DNA of 64,000 bases from Variovorax gracilis. GTDB lineage: Bacteria > Pseudomonadota > Gammaproteobacteria > Burkholderiales > Burkholderiaceae_C. A program made the position numbers and the translations under genes. Where the stretch lies: contig NZ_JASZYF010000028.1 in NCBI RefSeq assembly GCF_030317115.1, positions 1 to 64,000 of the forward strand. Direction: 5' to 3'. This document shows, piece after piece, positions 1 to 64,000 of the stretch. The notes under the pieces were generated by a model that was not told where the DNA came from, searched no databases, and worked only from the letters and a program-made list of their open reading frames with translations. Every line of letters starts with the position of its first letter. The first letter of the stretch is position 1.

Positions 1-543
1 CTGCCCTGCGCCCACCATCTGCGCGATCAGGTAGAAGGCCACGACCACCAGCGTGCCCGACGCCGCGAACACGCGCACCGGTGTCTGCTCGAAGCGGAAG
101 GCCGCGACATCGGCAAAAGTGAACTTGCCCAGATTGCGCAGCCGCTCCGCCAGCAAGAAGGTCACCACCGGCCAGCCGACCAGGAAGCCGATCGAGTAGA
201 TCAGCCCGTCGAAGCCGCCCACCATCACTGCGGCAGAAATGCCGAGAAACGAGGCGGCGGACATGTAGTCGCCCGCGATCGCCATGCCGTTCTGGAAGCC
301 GGTGATGCCGCCGCCGGCGGTGTAGAAGTCGGCCGCGCTCTTGGTCTTGGCAGCGGCCCACTTGGTGATGAAGAGCGTGCCGACGACAAAGGCGGCGAAC
401 ATGCCGATGGCCGTCCAGTTGGTGGCCTGCTTTTCCAGCTGGCCGAGATCGGCACCGGCAGCCTGCACGCCGCCGGCTGCCGCCAGCAGGACCATCAGGC
501 CCAGCGCCTTTGCAGAGAGTGAGCAAGAGAGAGAGCGGTTCAT
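1..543 (-). CDS. actP: Cation/acetate symporter ActP, N-terminal part (cut by window edge)
   Basis: Sodium:solute symporter that imports acetate and similar short carboxylates across the inner membrane. Only the first 181 codons are present; the gene continues beyond base 1. The ATG at 543-541 overlaps the TGA of the preceding DUF485 gene (ATGA), so translation is probably coupled. Residues 10-30 form the hydrophobic leader typical of ActP, followed by membrane segments carrying the blocks [14 protein letters not shown] (about 73-86) and MSAASFLGI (about 94-102). The order acs, DUF485, actP is the known acetate-scavenging operon acs-yjcH-actP, which supports the name over other SSF transporters. 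Confidence 0.93.
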
Positions 544-848
544 TTCAGCGCCGCCTTCGCGACCTCGTCGGTCAGCCGGTCGTACTCGCCGTTGGCCCGG
601 TGGACGTAGATGCCGGTGATGACGATGGTGAACACGATGACCGCGAGCCCGATCGGCATGCCGATCGTCGTGACGCCGCTGCCCAGCCGCGTGGCAAGGA
701 ATGGCTTGTCGAAGGCAACCAGCAGGATGAAGCCGTAGTACACGACCATCATCGCCGCGGCCAGCCACCAGCCGAAGCGCGAGCGCTTCGACTTCAAGGC
801 CTGGTAGTTCGGGTCGCGCAGGATCCTGGACGTCAGATCGTTGTCCAT
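540..848 (-). CDS. DUF485 family inner-membrane protein (YjcH-like)
   Basis: Small 102-residue membrane protein that accompanies ActP in many proteobacteria; its exact role is not established. It has a soluble N-terminus with the family start ([14 protein letters not shown]), then two hydrophobic segments at about residues 28-45 and 60-82 ([20 protein letters not shown] and [19 protein letters not shown]). It starts 2 bases after the acs stop and overlaps actP by 4 bases, so the three genes form one tight operon. Length and topology are normal for the family. Confidence 0.92.
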
Positions 849-850
849 CG

Positions 851-2815
851 TCAGTTCCTTTCCATGAGCTGCTCGAGCACGGCTGGGTTCTCCAGCGTCG
901 AGGTGTCCTGCGTGATCGCCTCGTCCTTGGCGATCGAGCGCAGCAGGCGCCGCATGATCTTTCCGCTGCGCGTCTTGGGCAGGTTGTCGCCGAAGCGGAT
1001 GTCCTTCGGCTTGGCGATGGGGCCGATTTCCTTGGCCACCCAGTTGCGCAACTCCGTCGCGATCTTCCTGGCTTCGTCGCCGGTCGGCCGCGGGCCTTTC
1101 AGCACGATGAAGGCGCAGATCGTCTCGCCCGTCGTTTCGTCCGGCCGCCCCACGACAGCGGCCTCGGCCACCAGCGCCGTGCAGGACACGAGCGCCGATT
1201 CGATTTCCATCGTGCCCATGCGGTGGCCCGAGACGTTCAGCACGTCGTCGATGCGGCCGGTGATGGTGAAGTAGCCGGTCTTGGCGTCACGAATCGATCC
1301 GTCGCCCGCCAGGTAGTAGCCCTTGAGTTCCGGCGGGAAGTAGCTGACCTTGAACCGCTCGGGATCGCCCCAGATGTTGCGGATCATGCCCGGCCACGGC
1401 TTCTTCACCACCAGGAGTCCGCCTTGACCGTGGGGCACGTCGTTGCCGGTCTCGTCGACGACGGCCGCCGCGATGCCCGGGAAAGGCAGCGTGCATGATC
1501 CGGGCACCAGCGGTGTCGCGCCGGGCAAGGGCGTGATCATGTGGCCGCCGGTCTCGGTCTGCCAGAAGGTATCGACGATCGGGCAGCGGCCACCGCCGAC
1601 GTGCTGGTGGTACCACTCCCAGGCTGCCGGATTGATCGGCTCGCCGACCGAGCCGAGGATGCGCAGGCTGGTCAGGTCGTAGCTCCTGGGATGCACCGCC
1701 TCGCTGGCCTCGGCCGCCTTGATCAGCGAGCGGATGGCGGTAGGCGCGGTGTAGAACACGCTGACCTTGTGGTCCTGGATCATCTTCCAGAATCGGCCCG
1801 CGTCCGGGTAGGTGGGCACGCCTTCGAACACCACCTGCGTCGCGCCGATCGCCAGCGGGCCATAGGTGATGTAGGTGTGGCCCGTGACCCAGCCGATGTC
1901 GGCGGTGCACCAGAACACATCCTCGTCCCTCAGGTCGAAGGTCCAGGTCGTGCTCACTGCCGCCTGCACCAGGTAACCACCGGTCGAATGCTGAACGCCC
2001 TTGGGCTTGCCGGTCGACCCGGAGGTGTACAACAGGAACAGCGGGTGTTCCGCACCCACCCATTCGGGCTCGCAGGTGTCGCCCTGCTTTTCCGTCTCCT
2101 CGTGCATCCAGCGGTCGCGCGAAGCGTCCCACGCGATCTGGCCGCCGGTGCGCCGGTAGACGATCACGTCCTTGATCGACTCGCAGCCACCGAGCGTCAT
2201 CGCTTCCTCGACGATGGCTTTAAGTGGCAGCTGCTTGCCCCCCCGCAATTGCTCGTCGGCCGTGATCACCATCACCGCGCCGGCGCCTGCGATGCGATCG
2301 CGAAGGCTTTGCGCCGAGAAGCCGCCGAAGACCACCGAGTGCGTGGCACCGATGCGCGCGCAGGCCTGCATGGCGACCACGCCCTCGACGCTCATCGACA
2401 TGTAGATGACGACACGGTCGCCCTTCTTCACGCCCCGGGCCTTCAGCGCATTGGCCAGGCGGCAGGTGCGCGCCAGCAGGTCGCTGTAGGTGACGCGGCT
2501 GACCTGGCCGTCGTCGGCCTCGAAGAGGATCGCCACCTTGTCGCCCCGACCGCGCTCGACATGGCGGTCCAGGCAGTTGTAGGACGCATTCAGCGTGCCG
2601 TCCTCGAACCATTTGAAGAATGGCGCGCCGCTTTCATCGAGCGACTGCGTGAACGGCGTCTTCCAGCTCACGAACTCGCGAGCCAGACGTGCCCAGTAAG
2701 CACCGAGATCGACGTCTGCCTCGGCCACCAGTTTCAGGTAGGCCGGCATGCCGGATACGTGCGCGCCCTTCATGGCGGCGTCTGGTACCGGATAGTTAAT
2801 CGCTTCTTCGCTCAT
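851..2815 (-). CDS. acs: Acetyl-CoA synthetase
   Basis: AMP-forming enzyme that converts acetate, ATP and CoA to acetyl-CoA in the cytoplasm. I place the start at ATG 2815 ([10 protein letters not shown]), giving 654 residues, because AAGGAG lies 6 bases upstream; an in-frame ATG 33 bases further out has no such site. Visible motifs are the AMP-binding loop [11 protein letters not shown] (about residue 265), the QTETGGHM block, [14 protein letters not shown], and the C-terminal SGKIMRR, whose lysine (about residue 618) is the site acetylated for control in this family. It is the first gene of the acs-DUF485-actP operon. Confidence 0.97.
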
Positions 2816-3152
2816 TGCATCTCCTTGCGCGGGACCGGCGTGGGTCAATCAGTCAAACGCTGAAGGCCGCACGCCGACAGTCCTACCCTGCGCTCACCCT
2901 GTGCTCGAGTCTGTGCGCTAGCACACCAACGGGGGCGCCTGCCGAGAGCTGCTTGCGATTGGTTCTGTGCTCAAGGGCGTCGGTCTCATCGCTTTCTGTA
3001 TCGTCGCAATCGCCTTGGATTCGAAGCCGACCCTTCGGAGCGCGACAGAACCTCGGCGCCGCTGCACGCTTGGCAGATTCGCAGTTGAACCGGTTCGGCA
3101 GCGCCCGGTGCCAACTGGTGGCGACGATGGGGGAACGTAGCGGTACGTCGTT
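2816..3152. other. Intergenic stretch upstream of acs
   Basis: 337 bases between the acs start and the end of the glucan debranching pseudogene. It must hold the acs operon promoter, but I see no convincing -35/-10 pair, repeat or small gene. Confidence 0.5.
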
Positions 3153-5305
3153 TCACAAGCGCAAATCAATCTGCAGGAGATCCGCCCCTGACTGCCGCGA
3201 GACCGCCGCCTGCACATTGCCGCCCCTGCGGGACAAAGTGAGGTCGACAGCGCCTTGAGGCAAGCGCAGGTCGCGCAGCACGAGCGCATCGATCTCGCCG
3301 GGCAGAACCGGTTGCTCCACCACAATGCGTCCGTGCATGGCGTCAATGTCGATGCCCAGGCAGCCCTGCAGCAGCATGAACACCGAGCCGGCGGCCCAAG
3401 CATGGGGCAGGCATGCCGCCGGATAGGAGACCGGCGCCTCACTAGTCACCCTTGCGAAACCGCAAAACAGTTCGGGCAGGCGCATGCCCACCTGGCTGGC
3501 ACATTCGAACATCTCGCTCGTCAATCGCGCCGTGCTGTCCCGCTCGCCGTAGCGCGCCATGCCGGCAGCGCACAATGCCACGTCGTGGGGCCAGACGGAC
3601 CCGTTGTGGTACGACATGGGGTTGTAGCGAATGGCCTTGGACGACAGCGTGCGCAGGCCCCAGCCCGACTCGAGGCCGGCAGCGAGCAGTTGGCGCGCTA
3701 CGGCTCGGCCGCGCTCGGCGCCTGGCAGTCCCATGTACAGCAAATGCCCTGGGTTGGAGGCATAGACGCGACACGGCGCACCGGCACCGTCCAGCGCCAG
3801 GGCGTAGAACTGCATGTCTTCCTGCCAGAAGCGTGCCTCTACCCGCTCCCGCCAGGCCTCGGCCGCCTCCGCGTACGGTGCAACTGCCGTGTCGTGCCCC
3901 AGCCACTCCGCCAGCAGCGCCATTCCCTGCAATGCAGCGACCGCGTAGCCTTGAACTTCGACCAGCGCAATTGGCCCTTCGGGCGTGCGCCCATCCTCGT
4001 GGAAGATGGCGTCGTGGCTGTCCTTCCACCCCTGGTTGGCCAGACCGGAAGCCTGCGCACGTGCGTAAGTCAGAAATCCGCCATGCCGATTCGCATTGCC
4101 CAGAATCCAGGCGGTCGCTGCCACCAAGGCAGGCCACAGCTCCACGATGAAGGAACGATCCGCCGTGCGCCGGGCATAGGCAGCCGCCAGCGCAACGAAC
4201 AGCGGCGTTGTGTCCACGCCGCCGTAGTAGCGGCCGAAGGGCAGTTCACCCATCGCCGTCATTTCGCCCTTGCGCAGTTCATGCATGATCTTGCCGGGCT
4301 CCGCATCGTGAAAGGCCGACGACTCGCGAGCCTGATGACTGGCCAGGTAGGCCAGCACGCCACGCGCCAGGGATGGCTTGAGCCACAGGGTCTGTAGCGC
4401 GGTAATGATTGCGTCGCGTCCGAAGGGGGTGGAGAACCACGGAATGCCAGCATAGGGATAGGGCCCGGTCGGAAGTGCAGTGGTCAGCAACGCAAGGTCG
4501 GCTTCCGAGCGATCCAGCCAGGCCTGGAACTGGCGGGCGGAAGTCCGCACGCGCGCACCGGCGCGCTGACGAGTGCGCATGCTGCGCCGTGCAGCAGCGC
4601 TCGCGGCCCGAAACTGCGCGCGCGTCGGTGCCAGCGCAGCCGGGCCGATGTCGACATACAGGACAACATCCTCGCGACTGTTCAGGACAAGGTCGAAGCG
4701 GCAGCACTTCTCGTCGATGGCTGTGGGCTGGATCGAGAACACCACGCGCGTTCGCCGCTCGACGCCATCCAGCCCTCGGTATCCCAATTCGACCTCCTTG
4801 CTCTGCACCTTGGCGGGCAGAAATTCGCCCCGCGCTCCCCGCGCACCTCGAAGGTGTCGCTGAAATCGGCACCGTAGCCCACGGTGAGCTGCAACCGTGT
4901 GACCGCTATGCCGTAGTTCCTCAAGGTGATGCTCTCGCGTAACAGCCCGTCCCACTGGAGGCGTCGCCGCTCGATGTGCACCACCCCCTGCGGCAGGGAT
5001 TCGTCCCCCAGCGGGGGCAGCGGTCGGTTGGTGGCATGCGCGGTGAAGAACACGTTGTCACGGCTGACCGCGCTGGACAGCAGGGTCGGCCGTTCGCCTC
5101 CCAGCACCAGGTAGAAGCACGACAGCAGGCGCGTATCCTCCAGAAAGAAGCCATCGCCCGAACCCGCAATGTCGCCATAGGTGTCAGCAACCACGAAACT
5201 GTCGCCGTCCTTGAGGACGTGGAGATGATCGGGCGTGCGCGGTACCGATGCGTTCGACATTGCGCTCTGAGGGTGCGGCACTCCATGCGGATGGGGCGAG
5301 TTCAT
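3153..5305 (-). pseudogene. Amylo-alpha-1,6-glucosidase / glycogen debranching-type protein, frameshifted
   Basis: Glucan-acting protein with an N-terminal debranching-enzyme domain (about residues 25-220) and a C-terminal six-hairpin glycosidase barrel. Barrel blocks seen are AGIPWFSTPFGRDAIIT, GELPFGRYYGGVDTTPL and GWKDSHDAIFHEDG. The gene is 2153 bases, one short of a multiple of three. Reading shifts at a run of four C (4828-4831; GGGG on the coding strand): upstream frame ...FEVRGERG, downstream frame GEFLPAKVQSKEVELGY. One extra base there would restore about 717 residues. The start at 5305 overlaps the stop of the glycosyltransferase gene (ATGA). It may be a true frameshift, programmed slippage or a sequencing error; both halves look otherwise well preserved. 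Confidence 0.85.
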
Positions 5306-6360
5306 GCCACCTCGCTCTCGTGCAGTCGGCGGTTGCCAACGAGTTGCCAATACAGGCGAGCGTAGCGATTCGCCATCGCCTGCGCAGTGAAGCGCTCATC
5401 GAACGCTCGGCGCACGCGCGTGCGCGACAGCTCTCCGATACCGTGCACTGCCTTCACGGCCCCAGCGATGTCGTCGACGATGAGACCCGAGACGCCGTGC
5501 TCCACCACCTCTGGGACCGAACCGCAACGCCAGGCGATGACGGGTGTGCCGCACGCCATCGCCTCGATCATCACCAGGCCAAAAGGCTCGGGCCAGTCAA
5601 TCGGAAACAGCAACGCCCGCGCGCCACCCAGGAAGGCACTCTTCTCGGAGTCGCCGATCTCGCCGACGAAGTCGATCAGCGGGTGGCCCAGAAGGGGCCG
5701 GATGCACTCGTCGAAGTAGGCGCGATCTACAGCGTCCACCTTGGCCGCAATCTTCAGGGGTACACCGGCCGCCTTCGCGATTTCGATCGCCCGATCGGGT
5801 CGCTTCTCCGGCGAAATTCGCCCCAAGAAGGCGAGGTAGCCCCCTAGAGTCCGTGGACTGAACTGGTAGTGATCAGGCAGCATGCCGTGTTGCACCGTGG
5901 CGTACCAGTTGGCATCCGGCAGCGGGGCGCGCTGGCTGCTGGAAATGGAGACCAATGGATACGAATGCCACCGTGCATAGACGCCGCGCAGGTCATCGAT
6001 ATCGAGCCGACCATGCAGGGTCGTGAGCGTGCGTTCCGACATGTCCTCGAAGAAGGGAAAGTGGATCAGGTCGACGTGAAAGTGAATGACGTCAAATGCA
6101 TCCGCACGCCGTCGCACCTCGTGAATCATGGTGAGGTGGCTGGCCAGATCCGAGTTCAGGCGCCCGCTGTCCAGGCGAAGCGGCCGGGCACGTGTAGCGA
6201 CCAGCGTGGCCTTGGTCTGTGTCTCGCCGGCGGCGAACAGCGTGACCTCGTGACCCTGATCGACCAGAGCATCCGTGAGATGGGCCACCACCCGCTCCGT
6301 GCCGCCATACATTTTCGGCGGCACCGCCTCGTACAACGGGGCCACCTGTGCAATCCTCAT
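5302..6360 (-). CDS. Glycosyltransferase family 4 (GT-B fold)
   Basis: Predicted retaining nucleotide-sugar glycosyltransferase of 352 residues, cytoplasmic. The N-terminus has the acceptor-site start MRIAQVAPLYE and GGTERVVAHLTDAL; the C-terminal half has GRISPEKRPDRAIEIA and the EX7E-type donor-binding block EPFGLVMIEAMACGTPVI followed by GSVPEVVEHG. The ATG at 6360 is chosen because homology begins there; the upstream 38 codons in the same frame look non-coding. It overlaps the following debranching gene by 4 bases, so the two probably act together on an alpha-glucan or related storage or surface glucan. Substrate cannot be read from sequence. Confidence 0.9.
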   Translation of the reverse strand: MRIAQVAPLYEAVPPKMYGGTERVVAHLTDALVDQGHEVTLFAAGETQTKATLVATRARPLRLDSGRLNSDLASHLTMIHEVRRRADAFDVIHFHVDLIHFPFFEDMSERTLTTLHGRLDIDDLRGVYARWHSYPLVSISSSQRAPLPDANWYATVQHGMLPDHYQFSPRTLGGYLAFLGRISPEKRPDRAIEIAKAAGVPLKIAAKVDAVDRAYFDECIRPLLGHPLIDFVGEIGDSEKSAFLGGARALLFPIDWPEPFGLVMIEAMACGTPVIAWRCGSVPEVVEHGVSGLIVDDIAGAVKAVHGIGELSRTRVRRAFDERFTAQAMANRYARLYWQLVGNRRLHESEVA

Positions 6361-6464
6361 GTCGTGGCTCCGATCCAGTCGTCGTGGGTGATGGTGACGT
6401 GGGTCGGGCCCAGGGTGGCCAGCACATGGCCCCACCAGGGCAGATCGAGCAGACTGAGTTGCAT
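6357..6464 (-). pseudogene. N-terminal remnant of a fatty acyl desaturase
   Basis: A 35-codon frame, MQLSLLDLPWWGHVLATLGP then THVTI and an unrelated tail THDDWIGATT. The first 25-28 residues resemble the start of bacterial delta-9 acyl-CoA desaturases, where LPWWG...THxTI precedes the first histidine box HRHQAHR; that box and everything after it are missing. The stop codon overlaps the start of the glycosyltransferase (ATGA), so this stub may now act as a leader peptide coupling translation of the glycosyltransferase. The assignment rests on memory of the family start and needs a search. Confidence 0.5.
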
Positions 6465-6776
6465 CAAGGTCCAATCAAGGTTGCGCGACCACTCCAGATG
6501 GACGGCAATGTCCTATCCACGATGCTGGTCTGCCACGAGGGCAAGCGTCTGTGCGCCACCGCACGGTGAATCCATTTGCCGCCGCCTTCAGTCCTTTGGC
6601 GTGCTACCGTACAGACCCGGTGGGCGCTTGAGCGCAAGCTGTGCGCTTGCCGGGCGACTCGCGCGCCTCGCCGGACGCCATGCTTGCATCTTCTGAGTTG
6701 TTGCCCGTCGTTGTCTAGGAGTCACAAGACGCGTAGCTGAACCGAATCACACGTAGAAGTACGGACTGAGGAAATC
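6465..6776. other. Intergenic stretch, nothing recognised
   Basis: 312 bases between the desaturase remnant and the next rightward gene. Frames are short and no motif, repeat or RNA structure stands out. Confidence 0.4.
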
Positions 6777-6974
6777 ATGGTCAAGAAGATTCAGCTAAAT
6801 GACGAGCAGTGGACGAAGCTGGTCACTCTGGCCAGCCTTTCGGGCAGGGAGGCCAAAGTCGAATCGAGTCATTTTTCGGGTCGCCTGAGCTCACATGGGT
6901 TGGTATCTCGAGACCACAGAGGCCGCGAGTGCCTAACCGAACAGGGAAAGCATCGCCTGAGTCAAGGACGATAG
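6777..6974 (+). CDS. Small hypothetical protein, winged-helix-like C-terminus
   Basis: 65 residues starting MVKKIQLNDEQWTKLV. The ATG is preceded by GAGGAAATC, a usable ribosome site. The second half reads LSSHGLVSRDHRGRECLTEQ and then GKHRL, the pattern of a recognition helix and wing end (LxxxGLVxRDxxGxxxLTxxGxxRL) common in small MarR- or DUF-type DNA-binding proteins. No family can be named. No co-directional neighbour is close enough for an operon. Confidence 0.5.
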   Translation: MVKKIQLNDEQWTKLVTLASLSGREAKVESSHFSGRLSSHGLVSRDHRGRECLTEQGKHRLSQGR

Positions 6975-7131
6975 CCTTGGTTCGACGGACGCCGTTGAGA
7001 ACGCGTCTGGTCCAATTCAGTCGTTCCAATGTACGTTCGCGTACAGACCGGCTCCCGCAGGTTGCGGATGCTTAACGCTCACGGCCGTTGCAGCAGCCTT
7101 CGGTCGGTGCAAACCAAGCTCAGGAGTGGCG

Positions 7132-7452
7132 ATGCCGATGCAACTACTCGAGCGCCTCAACTGCGCTCAACTTCCGATGGACATCGACGAGGATGACGAC
7201 ATTGAAAAATGCCGGGTGCTTCGTGCTGCCAGGCTCATAGAGGCGGATATCCCACCCGTCCTGCATCTGCGAGGCCGAACCAGCTATGCTGGGCATGCCA
7301 CTGTGATGTGCGTGACTGCGAGCGGCAAGGCAGCGGCGGGAACGCGCAGCCGCGCGCTGGCGGGTTTGGCGGGTTTGGCGGGTTTGGCGGACAACTTTCC
7401 TCGAACCGTCAAATCGGTGGAACCGTCGCGCAAACCGGCCCCGGGCGACTAA
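7132..7452 (+). CDS. Hypothetical protein with acidic N-terminus
   Basis: 106 residues. The start ATG at 7132 follows AGGAG with 5 bases between. The first 65 residues read like a conserved small protein (MPMQLLERLNCAQLPMDIDE, then KCRVLRAARLIEADIPPVL and a segment ending VMCVTASGKAA). The C-terminal third is low-complexity and contains a 9-base tandem repeat that encodes LAG three times. The opposite strand is also open here, but its frame has no plausible start signal. Function unknown. Confidence 0.5.
   Translation: MPMQLLERLNCAQLPMDIDEDDDIEKCRVLRAARLIEADIPPVLHLRGRTSYAGHATVMCVTASGKAAAGTRSRALAGLAGLAGLADNFPRTVKSVEPSRKPAPGD
7359..7390 (+). repeat. 9-bp tandem repeat, about 3.5 copies
   Basis: Unit ggcgggttt at 7359-7367, 7368-7376 and 7377-7385 plus a partial copy. 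Being a multiple of three it changes length, not frame (LAG repeats), in the hypothetical protein at 7132-7452. Confidence 0.85.
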
Positions 7453-7595
7453 CGCTGAACATGAGGGGCAGAGGTCGGAAGATGACCATCCAAGTGAAGC
7501 CGGACCGCCGCGTCCGACTGGTCGGGCGGCGCCGAAATCACGATGGGAAGATCGTTCGGAGGGGTCGCACGGTGGCCGGGGCGTCCCCCTGGTGA

Positions 7596-7622
7596 TCGAA
7601 AAAGCGCCAGGCGCTTTTTCGA
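7596..7622. terminator. Perfect 13-bp palindromic hairpin, bidirectional terminator
   Basis: Arms tcgaaaaagcgcc (7596-7608) and ggcgctttttcga (7610-7622) around a single base. Each strand carries five T in the descending arm. It lies 18 bases past the stop of the leftward secreted repeat protein (7640) and 143 bases past the rightward gene ending at 7452, so it can serve both. Confidence 0.75.
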
Positions 7623-7639
7623 CCAAGTACCGACAACGA

Positions 7640-8056
7640 TCAATTGGTGGCGCCGGCTTGCTTCTTCGCGGCCGCCTTGGCATCGCGCGCACCAACCCTG
7701 GCCTGACCCGCATTCGCGGCCTTGCCCCCGCTGGCCTCAGGATTGAGTTCGGGAGTGTTGGCCAGGTCGCCCACCGGCTTCTTCGCCATGCCCTGGGGTT
7801 TGGCGTTGGCCCGATTCTGGCCCGCAGTGGCCGCCTTGCCCCCGCTGGCTTCAGGATTGAGTTCGGGGGTGTTGGCCAGGTCGCCAGTGGGCTTCTTCAC
7901 ATTGCCTTGGGGTCGCGCCTCCACCCTGGCTTGAGCGCGATTTTGGGCTTTGCTGTTCGTTACAGGTTGTTGCTCCGACGATGTTCCCGCCGGATTTTGA
8001 GCATAGGCGCCTGCCGCGAACAGGCCGGTGAGCATGACTGCGAGAATTTTGGTCAT
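7640..8056 (-). CDS. Secreted protein with two tandem 38-residue repeats
   Basis: 138 residues. The ATG at 8056 opens a clear Sec signal peptide (MTKILAVMLTGLFAAGAYAQ, cleavage after AYA about residue 19). The mature part is hydrophilic, rich in Ala, Gln, Asn and Lys and without cysteine. It holds two copies of a unit PQGxxKKPxGDLANTPELNP followed by EASGGKAA (starts about residues 49 and 87). A second gene at 44654 has the same leader and a related mature region, so the window holds two paralogues. Probably periplasmic; function unknown. The intervening earlier in-frame ATG at 8164 lacks a leader and is rejected. Confidence 0.8.
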   Translation of the reverse strand: MTKILAVMLTGLFAAGAYAQNPAGTSSEQQPVTNSKAQNRAQARVEARPQGNVKKPTGDLANTPELNPEASGGKAATAGQNRANAKPQGMAKKPVGDLANTPELNPEASGGKAANAGQARVGARDAKAAAKKQAGATN

Positions 8057-8528
8057 TGCATGTCCTTGGGAGTTGGAGGTCGATTCGCCTCGCCATCGGC
8101 AGATGGCTAGAGCCAAACGATGACCTTGGGCCTTTGGTTGACATTGATTCACGACGGCCGCCACCTACCTGATGATCGCCGGCACCGACACACGCTTCTG
8201 GCTCGTTTCTTCCAAGAGCGAGGAACGGTCCTGGTGGCGGCGACGAGGACGATTGCATCGTCATGCGAACGGAGCGTGGCACGTGTTCGTACGTGCCGGC
8301 TCAGCAGGCCACCCCTCTGTCGATCCGTTCGGTTATTCGGTGAACGCGAGGCGTTGCAGCGGCAAGACAACCGTTGGGCGAGTCCGTGCCTCGAGGGCCA
8401 ATGTCAACGCGTCGATCGCGCACCACGACGAACGTCCGCGACTCGCATATTCTTGGACGATCTGCCGTTGCGAAGAGAGGGCGCGCGCAATAAACTCCAC
8501 GCCCGGTCGCTGGGAGCAGGAAACTTCT
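8057..8528. other. Intergenic stretch, no supported gene
   Basis: 472 bases between divergent genes. Frames on both strands lack start signals or recognisable content. The promoter of the secreted repeat protein must lie in its left part. Confidence 0.4.
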
Positions 8529-8813
8529 ATGGGCAGCACCTTCGTGTTTGTGTGGAGGCGGATCAACCGTAACAACTGGCACAAGAAAAGGGTGCTGGCG
8601 GACGACTTGAACGCGGCCATGGCCGGTCTGCACGTCCACCTTTCGCATCGCTCCGACTACCCGAGGGAGGTTGTCGTCGATCATCCTGTCCAGGAGATTC
8701 TGGCGGACCATCTGGTGCATCGCCATAGCCTTACCCAGGTGCAGTCACCGTTTCGTATCGAGCATGACAACCAGGCATATCCGGTCGGGCACTTCCCTCA
8801 GACTACCTGGTAG
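8529..8813 (+). CDS. Hypothetical protein, 94 residues
   Basis: Starts MGSTFVFVWRRINRNNWHKK. The ATG has AGGA 8 bases upstream, and the first 36 codons end almost always in G or C, as in true genes of this genome. The second half is richer in histidine and less biased. No domain is recognised. It could be a decaying gene or a chance frame. Confidence 0.35.
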   Translation: MGSTFVFVWRRINRNNWHKKRVLADDLNAAMAGLHVHLSHRSDYPREVVVDHPVQEILADHLVHRHSLTQVQSPFRIEHDNQAYPVGHFPQTTW

Positions 8814-9390
8814 GCCATTCCGTCAAGCACTCCCCCCGTTTGGTAACGGCCGCTTGACCAAGGAACTGTCACCTCGCTCTCGCAGGGTGATCGCGGTTAC
8901 TCCCGGTCCCGACGGTTGCACGTCTCAGTCGCGAAGTCGCGGCGGGAAGATGAAGTCGGCAGGCCCGCGGCGGCGCTTTAGATGTCGGCGCAGGACGTCA
9001 GGTCAGCCGCCGCCGCAACCGCTTCTCTACGGGCTGAATGTCAAGGCCCTTCATGGCGGCCGATTGCCAAGACTGAGCGATCAATGGTCGGGAACCGGGG
9101 TGGTGCGAGTTCGTTGCGGACGCGCTTCGGTCTGTGCGGGTCGCGGACCCGGCACCTCATGCTCTATGCGCACGGCGCTCGTCTTTGTCTCGTGGGATGC
9201 GATCCCGCAAACAGGCTTGAAGCGACCGGCATCGCCGGGGGACGACTCCGAAGGCAAGACAGCTTTTGATGGACCGCTCTTGCCCGTCACGACAGATCGA
9301 CCGATCAGAGCGAGACGTTCCTTGCAGGTGCTGGCGGGTGAACTGGCGAACGTTCGATGACAAGGACGAAAGCGCCATGGACTTGCCAGG
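8814..9390. other. Intergenic stretch, nothing recognised
   Basis: 577 bases with short overlapping frames on both strands, weak codon bias and no repeat or hairpin of note. Confidence 0.4.
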
Positions 9391-11331
9391 CTATGTGTGC
9401 GCTTGCTGCCGCAGGAACTCGATCGCTTCTGATTGCGTCTCGAACAGATGCGCGGCCCCCTGACGCGAGGACAGCGACGAGCCGAGCTTCATGCGCATGA
9501 ATGCACTCGTCGTATAGCGCGTCGCGGTGCTGTAGTACTGCGCGTGCAACTCTTCGACCATCGCGAAGTACGAGTCGCTCAGCGATTCGTCGATCACAAA
9601 CCCGTCGTAGTTGGCGACCAGCGCCATCTTGCGGCCGGCTCTGCGGTAAAGCTCGGCGAAAACCCGGCGCACGCTCTCGACATCATCCGAATCATGGATG
9701 GAGAACCCCTGAAAGTTGACGAACAGGATATTCCGCTCACCGTCGTAGCTCAGGCGCTCGGCCAGTTGCAGGTCGAGCAGCACGGCCCCCAGCCCCATCG
9801 GGCCGGCGCGGTACAGGCGGGCGTCCATGCGATTGACCTGCCCGATCAACGGCCTGAATCCCATGTGCGCCAGGATGTCCCGCTCGATGTCGATGCCCGG
9901 TGCCACCTCGGTCAGGCGCAGGCCACCCGGCTCCAGCCTGAAGACGCAGCGCTCCGTCACGTAGTGCACCGACTGCCGCTGGTTCACGGCTTGTGGCCCG
10001 CTGAATGTGATCTGCTCGACCGCCGCGACGAACTTCGGTGCATGGCCTTCGGTAACGATGCGCACCTTTCCATCCTCGATGACCACTTCGAGGCCGCCGG
10101 CCGTGAAAGTGCCGGCAAAGACGACGCGGCGCGCGTTCTGGCTGATGTTGATGAAGCCTCCGGCGCCCGCCAGCCGCGTTCCGAAGCGGCTGACGTTGAC
10201 GTTGCCGGCGCCATCGATCTGCGCCATGCCGAGGCAAGCCAGGTCGAGGCCGCCCCCGTCATAGAAGTCGAACTGCTGGTTCTGGTGCAGCAGGGCCTGC
10301 GTGTTGATGGCAGCGCCGAAATCCAGCCCGCCTTTGGGCATGCCGCCGATGACGCCGGGCTCTGCGGTCAGCGTCAAGTGCTCGAGCACGCGCTCCTCGG
10401 CGGCCACAGCGCCGAGTACCTCCGGCATGCCGATGCCAAGGTTGATGACGCCTCCCAGCGGCAGCTCGAAGGCGCAACGGCGTGCGATCAGCTTGCGCTC
10501 GTCCAGCGTCGCAACGGCGATCCTGTTGGCCGGCACCCGCATCTCGCCGGAAAAGGCCGCGTTGTAGGCGGTGCCGTAGGTCTGCTGGTGAAGCTCCGGC
10601 GACGCCACCACGACGCAGTCGACCAGGACACCCGGCACCACCACGCTGCGCGGGTCGAGCGTTCCTGCGGCGGCGACACGCTCGACCTGGGCGATCACCA
10701 GGCCGTTGGCGTTGCGTGCCGCCATGGCAGCCGCCTGTGCATCGAGCAACAGTGCCTCGTGCTCCATCGTGATGTTGCCGAGCGGATCTGCGGTGGTGCC
10801 GCGGATCAGTGCCACGTCGACCGGGAAGGCTTTGTAGAAAAGCCACTCCTCGCCGTCGATATCCATGACCCGCACCAGTTCTTCCTGTGTACGCTCGTTG
10901 ATGCGCCCGCCGCTCTGCCGCGGGTCCACGAAGGTGCCGAGCCCCACCTTGCTCAGGGTTCCGGCGCGGTGCGCGGCGGCGTCGCGGTACAGGTGAGAGA
11001 TGGTGCCCAGCGGCAGGTTGTAGGCCTCGATCCGGTTGTCGGTCGCCAGTCGGGCCAACTGCGGCACCAACGCCCAATGGCCGCCGATGGCGCGCCGGAT
11101 CAGTCCCTCGTACGCCAGGCGGTTGACGCCGCGCGCCTTGCCATCGCCCGGTGCGGCCGCGAAGATGAGCGTCAGGTCGCGCGGGCTCTGCGTCGACACG
11201 AAGCGCCTTTCCAACGCGACGATCAGTTCCTCGGGCGTTCCGATGCCGACGAAGCCGGAGCAGCTCACGCTGTCGCCATCGCGGATGAGCGCGATGGCCT
11301 CGTCGGCGGCGACGACCTTGTTCCGGTTCAT
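9391..11331 (-). CDS. Acyl-CoA:acetate/3-ketoacid CoA-transferase, fused alpha-beta form
   Basis: 646-residue fused two-domain CoA-transferase (YdiF / propionate CoA-transferase type) that would move CoA between short acyl-CoA esters and free acids. The alpha half begins with KVVAADEAIALIRDGDSVSC and SGFVGIGTPEELIVAL. The beta half carries GGVINLGIGMPE and EPGVIGGMPKGG, where the catalytic glutamate is expected. About 130 C-terminal residues (from MGFRPLIGQVNRMD) form the extra domain seen in long members. It starts 9 bases after the alcohol dehydrogenase stop and is the last gene of the operon with the TPP enzyme and dehydrogenase. Confidence 0.88.
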   Translation of the reverse strand: MNRNKVVAADEAIALIRDGDSVSCSGFVGIGTPEELIVALERRFVSTQSPRDLTLIFAAAPGDGKARGVNRLAYEGLIRRAIGGHWALVPQLARLATDNRIEAYNLPLGTISHLYRDAAAHRAGTLSKVGLGTFVDPRQSGGRINERTQEELVRVMDIDGEEWLFYKAFPVDVALIRGTTADPLGNITMEHEALLLDAQAAAMAARNANGLVIAQVERVAAAGTLDPRSVVVPGVLVDCVVVASPELHQQTYGTAYNAAFSGEMRVPANRIAVATLDERKLIARRCAFELPLGGVINLGIGMPEVLGAVAAEERVLEHLTLTAEPGVIGGMPKGGLDFGAAINTQALLHQNQQFDFYDGGGLDLACLGMAQIDGAGNVNVSRFGTRLAGAGGFINISQNARRVVFAGTFTAGGLEVVIEDGKVRIVTEGHAPKFVAAVEQITFSGPQAVNQRQSVHYVTERCVFRLEPGGLRLTEVAPGIDIERDILAHMGFRPLIGQVNRMDARLYRAGPMGLGAVLLDLQLAERLSYDGERNILFVNFQGFSIHDSDDVESVRRVFAELYRRAGRKMALVANYDGFVIDESLSDSYFAMVEELHAQYYSTATRYTTSAFMRMKLGSSLSSRQGAAHLFETQSEAIEFLRQQAHT

Positions 11332-11340
11332 GACGTTTCT

Positions 11341-12468
11341 TCAGTCGAACACGACGACCTGCCGTATCGCCTTTCCTTCGTGCAGAAGGTCGAAGCCATG
11401 GTTGATGTCTTCGAGCGCGAGGCGGCCGGTCAGGAGCTTGTCGACCGGCAGGCGCCCCTGCCGGTACAGCGCGATGTAGCGAGGGACGTCACGCGAAGGA
11501 ACACAGGTTCCGATGTAGCTGCCCTTGAGCGTTCGCTCTTCCGCCACGAGATTGACAGCAGCCAATGGCAAGGTCGCAGTCGAGGGCGGCAGTCCCGCCG
11601 TGACGGTGGTGCCGCCGCGTCGCGTGATCCGGTAGGCCAGATCGAGCGCGGGGATCGAACCGGCGAATTCGAAGGCGTACTCGACGCCGCCCGCGCTGAG
11701 CTCTCGGATCTGCTCGAGCGCGTGGGGTTGGCCGGCGTTCACTGTGTGCGTAGCGCCCAGGCCGCGCGCCTGCACCAGCTTGTCGTGCGACAGGTCGACG
11801 GCGATGATCTGCCGCGCGCCGGCGGCCTGTGCACCGATCAGCGCGGCGAGGCCGACGCCCCCCAGGCCAACCACCGCGACCGATGCGCCCATCGGCACCT
11901 TCGCCGTGTTGACGACCGCGCCGACACCCGTCAATACCGCGCAGCCGAACAGCGCGGCCTCGTCCAGGGGAACCGCACCGTCGATCTTCACGAGCGAATG
12001 ACGCGAGACGGTGGCGTACTCGGCAAACACGGAGCAGCCGAGATGATGGTGGAGGGTCTGCCCGACCAGCGAAATGCGCCGTGCGCCGGACAGCAGCGTG
12101 CCCGCGCCGTTGGCAGCGGCGCCGGGCTCGCACAAGGCCGGTCGGCCTTCGGCGCAGGGCGCGCAATGGCCGCAACTGGGCACGAACACGACGACCACAT
12201 GGTCGCCGGCCTGCAGATCGGTCACGCCCTCTCCCAGCGCTTCGACGATGCCTGCCGCTTCATGCCCCAGCGCCATCGGCATCGGCCGCGGACGATCGCC
12301 ATTGATGACCGAGAGGTCCGAATGGCACAGGCCCGCGGCGCTCACCTTGATCAGCACCTCACCGGGCCCCGGCGGCGCCAGGTCGACCGTCTCGATCGAC
12401 AGCGGGCTGGACGATGCATAGGGCGGCGCGGCGCCCATCTGCCGAAGGACGGCGGCCTTGATCTTCAT
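11341..12468 (-). CDS. Zinc-dependent alcohol dehydrogenase (MDR family)
   Basis: 375 residues; NAD(P)-dependent alcohol/aldehyde oxidoreductase. Motifs: catalytic zinc ligands in AGLCHSDLSVINGD and GHEAAGIVEALG, the structural zinc loop with four cysteines (CGHCAPCAEGRPALC), and the Rossmann motif VVGLGGVGLAALIG. The whole resembles class III/aryl-alcohol type members. The ATG at 12468 overlaps the stop of the TPP enzyme (ATGA), so the pair is translationally coupled and the dehydrogenase probably handles the aldehyde the TPP enzyme could make. Confidence 0.93.
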   Translation of the reverse strand: MKIKAAVLRQMGAAPPYASSSPLSIETVDLAPPGPGEVLIKVSAAGLCHSDLSVINGDRPRPMPMALGHEAAGIVEALGEGVTDLQAGDHVVVVFVPSCGHCAPCAEGRPALCEPGAAANGAGTLLSGARRISLVGQTLHHHLGCSVFAEYATVSRHSLVKIDGAVPLDEAALFGCAVLTGVGAVVNTAKVPMGASVAVVGLGGVGLAALIGAQAAGARQIIAVDLSHDKLVQARGLGATHTVNAGQPHALEQIRELSAGGVEYAFEFAGSIPALDLAYRITRRGGTTVTAGLPPSTATLPLAAVNLVAEERTLKGSYIGTCVPSRDVPRYIALYRQGRLPVDKLLTGRLALEDINHGFDLLHEGKAIRQVVVFD

Positions 12469-14150
12469 GTGAAGGCTCCGGGTTGGGCGGCTGTGGCGGC
12501 GACGCGATTGCGCAATTCGTCGACCAGCACCCGGGTGTTTTCGGAATAATCGATCGGCACGGCGATGACCTGCACGCCGCCTTCGCAGAAGGCCGCTTCG
12601 ATCGCCGGCGCCAGTCCCTCCGCACTTTCGACGCGGCGCCCCTTCGCGCCGTATGCATCGGCATACTTCACGAAATCGGGATTCCCGAAGGTCATGCCCC
12701 AGTCGGTGAACCGGTCGACGGACTGCTTCCAACGGATCATTCCGTAGGCGTTGTCCTCGATGATCAACACCACGAGATCGAGCTTGAGCCGGATGGCCGT
12801 CTCGAGCTCCTGCGAATTCATCATGAACCCGCCGTCGCCGCACACTGCCAACACCCGGCGCTGCGGGTACAGCAGCGCGGCCATCATGGCCGACGGCAGG
12901 CCGGCCCCCATCGTCGCCAATGCGTTGTCGAGCAGCAGCGCATTGGCTGTTCGCGTGGGGTAGCAGCGCGCGAACCAGATCTTGTACATGCCGTTGTCGA
13001 GCGCGACGATGCCGTCGTCGGGCATGACCTGGCGCACGTCGTGGACGATGCGCTGTGGCGTCAGCGGAAAGCGCGACTCGGTGGAACGGTTCATGGTGCG
13101 CGCCAGGATGCCCTCGCGCTGCGGCAGCAAGGCGCCGGCATTCGGGAGGCGGCCTTCGACGCGATCGGCCAACAGTGTGAGGGTCGGGCCGACGTCGCCC
13201 AGGACTTCGGCATGCGGGAAGTACACCTGCTCCACGGTGGCCGGCATGTAGCCGACGTGGATCACCAGCGGGCCCTCCGGACCCATGATGAACGGCGGCT
13301 TCTCGATGGTGTCGTGGCCGATGGCGAGAATCAGATCGGCACGGTCGATCGCTTCGTGCACATAGTCGCGCTCCGTGAGCGCGGCCGTCCCCATCCAGAA
13401 CCCGGTCCGGCCTTCGGCGATGCCACCGCCGGCCACCGTTCCCTTGCCCATCTGCGTGTTGAAGAAGGGAACGCCGACTCGGCGCACGAAATCGGCCAGT
13501 TGGCCCTGCAGCCGGGGGCGATTGCTCGCGGCGCCGAACATGACGAGCGGTCGCTCCGCCCGCATCAGCAACTCGGCGGCGCGCGCGATCGCCGACTCAT
13601 GCGCCACCGGCAGATCGATCGGGTGAACGGGCAGGACATCCACCTCGTCGGCGACCTGTTCGGCGGCGACGTCTTCCGGCAATTCGAGATGCACCGGACC
13701 CGGACGCTCTTCGGCGGCGACCCTGAAAGCGTCGCGCACCGCGGTGGGGATGCTCGCCGCGCTGACGATCTGCCGCGAGGCCTTCGTCAACGGCTTCATC
13801 GTGGCGACGATGTCCACAATCTGAAAGCGTGCCTGCCGAGCCGTCATGATGGCCTTCTGGCCAGTGATCAGCACCATCGGCATGGCACCCAGATGTGCAT
13901 AGGCTGCGCCCGTGACCAGGTTGAGCGCCCCGGGTCCCAGCGTGGCCATGCACACGCCAGGCTGTCCGGTCAGGCGCCCATGGGTCGCAGCCATGAAGGC
14001 GGCAGATTGCTCGTGCCGGGTGAGCACGAGTTCGATGCGGGACCGTCGCAAGGATTCGACGAGGTCGAGGTTTTCTTCGCCGGGTACGGCGAAGATGCGC
14101 TGCACGCCCTCGTTCTCCAGCGCCTTGACGAAGAGGTCGGATGCTTTCAT
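12465..14150 (-). CDS. Thiamine-diphosphate enzyme, acetolactate synthase large-subunit-like
   Basis: 561 residues with the three-domain TPP fold: N-terminal pyrimidine-binding domain with conserved glutamate (LTRHEQSAAFMAATHGRL and TLGPGALNLVTGAAYA), a central domain, and the C-terminal diphosphate domain with GDGGFMMNSQELETA through EDNAYG. Start ATG 14150 has GGAG 6 bases upstream; an ATG 6 bases further out is possible. No ilvN-type small subunit or ilvC follows. It is instead coupled to an alcohol dehydrogenase and a CoA-transferase, so a catabolic 2-oxo-acid decarboxylase or carboligase role is as likely as branched-chain amino acid synthesis. Confidence 0.88.
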   Translation of the reverse strand: MKASDLFVKALENEGVQRIFAVPGEENLDLVESLRRSRIELVLTRHEQSAAFMAATHGRLTGQPGVCMATLGPGALNLVTGAAYAHLGAMPMVLITGQKAIMTARQARFQIVDIVATMKPLTKASRQIVSAASIPTAVRDAFRVAAEERPGPVHLELPEDVAAEQVADEVDVLPVHPIDLPVAHESAIARAAELLMRAERPLVMFGAASNRPRLQGQLADFVRRVGVPFFNTQMGKGTVAGGGIAEGRTGFWMGTAALTERDYVHEAIDRADLILAIGHDTIEKPPFIMGPEGPLVIHVGYMPATVEQVYFPHAEVLGDVGPTLTLLADRVEGRLPNAGALLPQREGILARTMNRSTESRFPLTPQRIVHDVRQVMPDDGIVALDNGMYKIWFARCYPTRTANALLLDNALATMGAGLPSAMMAALLYPQRRVLAVCGDGGFMMNSQELETAIRLKLDLVVLIIEDNAYGMIRWKQSVDRFTDWGMTFGNPDFVKYADAYGAKGRRVESAEGLAPAIEAAFCEGGVQVIAVPIDYSENTRVLVDELRNRVAATAAQPGAFT

Positions 14151-14214
14151 TCCCATCTCCGGATGCAGCGACAGGTCTTCGCAGCGTAGGCCATTGGCAA
14201 TGCCTGCTTCGCCA

Positions 14215-14751
14215 TCAGACTTCAATCTTCGCCCGTGCGCTCGAAGACGCCTCCGTGACGGTCTCGCCGACTTTCGCGGCGTTGGTGGCCATGGTGTCGG
14301 ACAGTTGCTTCGACGCCGTGTTCATTCCTTTGTAGGCGCTGCTCGAAGCCTCCATGGCGGATTGCATCAGTGCCATGATCTTCTCGGAGCCAGGGGTGTT
14401 CTTGAAAAAGCCACTCATGGCCTCGAGGAGCGTGGCCTGAGCGCTGGCAATGCGTTGTTCGTAGACGGCGCGCCGCGCGGCGCCGAAGGTGGAAAAGACC
14501 TCCTGCACCTGCCGGCCATACGCCACCGCCTTCAACGGCGCGGCTTGCAGCGTGGCCGCCTGAAGCTGGATCAACTCTGCCGGGCTTCGTGTCGAACTGG
14601 CGATCCGGCTGATTTCCTCGGTTTCAGCCATCAATGTCTTGAGCGTCTGCAGGTTGAGGGCGGCGAGCGTTTCCGCCCCTTCGACAGCCTGTCCGACCAG
14701 GCCGAACATTGTTTCAACGGAAGCGTTGTTGCCGGCGGCGTGTGGAATCAT
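14215..14751 (-). CDS. Phasin family protein
   Basis: 178-residue, cysteine-free, helical protein of the phasin type that coats polyhydroxyalkanoate granules. Seen: NNASVETMFGLVGQAVEGAE, LAALNLQTLKTLMAETEE, AAPLKAVAYGRQVQEVF, and a Ser/Ala-rich tail. Start ATG 14751 fits the family beginning; a longer in-frame start at 14859 adds a low-complexity stretch. It lies 64 bases upstream of the TPP enzyme in the same direction and could share its transcript. A PHA-system protein at 16043 and a broken PHB depolymerase at 29655 support PHA metabolism in this organism. Confidence 0.85.
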   Translation of the reverse strand: MIPHAAGNNASVETMFGLVGQAVEGAETLAALNLQTLKTLMAETEEISRIASSTRSPAELIQLQAATLQAAPLKAVAYGRQVQEVFSTFGAARRAVYEQRIASAQATLLEAMSGFFKNTPGSEKIMALMQSAMEASSSAYKGMNTASKQLSDTMATNAAKVGETVTEASSSARAKIEV

Positions 14752-14975
14752 GGTGGGCTTTCTGTGAGGTTGGGAATCAAGCAACGATGCTTGTTGCACT
14801 GCAGCATGACCAGTGTCGACGCGTGTCGGGGACGACACAAGCAAAAACGCATCGGCCACGCGCCATTAGAGGAGCGCGCTCAAAGAGCGTATTGGCCCCC
14901 ACTGCCTGCAGGGCCCCTCGCATCAGCTCGCAGCGTTCGGCAACGGCGTGCGCGAAGAGGAACCCGCCGCGAACA

Positions 14976-15308
14976 TTAAGCCCATCCCTGCCGCCACACG
15001 GCCGGGTGAGGGGTCAGCGCGCACGAAATGCGGCTTGAGAACAACCGCGCCGGCGAAGCGACGCTGATCGGTCGAATGCCTTTGCAATGCGCCTTGATCA
15101 CCTTCTCGTCCAGGCCCTTGATCAACGCTTTGAGCACATCGGTGTGCTTGGCGATGCCCACCTGCGAGCCAGAAAGCATCTTCTTGAGTTTCGCGTTGGT
15201 GGCTTTGGGCGCAATTTTCTTCAACGCCTTGGCCATCTGGTCGTTGGCTGACCAGAGATCTTTCAGCTCATCTGCGTAGAGTTCTTCCAGGCTGGAGTTT
15301 TCGGACAT
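14976..15308 (-). pseudogene. Truncated DUF892 (YciE/YciF ferritin-like) protein
   Basis: The first 78 residues match the start of YciE/YciF-type stress proteins (SLEELYADELKDLWSANDQM, then AKALKKIAPKATN and KAHCKGI), which form a four-helix diiron-like bundle of about 165 residues. After CKGI, where the family continues with MEGLxxEG, the frame runs into unrelated sequence and stops at 110 residues, so two of the four helices are lost. I found no continuation in the other frames. The start ATG at 15308 is normal. Confidence 0.7.
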
Positions 15309-15507
15309 GAGCTTTCCTTGAGATTGGTTGGGAAATCCAGTGTGCGGCCCCTCCTTTCAAGCGATGTAGGCTGTGGCGCCGCGCTTCAGACGTCTTGCGC
15401 GGAGGTGACAGGCGCTCGCCAAGCGTGGCCGACGATCACAACGCTGCCGGTACTTTCGCAACTTCCGCGCCTCCGCTCCTTCCGCACGATCGCCTCGGCG
15501 CAGGCGC
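15309..15507. other. Intergenic stretch
   Basis: About 200 bases upstream of the YciE-type gene with no supported feature. Confidence 0.4.
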
Positions 15508-15942
15508 TCACCCCGCGCGGGATGCCTCGTGCAACTCAACGGCACGTCGTCGATGGTTCCGGCGTGTTGTGAGCGATCCTTCGACGGGAGTTGGAGGGTA
15601 AGTTCCCATCGGAGCAGTTGGGGCACATGCCAATCGAGGCTGTGGTCGGTCGCCGCGATGTTGGTCGCGCGGGCGAATCTCCACGAGCATCAACTTGTTC
15701 ATGACCTTGCCATCGCTCATGCGAGCGCCCTGCTCGATCACGCTAGAGCGCCCATTGCCCAAGCTCACCACGGCACCGAGCTTGGCCTTGCCCGTGCGGT
15801 CCTTGTCGTACTGGCTGCCGTCGCTGAAAGGCCCGTACTCGTCACTACTCCACAGCACGTCGCGCGCTTTGTCGCCGGATTTGCCTCGAAGACGACTACG
15901 ACCCGGTGTTCGATTGCCACGATCTCCAACTGGGCCAAACAC
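15508..15942 (-). pseudogene. Coding-like fragment of unknown family
   Basis: A leftward frame whose central 70 codons (SDEYGPFSDGSQYDKDRTGK, then AKLGAVVSLGNGRSSVIEQG and MSDGKVMNKLMLVEIRP) end almost always in G or C, a strong sign of past or present coding. Upstream the bias moves to another frame (LAQLEIVAIEHRVVVVFEA), and downstream it fades, so the gene looks frameshifted at about 15885-15900 and decayed after VEIRP. No family recognised. Confidence 0.4.
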
Positions 15943-16042
15943 GACGTGCTACCAGATCATTCGAACCCAGACCTGAGCGGTTCGGCGCCGGCACTCATCC
16001 CGACAACGGCACGCCTCGCCAACCTGATTCGCAGGACCTGCG

Positions 16043-16354
16043 CTACCGCTTTGTCAGCAGCAGCTGTCCCATCTTCTGCAACCTTCCTTTGAGGCTCCGC
16101 GCGATCACGCCGAAGACACCAGGCATTTCAATTTCCATGGTTACTGCGGTATCGAGCACGTGGATGACGCCGGCGACGGTCTGGCCCATCGCCGCGACGC
16201 TGAAAATGAGCCGGTCACCGTCCCATCGCTCGCTGGGAGCCCCGCTGCTGCCGGGCAACAGGTCAATGATCTTCGCGAATCCGGCCTCGATGCGGCGGCG
16301 CGCTTCAGCGCGGCCGAGTTGATGTGGAATGCTGATGGAGATCGGGGTCGCCAT
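16043..16354 (-). CDS. Polyhydroxyalkanoic acid system family protein
   Basis: 103 residues beginning MATPISISIPHQLGRAEARR and containing RIEAGFAKI, GDRLIFSVAAMGQTVAG, VIHVLDTAVTMEIEMPGV and a basic C-terminus (GRLQKMGQLLLTKR). This is the pattern of the small PHA-granule-associated family (PF09650) found near pha genes. The ATG at 16354 is chosen because homology begins there; the 38 extra upstream codons are not family-like. It sits about 1.3 kb from the phasin gene on the same strand, with decayed sequence between. Confidence 0.8.
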   Translation of the reverse strand: MATPISISIPHQLGRAEARRRIEAGFAKIIDLLPGSSGAPSERWDGDRLIFSVAAMGQTVAGVIHVLDTAVTMEIEMPGVFGVIARSLKGRLQKMGQLLLTKR

Positions 16355-17031
16355 GCGCACAGGGTGCCGCGAATCGGACCGCCGGGCAAGTGGCCTGCGA
16401 TAGAAGCCTACATTCGCGGTGTATCCACACGGGGTGCTGGCGAACCGGAGGCGCCCGTGGTTTTGCAAAGTCGGTCAGCAAGTCGTCCAGGGTGTCATGG
16501 CGCGAGCGCCATGTGGCTGCCTGAGAGCGTCCCAACCACCACTCCTGCATCGCTTGCGCCTTGGTGGCGCGCGCTTCCACGCGCATCAAATTGTCCAACT
16601 CACTTTGCAAAACGACGTTGGAGCGATGCGAACAGAGAACTCGCTGACCACCGCCGACATGCTGAGGCTGACTTGAGCTTGATCGCACACCGTGCCGGCA
16701 AGACGCTCCGAGCTCCGAGAGGTGGAACTGCGTTCCGTGTAGGCACCGAGCTTCAGCGTTGCGGCTTCGCAGCATGGAGCCCTGCCTACGCCTCGCATGA
16801 GGCCGCCAGTACGCGCCAGGATGCAGCGCCCCTCTTGGGCCCCTCAAGCTGCGGCCAGCGCCTGTGACGGTGGGGTCGCTCCCGGCGATGCGCTGGGCTA
16901 CGCGGCGACTGGAACTCGGCGCTTGCACCTGTTGAAGGTGTCTCTGACGCTGTGGCCAACGCGCAGGCACAATGCAGCCGAGGCGCCGGTGCTGGTTTGT
17001 CGCCGTCTCAACGAACACCACGGAGACCGAG
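16355..17031. other. Decayed stretch, weak leftward coding signal
   Basis: 677 bases with no intact gene. On the leftward strand two partial frames look protein-like: AATLKLGAYTERS (about 16720-16760) and LDNLMRVEARATKAQAMQEW (about 16535-16595). They could be remains of another helical phasin-like protein, but this is only an impression. Confidence 0.3.
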
Positions 17032-18030
17032 ATGCGGAAAGTCATCGTCTGGCTTTGTCTGATGGTTGCGGGCGCCGCGTTGGCGGAGGCGATGCCTGCT
17101 TGGCGAACGTCCACACCCGAAGAGCAGCGCCTGGATGTCGCCGCTTTCAAGAGCGTCGACGAAGGGATCGCCGAGCTGGGCGATGTCCAAAGCGTGGTGG
17201 TGGTCCTCCAAGGCCGCACCGTCTACGAGTACTACCGCGATGGCAACCCGGAGGCCTTGCGAAACACCCAGTCGGTGACCAAGAGTGGCTTGGCCCTTCT
17301 GGTGGGTACCGCCTTGCAACGACAGCAGCTCGCCTCTTTGGATTCGCCCGTCGTCGACCTGATGCCCGAGTGGCGATCGCTGAATCCGGACCCCCGTGCC
17401 CGTGCCATCACGCTGACGCACCTGCTCGCGATGACCACGGGGTTCGAGGTGGACGACCGCAGCGGAACCGCTGCGCCTCTCGCACCGGTCGTAGCATGGG
17501 CCAGGCCCATTCGGGCAGAGCCAGGCCAACGGTTCGCCTATGACAACAGCGGTCCGGCGATGGTCCAGGCCATTCTGGAACGAGTCACGGGGCGACCCAT
17601 CGCTGACCTGGTGCGCGACCAGCTCGTGACGCCTCTTGCCATGCGGGAACCTGCCTACGCGCGTGGCATGGCGTCGATGCGGACCGTGGACATGGCGAAG
17701 TTGGGACATCTGCTCCTGCAGGAGGGCCGGTGGGCGGACCAGCCGGTGCTGCCGGCCGGCTTCGTCGCGCAAGTGGTCAAGCCTCACAGTGCCGGGGGGC
17801 CGCCCGTTGGCTTGCCTTATGGGCTGTTCTGGTGGACCGCTTCCAGCGCCACCTACTTCGCGAGTGGCTACGGTGGCCAGCTCATCTGGGTTCACTTGCC
17901 GCTTGGCTTGGTCGTCGCCGTGACCTCCACGGTATCGTCGGACAGTGCGCAGCGCGGCCAGGCCTTGAAGCTCGTGCGAGGGACCATTTTCCAGGCCGCC
18001 CAGAGGCGCCTGGCCATGGAAGGAAAGTAG
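17032..18030 (+). CDS. Serine hydrolase, class C beta-lactamase-related
   Basis: 332-residue exported hydrolase of the penicillin-binding-protein-like superfamily; may act on esters, D-amino acid peptides or beta-lactams. A signal peptide covers about residues 1-20 (MRKVIVWLCLMVAGAALAEA). Active-site motifs: S81-V-T-K84 (nucleophile and general base), Y170-D-N172, and a late SGYGGQ block in place of KTG. The start ATG at 17032 is preceded by GGAGACCGAG; the reading frame extends 20 codons further up without a leader. A stand-alone gene. True AmpC activity is unlikely given the short length. Confidence 0.88.
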   Translation: MRKVIVWLCLMVAGAALAEAMPAWRTSTPEEQRLDVAAFKSVDEGIAELGDVQSVVVVLQGRTVYEYYRDGNPEALRNTQSVTKSGLALLVGTALQRQQLASLDSPVVDLMPEWRSLNPDPRARAITLTHLLAMTTGFEVDDRSGTAAPLAPVVAWARPIRAEPGQRFAYDNSGPAMVQAILERVTGRPIADLVRDQLVTPLAMREPAYARGMASMRTVDMAKLGHLLLQEGRWADQPVLPAGFVAQVVKPHSAGGPPVGLPYGLFWWTASSATYFASGYGGQLIWVHLPLGLVVAVTSTVSSDSAQRGQALKLVRGTIFQAAQRRLAMEGK

Positions 18031-18278
18031 TGCCGTCAGCAGGCGCGAGCGTCGACGCGCCCGCTTGACGTGCCGAGTCGGATGCTCTGCGCGCCGGGCC
18101 CTCCGACCGCTGCTCGCGCTGCAGGATCCGCACCGGACAGGTTGGCCGCGGTGTGCACCTTGTAGATGCCACGGGTGCTTGGACTGCTCGGAAGCACGTG
18201 CACGCCCGCAGCCCCATCGCGACGGACCCGTCCACCTCGATCGCATCGTGAGATGTCACTGCTTCAGAGATCAGTCTG

Positions 18279-18743
18279 CTACTTGGGTCGCAGCGCGGCC
18301 ACACCGGCGGCATCGACAACGAAGAGCACCAACCCGGTCACCAGTGTGACGACGTGAGGGAACGCCACCAATGGCATTCGCATGTTGCGCCAGACCCTGA
18401 GTCCTTTGGCCTGGTACTCGTCGTGCCAGGCCGTGTAGACCTGAAGCGGCGCGATGCCGTCGAAATCGTCGGCCAGGAACGCTGCCTCCAGCAGTCGGAT
18501 TCTGGGTTCGTACATGTACTGGAAGCCCTTCCACAGCGCCTCCAGGCACCAGAAGACCATCGCGGCGCCGGCCGCGAAGAGCCACAGGTACCTGGACTGA
18601 TAAAAGCCGACACCGATGGCCGCCAGGCCTACCGTCGCACTCCAGCCCTTGATGGTGATGGCACGCGCGTCGTAATCCTCATAGAGCTTTTGCAGCAGGA
18701 GGTACTCGTCCTTGAGGTACCCCAGCTTGATGTCAATGTTCAC
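18279..18743 (-). CDS. Hypothetical membrane protein, three predicted TM segments
   Basis: 154 residues from a GTG start at 18743, chosen because AGGAG lies 5 bases upstream; a longer ATG frame to 18926 has no ribosome site. A soluble N-terminus (NIDIKLGYLKDEYLLLQKLY) leads into a TM pair at about residues 30-75 (WSATVGLAAIGVGFY and LWLFAAGAAMVFWCLEAL). A third TM follows near the end (VVTLVTGLVLFVVDAAGV). The layout, an amphipathic start plus a TM pair, recalls SLATT-like 2TM proteins, but no family can be asserted. Confidence 0.7.
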   Translation of the reverse strand: MNIDIKLGYLKDEYLLLQKLYEDYDARAITIKGWSATVGLAAIGVGFYQSRYLWLFAAGAAMVFWCLEALWKGFQYMYEPRIRLLEAAFLADDFDGIAPLQVYTAWHDEYQAKGLRVWRNMRMPLVAFPHVVTLVTGLVLFVVDAAGVAALRPK

Positions 18744-19081
18744 GTGCGCTCCTGCATCGGCAATCGACGCATGGTAAGGAGCCGTCGAGATGCTCACAAG
18801 CTCCGAGGCAAGGGGCCGCGCCGAGCGACCGACGACCGCTGGCCACCACGGCCGAAGAGGAGCCGGCTTGTGGCCCATGCCATCCGAGAAGCCATCGTGG
18901 GTGCGCCCGTTGGTCACGGCGGGCACGCTTCAATGTCTCAATGTGCATGTCTTCCATTGAAGCGACCCCCCCTCCGCAACGCGTCGCTGGCCTGCATGAG
19001 CGTTGCCTTCTGGCGGCGCATCGCAAGCTGTGCTGGCAGATGCGGGCGGCGCTGCGGAAGAAGCCGCCTGCGTTCTGCAGG
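18744..19081. other. Intergenic stretch, nothing recognised
   Basis: 338 bases between the membrane protein and the end of the CheB-like operon; only shadow frames. Confidence 0.4.
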
Positions 19082-19534
19082 TCAGTCCACGTAGTCCACC
19101 AGCAGCAGCGAAGCCGCACGCAGGAACGCGAGCTCGCACGGCTTGACTTCGCAGCGGTCCATGTCGAAGTGGGACAGGATGCCGCACGCGGGCCCACCGC
19201 CCGCCGGCCGCAGGACCAGCCCGCAGTACGAGAGGATCGGGCTGTCGAAGGGCTTGAAGCGACGATCCTGGCTGCAGTCCGAGGAGACGAAGTCGCCGCG
19301 AGCCAGGGTGAGCCGGCCCAGCTCATTCAGAAGCAGGGCGCTGTGCAGGTAGGCGCGGTTCTCGCCGCAGCGATCAAAGACACACACGGGGTGCAAGGCG
19401 CCGTCGCGGACCCTGTGCAGCGCCGTGTAGCGGAAGCTCGTTCGATCGTTCAGCAGTTCCAGCGCCGAGGCCAGGCCGTGCTGCAGACGCGCCTTGAAGG
19501 CCAGCAGCTGGTCCTCGAAGGGAATGTCGATCAT
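19082..19534 (-). CDS. GAF-like sensor protein, last gene of CheB-like operon
   Basis: 150 residues: MIDIPFEDQLLAFKARLQHG, then FRYTALHRVRDGALHPVCVF, HSALLLNELGRLTLARGDFV and SYCGLVLRPAGG. The alternating strand/helix pattern with a central SYCGLVL and a terminal helix suits a GAF-type ligand-binding domain, but typical GAF signatures are weak, so this is fold-level inference. The ATG at 19534 overlaps the TGA of the 73-residue gene by one base (TGATG). No output domain is present. Confidence 0.65.
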   Translation of the reverse strand: MIDIPFEDQLLAFKARLQHGLASALELLNDRTSFRYTALHRVRDGALHPVCVFDRCGENRAYLHSALLLNELGRLTLARGDFVSSDCSQDRRFKPFDSPILSYCGLVLRPAGGGPACGILSHFDMDRCEVKPCELAFLRAASLLLVDYVD

Positions 19535-19755
19535 CAGGCTCGCCGCGACCAGTCGCCGAAGGCTTCCCGGATCGAGTCGCCCGCATCGCGCTCGTCGACG
19601 TGCCTGAATCCCCTGACGACCTCGGCGCACTCGTCGGCGACGAGCAAGCCGAAGTCCCGCAACCGCAGGGGCAGCGCGTCCCCGGGCTGGATCAGCATCG
19701 CCGCCGTGGCGCAGCGCACGAAGATCTCGTCTGCCGTTTCGATGGGGATGGCCAT
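19534..19755 (-). CDS. Hypothetical 73-residue protein in CheB-like operon
   Basis: Starts MAIPIETADEIFVRCATAAM and contains LRDFGLLVADECAEVVRGFR. Strong ribosome site GGAGG 6 bases before the ATG at 19755. Predominantly helical, no signal peptide or TM. It lies 22 bases after the CheB-like gene and overlaps the GAF-like gene by one base. Unknown function; possibly a binding partner of the CheB-like protein. Confidence 0.7.
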   Translation of the reverse strand: MAIPIETADEIFVRCATAAMLIQPGDALPLRLRDFGLLVADECAEVVRGFRHVDERDAGDSIREAFGDWSRRA

Positions 19756-19777
19756 GGCTGCCTCCGATCTGTTGCTT

Positions 19778-20350
19778 TCACCCTTCGACCAATGCCGCGA
19801 GCAGCGGCGCGATGGCATCCAGTGGCGCGACGTACGGCAGGGGGTGGTGATGCGGCGCGTGCCGCGGCGGCGCCGCGACGTCAGCCTCGTCCGGGGCCTG
19901 GACCACCGCCACGCCGGCGGCCTCCTCGATCGCGCTCATGCCGAGCCTTCCTTCGCCCGCACAGCCGGAGAGCAGCACACCGATGACGCGCTGGCCGCAC
20001 ACGGCCGCCGCGGAACTGAACAGCCGGTCAACCGGGCCGTCCCCGGTCGATGTCGCCTCCGGATCGTCTACGCCCATGACGCCTTCCGGCCGGATCACGA
20101 GAGCCAGGCCCGCCGGCGGCAGGTATGCATGGCCCGCGCGCCCGAACCGCCCTTCGCACGCATAGCTCACCGGCATGGACGCGCAGCTGTCCATGATGCG
20201 AACGAGCGTTTGCACGCTTTGGGCATGGGTGCGCTGCGCCACCAGGATGGGGGCCTGGAAGGTCACGGGCAGTGCCTTCAGGATCGTCGACAGCGCGGCC
20301 AGGTCGCCCTCGGCGGCGCCGACCACCACGAGGTCGCGGCGCGGGCTCAT
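19778..20350 (-). CDS. CheB-methylesterase-like protein lacking the catalytic triad
   Basis: 190 residues with the CheB C-terminal domain layout and no receiver domain. True CheB has a nucleophile in GxSxGG, a histidine in VxQH and an aspartate in GxxxDGxxGM. Here the first block is VVVGAAEGDLAAL (Ser replaced by Ala13), the second is ILVAQRTHAQS (Arg aligned with His), and the third is LLSGCAGEGRLGM (Glu where Asp is expected). By eye all three catalytic positions are changed, so it is probably a non-enzymatic CheB fold used for binding. The ATG at 20350 overlaps the upstream gene by 4 bases. Family call is firm; loss of activity is inference. Confidence 0.75.
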   Translation of the reverse strand: MSPRRDLVVVGAAEGDLAALSTILKALPVTFQAPILVAQRTHAQSVQTLVRIMDSCASMPVSYACEGRFGRAGHAYLPPAGLALVIRPEGVMGVDDPEATSTGDGPVDRLFSSAAAVCGQRVIGVLLSGCAGEGRLGMSAIEEAAGVAVVQAPDEADVAAPPRHAPHHHPLPYVAPLDAIAPLLAALVEG

Positions 20351-20598
20351 AGGCCGCTGCCACCTCGGCGAGGTGCGCCGTATCGCCAATCGGAGTGAGG
20401 GGTCGCAACGTCGATGTCGTAGGTCTCGCGAACGGCCTCGAGCGCGTCAACCACCAGCCGATAGGCGTCGCGCCGTTGCGCTGGTCCGGCGGGAGGCTTG
20501 CCGTGCCCTCCCGGAGTGCTCAACGAATCGTGGAGGCGCTCGCAGGCCGCCGCGAACGCGAGCGCCGCGCGCACCTGCGAAGGCGAAGCCTGGGCCAT
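20347..20598 (-). CDS. Hypothetical 83-residue protein, first gene of CheB-like operon
   Basis: Starts MAQASPSQVRAALAFAAACE; helical N-terminus, a Gly/Pro linker, then RLVVDALEAVRETYDIDVA. No recognised domain. Its stop overlaps the CheB-like start (ATGA). AGAGG precedes the ATG closely. An AT-rich patch (gagatagaaaatatagc, about 20660-20676) lies 60-80 bases upstream and is the likely promoter area, but no clean -35 is seen. Confidence 0.6.
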   Translation of the reverse strand: MAQASPSQVRAALAFAAACERLHDSLSTPGGHGKPPAGPAQRRDAYRLVVDALEAVRETYDIDVATPHSDWRYGAPRRGGSGL

Positions 20599-20721
20599 AA
20601 CCTCTGAACCGTTGGGGATCCACGTCTTGAAATCCCGGTTTCGGTCGCCGCTTCAAGGGGAGATAGAAAATATAGCACCGCACCCCCAATCTATCCACCG
20701 CCACGGCGGCTTCGAGGGTAC

Positions 20722-21111
20722 TTATCGGAACCGCTTGCTGAACTCGCGCACCACCCCCACCACCCTGGCGCCATCCAGCGGCTTGATCGGGTAGCGCGCA
20801 TTGAGCGGCTTCAGGTACAGGTCGCCGCCATCCTTGACGAGTTGTTTGAAGGTGGTCGCTCCATCGCCGCTGAGCGCGATGACATAGTCGCCCGGCACGG
20901 CGGCCAGTTCGGGTTCCACAACGATGATCGAACCAGGTGGAAACGAATCGCCCGCTTCGCTCACCATGCTGTCGCCCCGGACGGCGAGCGCGTAGGTATG
21001 GCGCTTCACCGGCACCGACACGGGCACCGTGTCGAACCTCCCCTTGGGCTTGAAGTTGTCGATGACGGTGTAGTCGCCGGCCTCGCCGGCGAAAGAGCGT
21101 TCGCGAGTTGA
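20722..21111 (-). pseudogene. Stand-alone S24 (LexA/CI-type) peptidase domain without DNA-binding part
   Basis: An open frame of 130 codons starting directly after an in-frame TGA (21114-21112). It holds a complete S24 domain: EAGDYTVIDNFKPKGRFDT, the nucleophile in RGDSMVSEAGDSFPPG, and the lysine in TTFKQLV, ending REFSKRFR. The self-cleavage-type Ala-Gly pair (EAG) is at its very beginning, and the helix-turn-helix half is absent. The first possible start codons are GTG at 21027 and after, which would cut into the domain. Either a truncated regulator or a peptidase fragment expressed from GTG. Its 5' end overlaps that of the divergent paralogue at 21108. Confidence 0.6.
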
Positions 21112-21707
21112 TCACCGAGGGTCGCCAGACGCTCGCCATGAGTGTCGGCACGTTTGCACGGGCGGCGGGCGTGACGCGGGCCGCAGTGCAGCACTGGGAG
21201 CGGCCCGGTGGCACCTCTCCCAACCGCAGCCACCGCCCGGCCGTCGCGCGGCTGCTCGGCATGTCGGTCGAGGAGTTTCTCTCGGGCGGTCCTCAACCCA
21301 TGGACAGATGGCGGCGGCGTGGCGTTTGGCTGTTGTCAGCAGTAGAGGCCGGCGGCTTTGCCCACATCGACAACTTCGGCCCTCACAGCGAATTGGAGAC
21401 CGTGCTCGTCACCGTCGACGTTCAGCGGCGGACCTTCGCGTTGCGCGTTCACGGTGAGAGCATGCGAAGCAAGGGCGTGAATTCGTTTCCGCCAGGGACC
21501 ATCGTCGTGATCGAGCCAGACATGAAAGCCCGCCCAGGCGATTTCGTGATCGCCCAGAACAGGGAGAAGCAGGCCACGTTCAAGCAACTGGTAGTGATCA
21601 AAGAGGTGTTCTGCCTGAGGCCGCTCAACAAGCGATTCAAGACTCGGCCGCTGGGCGACGGCGTCATCATTGGCGTTGTGCGGGAAGCGATCTGGCACCT
21701 TCGGTAG
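21108..21707 (+). CDS. XRE-type repressor with S24 self-cleavage domain
   Basis: 199 residues from TTG at 21108; no better start exists, since the frame is open back only to 21066. N-terminal helix-turn-helix at about residues 8-60 (LAMSVGTFARAAGVTRAAVQ and LLGMSVEEFLSGG), a linker with Ala-Gly at 81-82 (VEAGGFAHIDNF), and a S24 domain with Ser118 (VHGESM) and Lys159 (ATFKQL). This is a CI/LexA-like regulator inactivated by self-cleavage. It is paralogous to the divergent S24 fragment at 20722, and no prophage genes surround it. The TTG start and missing family-typical upstream residues suggest its 5' end was also disturbed. Confidence 0.8.
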   Translation: MITEGRQTLAMSVGTFARAAGVTRAAVQHWERPGGTSPNRSHRPAVARLLGMSVEEFLSGGPQPMDRWRRRGVWLLSAVEAGGFAHIDNFGPHSELETVLVTVDVQRRTFALRVHGESMRSKGVNSFPPGTIVVIEPDMKARPGDFVIAQNREKQATFKQLVVIKEVFCLRPLNKRFKTRPLGDGVIIGVVREAIWHLR

Positions 21708-22255
21708 ACAGATCGACCGGCCGGCCGGCGCTCAACGGCTCTTGCTTTCGTTGGAGCTTTGTCACCCCGTCGTAGCTGCCACATCGCTGATGGACCGCCA
21801 AGCCCGTACGGCCCGTTCGGACGCGGCCTTTTCGCTCCTGGGCTCAGGGACGCACTGGTGCTCGGCCTGCGACTTCTTAGGAACGTTGCCGATGACGGAT
21901 TCTGTCAGCCGCGGTGATTCGCAGGAAATGAAGGGCGCCAAGCACGAGGCGTAAGGAATGACGGAGACGGCCGTCATGATCCGCCTCAATCGCCGGGAGC
22001 GCCTCAGGCTGCACCCTGATACGAGCGCAGACGCGGAGGTAGTTTCCATCAGACCCTGTTTGTCTTCACCTTCGCTGCTCGATGAAGGATCCCGCGCATT
22101 GACAGGCGGCGTGTCATTGGCGCGGTCGAGGGTCGCGTCGAAAATGCTTGTCAGGGTCGCCCCCGAGTTCACATACTGGACGATGCGCGACTTCGCGAAC
22201 GCTGGTGACGCAGGCCCGACAGAGGCGCTGTCCTTGGAACAACCGCGGAGATGAG
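21708..22255. other. Intergenic stretch, nothing supported
   Basis: 548 bases; frames on both strands are without codon bias or motif. It contains the ribosome site GGAG (22247-22250) for the epoxide hydrolase. Confidence 0.4.
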
Positions 22256-23410
22256 ATGACCCCCACCGCCTTCCAACTTCATGTCCCCGAAAGTGCGATC
22301 ACCGACCTGCGCGAACGCCTGGTGCGCACGCGCTTTCCCGACCAGGCGCCCGGAGACCCCTGGGCCTACGGCACAGACCTCGCGTGGATGCGCGAGCTCA
22401 CGGCCTATTGGCTGCATCAATTCGACTGGCGCGCACAGGAAGCCCGTCTGAACGCCTGGCCGCAGTTCAAGGTGCAGCTGGCCGGCATCGATCTGCATTT
22501 TCTGCACGCGTTGGGCGTCGGCCCGCGTCCGATGCCCCTGCTGCTGTCGCATGGTTGGCCGGGCTCGGTGTTCGAGTTCGTGGAGCTGATCCCGCGCCTG
22601 ACGGACCCGGCGCGCTTCGGCGGCGACCCGGTCGATGCCTTCACGGTCGTGGCTCCCAGCCTGCCCGGCTACGGCCTGTCTTTCGCTCCCGGACAGGCGC
22701 GCTTCTCGGTCGAGCAGATCGCCGAGGCGCTCGCGTCGCTGATGAGCGAGGTGCTTGGCCACCGTCGTTTTGCCACGCAGGGCGGGGACTGGGGGGCCTC
22801 CGTGTCGGCACGGTTGGGCCTGGTGCATCCGGAAAAGACGATCGGCGTGCATCTGAATTTGCTGCCGCTGCGGCGTGATCCAGCCGCATTGACTGGCGAC
22901 GACCCTGCCGAGCGTCAGTATCGGACCGATCTCAAGCGCTGGCTCAGCGAGGAGACCGGCTACAGCATGCAGCAGGGAACCCGGCCCCAGACGCTGGCGT
23001 TCGCGTTGACCGATTCACCCGTGGGGCTCGCTGCATGGATCGCCGAGAAGATGCGCGCCTGGTCGGACTGCAAGGGCGACATCGAATCGGCATTCTCGAA
23101 GGACGAGATCCTTGCCAACGTCTCGTTGTACTGGTTCACGGGCGCCATTGGCTCATCGTTCTGGCCGTACTACGCGCGGCAGCATGGGTCGTGGCCGATT
23201 CCGGACGGCGCAACCGTGAACGTGCCGATGGGCTATTGCGAATTCCCGAAGGAGATCGTCCGGCCGCCGCGCTCGCTCGCCGCGCGCACGTTCACTGACA
23301 TCCGCCGCTGGAGCGTGATGCCGGCGGGCGGCCATTTCGCGGCGATGGAGGAACCGGACGCACTGGCGACGGAGATCCGCGCCTTCTACCGTCCGCTGCG
23401 CGCCGGTTGA
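22256..23410 (+). CDS. Epoxide hydrolase (microsomal-type, EHN domain)
   Basis: 384-residue alpha/beta-hydrolase that opens epoxides to diols. An N-terminal EHN domain (MTPTAFQLHVPESAITDLRE onward, to about residue 90) wraps the catalytic domain. The oxyanion motif is HGWPGS (99-104), the nucleophile Asp178 lies in GGDWGAS, proton-donor tyrosines in FWPYYA, and the catalytic histidine in AGGHFAAMEEP (about 360). GGAG lies 5 bases before the ATG. All catalytic residues are present and length is normal. Stand-alone gene; substrate unknown. Confidence 0.93.
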   Translation: MTPTAFQLHVPESAITDLRERLVRTRFPDQAPGDPWAYGTDLAWMRELTAYWLHQFDWRAQEARLNAWPQFKVQLAGIDLHFLHALGVGPRPMPLLLSHGWPGSVFEFVELIPRLTDPARFGGDPVDAFTVVAPSLPGYGLSFAPGQARFSVEQIAEALASLMSEVLGHRRFATQGGDWGASVSARLGLVHPEKTIGVHLNLLPLRRDPAALTGDDPAERQYRTDLKRWLSEETGYSMQQGTRPQTLAFALTDSPVGLAAWIAEKMRAWSDCKGDIESAFSKDEILANVSLYWFTGAIGSSFWPYYARQHGSWPIPDGATVNVPMGYCEFPKEIVRPPRSLAARTFTDIRRWSVMPAGGHFAAMEEPDALATEIRAFYRPLRAG

Positions 23411-23871
23411 ACGCCGCGCGCGCGGTTGCACCCTTGGGATCAGGCACGCAAACGGTGTGACTTCATCTTCGACAACGTCGCAAGATTCCGGCGCCAGTTG
23501 CTCGCACGCTGACACTTCAAGCGGACGATCGGATCCCGGAAATCTCCGTAGACAACTCCTGGATTCGCGAGCATGTCGATGAGCGATTGCCCGTCGCGTT
23601 CTTGGCCTTGTGCGAGCGAGCCGGAGGCTCAGGCTCATCGGTCGCGAAGCTCCAACCGCGCTTCTTCGACGCCACACACGATCGGGTCCGGGGCCCGTCG
23701 AGACAAGCGAGTCGGCGCTTCCAGTTCACGCAAGCTTTCAGTGCCCTCGGCGTGCGCAGGCTGCATCGCGCAAGCTTCACGCGCGGAGGTGAAAGCACTG
23801 CACGTCCAAACTTGAGCCTTCCCCGCGTCCCAATCTTTCAAGACCGAGGCCCCATGCTTGGTTGCGGTGAC
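23411..23871. other. Intergenic stretch, nothing supported
   Basis: 461 bases with weakly biased frames on both strands; no motif or repeat. Confidence 0.4.
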
Positions 23872-24240
23872 TCAATGGTGACTGCGGTCGCCGTCATGTT
23901 CGAGCAGCGTCATGACGATCGATTTCCACTTCTCGCCCGCCAGGTGCGCGTTGACGACAAGCCGATGCGCGAGAACGAATTCCACATTCTGAAGAAGCCA
24001 CCCCGCACGTCCGACAGGATGAAGGGCGGCGGCCAAGACATCATTGACCTCGCTGGGCGCGAGCGGTTCGCCTCCACAGGCCGCAAGTTCCAGCGCGTCG
24101 GCCACCGCGGTGTTCCAGGCAGTGGACAAGGGGCCCGCCATCGGCAGCATCACGGATGCCATCCTCGCTGCGCGAGGCGTCAGCCCGCGGGCTTCAGCGC
24201 AAAGCTCGTCCAGCGTCATACGCAGATTGTGAACCTGCAT
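23872..24240 (-). CDS. Hypothetical helical protein
   Basis: 122 residues if it starts at ATG 24240 (MQVHNLRMTLDELCAEARGL); ATG 24222 (MTLDEL) is an alternative and the frame is open further up. Contains RAARMASVMLPMAGPLSTAW, NTAVADALELAACGGEP, NDVLAAALHPVGRAGWLL and FVLAHRLVVNAHLAGEKW. G/C-ending codons dominate, supporting coding. No ribosome site is evident. No family recognised. Confidence 0.5.
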   Translation of the reverse strand: MQVHNLRMTLDELCAEARGLTPRAARMASVMLPMAGPLSTAWNTAVADALELAACGGEPLAPSEVNDVLAAALHPVGRAGWLLQNVEFVLAHRLVVNAHLAGEKWKSIVMTLLEHDGDRSHH

Positions 24241-24558
24241 ACGCTTGTCGGTTGAAACCCAACGGAAGTGCCGCAGCTTCCGTCCACTCCCGGTGCCAGC
24301 ATGTTCGCATTCGCGATCGGAAGCAGAGTGTCGCCGCTGTCCTCGCACAGTTGGTGGAGGCGGCAGGTGCGGCGATCGGCGACGCAATGGTGGTGGCCTC
24401 GTCCCATGCCAAGCGGCGCAAGGCACCTGGCCAAGTGGTCGTGTTCATGCCGAACCCGGTCCTCGCAGAGGGCCGGCAGTATGCATCGCCGTGTAGCGGC
24501 TTCCTATTCGATCAGAAGAGCGAAGTCGAAGGTCGCTGACGCCTGATTGCCCGGGCGC

Positions 24559-24729
24559 TCAATAGCGATAAGGATTGTTGGGTCGGCGATCGTAGCGGTT
24601 GGGCACGCCGTCGCCGTCGCGGTCCGAATACGCGCCGCCACGCGGCGGCGGTGGACGATAGTTGTCGTAAGGCGCAACGATGCAGCCCGACAGGGCCAGC
24701 GCGGCGAGAACGAGTGCGAGCCTTTTCAT
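24559..24729 (-). CDS. Small lipoprotein with calcium-loop-like motif
   Basis: 56 residues. Lipoprotein signal MKRLALVLAALALSGC with lipobox LSGC, so lipidated at Cys16. The short mature part is Pro/Arg/Tyr rich and contains DRDGDGVPNRYD, like a thrombospondin-type-3 calcium-binding loop, then RRPNNPYRY. AAGGAG stands 7 bases before the ATG at 24729. Typical of tiny outer-membrane lipoproteins in Burkholderiales; role unknown. Confidence 0.8.
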   Translation of the reverse strand: MKRLALVLAALALSGCIVAPYDNYRPPPPRGGAYSDRDGDGVPNRYDRRPNNPYRY

Positions 24730-25475
24730 CTGGGTCTCCTTGGGTCGGAAATCCCATGGTCGTGTGTTCGGGTGTCTGTCCCGTGTCGTCAGCGCGCAGA
24801 AGCATGAAGCTGCGTTACCGGATGTGCGCTTCGGCCTCGGACCCGTCGGTGTACTTGGCATGATGGTCGGTGTGCGACTTGCCACCGCGTGGCCCCGTTC
24901 TCGCACCGCCGAAGCGCACTTCCTGGGGCGACGTCAGATTCGAGGTGCCGGCCACAACCCGACGTTCGCTGATCTGGCCCGGTTCGGTCTGAAGCGGACC
25001 TTCGCGGCGCATCCGACATGAAGTCCGTTGAGGCCCGCCTTGAAGTGCATGCGCGTTAACTGACCTCCCGTGGACAATCGGGCTCGCACCGTGCAGATAG
25101 ACAAGCGCTTCGTGCGTTCACGGCACACTGCCCGGACCCCATTCGAGCGCGATTTCGACAAGGCGGAGCAGAACGGCAGCACCAACGAAGTAGGCCGGGC
25201 TCGAGCGCGAAATCCCGAACGACCAAAGTCTCTGCAAGCGGTCAATCGGAGGTTGAGCCAAGCATGATGCGGTGCTCCTCCAAACGCCAGCAGCTCAAGG
25301 GAGTGCAAAGCCGAGAGTTGGTGCGTGCTCTGACCCCGTCGCCGTCGGGCGCCGGCGGCGCCACGACGAATCTTCGCGACGGCGGTCAACGCCCTCTGTC
25401 GCCTTCCGGCAGTTTCTATGGCGTGTGTCCACTTCTTCACGATACGAACCGGCCTCAGCGAGGCAAACTGCTGAC
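24730..25475. other. Intergenic stretch, no supported gene
   Basis: 746 bases. A leftward frame at 24815-25012 (with VRFGGARTGPRGGKSHTDHH) has some protein-like composition but no start signal. Otherwise nothing seen. Confidence 0.35.
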
Positions 25476-25676
25476 ATGCTCAGACCCCTCTTTCTTCTCC
25501 TTGCTGTTCTGCTGCCGATCGGGCTGGTCTACGCTTTCGGCGTGTGGATACTGTTCGCGTTGTTCGCGCTGACGGCCGCAACCTTGCTCATCTCGACCCG
25601 GAAGGCTCGCGGCGCCGAGGAAACGCAGGGCGGCATGCTCACCCGATACGACAGCACCAGGTCGGCAAGCCTTTAG
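25476..25676 (+). CDS. Small hypothetical membrane protein
   Basis: 66 residues: MLRPLFLLLAVLLPIGLVYA, then FGVWILFALFALTAATLLIS and a basic/polar tail with TRKARGAEE. Two adjacent hydrophobic segments suggest a small hairpin membrane protein with the tail in the cytoplasm. The best ribosome site (GAGG) is 13 bases up, rather far. Function unknown. Confidence 0.5.
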   Translation: MLRPLFLLLAVLLPIGLVYAFGVWILFALFALTAATLLISTRKARGAEETQGGMLTRYDSTRSASL

Positions 25677-26891
25677 TCCCCGCCCCATCGGAACAGCGAG
25701 TGAACCGCGACTCGAGCTCGCAAAACGACGAGGCAGCTTCCAGCCGGCAGCGGCGTTTGCCGTGATCCCCGCCGGTCCTGCTATGCGCGCGAACCTTGTT
25801 TTTTGCCATCGCGCTCGCTTTGGCACCTCCCATACACGCTCGCCCCACGGGCCTGGCGGACAACGACGAATGCAAAGCCGAAGCAACGCAAACGAGCGGA
25901 CAAGACGTCGCGCGCTCCAGTCATGCTGCCCCGACGACAGTGCCGAGGCGCTGGCCGCGGTGCCGTCTCGCGCGCAGACCACGGGCGTGTGACAGCCGCT
26001 CGAAAGCCTGCCGGAAGCTGGTGCTGGTGACAGCCCTTCTCCGGCAGATGGAATTCACCGCCGCAGGGGCGAAGCCATAATCCTTTGGCAGGACGCGGCG
26101 GGCTGGCTTGCACTGGTTCTTCCGCCCACTACGAGGATCGCCACATGCCCCTTGACATCGCATGGCTGACCCACCGCATCGCGAGGAATGGCGCGATTCG
26201 AGTGCAGCGGACAGGCGAGGTCCGAATCGACTGCTTTGGTGTGCCGCATCCGCTTTGACGAAGGCATTCACCTAGCGAGGCGAATCGGGTCTGCTTGAGC
26301 CACTGCAAGCCGGTGTCGCGGTCCTCCGGCGCCCAACTGAACGACAGACCGCAAGCGCAAAATCAATGCGCCCCGCGTCTCCGCTCGTGGACAAAAGGAG
26401 GCACCCGAAACGACACAATCCAACAGCATCGGACTTCGAGTCCCGCGCTGGGTCCGTTCATGGCGAAGCCACTGGCTCGAGCAGCATCCCGGCGCATGCC
26501 GCGCTGTATTACGTGGCATGCGCCGGCTGCATCACGATCTCAAGCAATGGGCGCTGGATTCAACTGACTGCACCTTCATCGACGAATGGGCGAGCAAATC
26601 GTGCCGCGACGAAGCGCTCAAAAGTCGTAGGATGACCACTTGGCGACACGACGCGTTAAATGCTCGGTATGCCGCGAGTCCTCCGCCTCCTCGGCTGTCT
26701 TCTCTGCCTCCCCTGCCGATCTGGGCGATCGACGTAATGCCAATCGCCTGCGGCGTGTACTTACGACATCGGTCAACTGCAGACAGCTCACCGCCATTTC
26801 GTCCAGTGTCTGCTTCGATAGCCGACCTCGGTCGCGCCACCCAGCGCAAATGAATCGGGACGGTGGTAAGAGGTGGGCAACTGGATGCTAC
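25677..26891. other. Long low-coding stretch
   Basis: About 1.2 kb before the histidine kinase with only short shadow frames, apart from the small frame at 26145. Lower G/C bias than neighbouring genes; probably decayed sequence. Confidence 0.4.
26145..26258 (+). CDS. Possible 37-residue small protein
   Basis: Reads MPLDIAWLTHRIARNGAIRV and then QRTGEVRIDCFGVPHPL. GAGG lies 8 bases upstream of the ATG, and the sequence looks protein-like (amphipathic helix followed by a strand pair). Too short for a firm call. Confidence 0.3.
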   Translation: MPLDIAWLTHRIARNGAIRVQRTGEVRIDCFGVPHPL

Positions 26892-28535
26892 TCAAAAGGC
26901 GGGGTGCGCACGCGCGCCCTGAATGGTCGAAAGCAATTCGGACAGGCTGACGGGCTTCACCAAGTGGGCCGCGAAGCCGCTCTCGGCGGATCGCTTTCGA
27001 TCGCGCTCCTGGCCGTAGCCCGAGAGTGCGATCATCGCCGGCGCGCCAGAGCCTAGGCGCTTGTGCAGCTCGTGGGCGAGTTCATAGCCATCCATGACCT
27101 GCAAGCCGATGTCCAGCACCGCGACCTCTGGAGCGAAGGCGATTGCAGAGGCGAGCGCCTCGACCGGCCCGTAGACGACGAGCACGTCGTGACCGAAGTC
27201 CCTCAGTAGCTCGCCCGTCGCGTCAGCCGCGTCCCTGTTGTCATCCACCAGCAGGATTCTTCGCGGGATGCGCAGCGCTTCCACCGGCACCGGCTCACGA
27301 ATCTCGGAAGTTGCCGGCGCAGGCTCCGGAACTCGGGCGGGCAAGCGCGGCAACGTGACCCGGAACGCACTGCCGAGACCTTCGCCGTCGCTCGATGCCC
27401 GGATGGTGCCTCCGTGCAAGTTGACGAGCGCGCGAGACACCCCGAGTCCCAGCCCAAGGCCGCCGGGTGCCACTTCCTTGCTGCGACCACCCTGAACGAA
27501 CAGCTCGAAGATGCTGCCAAGGAGTTCGGGGGCGATGCCGATGCCCTCGTCCCGCACTTCCAGCAGGACCTCCCCGTCGCCGTTCCGGAGCAACATCTCG
27601 ACGTGTGCGCCATTCGGGCTGTAGGCCGATGCGTTGTTGAGGAGGTTGCAGGCAACCTGCGTCAAGCGCGCCTCGTCACCGTCGACCATCACGGGGAAAT
27701 CCGGCATATCCATCGTCAAATCTTGGCCCTTGCCCAACATCCGAGGCCGAGCCATCTCAGCCGCTTTCCCCGCCACGTCACGCAGATCGACCGCAGAGCG
27801 GCGCAAGTTGATCTTGCCTGACGTCACGCGTGACACATCGAGCAAGTCGCCGACGAGGCGATCGAGATGACGCGCTTGCCGTTCGACGATCTCGACACGC
27901 GCGAGCGTCGGGCCCGAGGGGTCGCGACGCAGCAGTTCGACGGCAGCAAGGATCGGCGCCAGAGGGTTGCGCAACTCGTGCCCCAGCATGGCCAAGAAGG
28001 TGTCCTTCGCGTTATTAGCGGCCCGCGCCTCATCGCTCACTGCCCGGTCTCGCTCGGCGGCGCGTGCACGGACGGAAGTCAAGTGGTCGGACTGCTCGAT
28101 GCGCAAGAGGGCCGCTCCCAATCCGGAGCACACGTGGTGCAAAAAGCGCAGGTCGCGATTCGAATAGGCGCTTGAGCCTTCGATGCACAGCGCGCCCAGT
28201 GGCTGCGCCACATGTCCCAGCGGATAGGCGAGAGCAAACATGGGCTGGCCGGATGCGGCCGGGGAACCCGACGCGATGGCCCTTTCAGCCAGCCCACGAG
28301 TTCGGCAAATGTGATCACCCGCCATGACAGCCAGTCCCTCATCACCAGAGCCCATCGAAAGCCAACGATCCGCGCCACCAATGCGAAGGGCAAGGACGCA
28401 AGTGTCGAAGTCGAAGAGCCAGCGCAGCCGTTCGCCAACGACGCGCGCAACAGCGTCGACGTCGACCAGACCCGCGCACTCTGAAACCAGCTCCAGCGCA
28501 AGATTCAGCCGGGTGATCTCGCGCAGCTTGTCCAC
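26892..28535 (-). CDS. GAF hybrid sensor histidine kinase with C-terminal receiver
   Basis: 547-residue soluble kinase. GAF-like sensor at about residues 15-150. HisKA with His186 in AMLGHELRNPLAPI. HATPase about 290-400 with N-box NLLNNASAYSP, G1 DEGIGIAPELLGSIFELF and GGLGLGLGVSRALV. C-terminal receiver about 428-543 with acidic pair VDDN, phosphoacceptor Asp in VAVLDIGLQVMDGYEL, and Lys in HLVKPVS. No TM segment, so it senses a cytoplasmic signal. It follows an AhpD-like gene by 6 bases, suggesting a redox-linked operon. No separate response regulator is nearby. Confidence 0.92.
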   Translation of the reverse strand: MDKLREITRLNLALELVSECAGLVDVDAVARVVGERLRWLFDFDTCVLALRIGGADRWLSMGSGDEGLAVMAGDHICRTRGLAERAIASGSPAASGQPMFALAYPLGHVAQPLGALCIEGSSAYSNRDLRFLHHVCSGLGAALLRIEQSDHLTSVRARAAERDRAVSDEARAANNAKDTFLAMLGHELRNPLAPILAAVELLRRDPSGPTLARVEIVERQARHLDRLVGDLLDVSRVTSGKINLRRSAVDLRDVAGKAAEMARPRMLGKGQDLTMDMPDFPVMVDGDEARLTQVACNLLNNASAYSPNGAHVEMLLRNGDGEVLLEVRDEGIGIAPELLGSIFELFVQGGRSKEVAPGGLGLGLGVSRALVNLHGGTIRASSDGEGLGSAFRVTLPRLPARVPEPAPATSEIREPVPVEALRIPRRILLVDDNRDAADATGELLRDFGHDVLVVYGPVEALASAIAFAPEVAVLDIGLQVMDGYELAHELHKRLGSGAPAMIALSGYGQERDRKRSAESGFAAHLVKPVSLSELLSTIQGARAHPAF

Positions 28536-28541
28536 GGGCTT

Positions 28542-29090
28542 TCAGAGTTGACCGAACATCTCGTCAGGCGGAACAGCAGTCGCGTCGGCGACGATGTTCG
28601 CGTAGACGGCCAGGGCGGACATCGAGACGAGTTCCATGATCTCCGACTCTCGCAAGCCGTGGGATCGGAGATGGTCGAAGTCAAGCTTGGTCAGCGCCTG
28701 CGGTTCACGCGCGCACTTGATACCAAACTTGATGATGTCACGGGCCTTGACGGGATCGAGGTCTTCGACGTTGGTTGACAGTTTCTCGAGCGTCTCCTCG
28801 TCGACTCCGAGCATCCGGCAGCACGCAAGATGGGCGGCTTCGCAATACTGGCACTTGCGATCGGCGGAGATTGCAGCGAAGACCATCTCCTTGAGTGTGC
28901 GTGGAAGCGACCCGCCGACGAGCGTGTTCTGAACAAGCCCCCATGTCCCGCTCGCGGCGGCCAGGGAGTGGCCCTGGACCATGATGAAGTTGGGCGCAGA
29001 CGGAAATCCCATGCGGCGTTGGAAGTCTAGGTAGAGTGCGGACACCTCTTCGCTGGCATCTTGGGGTTCAACGATTTCGAGGTGGGACAT
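28542..29090 (-). CDS. AhpD-like carboxymuconolactone decarboxylase family protein
   Basis: 182 residues, all-helical alkylhydroperoxidase-like fold. The active-site pattern CxxCxxxH is complete: Cys80, Cys83, His87 in ADRKCQYCEAAHLAC. That suggests peroxidase or disulfide redox activity, not aromatic decarboxylation. Preceding helix GSLPRTLKEMVFAAIS fits the family. Start ATG 29090 (MSHLEIVEPQ) has no obvious ribosome site, and a 7-base tandem repeat lies just upstream (29100-29125). It is immediately upstream of, and likely co-transcribed with, the hybrid kinase. Confidence 0.85.
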   Translation of the reverse strand: MSHLEIVEPQDASEEVSALYLDFQRRMGFPSAPNFIMVQGHSLAAASGTWGLVQNTLVGGSLPRTLKEMVFAAISADRKCQYCEAAHLACCRMLGVDEETLEKLSTNVEDLDPVKARDIIKFGIKCAREPQALTKLDFDHLRSHGLRESEIMELVSMSALAVYANIVADATAVPPDEMFGQL

Positions 29091-29099
29091 GAGGAAGAG

Positions 29100-29125
29100 G
29101 CGAGATGCGAGATGCGAGATGCGAG
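29100..29125. repeat. 7-bp tandem repeat in the AhpD/kinase leader
   Basis: Unit gcgagat at 29100-29106, 29107-29113 and 29114-29120 plus gcgag. It lies 10-35 bases before the start of the leftward AhpD-like gene, where copy-number change would alter leader or promoter spacing. Confidence 0.8.
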
Positions 29126-29345
29126 CGGGATCCAAGCGAACAGACTGTCGCGCCCTTTCGACCCTCCTGCGGCGGCGCTGACCACAGCAACTCTTCGCTC
29201 TCCGTTGGCAGCATGTCAGCTTCGACCGAAGTCCTTGTCGTCCGAGGCGCCTTCAATTTGTAGGCCAACGCTTGCGGGACAGAGACGCCTCATGCGACAC
29301 CCAGTCTGAGTGTCTGTCCGGTCACGAAGTAAACGCATTTGACTC

Positions 29346-29566
29346 CTAGGCATCTTCTTCGCCCTCCCCGAGCGCTTCTGTCATGGGTCCCAGATCTTCG
29401 TCGTCGAGGTAGGCAGGCAATGCGTCGTTTTCGCGACAACGCCTTCATCTTCTCGAGTGCGGACGGGCCCGATGCCGCGAATCCGGGCAGTTTGCCCCGC
29501 GCACCCGATACAGAGCATCGCGGTGGCGCGATTGCTTGGTCCGCACCGTTCACAAACGCTAGACAA
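29346..29566 (-). pseudogene. Zinc-ribbon protein broken by two single-base insertions
   Basis: Three consecutive segments in three frames make one sensible protein. The first is a double-CxxC zinc ribbon (SSVCERCGPSNRATAMLCIG, CAG), the second a basic linker (GKLPGFAASGPSALEKMKAL, SRK), the third an acidic tail (DALPAYLDDEDLGPMTEALG, EGEEDA, stop TAG at 29348). Removing one G from a GGGG run after CAG and one A from an AAAA run after SRK restores 73 codons (221 minus 2 bases). Start would be TTG 29566. Both lesions are in homopolymers, so sequencing error is a live alternative. Confidence 0.65.
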
Positions 29567-29654
29567 GGATGCTCGCCTTGGGTGCTTTGCAAATGTTGCA
29601 TCAGTCAGGGCATGAATATCGGCGCCTTCCTATATCGTGTGTTCGCGGGAACTG

Positions 29655-30284
29655 CGGCTGCGCATGGCATTGATGGAGGAATGCGGCCGACGCCGGCGAG
29701 CGAGCCGGTCTCCATACCCAAGCCAACCCAGCATGCCAACGCACGGGAGTGCTGGAACTGGTTCAAGCCGAGCATCAACAGCGCGGACGAGTCGAGCCGC
29801 CGATGCTGGCGGCCTGACGCAATCGATCACGTTTGAGCATCACGTCGGTGCGGCGCACGTCCACGTAGCGGGGCTGTCTGCCGAAGGGCCCATGGCAGCG
29901 GCCCGCTATCCGGACGTGTTCGCTGCCGTCGGGGTCCACGCGGGCTTGCCCGGCAGCATCGTGCCTCCCACCATCCAAGATGCGGATGCCGCCGTGCACG
30001 TGAGCGGAAGGATGCCGTCCGCACGTAGCGCACAGGAGCACTCCGGCAAAGCGGCAAAGCGGCAAAGCGGCAAAGCGGCAAAGCGGCAAAGCGGCAACGC
30101 TACACCCGCACAGGTCTACGCCGCCGGAGCGCCGGGCGAAGCACTGCCGAACATTGGCAGTCGCCCAACGCAGGAAACACCTGATCGGGCGGAACTCGCG
30201 AGGCAGCTACACCGACCCCGCCGGTGCTGACACAAGCGCCGAGATGCCGCGGGGTTCTTCCTGGCTCATCCTCTGCGGGGCTGA
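29655..30284 (+). pseudogene. Decayed PHB depolymerase-type esterase (PhaZ/LpqC-like)
   Basis: Fragments in several frames follow the order of this family. They are: RMALMEECG; YPSQPS; HANARECWNWFKPS; LTQSITFEHHVGAAHVHVAG followed by LSAEGPMAAARYPDVFAAVG and VHAGLPGS (active-site block, normally GLSAGGAM); and at the end SRGSYTDPAGADTSAEMPR with FFLAHPLRG in another frame (stop 30282-30284). Many frameshifts, a missing middle part and an internal 8-bp tandem repeat make it certainly inactive. The intact enzyme would cleave polyhydroxybutyrate oligomers or polymer. Confidence 0.6.
30045..30100. repeat. 8-bp tandem repeat, seven copies
   Basis: Unit ggcaaagc repeated six times exactly (30045-30092), then ggcaacgc (30093-30100). 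The unit is not a multiple of three. It sits within the decayed depolymerase. Confidence 0.9.
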
Positions 30285-30468
30285 ACAAATCAGGCGGCCG
30301 CTGGAACCTCCGCGGCTCGGTCGGCGTGCAGTCCCACAGCCGATGGGTTCGAGCGGGCGCATTTTCACTCGGAGAGCGGTCGATCGCCGGTGCTTTGGAT
30401 CACTCCTGCCAGGGACGCCAGGTGCAGCGCGCCGTCCGCTCACCGACCAGTCACCTCGAAAGTTCAAA

Positions 30469-31569
30469 ATGAAGCTATCTCAGTGGGCCGGTATCTGCAA
30501 GAAGGCGGTGGTAGCGTGGTCCGACGACTTCGCACCGAGCATGGGCGCGGCCATCTCGTACTACACGATATTTTCGCTTGCGCCATTGTTGGTGCTGGTG
30601 ATTGCAGTGGCTGGCCTGGCCTTCGGGGCCGAAGCCGTTCAGGGGCAGATCGCGACTCAACTGTCCGGCATGGTTGGCGAAGAATCCGCCAAGGCGGTGC
30701 AGGGTATGGTCAAGAGCGCCGCCATCAGTGGCGATGGAATTCTGGCCGCCGCGATAAGCATTGCCGTATTGGTCATCGGGGCAACGAGTGTCTTCGGTGA
30801 ACTGCAAAGTGCCCTGGACCGCATTTGGCAGGTGCCTGAATCGCAGAAGCCCAGTGGCATCTGGGGCACCCTGAGGGCGCGCGTCTTCTCGTTCGGGCTC
30901 ATTCTCGGCCTCGCCTTCCTACTGATGGTGTCCTTGTTGGTCAGCACGGGCCTTGCGGCCTTCGGCAAGTTCATCGGGGGATTGGTGCCGGGTCAGGAGA
31001 TCCTCCTGCAGGCGCTGAACACGGTCGTCTCGATTGGGGTGATCACCGTCCTGTTCGCGATGATTTTCAAGTTCATGCCCACGACGAGCGTCGAATGGCG
31101 CGACGTGTGGATGGGCGCGATCGTCACCGCTGTGCTGTTTGAAATCGGCAAGGCCCTGATCGCCCTGTATCTGGGTAAGAGCGGCATGGCAAATTCCTTC
31201 GCCGGCGCCGGCTCGCTGGTGTTGCTGCTGGCCTGGGTCTACTACGCAGCGCAGATATTTCTCCTTGGCGCAGAGTTCACCAAGGTCTATGCGCAGGCGC
31301 ATGGATCGGCCGCGCCCGAATCGACTGCGACGAAATCGCCAAAGCAAACGAAGCAACTTCAATCGGCACCGCTGCCCGATTTCGCGGGCTTGGCACGCTC
31401 CGCTGAAATGCAACAGGAAGTCGACCGCCGCGTGTCGAAGGCCTTCTCGGCTCTTATCCCCAAGCTCGCCGCCCTGGGCGTCATGACGGCCCTTGGCGTT
31501 TACGCGGACAAGCGGATGACGGTCATGAAAAGGCAACGCCGAGCGACCCCCAGCGCGTCGAAGTCCTGA
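30469..31569 (+). CDS. YihY/virulence factor BrkB family membrane protein
   Basis: 366 residues; inner-membrane protein of unknown molecular function (YihY/BrkB family, once thought RNase BN). The start ATG at 30469 (MKLSQWAGICKKAVVAWSDD) matches the family. Six hydrophobic segments are seen, with the family blocks PSMGAAISYYTIFSLAPLLV, GATSVFGELQSALDRIWQVP and FKFMPTTSVEWRDVWMGA, then GSLVLLLAWVYYAAQIFLLG and EFTKVYA. The hydrophilic tail from about residue 285 is longer than in E. coli YihY. The stop lies inside the tail of the convergent decayed DUF883 frame. Confidence 0.9.
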   Translation: MKLSQWAGICKKAVVAWSDDFAPSMGAAISYYTIFSLAPLLVLVIAVAGLAFGAEAVQGQIATQLSGMVGEESAKAVQGMVKSAAISGDGILAAAISIAVLVIGATSVFGELQSALDRIWQVPESQKPSGIWGTLRARVFSFGLILGLAFLLMVSLLVSTGLAAFGKFIGGLVPGQEILLQALNTVVSIGVITVLFAMIFKFMPTTSVEWRDVWMGAIVTAVLFEIGKALIALYLGKSGMANSFAGAGSLVLLLAWVYYAAQIFLLGAEFTKVYAQAHGSAAPESTATKSPKQTKQLQSAPLPDFAGLARSAEMQQEVDRRVSKAFSALIPKLAALGVMTALGVYADKRMTVMKRQRRATPSASKS

Positions 31570-31675
31570 AGCGGAGTGCAACTGCGGCGGCACAAGGCGC
31601 GCGTGACACGACGCGGCCAATCCAATCGATCAACCGCAGCGTGCGCCCTGAGCGTTGCAACCTTTCGAACCGACT

Positions 31676-32124
31676 GGCGACGTCCGCGCATCAACAACAG
31701 CAACACCACCGTGACAACCGCGCCGCCTGCTGCGGCGTATGCCACCGCCTTCCGCCGGTTCATCGGCGGCAAACTGCATGCCCCGCTGCCTGAGAGTGCC
31801 GGCCTGGCCTTACATGCCAACAATCTTGTTGCCTGCCGCGTTGACAGCATCGCGGACATAGCTTTTGCCCGTTTGGGCCGCCGCACGCGCCTCGGTTTTC
31901 GCAATGTGCAGATAGCCTTCGGTCGAATCTGTTGCCTTACGCCCGAAGCTGTCGGCATCCTCCGTAGCCCTGCGTATCGATGCCCCAGTGCCATCGCCTG
32001 TCTGACTGGTCTGGCTGTGCTGGCCGGGCTCCCGGGGTTCGCTCCACGCGGAGTCCGACCATCGACCGGAAATCTCTTGGGCGTCGGCGAGTTCGGTCTG
32101 TGAATTCGTTGTATTGCTTTCCAT
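31676..32124 (-). pseudogene. DUF883 (ElaB/YqjD-like) protein, nonsense plus frameshift
   Basis: The N-terminal part runs from ATG 32124 (MESNTTNSQTELADAQEISG; AGGA 8 bases upstream) through GKSYVRDAVNAAGNKIVGM to a TAA at 31812. Reading on in the same frame gives GQAGTLRQRGMQFAADEPA. A one-base shift then continues into RKAVAYAAAGGAVVTVVLLL, LMRGRR, a C-terminal TM anchor as in ElaB/YqjD ribosome-associated stress proteins. So one nonsense change (probably CAA to TAA) and one lost base split a roughly 145-residue protein. Confidence 0.6.
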
Positions 32125-32192
32125 GGCGCCGTCCTTTGATGTGATTAGGCTCAACGGATGCTCGATTGCCGAGTCGTCAAGGCGGACACTCG

Positions 32193-32409
32193 CTACGCAT
32201 GCGCCGCCGATTGATCGGCCATAGGGCCGAAGCGTTGTTGGCGCCGGCGCGCCACACGGCCTTCGGCTGGATCTCGCCGGCCTTCTGGTTCGCGGCTCCC
32301 GCCCCAAAGCTCGAAGCTTGCCAGTGCGTCGTTCCGGGCAGGGGCAGGTCTGGCAGAAGGCGAGCGCCGCGCAGGCCGCCAAGACGAGGCAGCACGACAC
32401 GAAGATCAC
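32193..32409 (-). pseudogene. Frameshifted small exported or membrane protein fragment
   Basis: A GTG start at 32409 overlaps the stop of the upstream frame (GTGA). It opens a hydrophobic leader (VIFVSCCLVLAACAALAFCQ, TCPCPE); the most protein-like continuation lies in another frame (NDALASFELWGGSREPEGRR through FGPMADQSAAHA, stop at 32195). Probably a small gene with one frameshift; no family recognised. Confidence 0.35.
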
Positions 32410-32634
32410 CCGGACCAGATCTTTGCTAGCCGACCGGCGCCGTCTTCTTCTTCGCCGACAGTACCAGGACCGACGCGCTCATCGTCGATGAGGTGGTACA
32501 GCTCGGCTACCCCCCACCTCAAACGCAGCATTCCATGTCGGATACGGCTCAGGACTGGATTCGCTGTCCGCCCAAACGGCGGCGTCCTCGGTGCTCTCGT
32601 GCAGCACCACGTACAAACCCCGGTTCTGGCTCAT
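32406..32634 (-). pseudogene. Hypothetical protein, frameshift in a C6/G6 run
   Basis: ATG 32634 opens MSQNRGLYVVLHESTEDAAV, WADSESSPEPYPTWNAAFEV. After a run of six C (32510-32515 on the top strand) the sensible continuation is one base later: GVAELYHLIDDERVGPGTVG, EEEDGAGRLAKIWSG, stop 32408-32406. Deleting one base gives 75 residues. The overlap with the next start (GTGA) suggests a former two-gene operon. Confidence 0.5.
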
Positions 32635-32783
32635 CGACAAAAAGGGAAAAGGCGGCGCAGCGCAGCCATGATCCAAACATTGTGTTTCCACGCGGATGCA
32701 ATCGCTAGCGCGACTTCCGGAGGCATCGAGGCAATGGGATGGAAAGGCAATCGGCATCCGAAGCGCCGCTCGCCTGCCCGCAG

Positions 32784-33020
32784 TCAAACGCCTACGGTGC
32801 AGTTCAGGGGTCGATGGCCAGTTCCTAGGGGGCGGTACAAACGGCCGGAGCTCGGCAAGCGCGTGTCCATGGTAGCGATGTACGCGTCGACGAGATCGAG
32901 GTTCTGGTTCCCTGCAAGGTCCGAGGCGCGTTTGGCATACTTGCGAGCCGCATGGAAACTTTTACCTCCGAAGAGCGCTTCCGCAATGCAGCCCTCGGCG
33001 CTGATGTAATCTTTCACCAT
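32784..33020 (-). CDS. Possible hypothetical protein
   Basis: 78 residues; MVKDYISAEGCIAEALFGGK, then SFHAARKYAKRASDLAGNQN and LDLVDAYIATMDTRL look like a helical protein, while the C-terminal third looks random, so it may be truncated. No good ribosome site. No family recognised. Confidence 0.35.
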   Translation of the reverse strand: MVKDYISAEGCIAEALFGGKSFHAARKYAKRASDLAGNQNLDLVDAYIATMDTRLPSSGRLYRPLGTGHRPLNCTVGV

Positions 33021-33040
33021 CGATCGATCGTGGACCCTTT

Positions 33041-33310
33041 GTGTCGAATCGCGCGCGCTGCGAGTCCATAGCCTTCGACCACGCGCGCCGGCACCCGGTC
33101 TACTGCAAGCACCACACGCCCCCCATCTACAGGGTTGAGAGCTACATCTCTGTGCCGATCATTAAGAGCGACGGGACGTACTTCGGCAGTTTGTGCGCGA
33201 TCGATCCAACCCGCATGAGGTGTCGAACCTCAAGACAGTCTCGCGTTCACGGGCTTTGCTGGTCTGACCGCACACTTGCTCGAGCTGGAGGACAGCAAAG
33301 CGCCGCAGAG
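33041..33310 (+). pseudogene. GAF-domain fragment with two frameshifts
   Basis: The frame from 33041 gives FDHARRHPVYCKHHTPPIYR, VESYISVPIIKSDGTYFGSL, CAID, the core of GAF domains that precede bacterial histidine kinases. The expected continuation is split: NPHEVSNLKTVS in the next frame, then LAFTGFAGLTAHLLELEDSK in the third. No kinase part follows, and the N-terminal portion is missing. Clearly a dead remnant. Confidence 0.55.
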
Positions 33311-33528
33311 CAATTCCTCGATGCCGCAGCGACTGGGCTTTCAACGGTCACCGTCGTTCGGTGCAGAAATTCGATCGACAGCAACCAATCTTGACCCGAT
33401 GCACGTTGGATGGATCCATGGACCGTTCTTGGCCGGAATCGGCATCCAAGGCCGCTCGGCTGGGCGAGCAATTGCACCCCGGGTGCGATTGCCGCTACCT
33501 ACGTCCATGGCCTTGCGCCTTGCGTGCT
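33311..33528. other. Decayed sequence after GAF remnant
   Basis: Frames lose protein-like character; nothing recognised before the carboxypeptidase stop. Confidence 0.35.
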
Positions 33529-34770
33529 TCACTTGCCAAACAGCTTGGCCACGTGCTGCCACGTGCGCAGCATGAAGCCCGAGCGCTCGACGTCGGCTTG
33601 CGCGATCAGCGGCGTTTCTCCCACCGGCTTGCCATTCGACTCCGCGATCACCTTGCCGATCACCGCACCCTTGGTCACCGGCGCCTCCAGGTCTGACTTG
33701 ACCTGCACGGTCGTGCGCACTTGCTGGCCCCGCGGCACGGTCACCGTCCATGGCGACCCTAGACCCGCGGCAACGGTATCAACCTTGCCAAAGCTGACCT
33801 TGGCCGTCGTGACGACCGTGTTGGGCTGAATGGGGGTGGCCTTTTCGAAGTTACCGAAGCCCCATCCGAGCAACGTGCGCGTCTGGTCGGCACGAGCCTG
33901 CGCGCTGTTGGTGTTGAGCATCACCGTGATGAGGCGCATCCCGTTGCGTTGGGACGAAGTGACGAGACAGTAGCCGGCCTCCTGGGTGTGGCCGGTCTTC
34001 AGTCCGTCAACCGTTGGATCGGTGTAGAGCAGGGCATTGCGATTTCCCTGCTTGATGCCGTTGTACTTGAACTCGCGCTCGGCGTAGATCGGGTAGTAGG
34101 CGGAGCTGTCTCGGATGATCGCTCGCGCCAGGATCGCGAGATCCCGCGCGGACGACTTGTGCGCGGGATCAGGCAGGCCCGTCGCGTTCACAAAATTCGT
34201 GTGCGTCATCCCGAGGCGCTTGGCTTCGGCATTCATGAGCTTGGCGAAGCCCTCTTCGGAGCCGGCCAGATGCTCCGCGATGGCCTTGGACGCGTCGTTG
34301 CCGGACTGGACGATGATGCCGCGCAGGATGTCGATGACTGTGGCCTGGCTGTTAAGCGGCAGGTACATGCACGACTCCGTGCTCGAGCCACGGCACCAGG
34401 CGTTCTGACTGACCGACACAAGGTCGTCCTTCTTGAGCTTGCCTGAGCGAAGGGCCTGTTCGACCAGGAAGCTGGTCATCATCTTGGTCAGCGACGCCGG
34501 CGGCAGCGGTTCGTCGGGATTGGCCGAGGCAAGGACCTCGCCAGAGTCGAAGTCCATCAGCAGCCATGCCTTGGCGGCGATCGCCGGCGTCCCGCCAGCA
34601 ACGGCGCTCTGTCCAGCGACTGGCGCCGGGGCGGGCGCGTCGGCTGCGGGCTTCTTGGGGGTTGCATGCTTGGCCGCGGGGGAGGCAGCGAAGGATACCG
34701 AAGGGGGAACCAGGGCGCCCGCGGCAATTGCGAAGACGACAGGAAGGATGGAGAAGGTGTTGAGTTGCAT
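33529..34770 (-). CDS. dacC: D-alanyl-D-alanine carboxypeptidase (PBP5/6 type, peptidase S11)
   Basis: 413-residue periplasmic, membrane-anchored penicillin-binding protein that trims the terminal D-Ala of peptidoglycan stem peptides. Signal peptide about residues 1-29 (MQLNTFSILPVVFAIAAGAL through SFAAS), then a Pro/Ala linker. Catalytic motifs: S93-L-T-K96, S156-G-N158 and K258-T-G260. The C-terminal domain (about 300-390) and the terminal amphipathic helix (FMLRTWQHVAKLFGK) anchor it to the membrane. All catalytic residues intact. The dacC/dacA choice is uncertain. Confidence 0.9.
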   Translation of the reverse strand: MQLNTFSILPVVFAIAAGALVPPSVSFAASPAAKHATPKKPAADAPAPAPVAGQSAVAGGTPAIAAKAWLLMDFDSGEVLASANPDEPLPPASLTKMMTSFLVEQALRSGKLKKDDLVSVSQNAWCRGSSTESCMYLPLNSQATVIDILRGIIVQSGNDASKAIAEHLAGSEEGFAKLMNAEAKRLGMTHTNFVNATGLPDPAHKSSARDLAILARAIIRDSSAYYPIYAEREFKYNGIKQGNRNALLYTDPTVDGLKTGHTQEAGYCLVTSSQRNGMRLITVMLNTNSAQARADQTRTLLGWGFGNFEKATPIQPNTVVTTAKVSFGKVDTVAAGLGSPWTVTVPRGQQVRTTVQVKSDLEAPVTKGAVIGKVIAESNGKPVGETPLIAQADVERSGFMLRTWQHVAKLFGK

Positions 34771-34823
34771 GGGCTTCAGGGACAGAACGGCAATTGTGGC
34801 GGATCAGGCGCCGATTTTGAGCG

Positions 34824-34852
34824 TGCATAGAAGATAGAAAATCGCAATGCAA
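34824..34852 (-). promoter_or_regulatory. Candidate sigma-70 promoter for dacC
   Basis: On the leftward strand TTGCAT (34852-34847), 17-base spacer, TATGCA (34829-34824), about 55 bases before the ATG. The shared 11-mer agatagaaaat also occurs upstream of the CheB-like operon (20661-20671). Consensus match is moderate. Confidence 0.35.
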
Positions 34853-35318
34853 GTTCGGCCAACCGGGTGAACATCGCGGAAGAATCTGGTCCGCACGAGG
34901 CTGGCGATGGCTTTTCCCGCTCCACCACACGCGTCTAGCACAGGGAACAGGGCCCGTCTGCCTGCGGCCGAACCGACGATCAGCAGATCCGAAGCAGTTG
35001 GTCGTTCGGGCGCCTGTGACGACGCAATGCGACCTCGCCGAGTCGATTGGCGCCGGGACGACTCGTTCGATCGCCGCAGACGGCGTTTTCCCCGCGGCGA
35101 TCGCCCCTGGCGGGTCCCGACCCTGCCCCGACCGTGAGCGCGTCCAGTAGCGGCCGGCGCCCCAGGGGTCCTTGCGACGCATCTGCCAGGGCCGTCCATC
35201 GGGAAAATCTACATTTTTGTTTATACTCCCTGAGGTCGCGCAGCACATGAAGGCCTATCTCGGCGGCCAGCAGTCGACGCTGCCGCGACGCAGCGCCTAG
35301 GAACTGGGCGAAGGCTGA

Positions 35319-35335
35319 CGCAAGGAAATCTTGCG
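35319..35335. promoter_or_regulatory. Palindrome upstream of hicB, candidate operator
   Basis: cgcaag (35319-35324), 5-base spacer, cttgcg (35330-35335), ending 27 bases before the hicB start. HicB proteins with a C-terminal helix-turn-helix commonly bind palindromes at their own promoter. Confidence 0.4.
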
Positions 35336-35362
35336 CCCGGTTTCAAAGGCCAGAGGTGATTC

Positions 35363-35779
35363 ATGTTCAGCTACCCCGCAAGCGTGATCCGCGATGGCGA
35401 AGGGTTCGTGGTGTCATTTCCTGATATCCCCGAAGCCCTGGCCGGCGCAACGGAGCGGGACGAGGCGATCTCGCTCGCGGCCAACGCGCTGAGGGCCGTC
35501 ATGGACGTCTACTTCGAGGACCGCAGGCCGGTGCCGCCGCCGTCCGAGCCGAAGCGCGGGCAGATCACGATCGACCTGCCGCCGAGCGTGGCCGCGAAAG
35601 TGCTGCTGCTCAACGAGATGATTGCCCAGGGCAAGCGACCGGCCGAACTCGCGCGACTGATGTCCGCGCGTCCACAGGAGGTAACACGCCTGATCGACCT
35701 GCACCACCCGACGAAGATCGACACGGTCGCTGCGGCGCTTCGCGCACTGGGTCGACGTCTGGACCTGAGCCTCGCCTGA
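35363..35779 (+). CDS. hicB: HicB-type antitoxin, orphan
   Basis: 138 residues. N-terminal partial RNase-H-like HicB domain (MFSYPASVIRDGEGFVVSFP, DIPEALAGATERDEAISLAA) up to the PVPPPSEP turn, then a C-terminal DNA-binding domain (LLLNEMIAQGKRPAELARLM, PQEVTRLIDLHHPTKIDTVA). HicB neutralises the HicA mRNA-cleaving toxin and represses the locus. No hicA is found upstream or downstream, so this is an orphan, perhaps kept as a regulator. A palindrome lies just upstream. AGAGGTG precedes the ATG. Confidence 0.88.
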   Translation: MFSYPASVIRDGEGFVVSFPDIPEALAGATERDEAISLAANALRAVMDVYFEDRRPVPPPSEPKRGQITIDLPPSVAAKVLLLNEMIAQGKRPAELARLMSARPQEVTRLIDLHHPTKIDTVAAALRALGRRLDLSLA

Positions 35780-35805
35780 GTCTCCTTCTGGGGAGGGGCA
35801 CCCCG

Positions 35806-36477
35806 ATGAACTTCGTCCATGCCGGCTTACGCATTGTCGCGTCGAGCCTGATCGCCGCCGCCGCACTCGCGCCTGCCAGCGTCAGTGCGCAGAATGTCAC
35901 CGCATCGAACTGCGAGGCCGTCGCTCAGGTCAGCCGGTCGATCTACCGGGCTCGGCAGAGCGGTGCGACGAAGGAGCAGTCGGACGCACTCGTGAAAACC
36001 AAGGACAAGGCCGCCTCCGCCCTGCTCTACAGCGTGATCGACATGATTTACGACGGCGCCTCGATCTCCTCCGATGAAGAAGCGCAGCGCGTCGTACTGG
36101 CCGCGTGCAGCGGCTACATAGGCCGCCCCATCGAAATACTCCCCGTGCGCGCGCGTTCGGCGCCGGGATGCGTCACCAATCGCTTCACGGTCGTCGAGAA
36201 GAACACGCGCACCGACGGCTCGCGGCTCTATGTCACTGCAGTGGTCCGCAACGACAACCCCGTCGCATGCGCCGTGAAGATGCAGGTCTCGGTGCTGGAC
36301 AGGGCGGGAAAGATCGTCGGCACCGAGAAAGACTGGGTGGCCGGCGAAAACATCGCGCCGGGCGCGACGCGGAACTTTTCAATCCCCCTGCACGGCGGTT
36401 TCACCAAGGCCGGCGCGGGCGGCTCGTACGTGATCGAGCCGATCGAGTCGCGCGTTCTGCCGAGCGGCCCACGCTAA
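35806..36477 (+). CDS. Secreted protein with C-terminal beta-sandwich-like domain
   Basis: 223 residues. Signal peptide about residues 1-29 (ending ASVSAQ). A helical region with two cysteines follows (NCEAVAQVSRSIYRARQ ... LAACSGYIG). The C-terminal 100 residues (FTVVEKNTRTDGSRLYVTAV, VRNDNPVACAVKMQVSVLDR, WVAGENIAPGATRNFSIPLH) have the strand pattern of FxLYD-type domains that describe extracellular beta-sandwiches. GGGAGG precedes the ATG. It starts 26 bases after hicB in the same direction, probably by chance. Function unknown. Confidence 0.8.
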   Translation: MNFVHAGLRIVASSLIAAAALAPASVSAQNVTASNCEAVAQVSRSIYRARQSGATKEQSDALVKTKDKAASALLYSVIDMIYDGASISSDEEAQRVVLAACSGYIGRPIEILPVRARSAPGCVTNRFTVVEKNTRTDGSRLYVTAVVRNDNPVACAVKMQVSVLDRAGKIVGTEKDWVAGENIAPGATRNFSIPLHGGFTKAGAGGSYVIEPIESRVLPSGPR

Positions 36478-36800
36478 GGCCTGCAGCCGTACAACCGATC
36501 TCACCGCGCCGTCCAGCCACGATCTGCCATGAAGCGTTTCGCCACCGGTCGATGGACCAACGCCGGGTGGGACACCTCAGTTGGGTCCAGCAAGAGTGCA
36601 CGGAGGACGCCTCGCGCGCTGGTCCATGGCCGCCGAGGCTGAGAACCGCGACTCGGACCTGCAACCGTGTCATGGCCGCGGAAGCGGCACTTTGAGGCGG
36701 TTTTCATTCCGGCATATCGCCAACCCGGAATCGGCAAAGTGGCGCTCGGCGTCGATGGTTGCCAGGCGTTGCCTGGGGAGGCTCGAGCAGGAAGGGGAAC
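36478..36800. other. Intergenic stretch, nothing recognised
   Basis: 323 bases; only short frames. Confidence 0.4.
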
Positions 36801-37370
36801 ATGATGTGCTTGATGCTGCAACACGCGCGCGCGGCGACGCGCGCGAACCGATTGGCCAACGAACGCCTGCACACGGCGATCGGACGCTTGCCCGCGGAGG
36901 CCTTCCACGCGCCGCGTGTCGGGTTCTTCCCCAGCCTTGCGAAGACGCTCAATCACATCCTCGCGGTCGACCGTTACTACCTCGATTCGCTCCAGGGCAT
37001 GGGTGCCCTGGCCCGCGAGCGCCACGACGCTTTCGTGGCGGCTGAAGATCTCGTCTCGTTGCGCCGCCGACAGCGCGGGGTCGACGACGAATTGATCGCG
37101 TTCTGCGACAACCTCGACGAAGACGACCTCGTTCAGCCAGTCGACACGGACCGCGCGGGTCGCTTCGACCGCGACGTGGCGCACCGCGTGCTCGCACACC
37201 TGACGATGCACCAAACCCACCACCGCCGGCAAGCGCATGCGATGTTGTCATCGACGGACGTGAAGCCGCCGCAGCTCGACGAGTTCCTGCTGGCGAGCGA
37301 TGCGCGATTTCGAATCGACGACCTGGAAGCAGCCGGCTGGAGCGAGCAGGTGCTGCTCGCACTGCGATAG
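36801..37370 (+). CDS. DinB family protein
   Basis: 189-residue four-helix-bundle protein of the DinB/YfiT superfamily; members are metal-dependent transferases or damage-inducible proteins of unclear role. Start ATG 36801 (MMCLMLQHARAATRANRLAN) with GAAGGGG just upstream. Metal-ligand histidines appear in SLAKTLNHILAVDRYYLDSL and in LAHLTMHQTHHRRQAHAML, the normal triad positions. Length fits the family. Monocistronic. Confidence 0.85.
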   Translation: MMCLMLQHARAATRANRLANERLHTAIGRLPAEAFHAPRVGFFPSLAKTLNHILAVDRYYLDSLQGMGALARERHDAFVAAEDLVSLRRRQRGVDDELIAFCDNLDEDDLVQPVDTDRAGRFDRDVAHRVLAHLTMHQTHHRRQAHAMLSSTDVKPPQLDEFLLASDARFRIDDLEAAGWSEQVLLALR

Positions 37371-37572
37371 CCGCGCATGCAGTGTTGAAGGGGGCGAGGA
37401 GGATGGCTACGAACGCTCGTCAGGCAGCTTGCTGAGTGCGGCAGGTGAGTTGCCGGGTGCAGCCCACCGGGGGCACAACAGCGCCTTGGCCAGGCCGATT
37501 GCCAGACCCAAGCCAAAGTGCAATGCTCCGGACCAGCGGCCCAACCTCGATCAGCCCGATAAGGAGTGCCCC

Positions 37573-37968
37573 ATGCTGGATTCTCGCGCCGAGGTGTCGA
37601 TAGAGTTCCTCCAAGCATTCGCGGATGCCTGGAACGCCCATGATGCGGATGCCTTGATGGCCTTCATGACTGACGATTGCGTCTTCGAAGCGTCCGCAGG
37701 CACCCAAGTGTGCGGCGAGCGAGCGCAGGGCGCAGGGGCTGTGCGCGCGGCCTTCATGGACGTCTGGATGAATTTTCCCGATGCGAGTTGGAGCGATGCA
37801 ACCCACTTCGTGTGTGGCGACCGCGGGGTGTCGCATTGGACATTCACCGGTACAAGGCGCGACGGCTCCCGGGTCGAAGTGCACGGCTGCGACCTTTTCA
37901 CCTTTCGGGGCCACAAGATTGCCGTGAAGGATTCCTATCGAAAGAACCGTTCGCCGGTTGCTTCATAA
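37573..37968 (+). CDS. Nuclear transport factor 2 / SnoaL-like protein
   Basis: 131 residues with the NTF2-like cone fold: VSIEFLQAFADAWNAHDADA, LMAFMTDDCVFEASAG, GAGAVRAAFMDVWMNFPDAS, FTGTRRDGSRVEVHGCDLFT, FRGHKIAVKDSYRK. Family members are small-molecule isomerases, dehydratases or binding proteins. The start is unambiguous: AAGGAG lies 6 bases before ATG 37573. No operon partner. Confidence 0.85.
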   Translation: MLDSRAEVSIEFLQAFADAWNAHDADALMAFMTDDCVFEASAGTQVCGERAQGAGAVRAAFMDVWMNFPDASWSDATHFVCGDRGVSHWTFTGTRRDGSRVEVHGCDLFTFRGHKIAVKDSYRKNRSPVAS

Positions 37969-38177
37969 AAGAGGGGCTGCGCGGTCCCCGCTCGCTCGAC
38001 GGCGCGAACCGAGCGCGCGATCTCGCCCCGGTCCTGAGACCTCGGGCGTTTGATCGAAGCGTCACCCAAGCTGTCGTTCGCGCGACCGAGTGGCGGCCGA
38101 ACGCACAGAGGCTCATCAATGCACCGCCGTACTTGCCTGCGCGGTGATTGGCGTGCTCGCGAGCGAACCGCCCGGCC

Positions 38178-38612
38178 TTAGCCGAGTGGCTCGGCAAGCC
38201 CGACGATGATGCCCTCAGGCCCACGAATGTAGGCGAGCCGGTACGATGTCTCGTACTGCATCTGGCCAATGAGTTCTGCACCATGGGTCTGCATCCGCAC
38301 AACGACGGCATCGATGTTCTCGACGGCAAACATGATGCGACGCAGACCCAAAGCATTCATTGGCGCGTCCGCGGGCCCGAACCTGACGGCATCGGGCGTG
38401 TGGAATTTGTCCAGTTCAATTCCCTGCCCATCGGGCGTCCGCAGCATCGCGAGGGTGGCTCGGACGTCTCCAAGGCCGATGAGGCTGCCGACTGAAGGCC
38501 CTTCAACCGTGGTTTGGCCCTCCAGTTCGAGGCCCAACTCGATGAAGAACGCCTTCACCGCTTCAAGATCGTCGACCACGATCAAGACGTTGTCCATTCG
38601 CTTGACTGTCAT
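38178..38612 (-). CDS. VOC (glyoxalase/bleomycin resistance) family protein
   Basis: 144 residues with two beta-alpha-beta-beta-beta modules: MDNVLIVVDDLEAVKAFFIE ... LAMLRTPDGQGIELDKF and LRRIMFAVENIDAVVVRMQT ... LAYIRGPEGIIVGLAE. Metal-type residues (His absent from the first strand, Glu in QGIELDKF and GIIVGLAE region) are only partly present, so a binding or resistance role is as likely as an enzyme. The ATG at 38612 has GAAGGA very close; ATG 38597 is an alternative. Confidence 0.85.
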   Translation of the reverse strand: MTVKRMDNVLIVVDDLEAVKAFFIELGLELEGQTTVEGPSVGSLIGLGDVRATLAMLRTPDGQGIELDKFHTPDAVRFGPADAPMNALGLRRIMFAVENIDAVVVRMQTHGAELIGQMQYETSYRLAYIRGPEGIIVGLAEPLG

Positions 38613-38774
38613 GTCCTTCGGTCGTTTCCGCGGTGTCGCATATTTGGGGTTGGCGTCCCGATCGAGGCGGGCGGACGATCTTATCGAGGAGTCCAGCCTC
38701 CAGCTCGGACCCGTTGCCAAGAAGCCCTGGGCGCGCGCTGCCCGTGGAGCGGACCACCCGCTTTCGAGACACGG

Positions 38775-39311
38775 TCAGTCGATGCGCACCGACGCGGGTC
38801 GGTACTTGACCCCGGAGACCGCCCCATTGCTGCTCACCGGATGGGCCACGCGATTCTTCAGCCAGCAGCGTCCGCTGGATCCCTGGGCGGCCGGCCGCAC
38901 ATAGGTCCACGACGAACACAATGAGTCGTTGGAGCATGCCGCTTCGCAACTCGCCCAGCCATGGACATCAAAGTTCGTGTAGTCGGAGCCGGGGCGGTCG
39001 ATGTGGTCCTCGGCCCGAAGATCACGCTTGGCGATGAACCTCCGCGGCGCCGAGTCGCAGCACGGGCTCTTGACGATCTTCGGCTCCGTGTGCTTCAGCC
39101 AGCAGCGACCATTCGCTCCTTGGATGCCCGGCTTGACGAAGGTGTAGGCCTGGCAGCGCGATTCACCGCCGCATGATGTCCTGCAGACGAACGCCGACGG
39201 TGCCTCGAAGTTCGTGTAATCACTGCCTGGCAAGTTGGTGCCGTCCACCGCCAGCGCCGAAGTCGCCACACCGCACGCTGCGAGCGCCGTCGTCTTGATG
39301 TGCCGCCACAT
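38775..39311 (-). CDS. Secreted protein with two tandem PAN/apple domains
   Basis: 178 residues. Signal peptide about 1-21 (MWRHIKTTALAACGVATSAL). Two repeats of about 65-70 residues share PGSDYTNF at the start (about residues 28 and 107) and GRCWLK near the end; each holds conserved cysteines (VCRTSCGGESRCQAY / SCEAACSNDSLCSSW). This is the PAN_4/apple pattern for protein or carbohydrate binding outside the cell. Internal duplication is recent-looking. Function unknown; no partner gene. Confidence 0.85.
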   Translation of the reverse strand: MWRHIKTTALAACGVATSALAVDGTNLPGSDYTNFEAPSAFVCRTSCGGESRCQAYTFVKPGIQGANGRCWLKHTEPKIVKSPCCDSAPRRFIAKRDLRAEDHIDRPGSDYTNFDVHGWASCEAACSNDSLCSSWTYVRPAAQGSSGRCWLKNRVAHPVSSNGAVSGVKYRPASVRID

Positions 39312-39313
39312 GA

Positions 39314-39460
39314 TCAGGCTCGTTGCACCCGGAAATGGTCGGTAACGGGGGCAACTTCAACCCACCCCTCGCCTTCCACATCGACAGTTCGGATGACGCG
39401 GCCGAGCGTGTCGTGGCCGAACGAGATCGGCTGGACGCCCGCAGACGCGATGCGCGCCAT
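39314..39460 (-). CDS. Small 48-residue protein following hmp
   Basis: Starts MARIASAGVQPISFGHDTLG, then RVIRTVDVEGEGWVEVAPVT and DHFRVQRA. The start lies 2 bases after the flavohaemoglobin stop, so it is probably co-transcribed. Three beta strands are likely. It may be an intact small protein or the tail of a larger oxidoreductase partner. No family recognised. Confidence 0.45.
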   Translation of the reverse strand: MARIASAGVQPISFGHDTLGRVIRTVDVEGEGWVEVAPVTDHFRVQRA

Positions 39461-39462
39461 CC

Positions 39463-41020
<1,558 letters not shown>

Positions 41021-41986
41021 ATGCGTCTGACCAATGTCCTGAAGGTCCTCACTCTTGTATCGGGCATCTGGCTTGCTGCCCTTTCACGGGCAGAAGAGGG
41101 CGGGCCGATCAGATTGCTGGTGCCTTTCGAAGGCGGCTCTGCGACAGGGCTCGCGCTGTACCTTGCCGAACGCGCGAATGCTGACTACGGCGACCACGTC
41201 TACGTCGAAGAAAAACCGGGCGCCAGCGGTCGCATTGGAGCCATGGTCCTCAAGAAAGCGGCGCCCGACGGCAAGACCCTCGCGCTGCTGCCCTTCGTGG
41301 TGCCCGTCCTGGCGCCGCTGATTTTCAAGGACGTGCGTTACGACCCGGTGCGCGACTTCACGCCGATCTCGCAGATCGCGGCATACCCCTTGGCGCTCGC
41401 GGTGTCGAAAGACCATCCTGCGACCTCGGTTGCCGGGTTCGGCGCTTGGGCGAAGGACCATCCGACGCAAGCGTTTTACGGAATGGGCTCCACTGGAAGC
41501 CTGGCTCAGTTTCTCGGCGTCATGATCGCGCGGGAAATGCGGATCAAGTTGCAGCCCATCTCTTACAAAGGCGCTGGGCCGATGACGATCGATCTCGCCG
41601 CGGGGCACATTCCTGCCGGTATTTCGTCGATCTCCGACCTGATCGAGATGCATCGCGCGCAAAGGATTCGAGTCATCGCGGTGTCGGGTACCCGTCGTTT
41701 GGCGCAGCTGCCGGATGTGCCGACGTTTGCCGAGCAAGGCTACCCGTCAATCCAGGCTGCCGGGTGGATCGGCATCTTCGCCCCAGCGGGAACGCCGAGG
41801 CATGTGGTCGATCGATGGTCCACGGTGTTCGGCACGATCGTGCGTTCGCCGCAGTCAACCGCCAAACTCGCCGAGATGGGATTTGAATCGACCGGCACCA
41901 CGTCGGATGAATTCGCAGCGACTTTGGCAGCGGATATCGCGCGCTGGGCGCCCATCGTGAAGGCGTCGGGCTACCACGCTGACTAG
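41021..41986 (+). CDS. Bug/TctC-type tripartite tricarboxylate transporter receptor, orphan
   Basis: 321-residue periplasmic solute-binding protein. Signal peptide about residues 1-25 (MRLTNVLKVLTLVSGIWLAA, LSRAE). The family blocks are IRLLVPFEGGSATG, EEKPGASGRIGAMVLKKAAP, DGKTLALL, RYDPVRDFTPISQIA, YGMGSTGSLAQFLG and LPDVPTFAEQGYP. GAAGGGG stands just before ATG 41021. No TctA or TctB membrane genes are adjacent, as is usual for the many orphan Bug proteins of Comamonadaceae. Ligand unknown. Confidence 0.92.
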   Translation: MRLTNVLKVLTLVSGIWLAALSRAEEGGPIRLLVPFEGGSATGLALYLAERANADYGDHVYVEEKPGASGRIGAMVLKKAAPDGKTLALLPFVVPVLAPLIFKDVRYDPVRDFTPISQIAAYPLALAVSKDHPATSVAGFGAWAKDHPTQAFYGMGSTGSLAQFLGVMIAREMRIKLQPISYKGAGPMTIDLAAGHIPAGISSISDLIEMHRAQRIRVIAVSGTRRLAQLPDVPTFAEQGYPSIQAAGWIGIFAPAGTPRHVVDRWSTVFGTIVRSPQSTAKLAEMGFESTGTTSDEFAATLAADIARWAPIVKASGYHAD

Positions 41987-42051
41987 AGTCGCCCAGTACC
42001 GGATCGCGGCACGCCTGGGATGCGATAGCATCGACGGCTGACAGCAACTGG

Positions 42052-43956
42052 ATGTCGTCAATGGCTCCGCGTCGATCAGATGCCCCGGCGCTTTGGACCG
42101 CCGCGCCACTCGCTCCCAAGGCGCTCGAGGCGCAGGTGCATGGACAGCCGCCGCCGGTCTCGGTACACGACCTGCTGCGCTTCGAGCGGCTGCTGTCGGA
42201 TTTGTCAGCAAGTTTCATCGCCCTGCCTTCCCAGGAAATCGACAGCGCCATTGATGACGGCCTGGCGCGCATCGTCTCGACGCTCGGCATCGATCGATCC
42301 ACACTCAGTCGGGTCTTTTCCTTGAGCGGGCGACTGCAGGTGACCCATTCGTTCTCGGCGGAAGGCGTCGGGCCGGCGCTGACGAACGTTTCGGCGCGCG
42401 AATTCGCCCCGTGGTCGCTCAGGATGATGATGGCCGACAGGCCGGTCGTGTTCGAGCGCCTGGACGACCTCCCGCCCGATGCCAGGGTTGACAAGGAAAC
42501 CTGGCGCAGTATCGGCCTCAAGTCGCATGTGACGATGCCGATCATCGTGGCGGGCGAACTGCACGGCGCCTTGAGTTTCGGTTGTGTGCGTGCCGAGCGA
42601 AGCTGGCCGGATGACCTCCTGAGCCGCATGCGGCTGCTGGCGAACGTCTTCGGGAGCGCCCTGGCGCGCAAGCACACGCAGGAGCAACTCGACCACGCGA
42701 TTGGCTTCGAACGGTTGGCCAGTGGCATCCTGGCATCGCTGGTTCTCGTCGAGCCGGACCAGGCGGAACTCGCGATTGGCGTCGGGCTGCGCCAGATCGG
42801 CCAGTTCATGGAAGCGGAACGCGTCGACATTTGGGATCGCACGGCCGCCGACACCCTGTTTCACCCGGTCCAACGCTGGCATGCCGACGGCATCGCGCCG
42901 CCCTTGGTCCTGGACGACGCCGCCGACCTCCCCTGGATCATGCGACGGCTGGCGGCGGGCAACTCCGTGCGCTTGCCTCGACTGAGTGAACTGCCGTCGG
43001 AAGCCGAGAGCGACCGCCTTGAGCTGCAGGCCGCCGGGGTGCGCTCGATGCTCATGGTGCCGATTTCCGTGTCGGGCACGGTGACGGGAGCCTTGTCGAT
43101 GGCCAGCACACGGCAAGAACACGAATGGCCGGACGCCCTGATGCCCGGGGTCAGCTTGCTTGCCGAAGTGTTCGGCAGCCTTCATGCGCGAACGACGGCC
43201 GAACGCCGCAAGCTCGCGGCGGAAGTGGAGGCGGCGCATTGGCGCGAACGGTTGGCCCACCTCGTCCGGGTGCACACGGCGGGCGAGATGTCGGTCGCGC
43301 TCGCCCACGAGATGACCCAGCCGCTCGGCGCGATCGAGAACTATGCGCTGGCAGCACGCCGGCGAGCCAGCGCATTCGAGCCTGACCTGGCGCGTGTGCT
43401 GGAACTCCTGGACAAGGTCATCGGACAGGCCACACGCGCGGGTCAAGTAGTGACACGCATGCGCGGCATGGTGCAGCGGCACGAACTGGAGGCGAAGCCG
43501 GTCCACATTGAACGAGCCATTGGCGAATGCGTCGGCATGGTGAAGATGGACTGCGATCTGCGCGAGATCGATATTCGGCTCTCGGCCGACAGTGGGCTGC
43601 CGCCGGTCACCGCCGATGAAATCCACCTGCAGCAGGTCGTGCTCAATCTGCTGCGCAATGCGATGGAGGCGATCGAGCATGGCGACGGCGCGCGCGTGAT
43701 CAGCATCTCCGTCATGCCCACTCAGCGCGACGAGATTCAGGTGGAAGTCGCTGACACCGGCAGTGGCATCGCGGAAGGCGATCTGGAGCGGATCTTCGAG
43801 TCCTTCTACTCGACGAAGGCGAGCGGCCTGGGCGTTGGCTTGGCGATCTGCCGCAAGCTGATCGAGGCGCACGGCGGCAGGCTTTGGGCTTCGCATCGTC
43901 CCGGCGGCGGCGCTCGGTTCCAATTCACGATCCCGACCGGCGCGCAAGGCGACTGA
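42052..43956 (+). CDS. Sensor histidine kinase with two GAF domains
   Basis: 634-residue soluble kinase without receiver. Two homologous GAF domains (about 55-215 and 225-385), each with TMPIIVAGELHGALSFGCVR / LMVPISVSGTVTGALSMAST. Kinase core of the NtrB/FixL-like class: H-box VALAHEMTQPLGAIENYA (about 425), N-box VVLNLLRNAMEAIEH, G1 VADTGSGI, F/G2 IFESFYSTKASGLGVGLAIC. Two GAF copies suggest binding of two ligands or dimer signalling. Start ATG 42052 or 42061, no strong ribosome site. No response regulator follows, so the partner is elsewhere. Confidence 0.92.
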   Translation: MSSMAPRRSDAPALWTAAPLAPKALEAQVHGQPPPVSVHDLLRFERLLSDLSASFIALPSQEIDSAIDDGLARIVSTLGIDRSTLSRVFSLSGRLQVTHSFSAEGVGPALTNVSAREFAPWSLRMMMADRPVVFERLDDLPPDARVDKETWRSIGLKSHVTMPIIVAGELHGALSFGCVRAERSWPDDLLSRMRLLANVFGSALARKHTQEQLDHAIGFERLASGILASLVLVEPDQAELAIGVGLRQIGQFMEAERVDIWDRTAADTLFHPVQRWHADGIAPPLVLDDAADLPWIMRRLAAGNSVRLPRLSELPSEAESDRLELQAAGVRSMLMVPISVSGTVTGALSMASTRQEHEWPDALMPGVSLLAEVFGSLHARTTAERRKLAAEVEAAHWRERLAHLVRVHTAGEMSVALAHEMTQPLGAIENYALAARRRASAFEPDLARVLELLDKVIGQATRAGQVVTRMRGMVQRHELEAKPVHIERAIGECVGMVKMDCDLREIDIRLSADSGLPPVTADEIHLQQVVLNLLRNAMEAIEHGDGARVISISVMPTQRDEIQVEVADTGSGIAEGDLERIFESFYSTKASGLGVGLAICRKLIEAHGGRLWASHRPGGGARFQFTIPTGAQGD

Positions 43957-44153
43957 AAGCTCGCGTTCAGGCCTGCTCGTCCCCCTTGCAGGTCGGCGCC
44001 CGCCCTCGCCTGACAGTCCGAGCAACAGGAGCGATCAACACGCGCCTGTGGTCGACAGGTCGGCCTTTGCCGTGGGCGCGGTCGCCTCGCGCATGCCTCG
44101 CCCGGCATCAGGTTGCGTAGGGAAAGGTCGTGCGCCGGCAGCGCACCGCGCAC

Positions 44154-44177
44154 AAAAAAAGCCCGCGCGAGGCGGGC
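44154..44177 (-). terminator. Rho-independent terminator, leftward
   Basis: Read leftward: GCCCGC, loop CTCGC, GCGGGC, then seven T (A run at 44154-44160 on the top strand). Textbook terminator, but no recognised leftward gene ends before it. Confidence 0.85.
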
Positions 44178-44360
44178 GTAAGAACGTCACCCCTTCTCGG
44201 AGGGCTCCGTTGAGCAACCTTGATGCCTTCCGGCATCGGAACAGGGCAACCCGCCGCTTGTTGACCAGTGACCTTTTCGAGCCAACGCCTGAGCTCCCTC
44301 TTGCGCGCCATGATGCGCCCGCGACCGCGCACGGTCGATCCCGGCGAGCACGTACGTGTT
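44154..44360 (-). ncRNA. Candidate structured small RNA ending at an orphan terminator
   Basis: Leftward of about 44360 the strand can form GACCG-TGCG-CGGTC (44336-44323), GATGCC-GGAA-GGCATC (44237-44222, a perfect stem with a GNRA-type loop) and finally the terminator stem with U7. No frame here reads as a known protein; short frames such as MARKRELRRWLEKVTG run into the terminator. A small RNA or leader is the simplest explanation. 5' end unknown. Confidence 0.35.
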
Positions 44361-44501
44361 TGACGTGGGGGCATTCACCGTTCGCGTTCGCACGTCTCGC
44401 ACCTGACTCCATCCGTGGGCGCCGGCAGCCGAATCCCGCCTCGCGTTCACGCAGCGAGGCGACGACACTTCACGGGCTACCACCAGGGGCCCGGGCAGGC
44501 A

Positions 44502-44524
44502 CCACGTACGTGGGAAGTACGTGG
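44502..44524. promoter_or_regulatory. Inverted repeat upstream of secreted paralogue gene
   Basis: ccacgtac (44502-44509), 7-base spacer, gtacgtgg (44517-44524). It includes the 10-bp palindrome cacgtacgtg (44503-44512), which also occurs at 44349-44358. Possible regulator sites between the candidate small RNA and the gene at 44654. Confidence 0.4.
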
Positions 44525-44653
44525 CTGCCGGGGTAGATTTGTTGTGCCAGCACTCACACAATGAAATCGTCGGACGGCCGCGCACTGAATGAGCCGGCAA
44601 CACATCTTCGTGGTCACAAGGCGGCCAAATCAAACTCTGTTGAGGAGCCCGCA

Positions 44654-44986
44654 ATGAGCAAGATTCTTGCAACCCTGATCGCCGGCCTGTTTGTGTCAGC
44701 CGCATACGCGCAGAACCCCCCAGGTGCGTCGTCGCAACAGCAGGTCATCACCAACACCAAGCCGCAGGAGCGCGCACAGGCCATCGACAACTCGCGTCCA
44801 CAGGACAAGGTCAAGGCAGTTGGCGGTGACGAGGTGAACTCTCCCTTGAACGACAAGATCGGTACGGGCAAGGCAGCGGCAGCCGGCCAGGAGCGCGCCA
44901 ACGCGCGTGAAGCCAACGACCCGAGCAAGAAGCCTGGCCAGTACCCAACGCCGCCGAACACTCCCGGCATGCCGGCCTCCAAGTAA
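44654..44986 (+). CDS. Secreted small protein, paralogue of the 7.6-8.1 kb repeat protein
   Basis: 110 residues. Leader MSKILATLIAGLFVSAAYAQ is nearly the same as that of the gene at 7640-8056. The mature part starts NPPGASSQQQVITNTKPQER, again like its paralogue (NPAGTSSEQQPVTNSKAQNR), then diverges to NSPLNDKIGTGKAAAAGQER and a Pro-rich end (KKPGQYPTPPNTPGMPASK). It has one unit where the paralogue has two. GAGGAG stands 6 bases before the ATG. Periplasmic or secreted; hydrophilic, cysteine-free, probably disordered. Confidence 0.8.
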   Translation: MSKILATLIAGLFVSAAYAQNPPGASSQQQVITNTKPQERAQAIDNSRPQDKVKAVGGDEVNSPLNDKIGTGKAAAAGQERANAREANDPSKKPGQYPTPPNTPGMPASK

Positions 44987-45390
44987 ACGACGCACCATTT
45001 GGACACGCTGGAAGCGCACGCTCCGGAATCGAGCGCGCGCGCTGGCTGTACGCACGCCAGGCGACCGAGGCCGCGGCATGAAACTGGGCGGCGGCGCTGG
45101 CCCTTTGAGTTCTAGGCGAGCAGTCGAAGAGCCGTGCTCAATGACCCATCCCATGGCGAACGAATCAAGGACGTTGACGCCGTGACGGATCCTGGCGCTT
45201 GCCGATTGCGGACACAACGCCTCGTCAGCGATTCACACTGCTTCGCTGGGCTTCGGAGCTGGACGCGTGTCGCCAGCGCGATCCGCAGACGATGTCGGTC
45301 GAGGCGTCCCCAAGGATCGGCGATGCCCGTCGATCACCCGTCGTCGCCGTTCGTACGACGCGACGCCACGCCTGGCGTCCGGTTTGTTGG
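44987..45390. other. Intergenic stretch, nothing recognised
   Basis: 404 bases between convergent genes without a clear terminator. Confidence 0.4.
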
Positions 45391-45930
45391 CTATGCAGTG
45401 GGCCCGCGCTTGCGGCCGTTGAGCATTGATGCCGAAAGATTCTCGCGCCACCACCAGCTCATGAGGCAGATGCCGAGAAGATGGACTGCCAGGGCGACCA
45501 GCAACGCATCGGCGAGCCATGCATGGACTTCTTGCAAGCGCTCGTCGCCCCAGAAAACGTCGAAGCGGCTCATCCACCCGGTGAGCCCAAGCAGCAATAC
45601 GAGCGACCACAACAGCCACACCATCCACAGCCCGAGCGGATCGTGGCCCATGCAACGCGGCGCGCCGGCGCGAACATAGGCGAACGCCGCAGCCGCGGAC
45701 GGCTTGAGGGCTGCCAAGCTACCATGGCCTTTCGCACACGCCGCCCACCACAGGCGTGCGACGACGACGCCGGCCGCCGCATACCCTGCGGCGCGATGCA
45801 CCTGACCGCCGTCGTCCTGCATCGTGCAGAAGATGACCAATGCGGCCAACGCCCAATGAAAGAAGCGGACAGCGACATCCCAGACAAGAGCTCCGCTTCG
45901 CACTGGATCCTCGTCGCTCGGGGTCGACAT
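45391..45930 (-). CDS. Cytochrome b561-type membrane protein
   Basis: 179 residues, four TM segments. Haem-ligand histidines are in VRFFHWALAALV, GQVHRAAGYAAAG, and two in LQEVHAWLADALLVALAVHL; the layout is that of Ni/Fe-hydrogenase-type cytochrome b / b561 proteins that pass electrons across the membrane. It begins 2 bases after a PepSY-type gene, a common pairing in Burkholderiales. Electron donor and acceptor unknown. Confidence 0.88.
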   Translation of the reverse strand: MSTPSDEDPVRSGALVWDVAVRFFHWALAALVIFCTMQDDGGQVHRAAGYAAAGVVVARLWWAACAKGHGSLAALKPSAAAAFAYVRAGAPRCMGHDPLGLWMVWLLWSLVLLLGLTGWMSRFDVFWGDERLQEVHAWLADALLVALAVHLLGICLMSWWWRENLSASMLNGRKRGPTA

Positions 45931-45932
45931 TG

Positions 45933-46208
45933 CTACTTTTCGACCTCGCTCTTCACCGGCTCCAGGGTCTTGGCGTCATAGTAGATCTCGACCTTCTTGC
46001 CGGCCTTGTTTCTGCCATAGATCTCATAGCAGTTGCCGTCGACCTTGAACTTGGCGATCGTGTAGCCCTGTGCCTCGATCTTGGCCTTGGCCTCGGCTTC
46101 CGACATCCATTCGGATTTCGGATGGGCCTTGCAGTTCGCCTTGGCGAAGGCGGGAGCCGCTGCGAAGGTGAGAAGGCCGACAGCGACGGCGAAGATAAAT
46201 TGCTTCAT
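45933..46208 (-). CDS. Secreted PepSY-type protein
   Basis: 91 residues: signal peptide MKQFIFAVAVGLLTFAAAPA, FA, then CKAHPKSEWMSEAEAKAKIE, AQGYTIAKFKVDGNCYEIYG, RNKAGKKVEIYYDAKTLEPV. This is the PepSY fold (helix plus strands, here with two cysteines). Such proteins accompany cytochrome b561 genes and may bind metal or help electron transfer. AGGA stands 8 bases before ATG 46208. Operon with the cytochrome b gene downstream. Confidence 0.88.
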   Translation of the reverse strand: MKQFIFAVAVGLLTFAAAPAFAKANCKAHPKSEWMSEAEAKAKIEAQGYTIAKFKVDGNCYEIYGRNKAGKKVEIYYDAKTLEPVKSEVEK

Positions 46209-46321
46209 CGGTTTGTCCTGGCTCAGTGAAGGAGCGCAAAAGCTTAGCATTGGTTCGTCCTCGCCGATGGAAGGCCGCCTCACGCAACGCCTGGCCTTCC
46301 TCGAGCACTGCGTCGCGGCTC

Positions 46322-46997
46322 TCAAGTCGAAAGCTGAGCGTGTGCGAACTCGCCAAGACGCTGAACGCCCTGGTCGAGTCGCTCGCTCCAGGTGCTGCCA
46401 GCGCACAGGCGCAGGCACTTCCGAAATCGCCGACTTGCGGAGAAGACGCCCCCGGGCGCGAAGCAGATGCCATGTTCAAGCGCTTTGTCAAACAAGGCTC
46501 GGGAGTCGAAACCTCTGGGCAGTTCGACCACAGTGCAAATGCGCCAGCGCGCCGGCTGACGCGCGTCTGCGCCGGAAAACTCGCCTCGACGACGCGGGTC
46601 AAGCGCAGCAGGTTCTCTTCGAGTAGGCGGCGTAGCCGACGCATGTGGCGATCGACTGCAGCGCGTTCTCGAAAGGCCTCGCACCCGGATAGCGCATCGG
46701 CTGCATTGCGCCCGGCGCTTTTGCGCAGCAAGTGATCGCGTGTTGGCGCCGCCGTCGAGCGCGATGAATGGCCCGGGACGCTCTCGCGTGAAGTGGATCT
46801 CGCCGTAGACGCCATCCTCGATCAGGGGTACGGCATGCCGTGCGAGCAGCGCAAGGAGTTCGCGCTTTTGTGCTGCGGGCATCAGGAGCCCATGGGCTGC
46901 TGAAGGCGCCGCGGCCCGGATCGGTCGGAAGCTCCAGGGCCTTCAGGCCGGGCACCTCCAGCGTGGGAAGAAGCCGAAATAGGTGGGCGATTGGAAC
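46322..46997 (-). pseudogene. Decayed MocR/PdxR-type (GntR-aminotransferase) regulator
   Basis: Pieces of a PLP-aminotransferase-like domain in family order but mixed frames: LPTLEVPGLKALELPTDPGR; MPAAQKRELLALLARHAVPL, IEDGVYGEIHF; DRHMRRLRRLLEENLLRLTR, VVEASFPAQTRVSR; VELPRGFDSRALFDKALEHG, ICFAPGGVFSASRRFRKCLR, LCAGSTWSERLDQGV, ending at 46322. The N-terminal DNA-binding part and the PLP-lysine block (SxSK) are absent. The upstream end abuts the promoter of the LysR gene, so the LysR locus probably arose next to, or inserted by, this decay. Confidence 0.6.
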
Positions 46998-47042
46998 GCG
47001 ATCGTGCGCGTAGTGTTATCGGTAAGATTGAACGTTCCAATC
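46989..47042. promoter_or_regulatory. Repeated half-sites in the LysR promoter, candidate operator
   Basis: gattggaacg (46989-46998) is exactly inverted as cgttccaatc (47033-47042). A near copy gattgaacg (47026-47034) overlaps the latter, making gattgaacgttccaatc, an almost perfect palindrome 24 bases before the LysR start. Pattern fits autoregulation by a LysR protein. Confidence 0.5.
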
Positions 47043-47066
47043 AGTTCATCCAGTTTTCAGATAGCC

Positions 47067-47996
47067 ATGCCAACCACCGATCTATCGACACGACAGCTCC
47101 GTGCGTTCGCAGCGCTGGCCGACCAGTGCAACTTCACGCGCGCTGCGCAGCGCTGCCATCTGTCGCAGCCGGCCTTCAGCACGTTGATCCGCACGCTGGA
47201 GGAAACCGTGGGCGCCCGGTTGTTCGATCGCGACACCCGCAGCGTGCAACTGACGCCGGAAGGGCGTCAGTTCGAAAGCTCGGCGAGGCGCCTGCTGGAC
47301 GACATGCAGGAATTGATCGGCGACCTTGCCGACCGCGTCGAGCGGCGGAAGGGACGCGTGAGCGTTGCGGCGCTGCCTTCGCTCGCGGCCGGCTGGCTCC
47401 CACAGATCCTTGCAGAGTTCATGCGGACCTGGCCGGGGATCGCGGTCGAGCTTCACGACGCGCTCTCGGATGCGTGCATCGCGCGGGTTCGCAATCACGA
47501 AGCCGACTTCGCACTCTCCGCGAGCGAGGCGCGGTCGACCTCGGCGGTGGACCTGCGCAGCACAAAACTGTGCAGCGACCGCTTTCACCTGGTCTGCCGG
47601 ACCGATCACCCCCTGGCGAAGATGGATCGGCTGTCGCCCAAGCACCTCGCGCCATACCCATTCATCCAGATGACCCGCAACAGCAGCGTGCGCCAGGCGC
47701 TGGACGCTGCGCTGCATCCACTGCAGCTCAATACCGCCTTTGAAGTGGAACACCTGGCGACGGTCACCGGGTTGGTCGAAGCGGGCGTCGGGATCAGCGT
47801 GGTGCCGACGCTGACGCTGTTTCATTTCCAACGCGCGACCCTGTTGACCCGCCCGCTGTCGGCGCGAGGTCTGAGCCGCACGATTCACCTGGTTCAACGG
47901 CGGGAAGGAAGTCTCTCCGTCGCGGCCCAAACCTTGCACGATTTGATCTTTGAACGGATGGGATCGCTGAAGGTTGAGGACATGGTCGCCCATTGA
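47067..47996 (+). CDS. LysR family transcriptional regulator
   Basis: 309 residues. N-terminal winged helix (LSTRQLRAFAALADQCNFTR, AAQRCHLSQPAFSTLIRTLE, then LFDRDTRSVQLTPEG) and a periplasmic-binding-like effector domain from about residue 90 (GRVSVAALPSLAAGWLPQIL ... GLVEAGVGISVVPTLTLF). The start at 47067 has no strong ribosome site but fits the family. Repeated half-sites in its promoter suggest autoregulation. No obvious divergent target gene survives: the upstream neighbour is a pseudogene. Confidence 0.92.
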   Translation: MPTTDLSTRQLRAFAALADQCNFTRAAQRCHLSQPAFSTLIRTLEETVGARLFDRDTRSVQLTPEGRQFESSARRLLDDMQELIGDLADRVERRKGRVSVAALPSLAAGWLPQILAEFMRTWPGIAVELHDALSDACIARVRNHEADFALSASEARSTSAVDLRSTKLCSDRFHLVCRTDHPLAKMDRLSPKHLAPYPFIQMTRNSSVRQALDAALHPLQLNTAFEVEHLATVTGLVEAGVGISVVPTLTLFHFQRATLLTRPLSARGLSRTIHLVQRREGSLSVAAQTLHDLIFERMGSLKVEDMVAH

Positions 47997-48152
47997 GTGG
48001 GATGCGGCGCGGTTCGTCTTGCCCGACCCGCGGTGGTCCCCGCACGTCACTGCCTTTCGGATGGCCCCGGGCGGCACTAAATGCACGCAGCCGTAGCGCA
48101 AGAGTCGGTTATGGTTCCCCCGGTCTTGTGATCCAGACCAAGGGCGACACCT

Positions 48153-48290
48153 GTGATTTCTCATGAGTTCGACGCGCCCATGGTCGGCAGCGGCCTGGCT
48201 GGATCGAGCATCGCGCTACACCTCGTAGCCGTGCACCGGGTGGCGATCCGCATCGCGGCACAGACCATCTTCGTGCCGCCCGCGGGCTGA
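48153..48290 (+). pseudogene. N-terminal stub of L-aspartate oxidase (nadB)
   Basis: GTG frame of 45 codons: VISHEFDAPMVGSGLAGSSI then ALHLVAVHRVAIRIAAQTIF and stop. It resembles the FAD-binding start of NadB (HEFDVLVVGSGLAGLSxALHL). The GxGxxG nucleotide motif survives as GSGLAG, but the rest of the roughly 530-residue enzyme is gone. It lies 45 bases before panD. Assignment to nadB over other succinate-dehydrogenase-type flavoproteins is by memory of the start sequence. Confidence 0.5.
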
Positions 48291-48335
48291 CACGACCGCT
48301 CAACCTTTTGCATTCAGAGAAAGAGCTATCTCCCC

Positions 48336-48752
48336 ATGTTGCGCACCCTGCTCAAGTCCAAGATCCACCGTGTGGCGGTCACCGATTGCGAACTGCACTA
48401 CGAAGGCTCTTGCGCCATCGACGAAGACCTGCTCGACGCGGCCGGCATGGCCGAGAACGAGCAGATCCATATCTGGAACATCAACAATGGCGAACGCTTC
48501 GTGACCTATGCGATCCGCGGCGAGCGCGGCAGCGGCATCATTTCGGTCAACGGCTCCGCCGCGCGACGGGCCTCGGTGGGCGACCTCATCATCATCGCGG
48601 CCTTCGGCCTGGTGTCCGAGGAACACGTCGCGGCGCATCGACCGAAGCTGGTCTTCGTCGACGACGCCAACCGCATCAAGGAAGAGCGCGCCCATGTTCC
48701 CGTGCAGGCGTCTCAAGCCGACGCTGTCTTCGGGCACCGATCTCGCCCCTGA
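48336..48752 (+). CDS. panD: Aspartate 1-decarboxylase
   Basis: Makes beta-alanine for pantothenate from L-aspartate, using a pyruvoyl group formed by self-cleavage. The cleavage site Gly24-Ser25 lies in YEGSCAIDE; Lys9, Arg54, Thr57 and Tyr58 of the active site are all present ([19 protein letters not shown]). At 138 residues it is somewhat longer than usual, with an extra tail after [12 protein letters not shown]. Complete and apparently functional. A nadB-like stub precedes it. Confidence 0.95.
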
Positions 48753-48880
48753 GCAAAACGGCCCTTGTGAGCCCTAACCTCGAGCGTCCGGTGTCGAGCG
48801 GGAAGTAGCCGTGCGAATCTCACGTCGAGAGGCCGATGGCCTCGTACCGTTCACCCGCGAAGCACGGCGCCAACCGATGG

Positions 48881-50581
48881 CTAGGGGATGCAGGTGAAGC
48901 TTGATGCAACGGCTGGGTCTCCAGCCCCGTTGTACCTGGGCCATGTCGGAAAGTCGCACAACGGCCGCGTTCGTCCATTGGCACCCGGGTTGATGTCCGC
49001 GCCGACATGGCTCGCGGGCGCTGTGCCATTCTCGACCCACTGCTCCAAAGCCGTCACGGAGTCCCAGCTCAAGTTGAATTGGGGTCCGTTTCCGTGATCG
49101 AAGCCCGGCACATAGTAGAAGCGCATGAAGTTCGCCAGCGAGCCCGCGCCCATCGAAGTGGCCAGCCTGTTGTAGAAATCGACGGAGGTCGCGCCCGGGA
49201 TGATGGCGTCGGCCTGCCCGGTGACCATGATCAGCTTGCCGCCCTTCTTCGCGAAGGGGGTCAGGTCGGTTCGCACGTCCAGCCTCGAGGAGATGTAGTT
49301 CAGCCGCTGCGGCACGAACGCCGGTGCGCCGACGTCGAAGGTAGAGGGATCGAGGTTGGAGTCACGCATGACCCAGAAGCGGGCCAGTGAGTCGAAGATG
49401 TAGGTGGCGAACGGCATCGCAAACGTGGAAGGTGCTGCAGGCGCGCTGGTCCCCATGGCAAAGCCCTCCAGATGGACGCCCGCCTTGAGCACGTTGAATC
49501 CTGGATACGAGTTCGCGCCACTGGCCAGGATATAGGGCAGCGTCAAGCCGGCGTCGTAGCTCCTGATCCCCGCAATCTGCGCATCCGAAAGACAAGTGGC
49601 CGCGGTGTCCGCGCCGCCGGGGCAACGCAGGGTCTGGATGTCGAACTGGCACGCGGCGGGACGGCTGACGATGCCGTCGCTCACACCGTCCAGCGCATCG
49701 CATGCGGCGATGACCGCAGGCGCGATCAGGGCTTGCTTGGCCGGGGATGGGTAGGCGCCGGGCGCAGCCAGATCCTTGGAGATGCGCCCATAGTTCAACA
49801 GCATCGAAGTGAGCGACCAGGCGGGGTAGTAGGCGATGACACCGTCGTACAGGTCGGGCCACCGGTCGGCGACGTACAGCGCTTCACGCCCGCCGCCGGA
49901 TCCGCCGGCTGCGTAGGTCTTGGCGGGTCCCGAGCCGTATCGCTGATTCATCAGGACAACGGCGACGTCGCGTGTCTTTCGTAGCTGGTCTCCGAAGTAG
50001 TTTTCCAGCGCCTCGTCATTCACGCCGAAACTGCCGTCAAGCGCACTGCCGGCATGGCCCGAGTCGCTTCCGAAGGTGACATAGCCGCGCGACAACGGCG
50101 TCTGGAAGCCCGTCGTGCTCGGCGCACCGCCGGTGCCGGTGACCACCGAGCCGTCGTAGCCGCCTCCCATCAATTGAAACGCCTTCTTGTTCCATGCCGA
50201 CGGCAGGTTGACCTGGAACGATATGGGCGGCGCGGTACGGTCGACCGAAGCAATGACGCCCTTCACTTCGCAATACTCCCCCGTGGACCCCGCGGCGCTG
50301 GCGACCGGCGGCTTGAGCACTGCATCGGTCACCGTGGCCCCATTGGTCGGCAGGGAGAGGGATGAAGGGGGAAGAGCAACCGACTGGAGTGCAGAGCACG
50401 CATCGGCGGCGCTGAGGGCGGCGGGTGCAGGTGCAGCAGGCGCAGGCGCAGGCGCCGGGGCCGGCGCTGCCGCGCTTGGAAGGCCACCTCCACCACCCCC
50501 GCCGCAACCCGCCAGCACCAGCGCGGCCAGTGACAGGTGCAGTGCGGCCTGCAACGAAGTGCCGATCTCCGGTTTGTTCAT
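48881..50581 (-). CDS. Tannase/feruloyl esterase family lipoprotein lacking the CS-D-HC cysteines
   Basis: 566-residue exported esterase of the tannase family (PF07519). Lipoprotein signal with LVLAGC, then a Gly run and a Pro/Ala linker. Catalytic domain: LPSAWNKKAFQLMGGGYDGS, the nucleophile region YAAGGSGGGREALYVADRWP, the Asp region VTGQADAIIP, and the His region YYVPGFDHGNGPQ. In the family the nucleophile and histidine are each next to a cysteine that pair as a disulfide (CS...HC); here both are Gly. AGGAG stands 8 bases before ATG 50581. Last gene of the six-gene operon; presumably releases an acid from an ester outside the cytoplasm. Confidence 0.88.
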   Translation of the reverse strand: MNKPEIGTSLQAALHLSLAALVLAGCGGGGGGGLPSAAAPAPAPAPAPAAPAPAALSAADACSALQSVALPPSSLSLPTNGATVTDAVLKPPVASAAGSTGEYCEVKGVIASVDRTAPPISFQVNLPSAWNKKAFQLMGGGYDGSVVTGTGGAPSTTGFQTPLSRGYVTFGSDSGHAGSALDGSFGVNDEALENYFGDQLRKTRDVAVVLMNQRYGSGPAKTYAAGGSGGGREALYVADRWPDLYDGVIAYYPAWSLTSMLLNYGRISKDLAAPGAYPSPAKQALIAPAVIAACDALDGVSDGIVSRPAACQFDIQTLRCPGGADTAATCLSDAQIAGIRSYDAGLTLPYILASGANSYPGFNVLKAGVHLEGFAMGTSAPAAPSTFAMPFATYIFDSLARFWVMRDSNLDPSTFDVGAPAFVPQRLNYISSRLDVRTDLTPFAKKGGKLIMVTGQADAIIPGATSVDFYNRLATSMGAGSLANFMRFYYVPGFDHGNGPQFNLSWDSVTALEQWVENGTAPASHVGADINPGANGRTRPLCDFPTWPRYNGAGDPAVASSFTCIP

Positions 50582-50610
50582 CGTTCGTCTCCTATTGAAT
50601 GTCGATGCGT

Positions 50611-51798
50611 TCAATCCACGCGAATCACGATGGCGGCGCCGGTGTCTCCAGCGGCGCAGCCCGTGAAAAGTCCCAGTCCGCCGCCCGCCTCCTTGAGCGA
50701 CCAGGCCAATTCGATGATTCCGCGCATGCCGGTGGGCCCCTGCGGATGGCCGTAGATGAGGCTGCAACCCTTGACGTTCATGCGCTCGAGCGGAAAGTCC
50801 ATCTGCTGGCTGAGCCAGACGTCGTTCACCGCGAACGGGTTGTGCGAGCCGATCAGCGCGATCTGGGACACCTGCAGGCCCGCGTCGGCAAGGGCTTGCC
50901 GAGCCGCCAGGGTGGCGGCCTTGGGCATCTGGGCCTTGCCGGCGCGGGCGAAGCCGACCGACACGAGGCTGACGACCGGATCGCCTCCGCTGCGTTCGCG
51001 GACGCAGGACACATCGCCCAATACGACACCTGCGCATCCGTCGGCCGGGTGCGTCTGTCCACCGTGCGTCACGACCGAGCCGAGAAGCGCGGGCTTGAGG
51101 GCCGCCAGGCCTTCCTGGCTGTACGCGTGTACGCCTTCGTCGGCATCGACCGTGGCGGTCGACCTGCCCTTTGCGATGCGAACCGGCTGCATGTACTGCC
51201 GCTGGAACGCCCTGTCTTGCGCCAGCGAGGATTGGTACTGCGACCACCGGAGGAGCGTCAGTGCGTCGAGCCCCTCGCGGGTCATCCGTCCCTCTCGCGC
51301 GACATTGTCGGCAGTCACGACCATCGATTGGCCCGTTGCCGGGTCTGCGGCGAAGCTGTCCAGTACCCAGTGCTCGCTCAGCGGACTGCCGCCCATCGAC
51401 TGCGTTCGCGGGTAGACCAGCAAGGGGCCATTGCTCGTGCGATCGGTAGTCAGCACCAGCGTCGTTCGCCCGCTCCCCGGTGCATGAGCGAACGCGGCGC
51501 TTGCGAGGCACGCGACGGATGTTGCACAGGCCTGGGACACCATCGGCCCGCTGACTTCGGGCAGGCCCAGTTGCGCGGCGACCCACGGTGCCGCGTAGAA
51601 ACTGGACATCTGCGGAATCGTGGCGCCGATGACAAGGCTACCGATCCGTGATGCATCCACTTCGCGCGCGGCCATGGCATCGCGTGTCACCGTCACAGCC
51701 AGATCGAGGCTCGAAAGGTCCGCAAGGCTTCCCTGCCAGCGCACGAATGGCGAAGACCACGCATCGGCGAGCGAGAAGGCGATGTTGTCGAACTTCAT
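50611..51798 (-). CDS. Thiolase family protein (acetyl-CoA acetyltransferase type)
   Basis: 395 residues; last step of a beta-oxidation cycle, splitting a 3-ketoacyl-CoA. The nucleophilic cysteine lies in MVSQACATSVACLASAAFA, the histidine in LIYGHPQGPTGMRGIIELAW (thiolase NEAFA/GHP block), and the second catalytic cysteine in FTGCAAGDTGAAIV. All catalytic residues present; length normal. It starts 15 bases after the Bug receptor gene and is followed 29 bases later by the esterase. Not a housekeeping PhaA-type sequence; substrate unknown. Confidence 0.9.
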   Translation of the reverse strand: MKFDNIAFSLADAWSSPFVRWQGSLADLSSLDLAVTVTRDAMAAREVDASRIGSLVIGATIPQMSSFYAAPWVAAQLGLPEVSGPMVSQACATSVACLASAAFAHAPGSGRTTLVLTTDRTSNGPLLVYPRTQSMGGSPLSEHWVLDSFAADPATGQSMVVTADNVAREGRMTREGLDALTLLRWSQYQSSLAQDRAFQRQYMQPVRIAKGRSTATVDADEGVHAYSQEGLAALKPALLGSVVTHGGQTHPADGCAGVVLGDVSCVRERSGGDPVVSLVSVGFARAGKAQMPKAATLAARQALADAGLQVSQIALIGSHNPFAVNDVWLSQQMDFPLERMNVKGCSLIYGHPQGPTGMRGIIELAWSLKEAGGGLGLFTGCAAGDTGAAIVIRVD

Positions 51799-51813
51799 GG
51801 GCCATGCACTCGC

Positions 51814-52803
51814 TCAGTCGCCCTTGAAGCCTGTGGCCTGGACGACCTTGCTCCACCGCACGGTCTCGGCCGCGACCATCTTCCCGGCATCGGCAGTGCT
51901 CGTGCCCAGGATGCTGAAGCCCGCCTCCTCCAGTTGCCGGCGTACCTCCGGAGCGTTGACGGCCGCCACGACCTTGGCGTTCAACGCGGACACCACTGCG
52001 TCGGGCGTGCCAGCGGGGACGAACAGGCAGAACCACGCGGAGAAGTCCGCCTTCGGAAAGCCTGATTCGGTGAAGGTCGGGACATCCGGCAGGAGCGGCG
52101 AACGCTGCGGAGCGGTCGTGGCAAGCGCGCGCATCTTGCCGCCCTTCACCTGTGCCGTGGCGAGCGCGGTCGATACGAATGCGGCCTGCACATCGCCCGC
52201 GATGATTCCGGTCACCGCATCGCCCGTCGCGCGGAAATGCACGGGCTCGACCTTGAAGCCGCCCTGCTCCGCAAACATCTCGGCGCCAAAGTGCCCCGGC
52301 GTGCCGGCACCAAAGGTTGCGAAGTTGATCTTGTCCTTGCTGGCCCGTGCCGCCTTGACGAAGTCGGCGACAGACTTCGCGGGAGACGAGTTGGGGACCA
52401 CCAGGATGAAGTCGGTGCGAACCACCTCGGAGACCGGCACGAGCTCTCGCGCCGGGTCGTAGGCGAGCTTCGAGAAGGCGGCCGGTGCGATGCTGATGGC
52501 ACTGACGTCCGCGATCAGCAGCGTGTAGCCATCCGCCGGGCTCTTGGCCACGAACTGCGCGGCGATCTGGCCACCCGCTCCTGCGCGGTTCTCCACGACG
52601 ACGGGCTGGCCCAGGGTCTCGCTGAGTTTCAGGCCCAGTGTCCGGGCGACCACATCGGGCCCGGTGCCCGGCGCGAAGCCCACGGCCAGGCGGATCGATC
52701 GACTCGGATAGGCCTACGCCCACGCCAGGGACGGAAAGCCTTGGGCCGTTGCCGCAGCAAGTCCGGCTGCGAGCCAGTGGCGGCGCGAAATGTTCGAAGT
52801 CAT
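51814..52803 (-). pseudogene. Bug/TctC-type receptor with in-frame amber codon after the signal peptide
   Basis: ATG 52803 (AGGAG 5 bases upstream) opens a twin-arginine-like leader (MTSNISRRHWLAAGLAAATA, QGFPSLAWA). A TAG at 52716-52714 follows. The same frame then continues without a break as AYPSRSIRLAVGFAPGTGPD and the full Bug domain (VVENRAGAGGQIAAQFVAKS, FATFGAGTPGHFGAEMF, LLPDVPTFTESGFPK) to the stop at 51814. With the amber as a sense codon (most likely CAG) it gives a normal 329-residue receptor. Either a young pseudogene, a suppressed stop or a base error. It lies inside an otherwise intact operon. Confidence 0.8.
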
Positions 52804-52840
52804 GGTGTCTCCTGGAGAAAGGTTGTGTGGATCCGGTGGG

Positions 52841-53740
52841 TCATGCGGGACGCAGAAGTCCGACGGTTTCGGGCTCACGGCCGAGCGTGGTGGGCCAGAC
52901 AGCAGCAATGTCCTCGGCGGACCAGCCGCCGTCGCTGAAGGCAGTGCAGATCTCCTGGGGGTGGGACCACAGGCTGAGCTTGTCGCCGCCGATGCCGATG
53001 CATTGGCCGGTGACACCGGCCGCCTGCCCGGAGGCCAGGTACACGAGCAAAGGAGCGACGTCCTCGGGGAGGCCCAATCCGGCGCCCTTTCGCAGTTCGT
53101 CGGGAAGACGCTCGCCCTTGGCGACGGCTCCGGCATGGTTCGAGAACGCAGGCATGGTGGCGACCATGCGGGTGAACGCAACCGGGACGATGGCATTCAC
53201 CGTGATGTTGGAGCGGGCGCACTCCATCGACCATGTGCGTGCGAACGAAGCGATGCCGGCCTTTGCGGCGGCATAGGCGGTTTGACCCGCGTTCCCGCGC
53301 TGGCCCGCCGGCGATGCGATCAGGACGATGCGGCCGGCACTCCCCTGGCTGCGCATCTGCCGAACCGCCGCCCGTGCGCACGTGAAACTGCCCCTCAGGT
53401 GGGTCTCCACGACGCTGTCGAAGTCCTCGTCGCTCAGATTCCACAAGACCCGATCGCGCAGGTTGCCGGCATTCGCGCAGAGGATGTCGAGCCGGCCGAA
53501 GGCTTCAACGGCGCTTGCGACCAATTGGTCTGCGGCTTCGGAACTGCCGACGGCGCAGGCCTGCGCCACTGCGCGGCCGCGTTCCGCGCGAATCTCCTCC
53601 ACCGCCTGCACCGCGGCCTCTGCATCGATGTCGTTGAGCACCACCGACGCACCGGCTCGCGCCAGCGCCTTTGCGAATGCGAGGCCGAGTCCACGGCCGG
53701 CACCCGTGACGATTGCAACCTTTTCATCCAGTCTGATCAT
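52841..53740 (-). CDS. Short-chain dehydrogenase/reductase, 3-hydroxyacyl-CoA dehydrogenase-like
   Basis: 299 residues. Cofactor motif VTGAGRGLGLAFAKAL, NAG in LCANAGNLRDRVL, catalytic Ser in LIASPAGQ and YxxxK in TAYAAAKAG. The extended C-terminus (VTGQCIGIGGDKLSLWSHPQ ... GWSAEDIAAVWPTT) is the type seen in peroxisomal-multifunctional-enzyme-like SDRs that oxidise 3-hydroxyacyl-CoA. Placed between enoyl-CoA hydratase (12 bases upstream) and thiolase, it suits the third beta-oxidation step. Confidence 0.9.
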   Translation of the reverse strand: MIRLDEKVAIVTGAGRGLGLAFAKALARAGASVVLNDIDAEAAVQAVEEIRAERGRAVAQACAVGSSEAADQLVASAVEAFGRLDILCANAGNLRDRVLWNLSDEDFDSVVETHLRGSFTCARAAVRQMRSQGSAGRIVLIASPAGQRGNAGQTAYAAAKAGIASFARTWSMECARSNITVNAIVPVAFTRMVATMPAFSNHAGAVAKGERLPDELRKGAGLGLPEDVAPLLVYLASGQAAGVTGQCIGIGGDKLSLWSHPQEICTAFSDGGWSAEDIAAVWPTTLGREPETVGLLRPA

Positions 53741-53752
53741 GGCTTCAATACC

Positions 53753-54562
53753 TCATCGGCCCGCATACAGGGGGGCACGCTTTTCCATGAAAGACCTCGG
53801 CCCTTCGCGCGCGTCATCGCTCGCGAAAACCTCGCGTTTTGCGCGGTCCTCCAACCGGTAGCCGACATCCAGTGGGAGACCACTGGCTTCCAGCACGGTC
53901 TGCTTCACCGCACGCACTGCCACCGGTCCATTGGCGGCGATGTGCGATGCGATCTCGTGCGCCTTGTCCATCACCTGACCCGCAGGCACGACGTGATTGA
54001 CGAGCCCGCAACTCAGTGCGGTGGCAGCATTCATCGGACGGCCCGTCAGGAGCATCTCCATTGCGAGCGCATAGGGAATCTGCCTCGGCAATCGGACCAT
54101 CGATCCCGCGAACGGAATCAGCGCCCGCTGCACTTCCGGCAAGCCGAACGAGGCGTGTTCCGCGGCCACCCGGATGTCGGTGCCCAGCACCATCTCGAAC
54201 CCTGCGGCCAGGCAAGCACCGTTGATCGCCGCGATGACGGGCTTGTGCAGCGGGAAGTCACGCAATGACGACGCGGCCAGGACGGCGGGATCGGCCAGCA
54301 TGCGACGCTCGAACGCGTCCTGCGCCTGCCGCGCTCCGGTCATCAATGGAAGCGTGCTCCCGAGGTCTCCGCCCGCGCAGAATGCGGCATGGCCAGTGCC
54401 GGCGAGGATCGCCACGCGGATGGCGTCGTCCGCCCGCACGAGCGTGAACGCGTCGGCGAGGAGACAGAGCATCTCCGGCGTCAGCGCGTTGCGGGCCTCG
54501 GGACGATTCAGCGTCACCACGGCCACGTGGCCGGTACGTTCGACCATGACCTTGCCGCTCAT
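53753..54562 (-). CDS. Enoyl-CoA hydratase/isomerase family protein
   Basis: 269-residue crotonase-fold enzyme adding water to an enoyl-CoA. Starts MSGKVMVERTGHVAVVTLNR; CoA-binding/oxyanion blocks AAFCAGGDLGSTL and AAINGACLAAGFEMVLGTDI; the region of the catalytic acids reads FGLPEVQRALIPFAGSMVRL, with one glutamate (LPEVQ) where two glutamates occur in classic hydratases, so isomerase or other crotonase chemistry is possible. Its ATG at 54562 overlaps the stop of the acyl-CoA synthetase gene (ATGA). Confidence 0.9.
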   Translation of the reverse strand: MSGKVMVERTGHVAVVTLNRPEARNALTPEMLCLLADAFTLVRADDAIRVAILAGTGHAAFCAGGDLGSTLPLMTGARQAQDAFERRMLADPAVLAASSLRDFPLHKPVIAAINGACLAAGFEMVLGTDIRVAAEHASFGLPEVQRALIPFAGSMVRLPRQIPYALAMEMLLTGRPMNAATALSCGLVNHVVPAGQVMDKAHEIASHIAANGPVAVRAVKQTVLEASGLPLDVGYRLEDRAKREVFASDDAREGPRSFMEKRAPLYAGR

Positions 54563-56400
54563 CGGCGCCCCCCTTCGAGTTCCTTCTCCAGCCGGTACTT
54601 CAAGGCGAAGGGCGCCATCAGGTTCCTGACCGACTCCGCGAGGTCTTCGACCTCAGGGGCCAAGAGCCTGACGACCTGGGTTTTTCCTTCGGTCTCAACC
54701 CGTACATGCACCGTCGCATGCAGGCCGATGCGCTGCAGGCGATCGTTGATGACCCACTCGATGGCGCGCGTCCGCAGCGCCGGCTTGAACAGCTTTCCGA
54801 TCGCCGTGACCGGCAACGCATCGAGCACGAAGATGGCCTTGGGATAGGCGGGCCGCTCGGGAATGTGGTCCTGTGCGAAGGCCGACAGGACCTCGCTGCT
54901 GACCTCGGCGCCTGGACGCAGCGAGACGAAGGCGATCGGCACCTCGCCCGCATACTCGTCAGGCGCCCCCACGGCCGCGGCCATGAGCACATCGGGATGG
55001 CGAAGCAGTGCGTCCTCGATCACGACCGGATCGATGTTGTGGCTGCTTCGGATGATGAGATCCTTCGACCTGCCTGTGACGAACACACGGCCTGCAGCGT
55101 CCCGGTGCCCGACGTCGCCGGTCACGAGCCATCCGTCCGTGGTGAACACGCCGAGGTTGTTGTCGGCGTCGACATAGCCGGGGCCGACGTTGGGACCCCT
55201 GACGTGCAACACACCGTCCCTTCCAGGCGAAAGCGGTGCGCCCGCATCGTCGACGGCCTGAACGCTTGTGAAGGGCAATGGCAGCCCGACCGAGCCTGCC
55301 ACCCGATCCGCGTTCACCGGCTCGATGGCGATGACGCCGCCGCACTCGGTCATTCCCAGGATGTTCCGCACAGGGATGGCGGTGCGGCTCTCGAAAGATT
55401 CCGCGAGTTCCGATGGCAAGGGCGAGCCGCCCGTGAGCAGGCACCGGACCGTCGACAGGTCTTCGCCTTGCCGCGGCACGCCCAGCAGCGCCGACATGAC
55501 GGTCGGGACGGTCGCCAGCAGGGTCACGCGATGGCGCTCGACGTGGCGCCAATAGGCTTGCACGAGTTGCGCATTGCGCAGCCCGAGAAGACTGGGCAGG
55601 ACGATCTGCCCGCCGGCCAGGAGGATCGACAGCCCGTACACGAAGGAGCCGGCCACATGGAACAACGGGAATCCGTTGAGGATGACGTCCTCGGCGGTCG
55701 CCCCGTACATGCAGGCAGCGCCCCAGGCCGCATGGAGCTGATTGCGGTGGGTGTGCTTCGCGAGCTTGGGGCGGCCCGTGGTGCCACCCGTGTGGAAAAG
55801 CGCCGCCAGTCGATCGCGTTGTTCCGTCGGCAGGTCCAAGAGCGGCGCGGACGACTGGGCCTCGAGCAACGTGCCGAAGCTCGGTGCGTCTTCGGCCGAC
55901 CCGACTGCGACCACCTGCTTGAGCGAAGGGCATCGCCCCTTCAATCCCCTAGCGCGCGACCAGATGTCGAGTTCCGGCGTTGGGCCGAGGGCCACGAGAA
56001 TGTTCACGCCTGCCGCGTCGATCAGCTCGGCGATGTGCTCCTCTCCCAGCAGGTAGTTGATCGGGCAGGCGACGCCGACGGCCTCGGCCCCGAAGAGCGT
56101 CAGGTAGGCCTGCGGAATGGCCGGCAGCAGGAAAGCGACTCTCGGCTGCTCGCCGCCTGCGAGATGCATGAAGGTCCGCGCCGCACGCCGGACGTCGGCG
56201 ATGAATTCGGCATGGGTCCACGAGGCGCACGGTGCGGCCGGATCATGGGAGTCGATGTAGGTGATGGCCGGCCGGCCCGCATGCTCGGACGCGACGGCCT
56301 CCAAGGCCGCCAGGACGCTGCCGTGCGGCATGAAATCGTCATAGGGCCGCGACTCGATGTCCAGGACATCGGCGAGGCCGCGAATCGTTGGTGTCTGCAC
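54559..56400 (-). CDS. AMP-dependent acyl-CoA synthetase
   Basis: 613-residue adenylate-forming ligase that would activate a carboxylic acid with ATP and CoA. Motifs: P-loop LFHTGGTTGRPKLAKHTH, LGMTECGGVIAI, TDGWLVTGDVGHRDAAGRVF, VTGRSKDLIIRSSHNIDP, and the catalytic lysine in AIGKLFKPALR. A C-terminal extension of about 60 residues follows the lysine. First gene of the leftward six-gene operon. The acid is unknown; an aryl- or branched-chain acid freed by the operon's esterase is a reasonable guess. Confidence 0.92.
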   Translation of the reverse strand: MQTPTIRGLADVLDIESRPYDDFMPHGSVLAALEAVASEHAGRPAITYIDSHDPAAPCASWTHAEFIADVRRAARTFMHLAGGEQPRVAFLLPAIPQAYLTLFGAEAVGVACPINYLLGEEHIAELIDAAGVNILVALGPTPELDIWSRARGLKGRCPSLKQVVAVGSAEDAPSFGTLLEAQSSAPLLDLPTEQRDRLAALFHTGGTTGRPKLAKHTHRNQLHAAWGAACMYGATAEDVILNGFPLFHVAGSFVYGLSILLAGGQIVLPSLLGLRNAQLVQAYWRHVERHRVTLLATVPTVMSALLGVPRQGEDLSTVRCLLTGGSPLPSELAESFESRTAIPVRNILGMTECGGVIAIEPVNADRVAGSVGLPLPFTSVQAVDDAGAPLSPGRDGVLHVRGPNVGPGYVDADNNLGVFTTDGWLVTGDVGHRDAAGRVFVTGRSKDLIIRSSHNIDPVVIEDALLRHPDVLMAAAVGAPDEYAGEVPIAFVSLRPGAEVSSEVLSAFAQDHIPERPAYPKAIFVLDALPVTAIGKLFKPALRTRAIEWVINDRLQRIGLHATVHVRVETEGKTQVVRLLAPEVEDLAESVRNLMAPFALKYRLEKELEGGRR

Positions 56401-56515
56401 CCGCCCACTCCGCTTGCGAGATGCCTGCTCCTCGCCGATCGAGGGAGTGCATACGCAGGGCCAGAGACTAGGCCTGGGTCGCTCCCGCGTCTGTCTGCTG
56501 CGATGTGGACCGGGA

Positions 56516-57343
56516 TTACCCTAAAGACCCGATCGCGAGGGCAAACAGTTCGTTGCGGTGGTGGATGCCCAATCGCTCGAACGCGCGATCACGGTAGGTC
56601 TTGACGGTGCCGCTCGAGATGGCGAGGTCGGCTGCCACGCCTTCGTACGTCCATCCTTTCAGCAGCCTCTCGCAGACCTCCCGCTCACGCTTGGGCAGTG
56701 CGCCGAGGATGCTGGACCCTCGCGCCGGTGCCACTGCCGTGTCTGCGTCGGGCCGCTGAGCGACGGGATGCTGCAGCCCCGTATTGCGCAAGTGCAGGCC
56801 CACGCACGCGGCGAGCGGCGTCCCCAGAAGACTCAGGAGTTCGAGTTCGGAGTCGTCGAACGAACGCTGTCGCTCATGGCGATACAGATTGATGGCGGTC
56901 AAGCAGCCGGCATCGTTCACCGTCACGACCGAGGCGCGCTCTTTCAACTCGTGCCGCGTGTAGATCTCGCCGCGATGCCGGCGCGGGATTTCCTCCGCAC
57001 GCCAATGCGTCAGCACCGCCCCACCGGACACCGCGTATTCGCGCGCAGAGTCGAAGGTGCGATCGGCGAGATAGACGCCACGGCGGTAGAACTGAAATGC
57101 GTCCCGGGTTCGATCGGCCACCTCGTAGCTTCCGCCCACATACATTTCCGGCGGCCGGCCGTCGAACAAGGTGTATACGGACCACCAGCACAGCGGCAGT
57201 GCCGCATTCAACAGCTTGAGCGCTGCGGTGCCGAACTCGCGATCGCCGACGCAACCCACCACGCCGGCAATCGCCTGCGATGCTTGCCACGAGCGGTCCA
57301 GGGTTCGCGCGGGCGCCTGCTCGCTCAATCGCACGAGTTGCAT
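56516..57343 (-). CDS. LuxR-type transcriptional regulator
   Basis: 275 residues from ATG 57343 (MQLVRLSEQAPARTL); the frame is open to 57412, but those codons lack the G/C bias of the rest. The C-terminal 60 residues form a LuxR/GerE helix-turn-helix (LPKREREVCERLLKGWTYEG, VAADLAISSGTVKTYRDRAF, ERLGIHHRNELFALAI). The N-terminal part looks GAF-like (SVVTVNDAGCLTAINLYRHE, LELLSLLGTPLAACVGLHL). It sits upstream of and co-directional with the catabolic operon, 115 bases before the acyl-CoA synthetase, so it is a candidate activator responding to a substrate or intermediate. Confidence 0.85.
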   Translation of the reverse strand: MQLVRLSEQAPARTLDRSWQASQAIAGVVGCVGDREFGTAALKLLNAALPLCWWSVYTLFDGRPPEMYVGGSYEVADRTRDAFQFYRRGVYLADRTFDSAREYAVSGGAVLTHWRAEEIPRRHRGEIYTRHELKERASVVTVNDAGCLTAINLYRHERQRSFDDSELELLSLLGTPLAACVGLHLRNTGLQHPVAQRPDADTAVAPARGSSILGALPKREREVCERLLKGWTYEGVAADLAISSGTVKTYRDRAFERLGIHHRNELFALAIGSLG

Positions 57344-57472
57344 GACGGAAAAAGGGTTGTCTCCATGCCCCCGCAAGCAGAAGGCACGGACGGGATGTGA
57401 ACGATTCTGCACGCGCGCATCGGGGCAGGCAAGCGAGTTTCCCCTCGCCCCTCAGACGCCCTGTCGCACGCT

Positions 57473-58090
57473 CTATTCGGGAACGCGTGTCAGCAGGAGC
57501 TTCTCCGCCAGTGCGCTGCGTTCCCTTTTTTGAGCGGCAGTGCCCTGGTTCGACAGAATCGATTCGGCGACCTCGTAGGCGTAGAGAAGGAAGGCCCTCT
57601 GCCGCGCCTCCGCCAGCGAAAAGCCGAGCGACGAGAAGCACTGCGAGATGTAGGAGATGCGGCGTGAGTCGACCTCGTCGACCGCTTGCCTCGCCATGGT
57701 GTCGCGCCGGGCCCAGGCGCGAATCGCCAGCTCGATGCGCGCAGCCCGCGCGGCGGCGCGCCCTCTGAACGGCAGGGAAATGAGTTCCTTGAGCAGGACG
57801 TGCGGATCATCGGTTCGCTCGAAGCGCTCGATGATCTGCTCGGTCGTCACCTTGCGCCAGCTTTCCAGCAGGCTTTGCAGAAGGTCCTCGCGATCCTTGA
57901 AATGCCAATAGAAGCTGCCCCGCGTCACCTTCATGCGCTTGGCCACCACATCGACACGGACCGCATCGATGCCGCTGTCGACCAGCAACTCGGTAGCCGC
58001 CTGGATCCAGTGCTCCGGCGTCAAGCGAGAGGACGCCGCCCCATTGGCAGCTTTGCGGGAAGGTCGGCTGGACGTGAGTGCTTCGTTCAT
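57473..58090 (-). CDS. TetR family transcriptional regulator
   Basis: 205 residues from ATG 58090 (MNEALTSSRPSRKAANGAAS). N-terminal helix-turn-helix LTPEHWIQAATELLVDSGID, AVRVDVVAKRMKVTRGSFYW, HFKDREDLLQSLLESW. The C-terminal ligand domain resembles the fatty-acid or catabolic type of TetR. Divergent from the esterase gene at 58274; the 183-base gap contains repeated CAGTAC half-sites, so it likely represses that gene and itself. Confidence 0.92.
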   Translation of the reverse strand: MNEALTSSRPSRKAANGAASSRLTPEHWIQAATELLVDSGIDAVRVDVVAKRMKVTRGSFYWHFKDREDLLQSLLESWRKVTTEQIIERFERTDDPHVLLKELISLPFRGRAAARAARIELAIRAWARRDTMARQAVDEVDSRRISYISQCFSSLGFSLAEARQRAFLLYAYEVAESILSNQGTAAQKRERSALAEKLLLTRVPE

Positions 58091-58218
58091 TCGGTTTGGC
58101 TGGCGGGTGACGCGATTATCCGGCACGGCAACCGCGGCCTGCGGGCAAGTTCGAACAATCCTCAAACTCAGTACATCACTGTCTTTTTCTCCTATCGATG
58201 CAGGGAAATTACGGACTT

Positions 58219-58248
58219 TTGTCTCCAAACAGTACTGTACGCTACGCT
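58219..58248 (+). promoter_or_regulatory. Candidate promoter of the esterase gene with palindromic operator in the spacer
   Basis: TTGTCT (58219-58224), 18-base spacer, TACGCT (58243-58248). The spacer contains the palindrome acagtactgt (58229-58238). A related cagtacatcactgt lies at 58169-58182. A TetR-family dimer bound there would block RNA polymerase. Confidence 0.4.
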
Positions 58249-58273
58249 CAAAACTCACACGAGGAGACGGCGT

Positions 58274-60187
58274 ATGAAAGTTCGTTCGATGGTGGGGCCG
58301 GCGAGGCGCTTGGCCGGGCTTGCTGCCGCGGCCGCGGGCCTTTCTCTCGGGGCTTGCGGCGGTGGAGGCAGCGGCGGCTTCATACCGCCCGCAGCCGGCG
58401 GCAGCCCGGCACCTTCCACGCCAGCCGCACAGCCGGCGCCACCGCAGGTCGTCCCTGCTCCGAGCGCCGACTCCTGCGCCGCACTCGTGGAGCGCGTCAC
58501 GGCCGCGAAGGTCCTGCCGTCAGGCTCCGCGATCACGTCGGCCACCTTCGTGGCCGCGACCAGTTCGGTGTCGGAGCACTGCAACGTGGTCGGCACGGTC
58601 AACGCCAACCGAAAGGGTGCACAAACCTCGCCCGGCGTCGATCAGGTCTACGCCATCAAGTGGCAGGTCCGGCTGCCCACGAACTGGAACAACAAGTTCG
58701 CAATGACAGGCGGCGGCGGCCTGAACGGCAGCGTTCCCAATACGACTGGCCGCCTTGCCGCGGGCTACGCCACCGCGGGCAACGACACAGGCCACAACAA
58801 TGCGACCAATGCCGATCCATTGGCCGGAGGCGTTGCAGCATTCGGATCGGACTTCCAGTCGAGGGTCGACTTTGCGTACAACGGCATCGAGCAAACCAAT
58901 GAGATCGCGAAAGCGCTTTTGAATGCGTACTACGGCGCGGCGCCGAAGTACTCCTACTTCGAAGGCTGCTCGATGGGCGGCCGCGAAGCCATGATGGTGA
59001 CGCAGCGCCTGCCGGAGCAGTTCGATGGCGTCGTATCGGGTGACCCCGGCTTCAAGCTGACCGCGATGTCGACCTCCGAGGTCTACAACGCGCAGCAGCT
59101 TGCAAAGCTCGCGAGCGCGATGGGGCAGGTGTCGGTCAACGGCGTGCCGCTGCTCAGCAACACCTTCACCAACCAGGACTTGCAACTGGTTTCCAAGGCG
59201 GTGCTCACCGCGTGCGATGCATTCGACGGGCTCGCAGACGGTATGGTGAACGCGCCCCTGAAGTGCACGACGCCGACGGTCATGCCGCAGCTCGATGCAC
59301 TGCGCTGCACGGCCGGCAAGACAGCGACGTGCCTGGCATCGGACCAGATCGACACCTTGCTCAAGCTCTACGAGGGGCCGGTCACTCCGTCCGGCCTGAA
59401 GCCGTACTACGGCTGGATGTGGGACGCAGGTATCGCCGGATGCACCAGTGCGGCGGACTGCAACACGCCTTCGGCAACGAACATCGCGGGCGGCTGGCGC
59501 TCGTGGAAGCTCGGCGGCTATCAGACCAACATGGCGACCGCCGTGAATACCGGCCTGGACTTCAGTGAATTCGCCGGCGCCGGCCTGAGCACGATGGTGG
59601 CACCCACACCCTACGCGTCTCCTGCCCCGACGGCCAACGAAGGCATGCTCAAGGTCATGCTCAGCTACGACCTCGATGCGTACTACGCGAGCATCTTCGC
59701 CACGACCGCCGCATTTCCCGTGTCGTCGAACTCGCTTCTGGATGTGGATTCGACCGACCTGTCGCGGTTCACCAAGCACGCAGGCAAGCTGATCATTCAT
59801 CAGCCCCAGAGCGGCGGCCCCTTCTCTGCGCTCGCCATGGTCGATTGGTATCAGAAGCTGAACCTCGCCAAGGGTGGCACGCCCTTCGATTACGCAGAGA
59901 CGCAGAAGAACGTCCGCCTGTTCATGGTGCCCGGCGCGCAGCACTGCGGTGGCGGACCTGCGACAAGCAGCTACGACGCGTTCCAGGCAGTGGTCGACTG
60001 GGTCGAGGGCGCAAAGCCACCGGCCAAGCTCGTGGCCACGGCGCCCGCGAGCACCCCTTGGCCGGGTCGGACCCGTCCCCTGTGCCCCTTCCCCCTCACC
60101 GCTCAGTACAACGGCACCGGCAATCCGGAAGTGGAAAGCAGCTTCGCCTGCAATAGCGCCCAACGAACCTCACTGGAAAAGCAATGA
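58274..60187 (+). CDS. Tannase/feruloyl esterase family lipoprotein
   Basis: 637-residue exported esterase (PF07519). Lipoprotein signal LSLGAC, Gly-rich and Pro-rich linker, then the catalytic domain: LPTNWNNKFAMTGGGGLNGS, nucleophile FEGCSMGGREAMMVTQRLPE with the family cysteine, and His region MVPGAQHCGGGPA with its partner cysteine. The usual catalytic Asp (GxxD in the HG.AD..I segment) is not found where expected: the segment reads IIHQPQSGGPFSALAMVDWY. GAGGAG lies 8 bases before ATG 58274. It overlaps the next gene by 4 bases and is divergent from TetR. Confidence 0.88.
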   Translation: MKVRSMVGPARRLAGLAAAAAGLSLGACGGGGSGGFIPPAAGGSPAPSTPAAQPAPPQVVPAPSADSCAALVERVTAAKVLPSGSAITSATFVAATSSVSEHCNVVGTVNANRKGAQTSPGVDQVYAIKWQVRLPTNWNNKFAMTGGGGLNGSVPNTTGRLAAGYATAGNDTGHNNATNADPLAGGVAAFGSDFQSRVDFAYNGIEQTNEIAKALLNAYYGAAPKYSYFEGCSMGGREAMMVTQRLPEQFDGVVSGDPGFKLTAMSTSEVYNAQQLAKLASAMGQVSVNGVPLLSNTFTNQDLQLVSKAVLTACDAFDGLADGMVNAPLKCTTPTVMPQLDALRCTAGKTATCLASDQIDTLLKLYEGPVTPSGLKPYYGWMWDAGIAGCTSAADCNTPSATNIAGGWRSWKLGGYQTNMATAVNTGLDFSEFAGAGLSTMVAPTPYASPAPTANEGMLKVMLSYDLDAYYASIFATTAAFPVSSNSLLDVDSTDLSRFTKHAGKLIIHQPQSGGPFSALAMVDWYQKLNLAKGGTPFDYAETQKNVRLFMVPGAQHCGGGPATSSYDAFQAVVDWVEGAKPPAKLVATAPASTPWPGRTRPLCPFPLTAQYNGTGNPEVESSFACNSAQRTSLEKQ

Positions 60188-61392
60188 AACGACTCCACGC
60201 ACCAGGCGTCCTCCTGGCTCTGGCCTCCGCTGCCGCCTCTTCGTTTGCCCAGGTATCCGATGACGTGATCCGCATCGGCTTCATCAGCGACATGTCCGGG
60301 ATCTACCGCGACTATGACGGCCCCGCGGGCGCCGAAGCGATTCGCATGGCCATCACCGACTTCGGAGGATCGCTGGACGGCAAGAAGATCGAGCTGGTCA
60401 CGATGGACCATCAGAACAAGCCCGACATCGCCGCGGCGAAGGCGCGCGAGTGGTTCGACGTGGACAAGGTCGACATGCTCATCGGCGGCGTCAACTCCGG
60501 CGCAGCGATTGCCATGGCCTCGGTCGCTGCGGACAAGAAGAAGCCCTACTTCGTCGTCGGGTCCGGCGCCTCCAGCCTGACGAACGAGTATTGCTCCCCC
60601 TACACCATCCAATACGCCTACGACACCGTGGCGATGGCTCGTGGGACAGCCAGCGCGGTGGTCAAGGGTGGCGGGAAGAGCTGGTTCTTCGTGACGGCGG
60701 ACTATGCATTCGGCGCTTCGTTGCAGAGCGACGCCAGCAAGACCGTGCAGGCGGCAAACGGCACGGTCGTCGGCTCGGTGAAGCATCCGCTGGGCGCAAG
60801 CGATTTCTCCTCCTTCATGATCCAGGCGCAGAACTCGAAGGCGCAGGTGCTCGCCCTGGCGAATGCAGGCGGAGACACGGTCAACGCCATCAAGTCGGCG
60901 GCCGAGTTCGGCGTCAACAGGAACATGAAGCTCGCGGGAATGATCATCACGATCAACGACGTGCATGCGCTCGGCCTGAAGACGGCACAGGACATGTACC
61001 TGACCGACAGCTGGTACTGGAACCAGAGCCCCGAATCGCGTGCATGGGCGCGGCGCTTCTTCGAGAAGCACAAGCGCATGCCTTCGTCGTTTCATGCCGG
61101 GGACTACTCCGCAGCGCTGCAATACCTCAAGGCTGTGAAGGCCGCCGGCAGCGATGACGGCGACAAGGTGATGGCTCAGCTGCGCAAATGGAAGTTCGAC
61201 GACATGTTCGTCAAAGGCGGTTGGTTGCGGGAGGATGGCTTGATGGTTCACGACATGCAGTTGATGCAGGTCAAGTCCCCCACGGAATCGAAGGAGCCCT
61301 GGGACTACTACAAGGTGGTCGAGTCCATCAAGGGCGAAGCTGCCTGGACGACCAAAGCCGAGTCGCGTTGTGCACGATGGAAGGCAGGGTGA
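60184..61392 (+). CDS. ABC-type branched-chain amino acid / aromatic acid solute-binding protein (LivJ-like)
   Basis: 402-residue periplasmic binding protein. Signal peptide about 1-22 (MKRLHAPGVLLALASAAASS, FAQ). Peripla_BP_6 features: IRIGFISDMSGIYRDYDGPA, AGAEAIRMAITDFGGSLDGK, VDMLIGGVNSGAAIAMASVA, YFVVGSGASSLTNEYCSPY and SWFFVTADYAFGASLQSDA. Members of this type often bind aromatic or branched acids. Translationally coupled to the esterase (ATGA), so it probably captures the released acid; but no permease or ATPase genes are in the window. Confidence 0.92.
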   Translation: MKRLHAPGVLLALASAAASSFAQVSDDVIRIGFISDMSGIYRDYDGPAGAEAIRMAITDFGGSLDGKKIELVTMDHQNKPDIAAAKAREWFDVDKVDMLIGGVNSGAAIAMASVAADKKKPYFVVGSGASSLTNEYCSPYTIQYAYDTVAMARGTASAVVKGGGKSWFFVTADYAFGASLQSDASKTVQAANGTVVGSVKHPLGASDFSSFMIQAQNSKAQVLALANAGGDTVNAIKSAAEFGVNRNMKLAGMIITINDVHALGLKTAQDMYLTDSWYWNQSPESRAWARRFFEKHKRMPSSFHAGDYSAALQYLKAVKAAGSDDGDKVMAQLRKWKFDDMFVKGGWLREDGLMVHDMQLMQVKSPTESKEPWDYYKVVESIKGEAAWTTKAESRCARWKAG

Positions 61393-61415
61393 CAGAACCG
61401 CCTCCCGGATGAGCT

Positions 61416-61569
61416 TCAGAACAGGTAGTTCACGCGCGGGATCCCCTTCGTTGGAGCGGTAGCCCGAACCGAGCCGCCCGACGTACTCGGCCTTCAGTTC
61501 CAGGTTCTTCTGGATCGTCAGGGTCAGGCCGAGACACACGTCATTCGCGCTACAACGCGTATGGTTCAC
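61416..61569 (-). pseudogene. C-terminal remnant of an outer-membrane beta-barrel protein
   Basis: Leftward frame SANDVCLGLTLTIQKNLELK, AEYVGRLGSGYRSNEG, alternating polar/apolar strands as in barrel ends. After a GGGG run a one-base shift yields GIPRVNYLF and stop (61418-61416), a C-terminal phenylalanine as required by the BAM machinery. The N-terminal part is missing. Perhaps once the outer-membrane channel of the neighbouring ester-catabolism genes. Confidence 0.5.
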
Positions 61570-61630
61570 TCACGTTGCGCCATGGCACGACGTTGAAGCT
61601 CGCGTATTCCTTCTGACCCGGGAAACATAC

Positions 61631-62521
61631 ATGGCCACCAACGAATTGATCGCCGCCATCGCCCAGACGCCGCTCGGTCCGATCGAGTACGCCGTCGCCG
61701 GTGAGGGCATTGCCGTGCTCGTGATCCACGGCAGCCCGGGCGGCATCGACGCGGCCGAGCTGATGGGCCGCTTCCTGCCGAAGGCGCAGTTCAAGGCGAT
61801 CCTGGTTTCGCGGCCCGGCTACCTCGGCACTGTGCTTGGCGATCGGTACACGATCGACCAGCAAGCCGACCTGCTCGCCGCGCTGCTAGACGAACTTGGC
61901 ATCGCGAAAACCGCGGTCTACACGTGGTCCGGCGGAGGTCCTGCCGGCTACCGGCTCGCCGTCAGACATCCCGCCAAGATCATGTCGATCGTCGCCTTCG
62001 CCGCGGTCAGCCAGGCGTACCACGACACGAACCTGACCTCCGCCTCCCGGTTGATGTTCACGACATCGGCCGGACGCTGGCTCATGCGGGTGCTCGCGGC
62101 ACATCAACCCAAGCAGTACATTGCCGGCGCGCTTAGCAGCGAAGGCGACCTGAGCAAGGAGCAGTTGGCGGAGCAGGTCGCCGCGGTCTTCGCCGATGAC
62201 ACCAAGCGCCGATTCGTTCTGGACCTCGGCCCGACCGCCGAACAGGGCAAGGAGCGGCGAGACGGCTACGACAACGACCTCGCGCAGTTCGGCAGCATCG
62301 ACTCACTCGAACTCGAGCGGATCACGGCGCCCACGCTGATCGTCCAGGGTACCGTCGACTCGGACCTTCCGCCTGAACAAAGCTACTTCGCGGCCGCGAC
62401 CATTCCGGGTGCCGAATTGCTGAAGCTTGAGGAAGGTACTCACCTGGCGCTGTACACGAACGCCGACGCCGATGCAGCTCAGCAGCGCGTCATCGAGTTC
62501 TTGAGCGCGCACGCGTCCTGA
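61631..62521 (+). CDS. Alpha/beta-fold hydrolase
   Basis: 296 residues. VLVIHGSPGGIDAAELMG (oxyanion), nucleophile elbow TWSGGGPAGYRLAVRHPAK with SxGGG pattern, acid in IVQGTVDSDLPPEQSY and histidine in LEEGTHLALYTN. All triad positions present. Substrate unknown; could be an esterase, C-C hydrolase or haloperoxidase-like enzyme. No strong ribosome site; ATG 61631 chosen by homology start (MATNELIAAIAQTPLGPIEY). Confidence 0.88.
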   Translation: MATNELIAAIAQTPLGPIEYAVAGEGIAVLVIHGSPGGIDAAELMGRFLPKAQFKAILVSRPGYLGTVLGDRYTIDQQADLLAALLDELGIAKTAVYTWSGGGPAGYRLAVRHPAKIMSIVAFAAVSQAYHDTNLTSASRLMFTTSAGRWLMRVLAAHQPKQYIAGALSSEGDLSKEQLAEQVAAVFADDTKRRFVLDLGPTAEQGKERRDGYDNDLAQFGSIDSLELERITAPTLIVQGTVDSDLPPEQSYFAAATIPGAELLKLEEGTHLALYTNADADAAQQRVIEFLSAHAS

Positions 62522-62689
62522 CTGCACTGGCCTGAGTCGGCATGCTTGGACGGGCATGCTCGCCCGGCGGGTCGACTCGGACCCAAAGCTGCCGGTTCAA
62601 GAAGGACTCGGTGACGGCTGTCGCAGGGGTGCCTGGTCGGCTGCTGAACCCGATCACGCCGGATAGGGCGCGATCGGGAAAGTCAGAAG

Positions 62690-63116
62690 TCAGACGCGAC
62701 GTGGCGCAGCACGCCGCGGGGGCGCCTTGTCTTCGAACGGCTTGACAATCGTCAGAGTCTTTCGAATTGCAGACCGGCTTGCATGTCCTCCGAACACAGC
62801 GTGTCACAGCCGGCCAAGAGCGCCGAGGACAGATCATCGCGTCGTACACCGAGAACTGGCACCGCTCGCTAAGGCCGCGCCCCAGATCGTGGGACTGACG
62901 GGCCATCGGTTCGACGTGGCACAGCTCAGAAACTCGTCGATCTCATTCCAGGGCGGGGTGAGCTTGCGCCGCGCGACATTGGTGATCTCGTTGAGGACCT
63001 GAACGCTGATGATCGGGCGCTCGGCGATCACCGCGCGCCCGTTCAGCCTTTTGGGGGCGTTCCTGCGACATCAGGTAGAGCACGACATTGGTGTCCGCGA
63101 ACGCCCTAGCGCCCAT
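62690..63116 (-). pseudogene. VapC-type PIN-domain toxin, multiply frameshifted
   Basis: Segments in different frames rebuild a normal 140-residue PIN toxin. MGARAFADTNVVLYLMSQER (first acidic residue), VIAERPIISVQVLNEITNVA with RRKLTPPWNEIDEFLS, LCHVEPMARQSHDLGRGLSE with RCQFSVYDAMI (YDAxI block), SSALLAGCDTLCSEDMQAGL with QFERL (GCDxLxSEDMQ block), and TIVKPFED. At least four frame changes. The start ATG 63116 overlaps the antitoxin by 11 bases, the normal vapBC arrangement. Confidence 0.7.
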
Positions 63117-63336
63117 TGGCACCGTCTCGATCGAACTTGAAATCCACTGGCAGGCGACCCTCAAACTCGCGCAAAGCGGCGACGATGTCCTCTTTCCCGG
63201 GCTTCCTAACCAAGCTCAGGTCGCGCGCGCCACGCACGCTCAGGTGCACCTCATCACCTTCTGAAAGATTCATCCTCTTGACCAAGGCGATGGGCAGGCG
63301 GATGGCCAGGCTATTGCCCCACTTTGCGACTTGCAT
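63106..63336 (-). CDS. vapB: VapB/MazE-type antitoxin (SpoVT-AbrB domain)
   Basis: 76 residues: MQVAKWGNSLAIRLPIALVK, RMNLSEGDEVHLSVRGARDL is a complete SpoVT/AbrB DNA-binding domain. The tail KEDIVAALREFEGRLPVDFK, FDRDG is the toxin-binding part. AGGAAG stands 7 bases before ATG 63336. Intact, while its overlapping toxin gene is destroyed. Confidence 0.85.
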   Translation of the reverse strand: MQVAKWGNSLAIRLPIALVKRMNLSEGDEVHLSVRGARDLSLVRKPGKEDIVAALREFEGRLPVDFKFDRDGANGR

Positions 63337-63766
63337 GTCTACTTCCTTGTATCCACAAGCCGGATCGTAGGTACAAGAACAGGGGAGCACCATCTACGAA
63401 AGCAACGGTGCCAACCGAAGTCTTGCCCGAGCACCCATCTGCGCAGTCCAGGGGCCGGAGGTCGATGTCGCGCTTCGGCCCTCGGCTTCGCAGCGGTTGC
63501 GGTCTTTCCGTGCCGCAGGGTGAATTCACGCTGTGGCGTCGACACCGGTCGCTCAACAGCGAAGGTTGCCTTTCTCTTCGGGCGCTGCCATGTAATCGCC
63601 GAGCTTTCGGAACACTTCGACGCCGCTCGTCGCATCTCAAGTTCGCCAATCAGGTTCAATGGACCGGGTTGACCCTCTTGTGGGTGGCGGGCCCAAAGAT
63701 CATCGTGTCCACCCGCTGCCGCAGGTTTTCCGCCGAGGAGAAGCCCAGACCATAGGAGCGCTTGCC
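63337..63766. other. Intergenic stretch, nothing recognised
   Basis: 430 bases between divergent genes; short frames only. Confidence 0.4.
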
Positions 63767-64000
63767 ATGATCCGCAAACTGCACCACAACGCCTACCGCT
63801 GCCGCAATTCCGAACAGACTCGCGCCTTCTATGAGGACTTCCTGGGCTTGCCCCTGGTCGGCACCCTGGAGATCCGCGAGACCAAGACCGGCCGCGCGAC
63901 CAACGTGCTGCATACCTTCTATCGGCTCGATGACGGCTCACACCTGGCCTTCTTCGAGGCGCCCGACATGCCCTTCGACTTCAAGCCCCAGCAAGACTTT
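63767..64000 (+). CDS. VOC family protein, N-terminal part (cut by window edge)
   Basis: 78 codons are present. MIRKLHHNAYRCRNSEQTRA, FYEDFLGLPLVGTLEI and THFxxx-like FYRLDDGSHLAFFEAPDMPF form the first beta-alpha-beta-beta-beta module, with metal-type residues His (HHNAYRC) and Glu (FFEAP). AGGAG lies 8 bases before the ATG at 63767. Likely a ring-cleaving or glyoxalase-type dioxygenase relative; class cannot be told from half the protein. Confidence 0.85.
   Translation, partial: MIRKLHHNAYRCRNSEQTRAFYEDFLGLPLVGTLEIRETKTGRATNVLHTFYRLDDGSHLAFFEAPDMPFDFKPQQDF

Follow-up and report, generated by a model that had tools for sequence, protein, structure and literature searches.

On balance, we think it probable that the four-gene operon described here is variable, stress-inducible cargo of a cassette governed by an HTH-S24 (LexA/CI-like) repressor, and that one of its products carries a CheB fold that is non-catalytic. 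What can be read by sequence is the layout of the cassette, a shared predicted site, the loss of the catalytic triad within a constrained clade, the repeated loss of gene B and the retention of gene D; that S24a binds, represses and cleaves itself, that stress induces the cargo, and what A, B, C and D each do biochemically are what we infer. The operon lies in a stretch of 64,000 nucleotides (the window) from the genome of a Variovorax host, G000, of 7.8 Mb in 104 contigs. Along the window, the operon and its upstream region comprise:

19082..19534, minus strand: gene D, 150 aa, a divergent member of a family of small GAF-like proteins
19534..19755, minus strand: gene C, 73 aa, from a family without a Pfam match above its cut-off
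19778..20350, minus strand: gene B, 190 aa from ATG, a receiver-less CheB methylesterase domain with the triad changes S-A, H-R and D-E
20347..20598, minus strand: gene A, 83 aa, from a small family with the consensus WEAACERLHNAL..P
20662..20695, minus strand: predicted control site (promoter/operator) for the operon, GATAGA-N20-TTTCTATC enclosing a TATATT
20722..21027, minus strand: S24a fragment, the C-terminal S24 peptidase part of an HTH-S24 regulator that has lost its HTH (Pfam Peptidase_S24, 2.7e-17)
21085..21091, no strand: deletion junction, with 442 bp lost relative to locus L109, including the 5' ends of both divergent S24 genes
21108..21707, plus strand: S24b, a divergent HTH-S24 regulator missing about 24 N-terminal residues relative to L109 (Pfam Peptidase_S24, 2.4e-14)

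All four open reading frames named in a preliminary description of this DNA are present on the minus strand. The same description had them joined by overlaps, and this holds for two of the three junctions, with A and B sharing 4 bases and C and D a single base; between B and C there is instead a gap of 22 bases (19756-19777). Codon scores in frame are 36.1 for B, 18.6 for C and 38.8 for D. The score for A is 4.6, close to the 4.4 of its own antisense frame, and A is supported by relatives that lie directly behind the same regulator site in genomes G091, G064 and G024, with further relatives in G070 and on contig C51 of the host genome. The view that some of these proteins stand outside any family can no longer be held, since A, C and D each have relatives beyond the operon. 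Weak matches to A and C in family genomes (mostly E 0.001-0.05, and often short stretches of larger frames) are not counted as relatives, except for those A and C matches that were individually aligned; a match to C in family genome G198 has E 9.6e-5.

No chemotaxis family, whether of chemoreceptor, CheA or CheR, occurs among the 25 Pfam families listed, of 71, for the 45 other genes of the window. Two kinases are encoded elsewhere in it, one hybrid and one with a GAF domain. The idea of a defence system was dropped, as A-D gave no PADLOC match at E <= 0.01. A plasmid origin was also rejected, in a search that covered A, C and D: A (P0001) had no plasmid match, C (P0003) had one weak match (E 0.02) and D (P0004) matched seven plasmid records at 29-33% identity. 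Elsewhere in the window, at 14976-15308, is a DUF892 protein (Pfam 1.9e-12) that covers only positions 1-75 of the 159 in the profile.

What recurs from place to place is an upstream HTH-S24 regulator together with a predicted operator, a unit that is absent from the preliminary description. The regulators are best seen in G054 (Variovorax sp. J2P1-59), where S24a (205 aa) and S24b (229 aa) are full-length and divergent and each combines an HTH with an S24 domain; locus L109 and contig C12 of G054 carry an identical S24a gene. The truncated window copy of S24a no longer has both parts in one protein, and matches residues 86-205 of the full-length S24a of L109 at 96%, while 170 of 199 residues of the window S24b are identical to L109. 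The junction is defined by the correspondence of window 20569-21085 to L109 5978-5459 and of window 21090-21709 to L109 5016-4397, and the 442-bp gap opens at S24b codon 24 and closes at S24a codon 85. These two truncated S24 genes are the only matches to S24a in the host genome at E <= 1e-20. Because S24a and S24b of the window are without their 5' ends, the operon is predicted to be constitutive or otherwise controlled; it is probably unrepressed, and has kept its predicted site without a recognisable cognate repressor.

At E <= 1e-20, orthologues of S24a are found in 17 of 100 genomes of the genus, the truncated window copy counted. Full-length S24a proteins have an Ala-Gly pair in 18 of 19 cases, and all 19 carry the GDSM Ser and the TFKQL Lys; we take the Ala-Gly pair to be the cleavage site and the Ser and Lys to be the catalytic residues. 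Outside the genus, two S24a orthologues were found among 260 family genomes (E <= 1e-40). Both keep the upstream site, and neither locus has the exact downstream site or this cargo, G299 having a degenerate look-alike.

The predicted site at 20662-20695 is the sole match to its pattern in the window, lies between S24a and A, and was found in none of 100 shuffles. The TATATT inside it could be a -10 box, and some of the GATAGA signal may come from a -35 box instead of one half of an operator. At 20 S24a loci from 17 genomes, TTCTATC stands 31-33 bp before the S24a start in 15, GATAGA falls within 50 nt behind the S24a stop in 17, and the full pattern GATAGA-N17-22-TTTCTAKC follows the stop in nine (the window plus eight others). 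For random stretches of the same loci, with the real sites left in, the share containing GATAGA is 2.5% (60 nt), that containing TTCTATC 1.0% (45 nt) and that containing the full pattern 0.7% (120 nt). Across whole genomes, 12 of 17 S24a-positive genomes contain the full pattern compared with 3 of 17 S24a-negative genomes, the latter chosen by hand and not at random, and the total is 19 sites against 4 for a reversed control. The positive genomes account for 15 sites. Thirteen of them are no more than about 100 bp from an S24a gene (for the window, from the S24a fragment), and one more, on contig C21 of the host genome, lies beside the last bases of an S24a gene. The last, G000:C9:65046-65078, is 124 bp before the gene for a 167-aa protein with the motif DLAQLPDDEL, relatives of which (74-81% identical) are found beside the cassettes of G002 and G023. 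Among the four sites in negative genomes, one is behind an S24a remnant (G024); the other three, two inside a LysR-type gene (G005, G008) and one in G005 with no S24a nearby, are taken as chance matches. Several of these counts weigh against the cassette reading: the exact downstream pattern is absent from 11 of the 20 S24a loci, three of which are without even GATAGA, no exact site is found in 5 of the 17 S24a-positive genomes, and the four reversed-control matches mean that the pattern also arises by chance. The possible -35 role of GATAGA and the two loci outside the genus weigh against it as well.

The genes behind the site vary. Besides the three A-family cases given above, a second small family (78-88 aa, 33-67% identity) occupies this position in G044 and G045, and its members also come second in G091 and follow S24a in G014. 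In G002 and G054 the remnants preserve the order S24a-A-B-(C)-D. G035 carries a triad-less CheB gene (A-D-N at the triad columns) and S24a in divergent orientation with a site between them, which links the triad-less clade to this regulator independently; that this pairing is seen in one of 20 neighbourhoods counts against the cassette reading. A small protein without a Pfam match, encoded at window 7132-7452, belongs to a recurring small family: it is 47% identical to one behind S24a in G037 (L186), and L113 and L181 encode further relatives.

We picture the cassette as follows. In its fuller forms, divergent S24b and S24a genes lie ahead of the A-B-C-D positions. S24a would bind GATAGA/TCTATC half-sites both at its own promoter and at the promoter just behind its own stop codon, silencing its own gene and the cargo together; stress would make it cut itself at Ala-Gly, and the cargo would be released. 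Self-repression and stress release are proposed by analogy with PrlP and IrvR. Among the cargo proteins, B would be a non-catalytic binding domain, D a GAF-like ligand-binding protein, and A and C small accessory proteins.

How well is the four-gene set itself conserved? Four copies were found in the genomes sampled: that in the window, a nearly identical second one elsewhere in the host genome, and what is left of it in two other Variovorax species (G002 and G054). The duplicate (G000:C21:65379-66535; L111 7307-8545) has 95-98% DNA identity and is missing window bases 19671-20116 (446 bp), a loss that destroys B and the start of C and leaves A and D open. On contig C9 of G002 we find S24a, a remnant of A, a 36-codon start of B, and then C and D intact (81% over 68 aligned residues and 82%, respectively, compared with the window), and in G054 S24a, a remnant of A, residues 50-71 of B, no C, and an intact D (78-79%). 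D is thus intact in all four copies, A and C in two each, and B in one, with different breakpoints in its three broken copies. A search of all later loci gave no further copy of the operon, and a conserved four-gene module is not supported: among the loci examined, the window, C21, G002 and G054 are the only places where at least two of A-D occur side by side in one copy. The idea of a module built around the CheB fold is not supported by these counts either. Gene-order conservation had been proposed as a check, with its absence outside this genome as grounds for refutation, and the outcome comes close to that: the intact set is found in the window genome only, at a single place, which weighs against the cassette reading too.

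The remnants in G002 and G054 nevertheless point to an A-B-C-D order that predates the divergence of the three species, and a comparison of these copies shows B to be the most dispensable of the four genes. Over the stretches that were compared, the cassette sits between different neighbours in the three species, and the similarity of the window DNA to G054 and G002 has its two limits a few bases at most from the D and S24b stop codons; together, these sharp edges and differing neighbours suggest that the cassette moves as a block. S24a is intact and B broken in G054 and G002, in contrast with the window, where the regulators are broken and B is intact, a difference that may be due to chance given the few loci. 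The dN/dS values for D are 0.21 (window-G002), 0.16 (window-G054) and 0.25 (G002-G054). For C the window-G002 value is 0.40, and comparison with a standalone paralogue at G000:C1:1157839 (66% identity) gives 0.26 for the window and 0.14 for G002. The two copies of A in the host genome have too few differences for selection to be judged.

This record of loss could also be that of a decaying locus, in which B and A are functionless relics that still read through in the window because too little time has passed since their loss, and D alone works. B is broken in three of the four copies at differing points, A and C are each broken or missing in two of four, and the regulators are broken in the window itself, which speaks for decay; set against this, the window retains four open genes with their 4-base and 1-base junctions, codon scores for B, C and D are clear, and the triad-less relatives of B elsewhere are constrained. 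We regard simple decay as unlikely, and prefer the reading of the operon as regulated cargo.

Within that cargo we place most weight on D, which has been retained more persistently than any other part. D itself has no Pfam match, and 6 of 17 scanned members of its family (D included among the 17) match Pfam GAF, the best at 4.6e-7; because of these matches it probably binds a small ligand. The D-family profile finds 4zmu, a diguanylate cyclase, with an E-value of 0.0096. D does not have the Cys that the family shows in its consensus SFCQFV, and a single-sequence AlphaFold2 model of D was uninformative (pLDDT 38). This model and D's own lack of a Pfam match are counted against the cassette reading.

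Protein B matches Pfam CheB_methylest at 2.2e-33, its residues 8-183 covering positions 1-173 of the 174 in the profile, and aligns to the CheB structure 1chd (4e-11). In the CheB structure of P. atrosepticum the triad is S165-H191-D287 (PMC7698151). The corresponding blocks of B, compared with genuine CheB, read GAAEGD, AQRTH and AGEGR, replacing Ser by Ala, His by Arg and Asp by Glu. A 65-row alignment allowed the triad columns to be compared with those of a genuine CheB from the host genome (L005), which bears out the preliminary description in that all three catalytic residues are lost. A receiver domain is absent from B, the CheB domain beginning at residue 8 of 190 in a longest open frame of 222 codons. 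B is most likely a non-catalytic CheB fold that acts as a binding domain. Titles and abstracts of the open-licence literature searched contained no triad-less CheB family, which is no proof of its absence from print.

Is the loss of the triad peculiar to B? More than 300 CheB matches were listed, and the best 30 loci per search were taken by similarity to window B, a choice that favours its clade. The window protein takes up three of the 65 rows of the resulting tree. L005 was put in manually, whereas the tree leaves out the broken copy (L004/L006), matches shorter than 110 residues of the query, and L034, L035 and L142. The row for window B has a long branch (2.08) and was flagged by the tree program as unsure in place. 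It falls in a clade of 26 rows (support 100/97), or 24 distinct proteins with the window copies counted once, of which 22 are without at least one triad residue and 16 without the serine. Window B belongs to an inner clade (support 96/93) of 12 distinct proteins, all of them without the serine and not one with an intact triad. Triads are intact in the 28 family-search loci (of 29 newly fetched) that are in the tree. All 24 members of the outer clade come from one genus in this similarity-based sample, and the restriction to that genus is a property of the sample.

The same genes appear to be maintained. NG86 dN/dS values in nine CheB pairs range from 0.09 to 0.39, a span that applies also to the eight pairs in which both members are triad-deficient; three of these nine pairs share L015-L017, three have dS > 0.8 and one includes an intact member. 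Given 22 deficient members of 24 and the low dN/dS of the deficient pairs, we take triad loss to be common to the clade and its genes to be constrained; the members do not look like dying genes. The question raised at the outset, whether homologues share the triad loss, is thereby answered, and the earlier suggestion that a methylesterase fold has been reused gains support, the fold seemingly having been reused without catalysis under purifying selection in the triad-less clade.

The neighbourhoods of these genes bear on a possible partner. Of 23 fetched, 20 were examined, L152, L155 and L166 being left out (the CheB gene is present in each and was not called). A short response-regulator-like gene, recognised by eye, lies beside the CheB gene in 3 of the 20, larger kinase-like proteins of one cluster are encoded within three genes of it in 4 of the 20, and the other neighbours are variable. 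In two loci (L158 7615-7640 and L159 6897-6922) the triad-less CheB gene overlaps the end of a short response-regulator-like gene by 26 bases, an overlap that depends on the start picked by the gene caller.

B might still serve the chemotaxis or kinase machinery in signalling or binding, as a decoy that sits on CheB docking sites and does not demethylate, with D and the small proteins as co-factors. The retained CheB fold, the constraint on the triad-less clade, the response-regulator-like and kinase-like neighbours, and the presence of a genuine CheB (L005) in the same genome are all consistent with such a role; yet the clade neighbours are otherwise variable, B has no receiver domain, and B has been lost in three of four copies while D was retained. 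We consider this role quite improbable for the operon. More speculatively still, Variovorax might have a family of catalytically dead, receiver-less CheB proteins that act as decoys or docking domains, some of them under LexA-like S24 repressors through a shared operator, so that stress would free a pseudo-methylesterase that resets or blocks receptor adaptation; this we hold to be very unlikely. Least probable of all is an altered active site in B with new chemistry rather than loss of chemistry. Seven CheB relatives (L007, L009, L010, L012, L015, L016 and L017) do show a possible alternative site: their His column holds Asp, and in the third block, (S/T)HDG, the Asp comes straight after a His. 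Window B, however, reads A, R and E at the triad columns and has no His-Asp pair.

These results record a set of CheB-fold proteins in one genus from which catalytic residues have gone although selection still acts on them, and the triad-less clade offers a ready test case for non-catalytic roles of the CheB domain. The predicted operator and the layout, with an HTH-S24 gene, a site behind its stop and small cargo, would also group uncharacterised Variovorax genes into one regulon.

Finally, each part of the cassette can be set beside a known system. B resembles CheB (PF01339; 1chd, 1a2o, 6ymz) in aligning over the whole methylesterase domain, and differs in having no receiver domain and in the replacement of Ser, His and Asp alike. 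D is related to GAF proteins (PF01590) through the six family members that match GAF, and differs in having no such match itself. S24a resembles phage CI-type repressors, matching PHROG phrog_4 (transcriptional repressor) at 4.4e-36 over residues 5-199, whereas a PHROG match at E <= 0.01 is lacking for the cargo proteins A, C and D. A further parallel lies in the stress repressors PrlP of Streptococcus suis (PMC12273997) and IrvR of S. mutans (PMC7101444), LexA-like HTH-S24 proteins that cleave themselves at Ala-Gly under stress. S24a shares with them the HTH plus S24 architecture, the Ala-Gly pair and the Ser and Lys residues; it differs in having its own predicted site, in many loci also behind its stop codon, and variable small cargo, and in the window copy also in the loss of the HTH.
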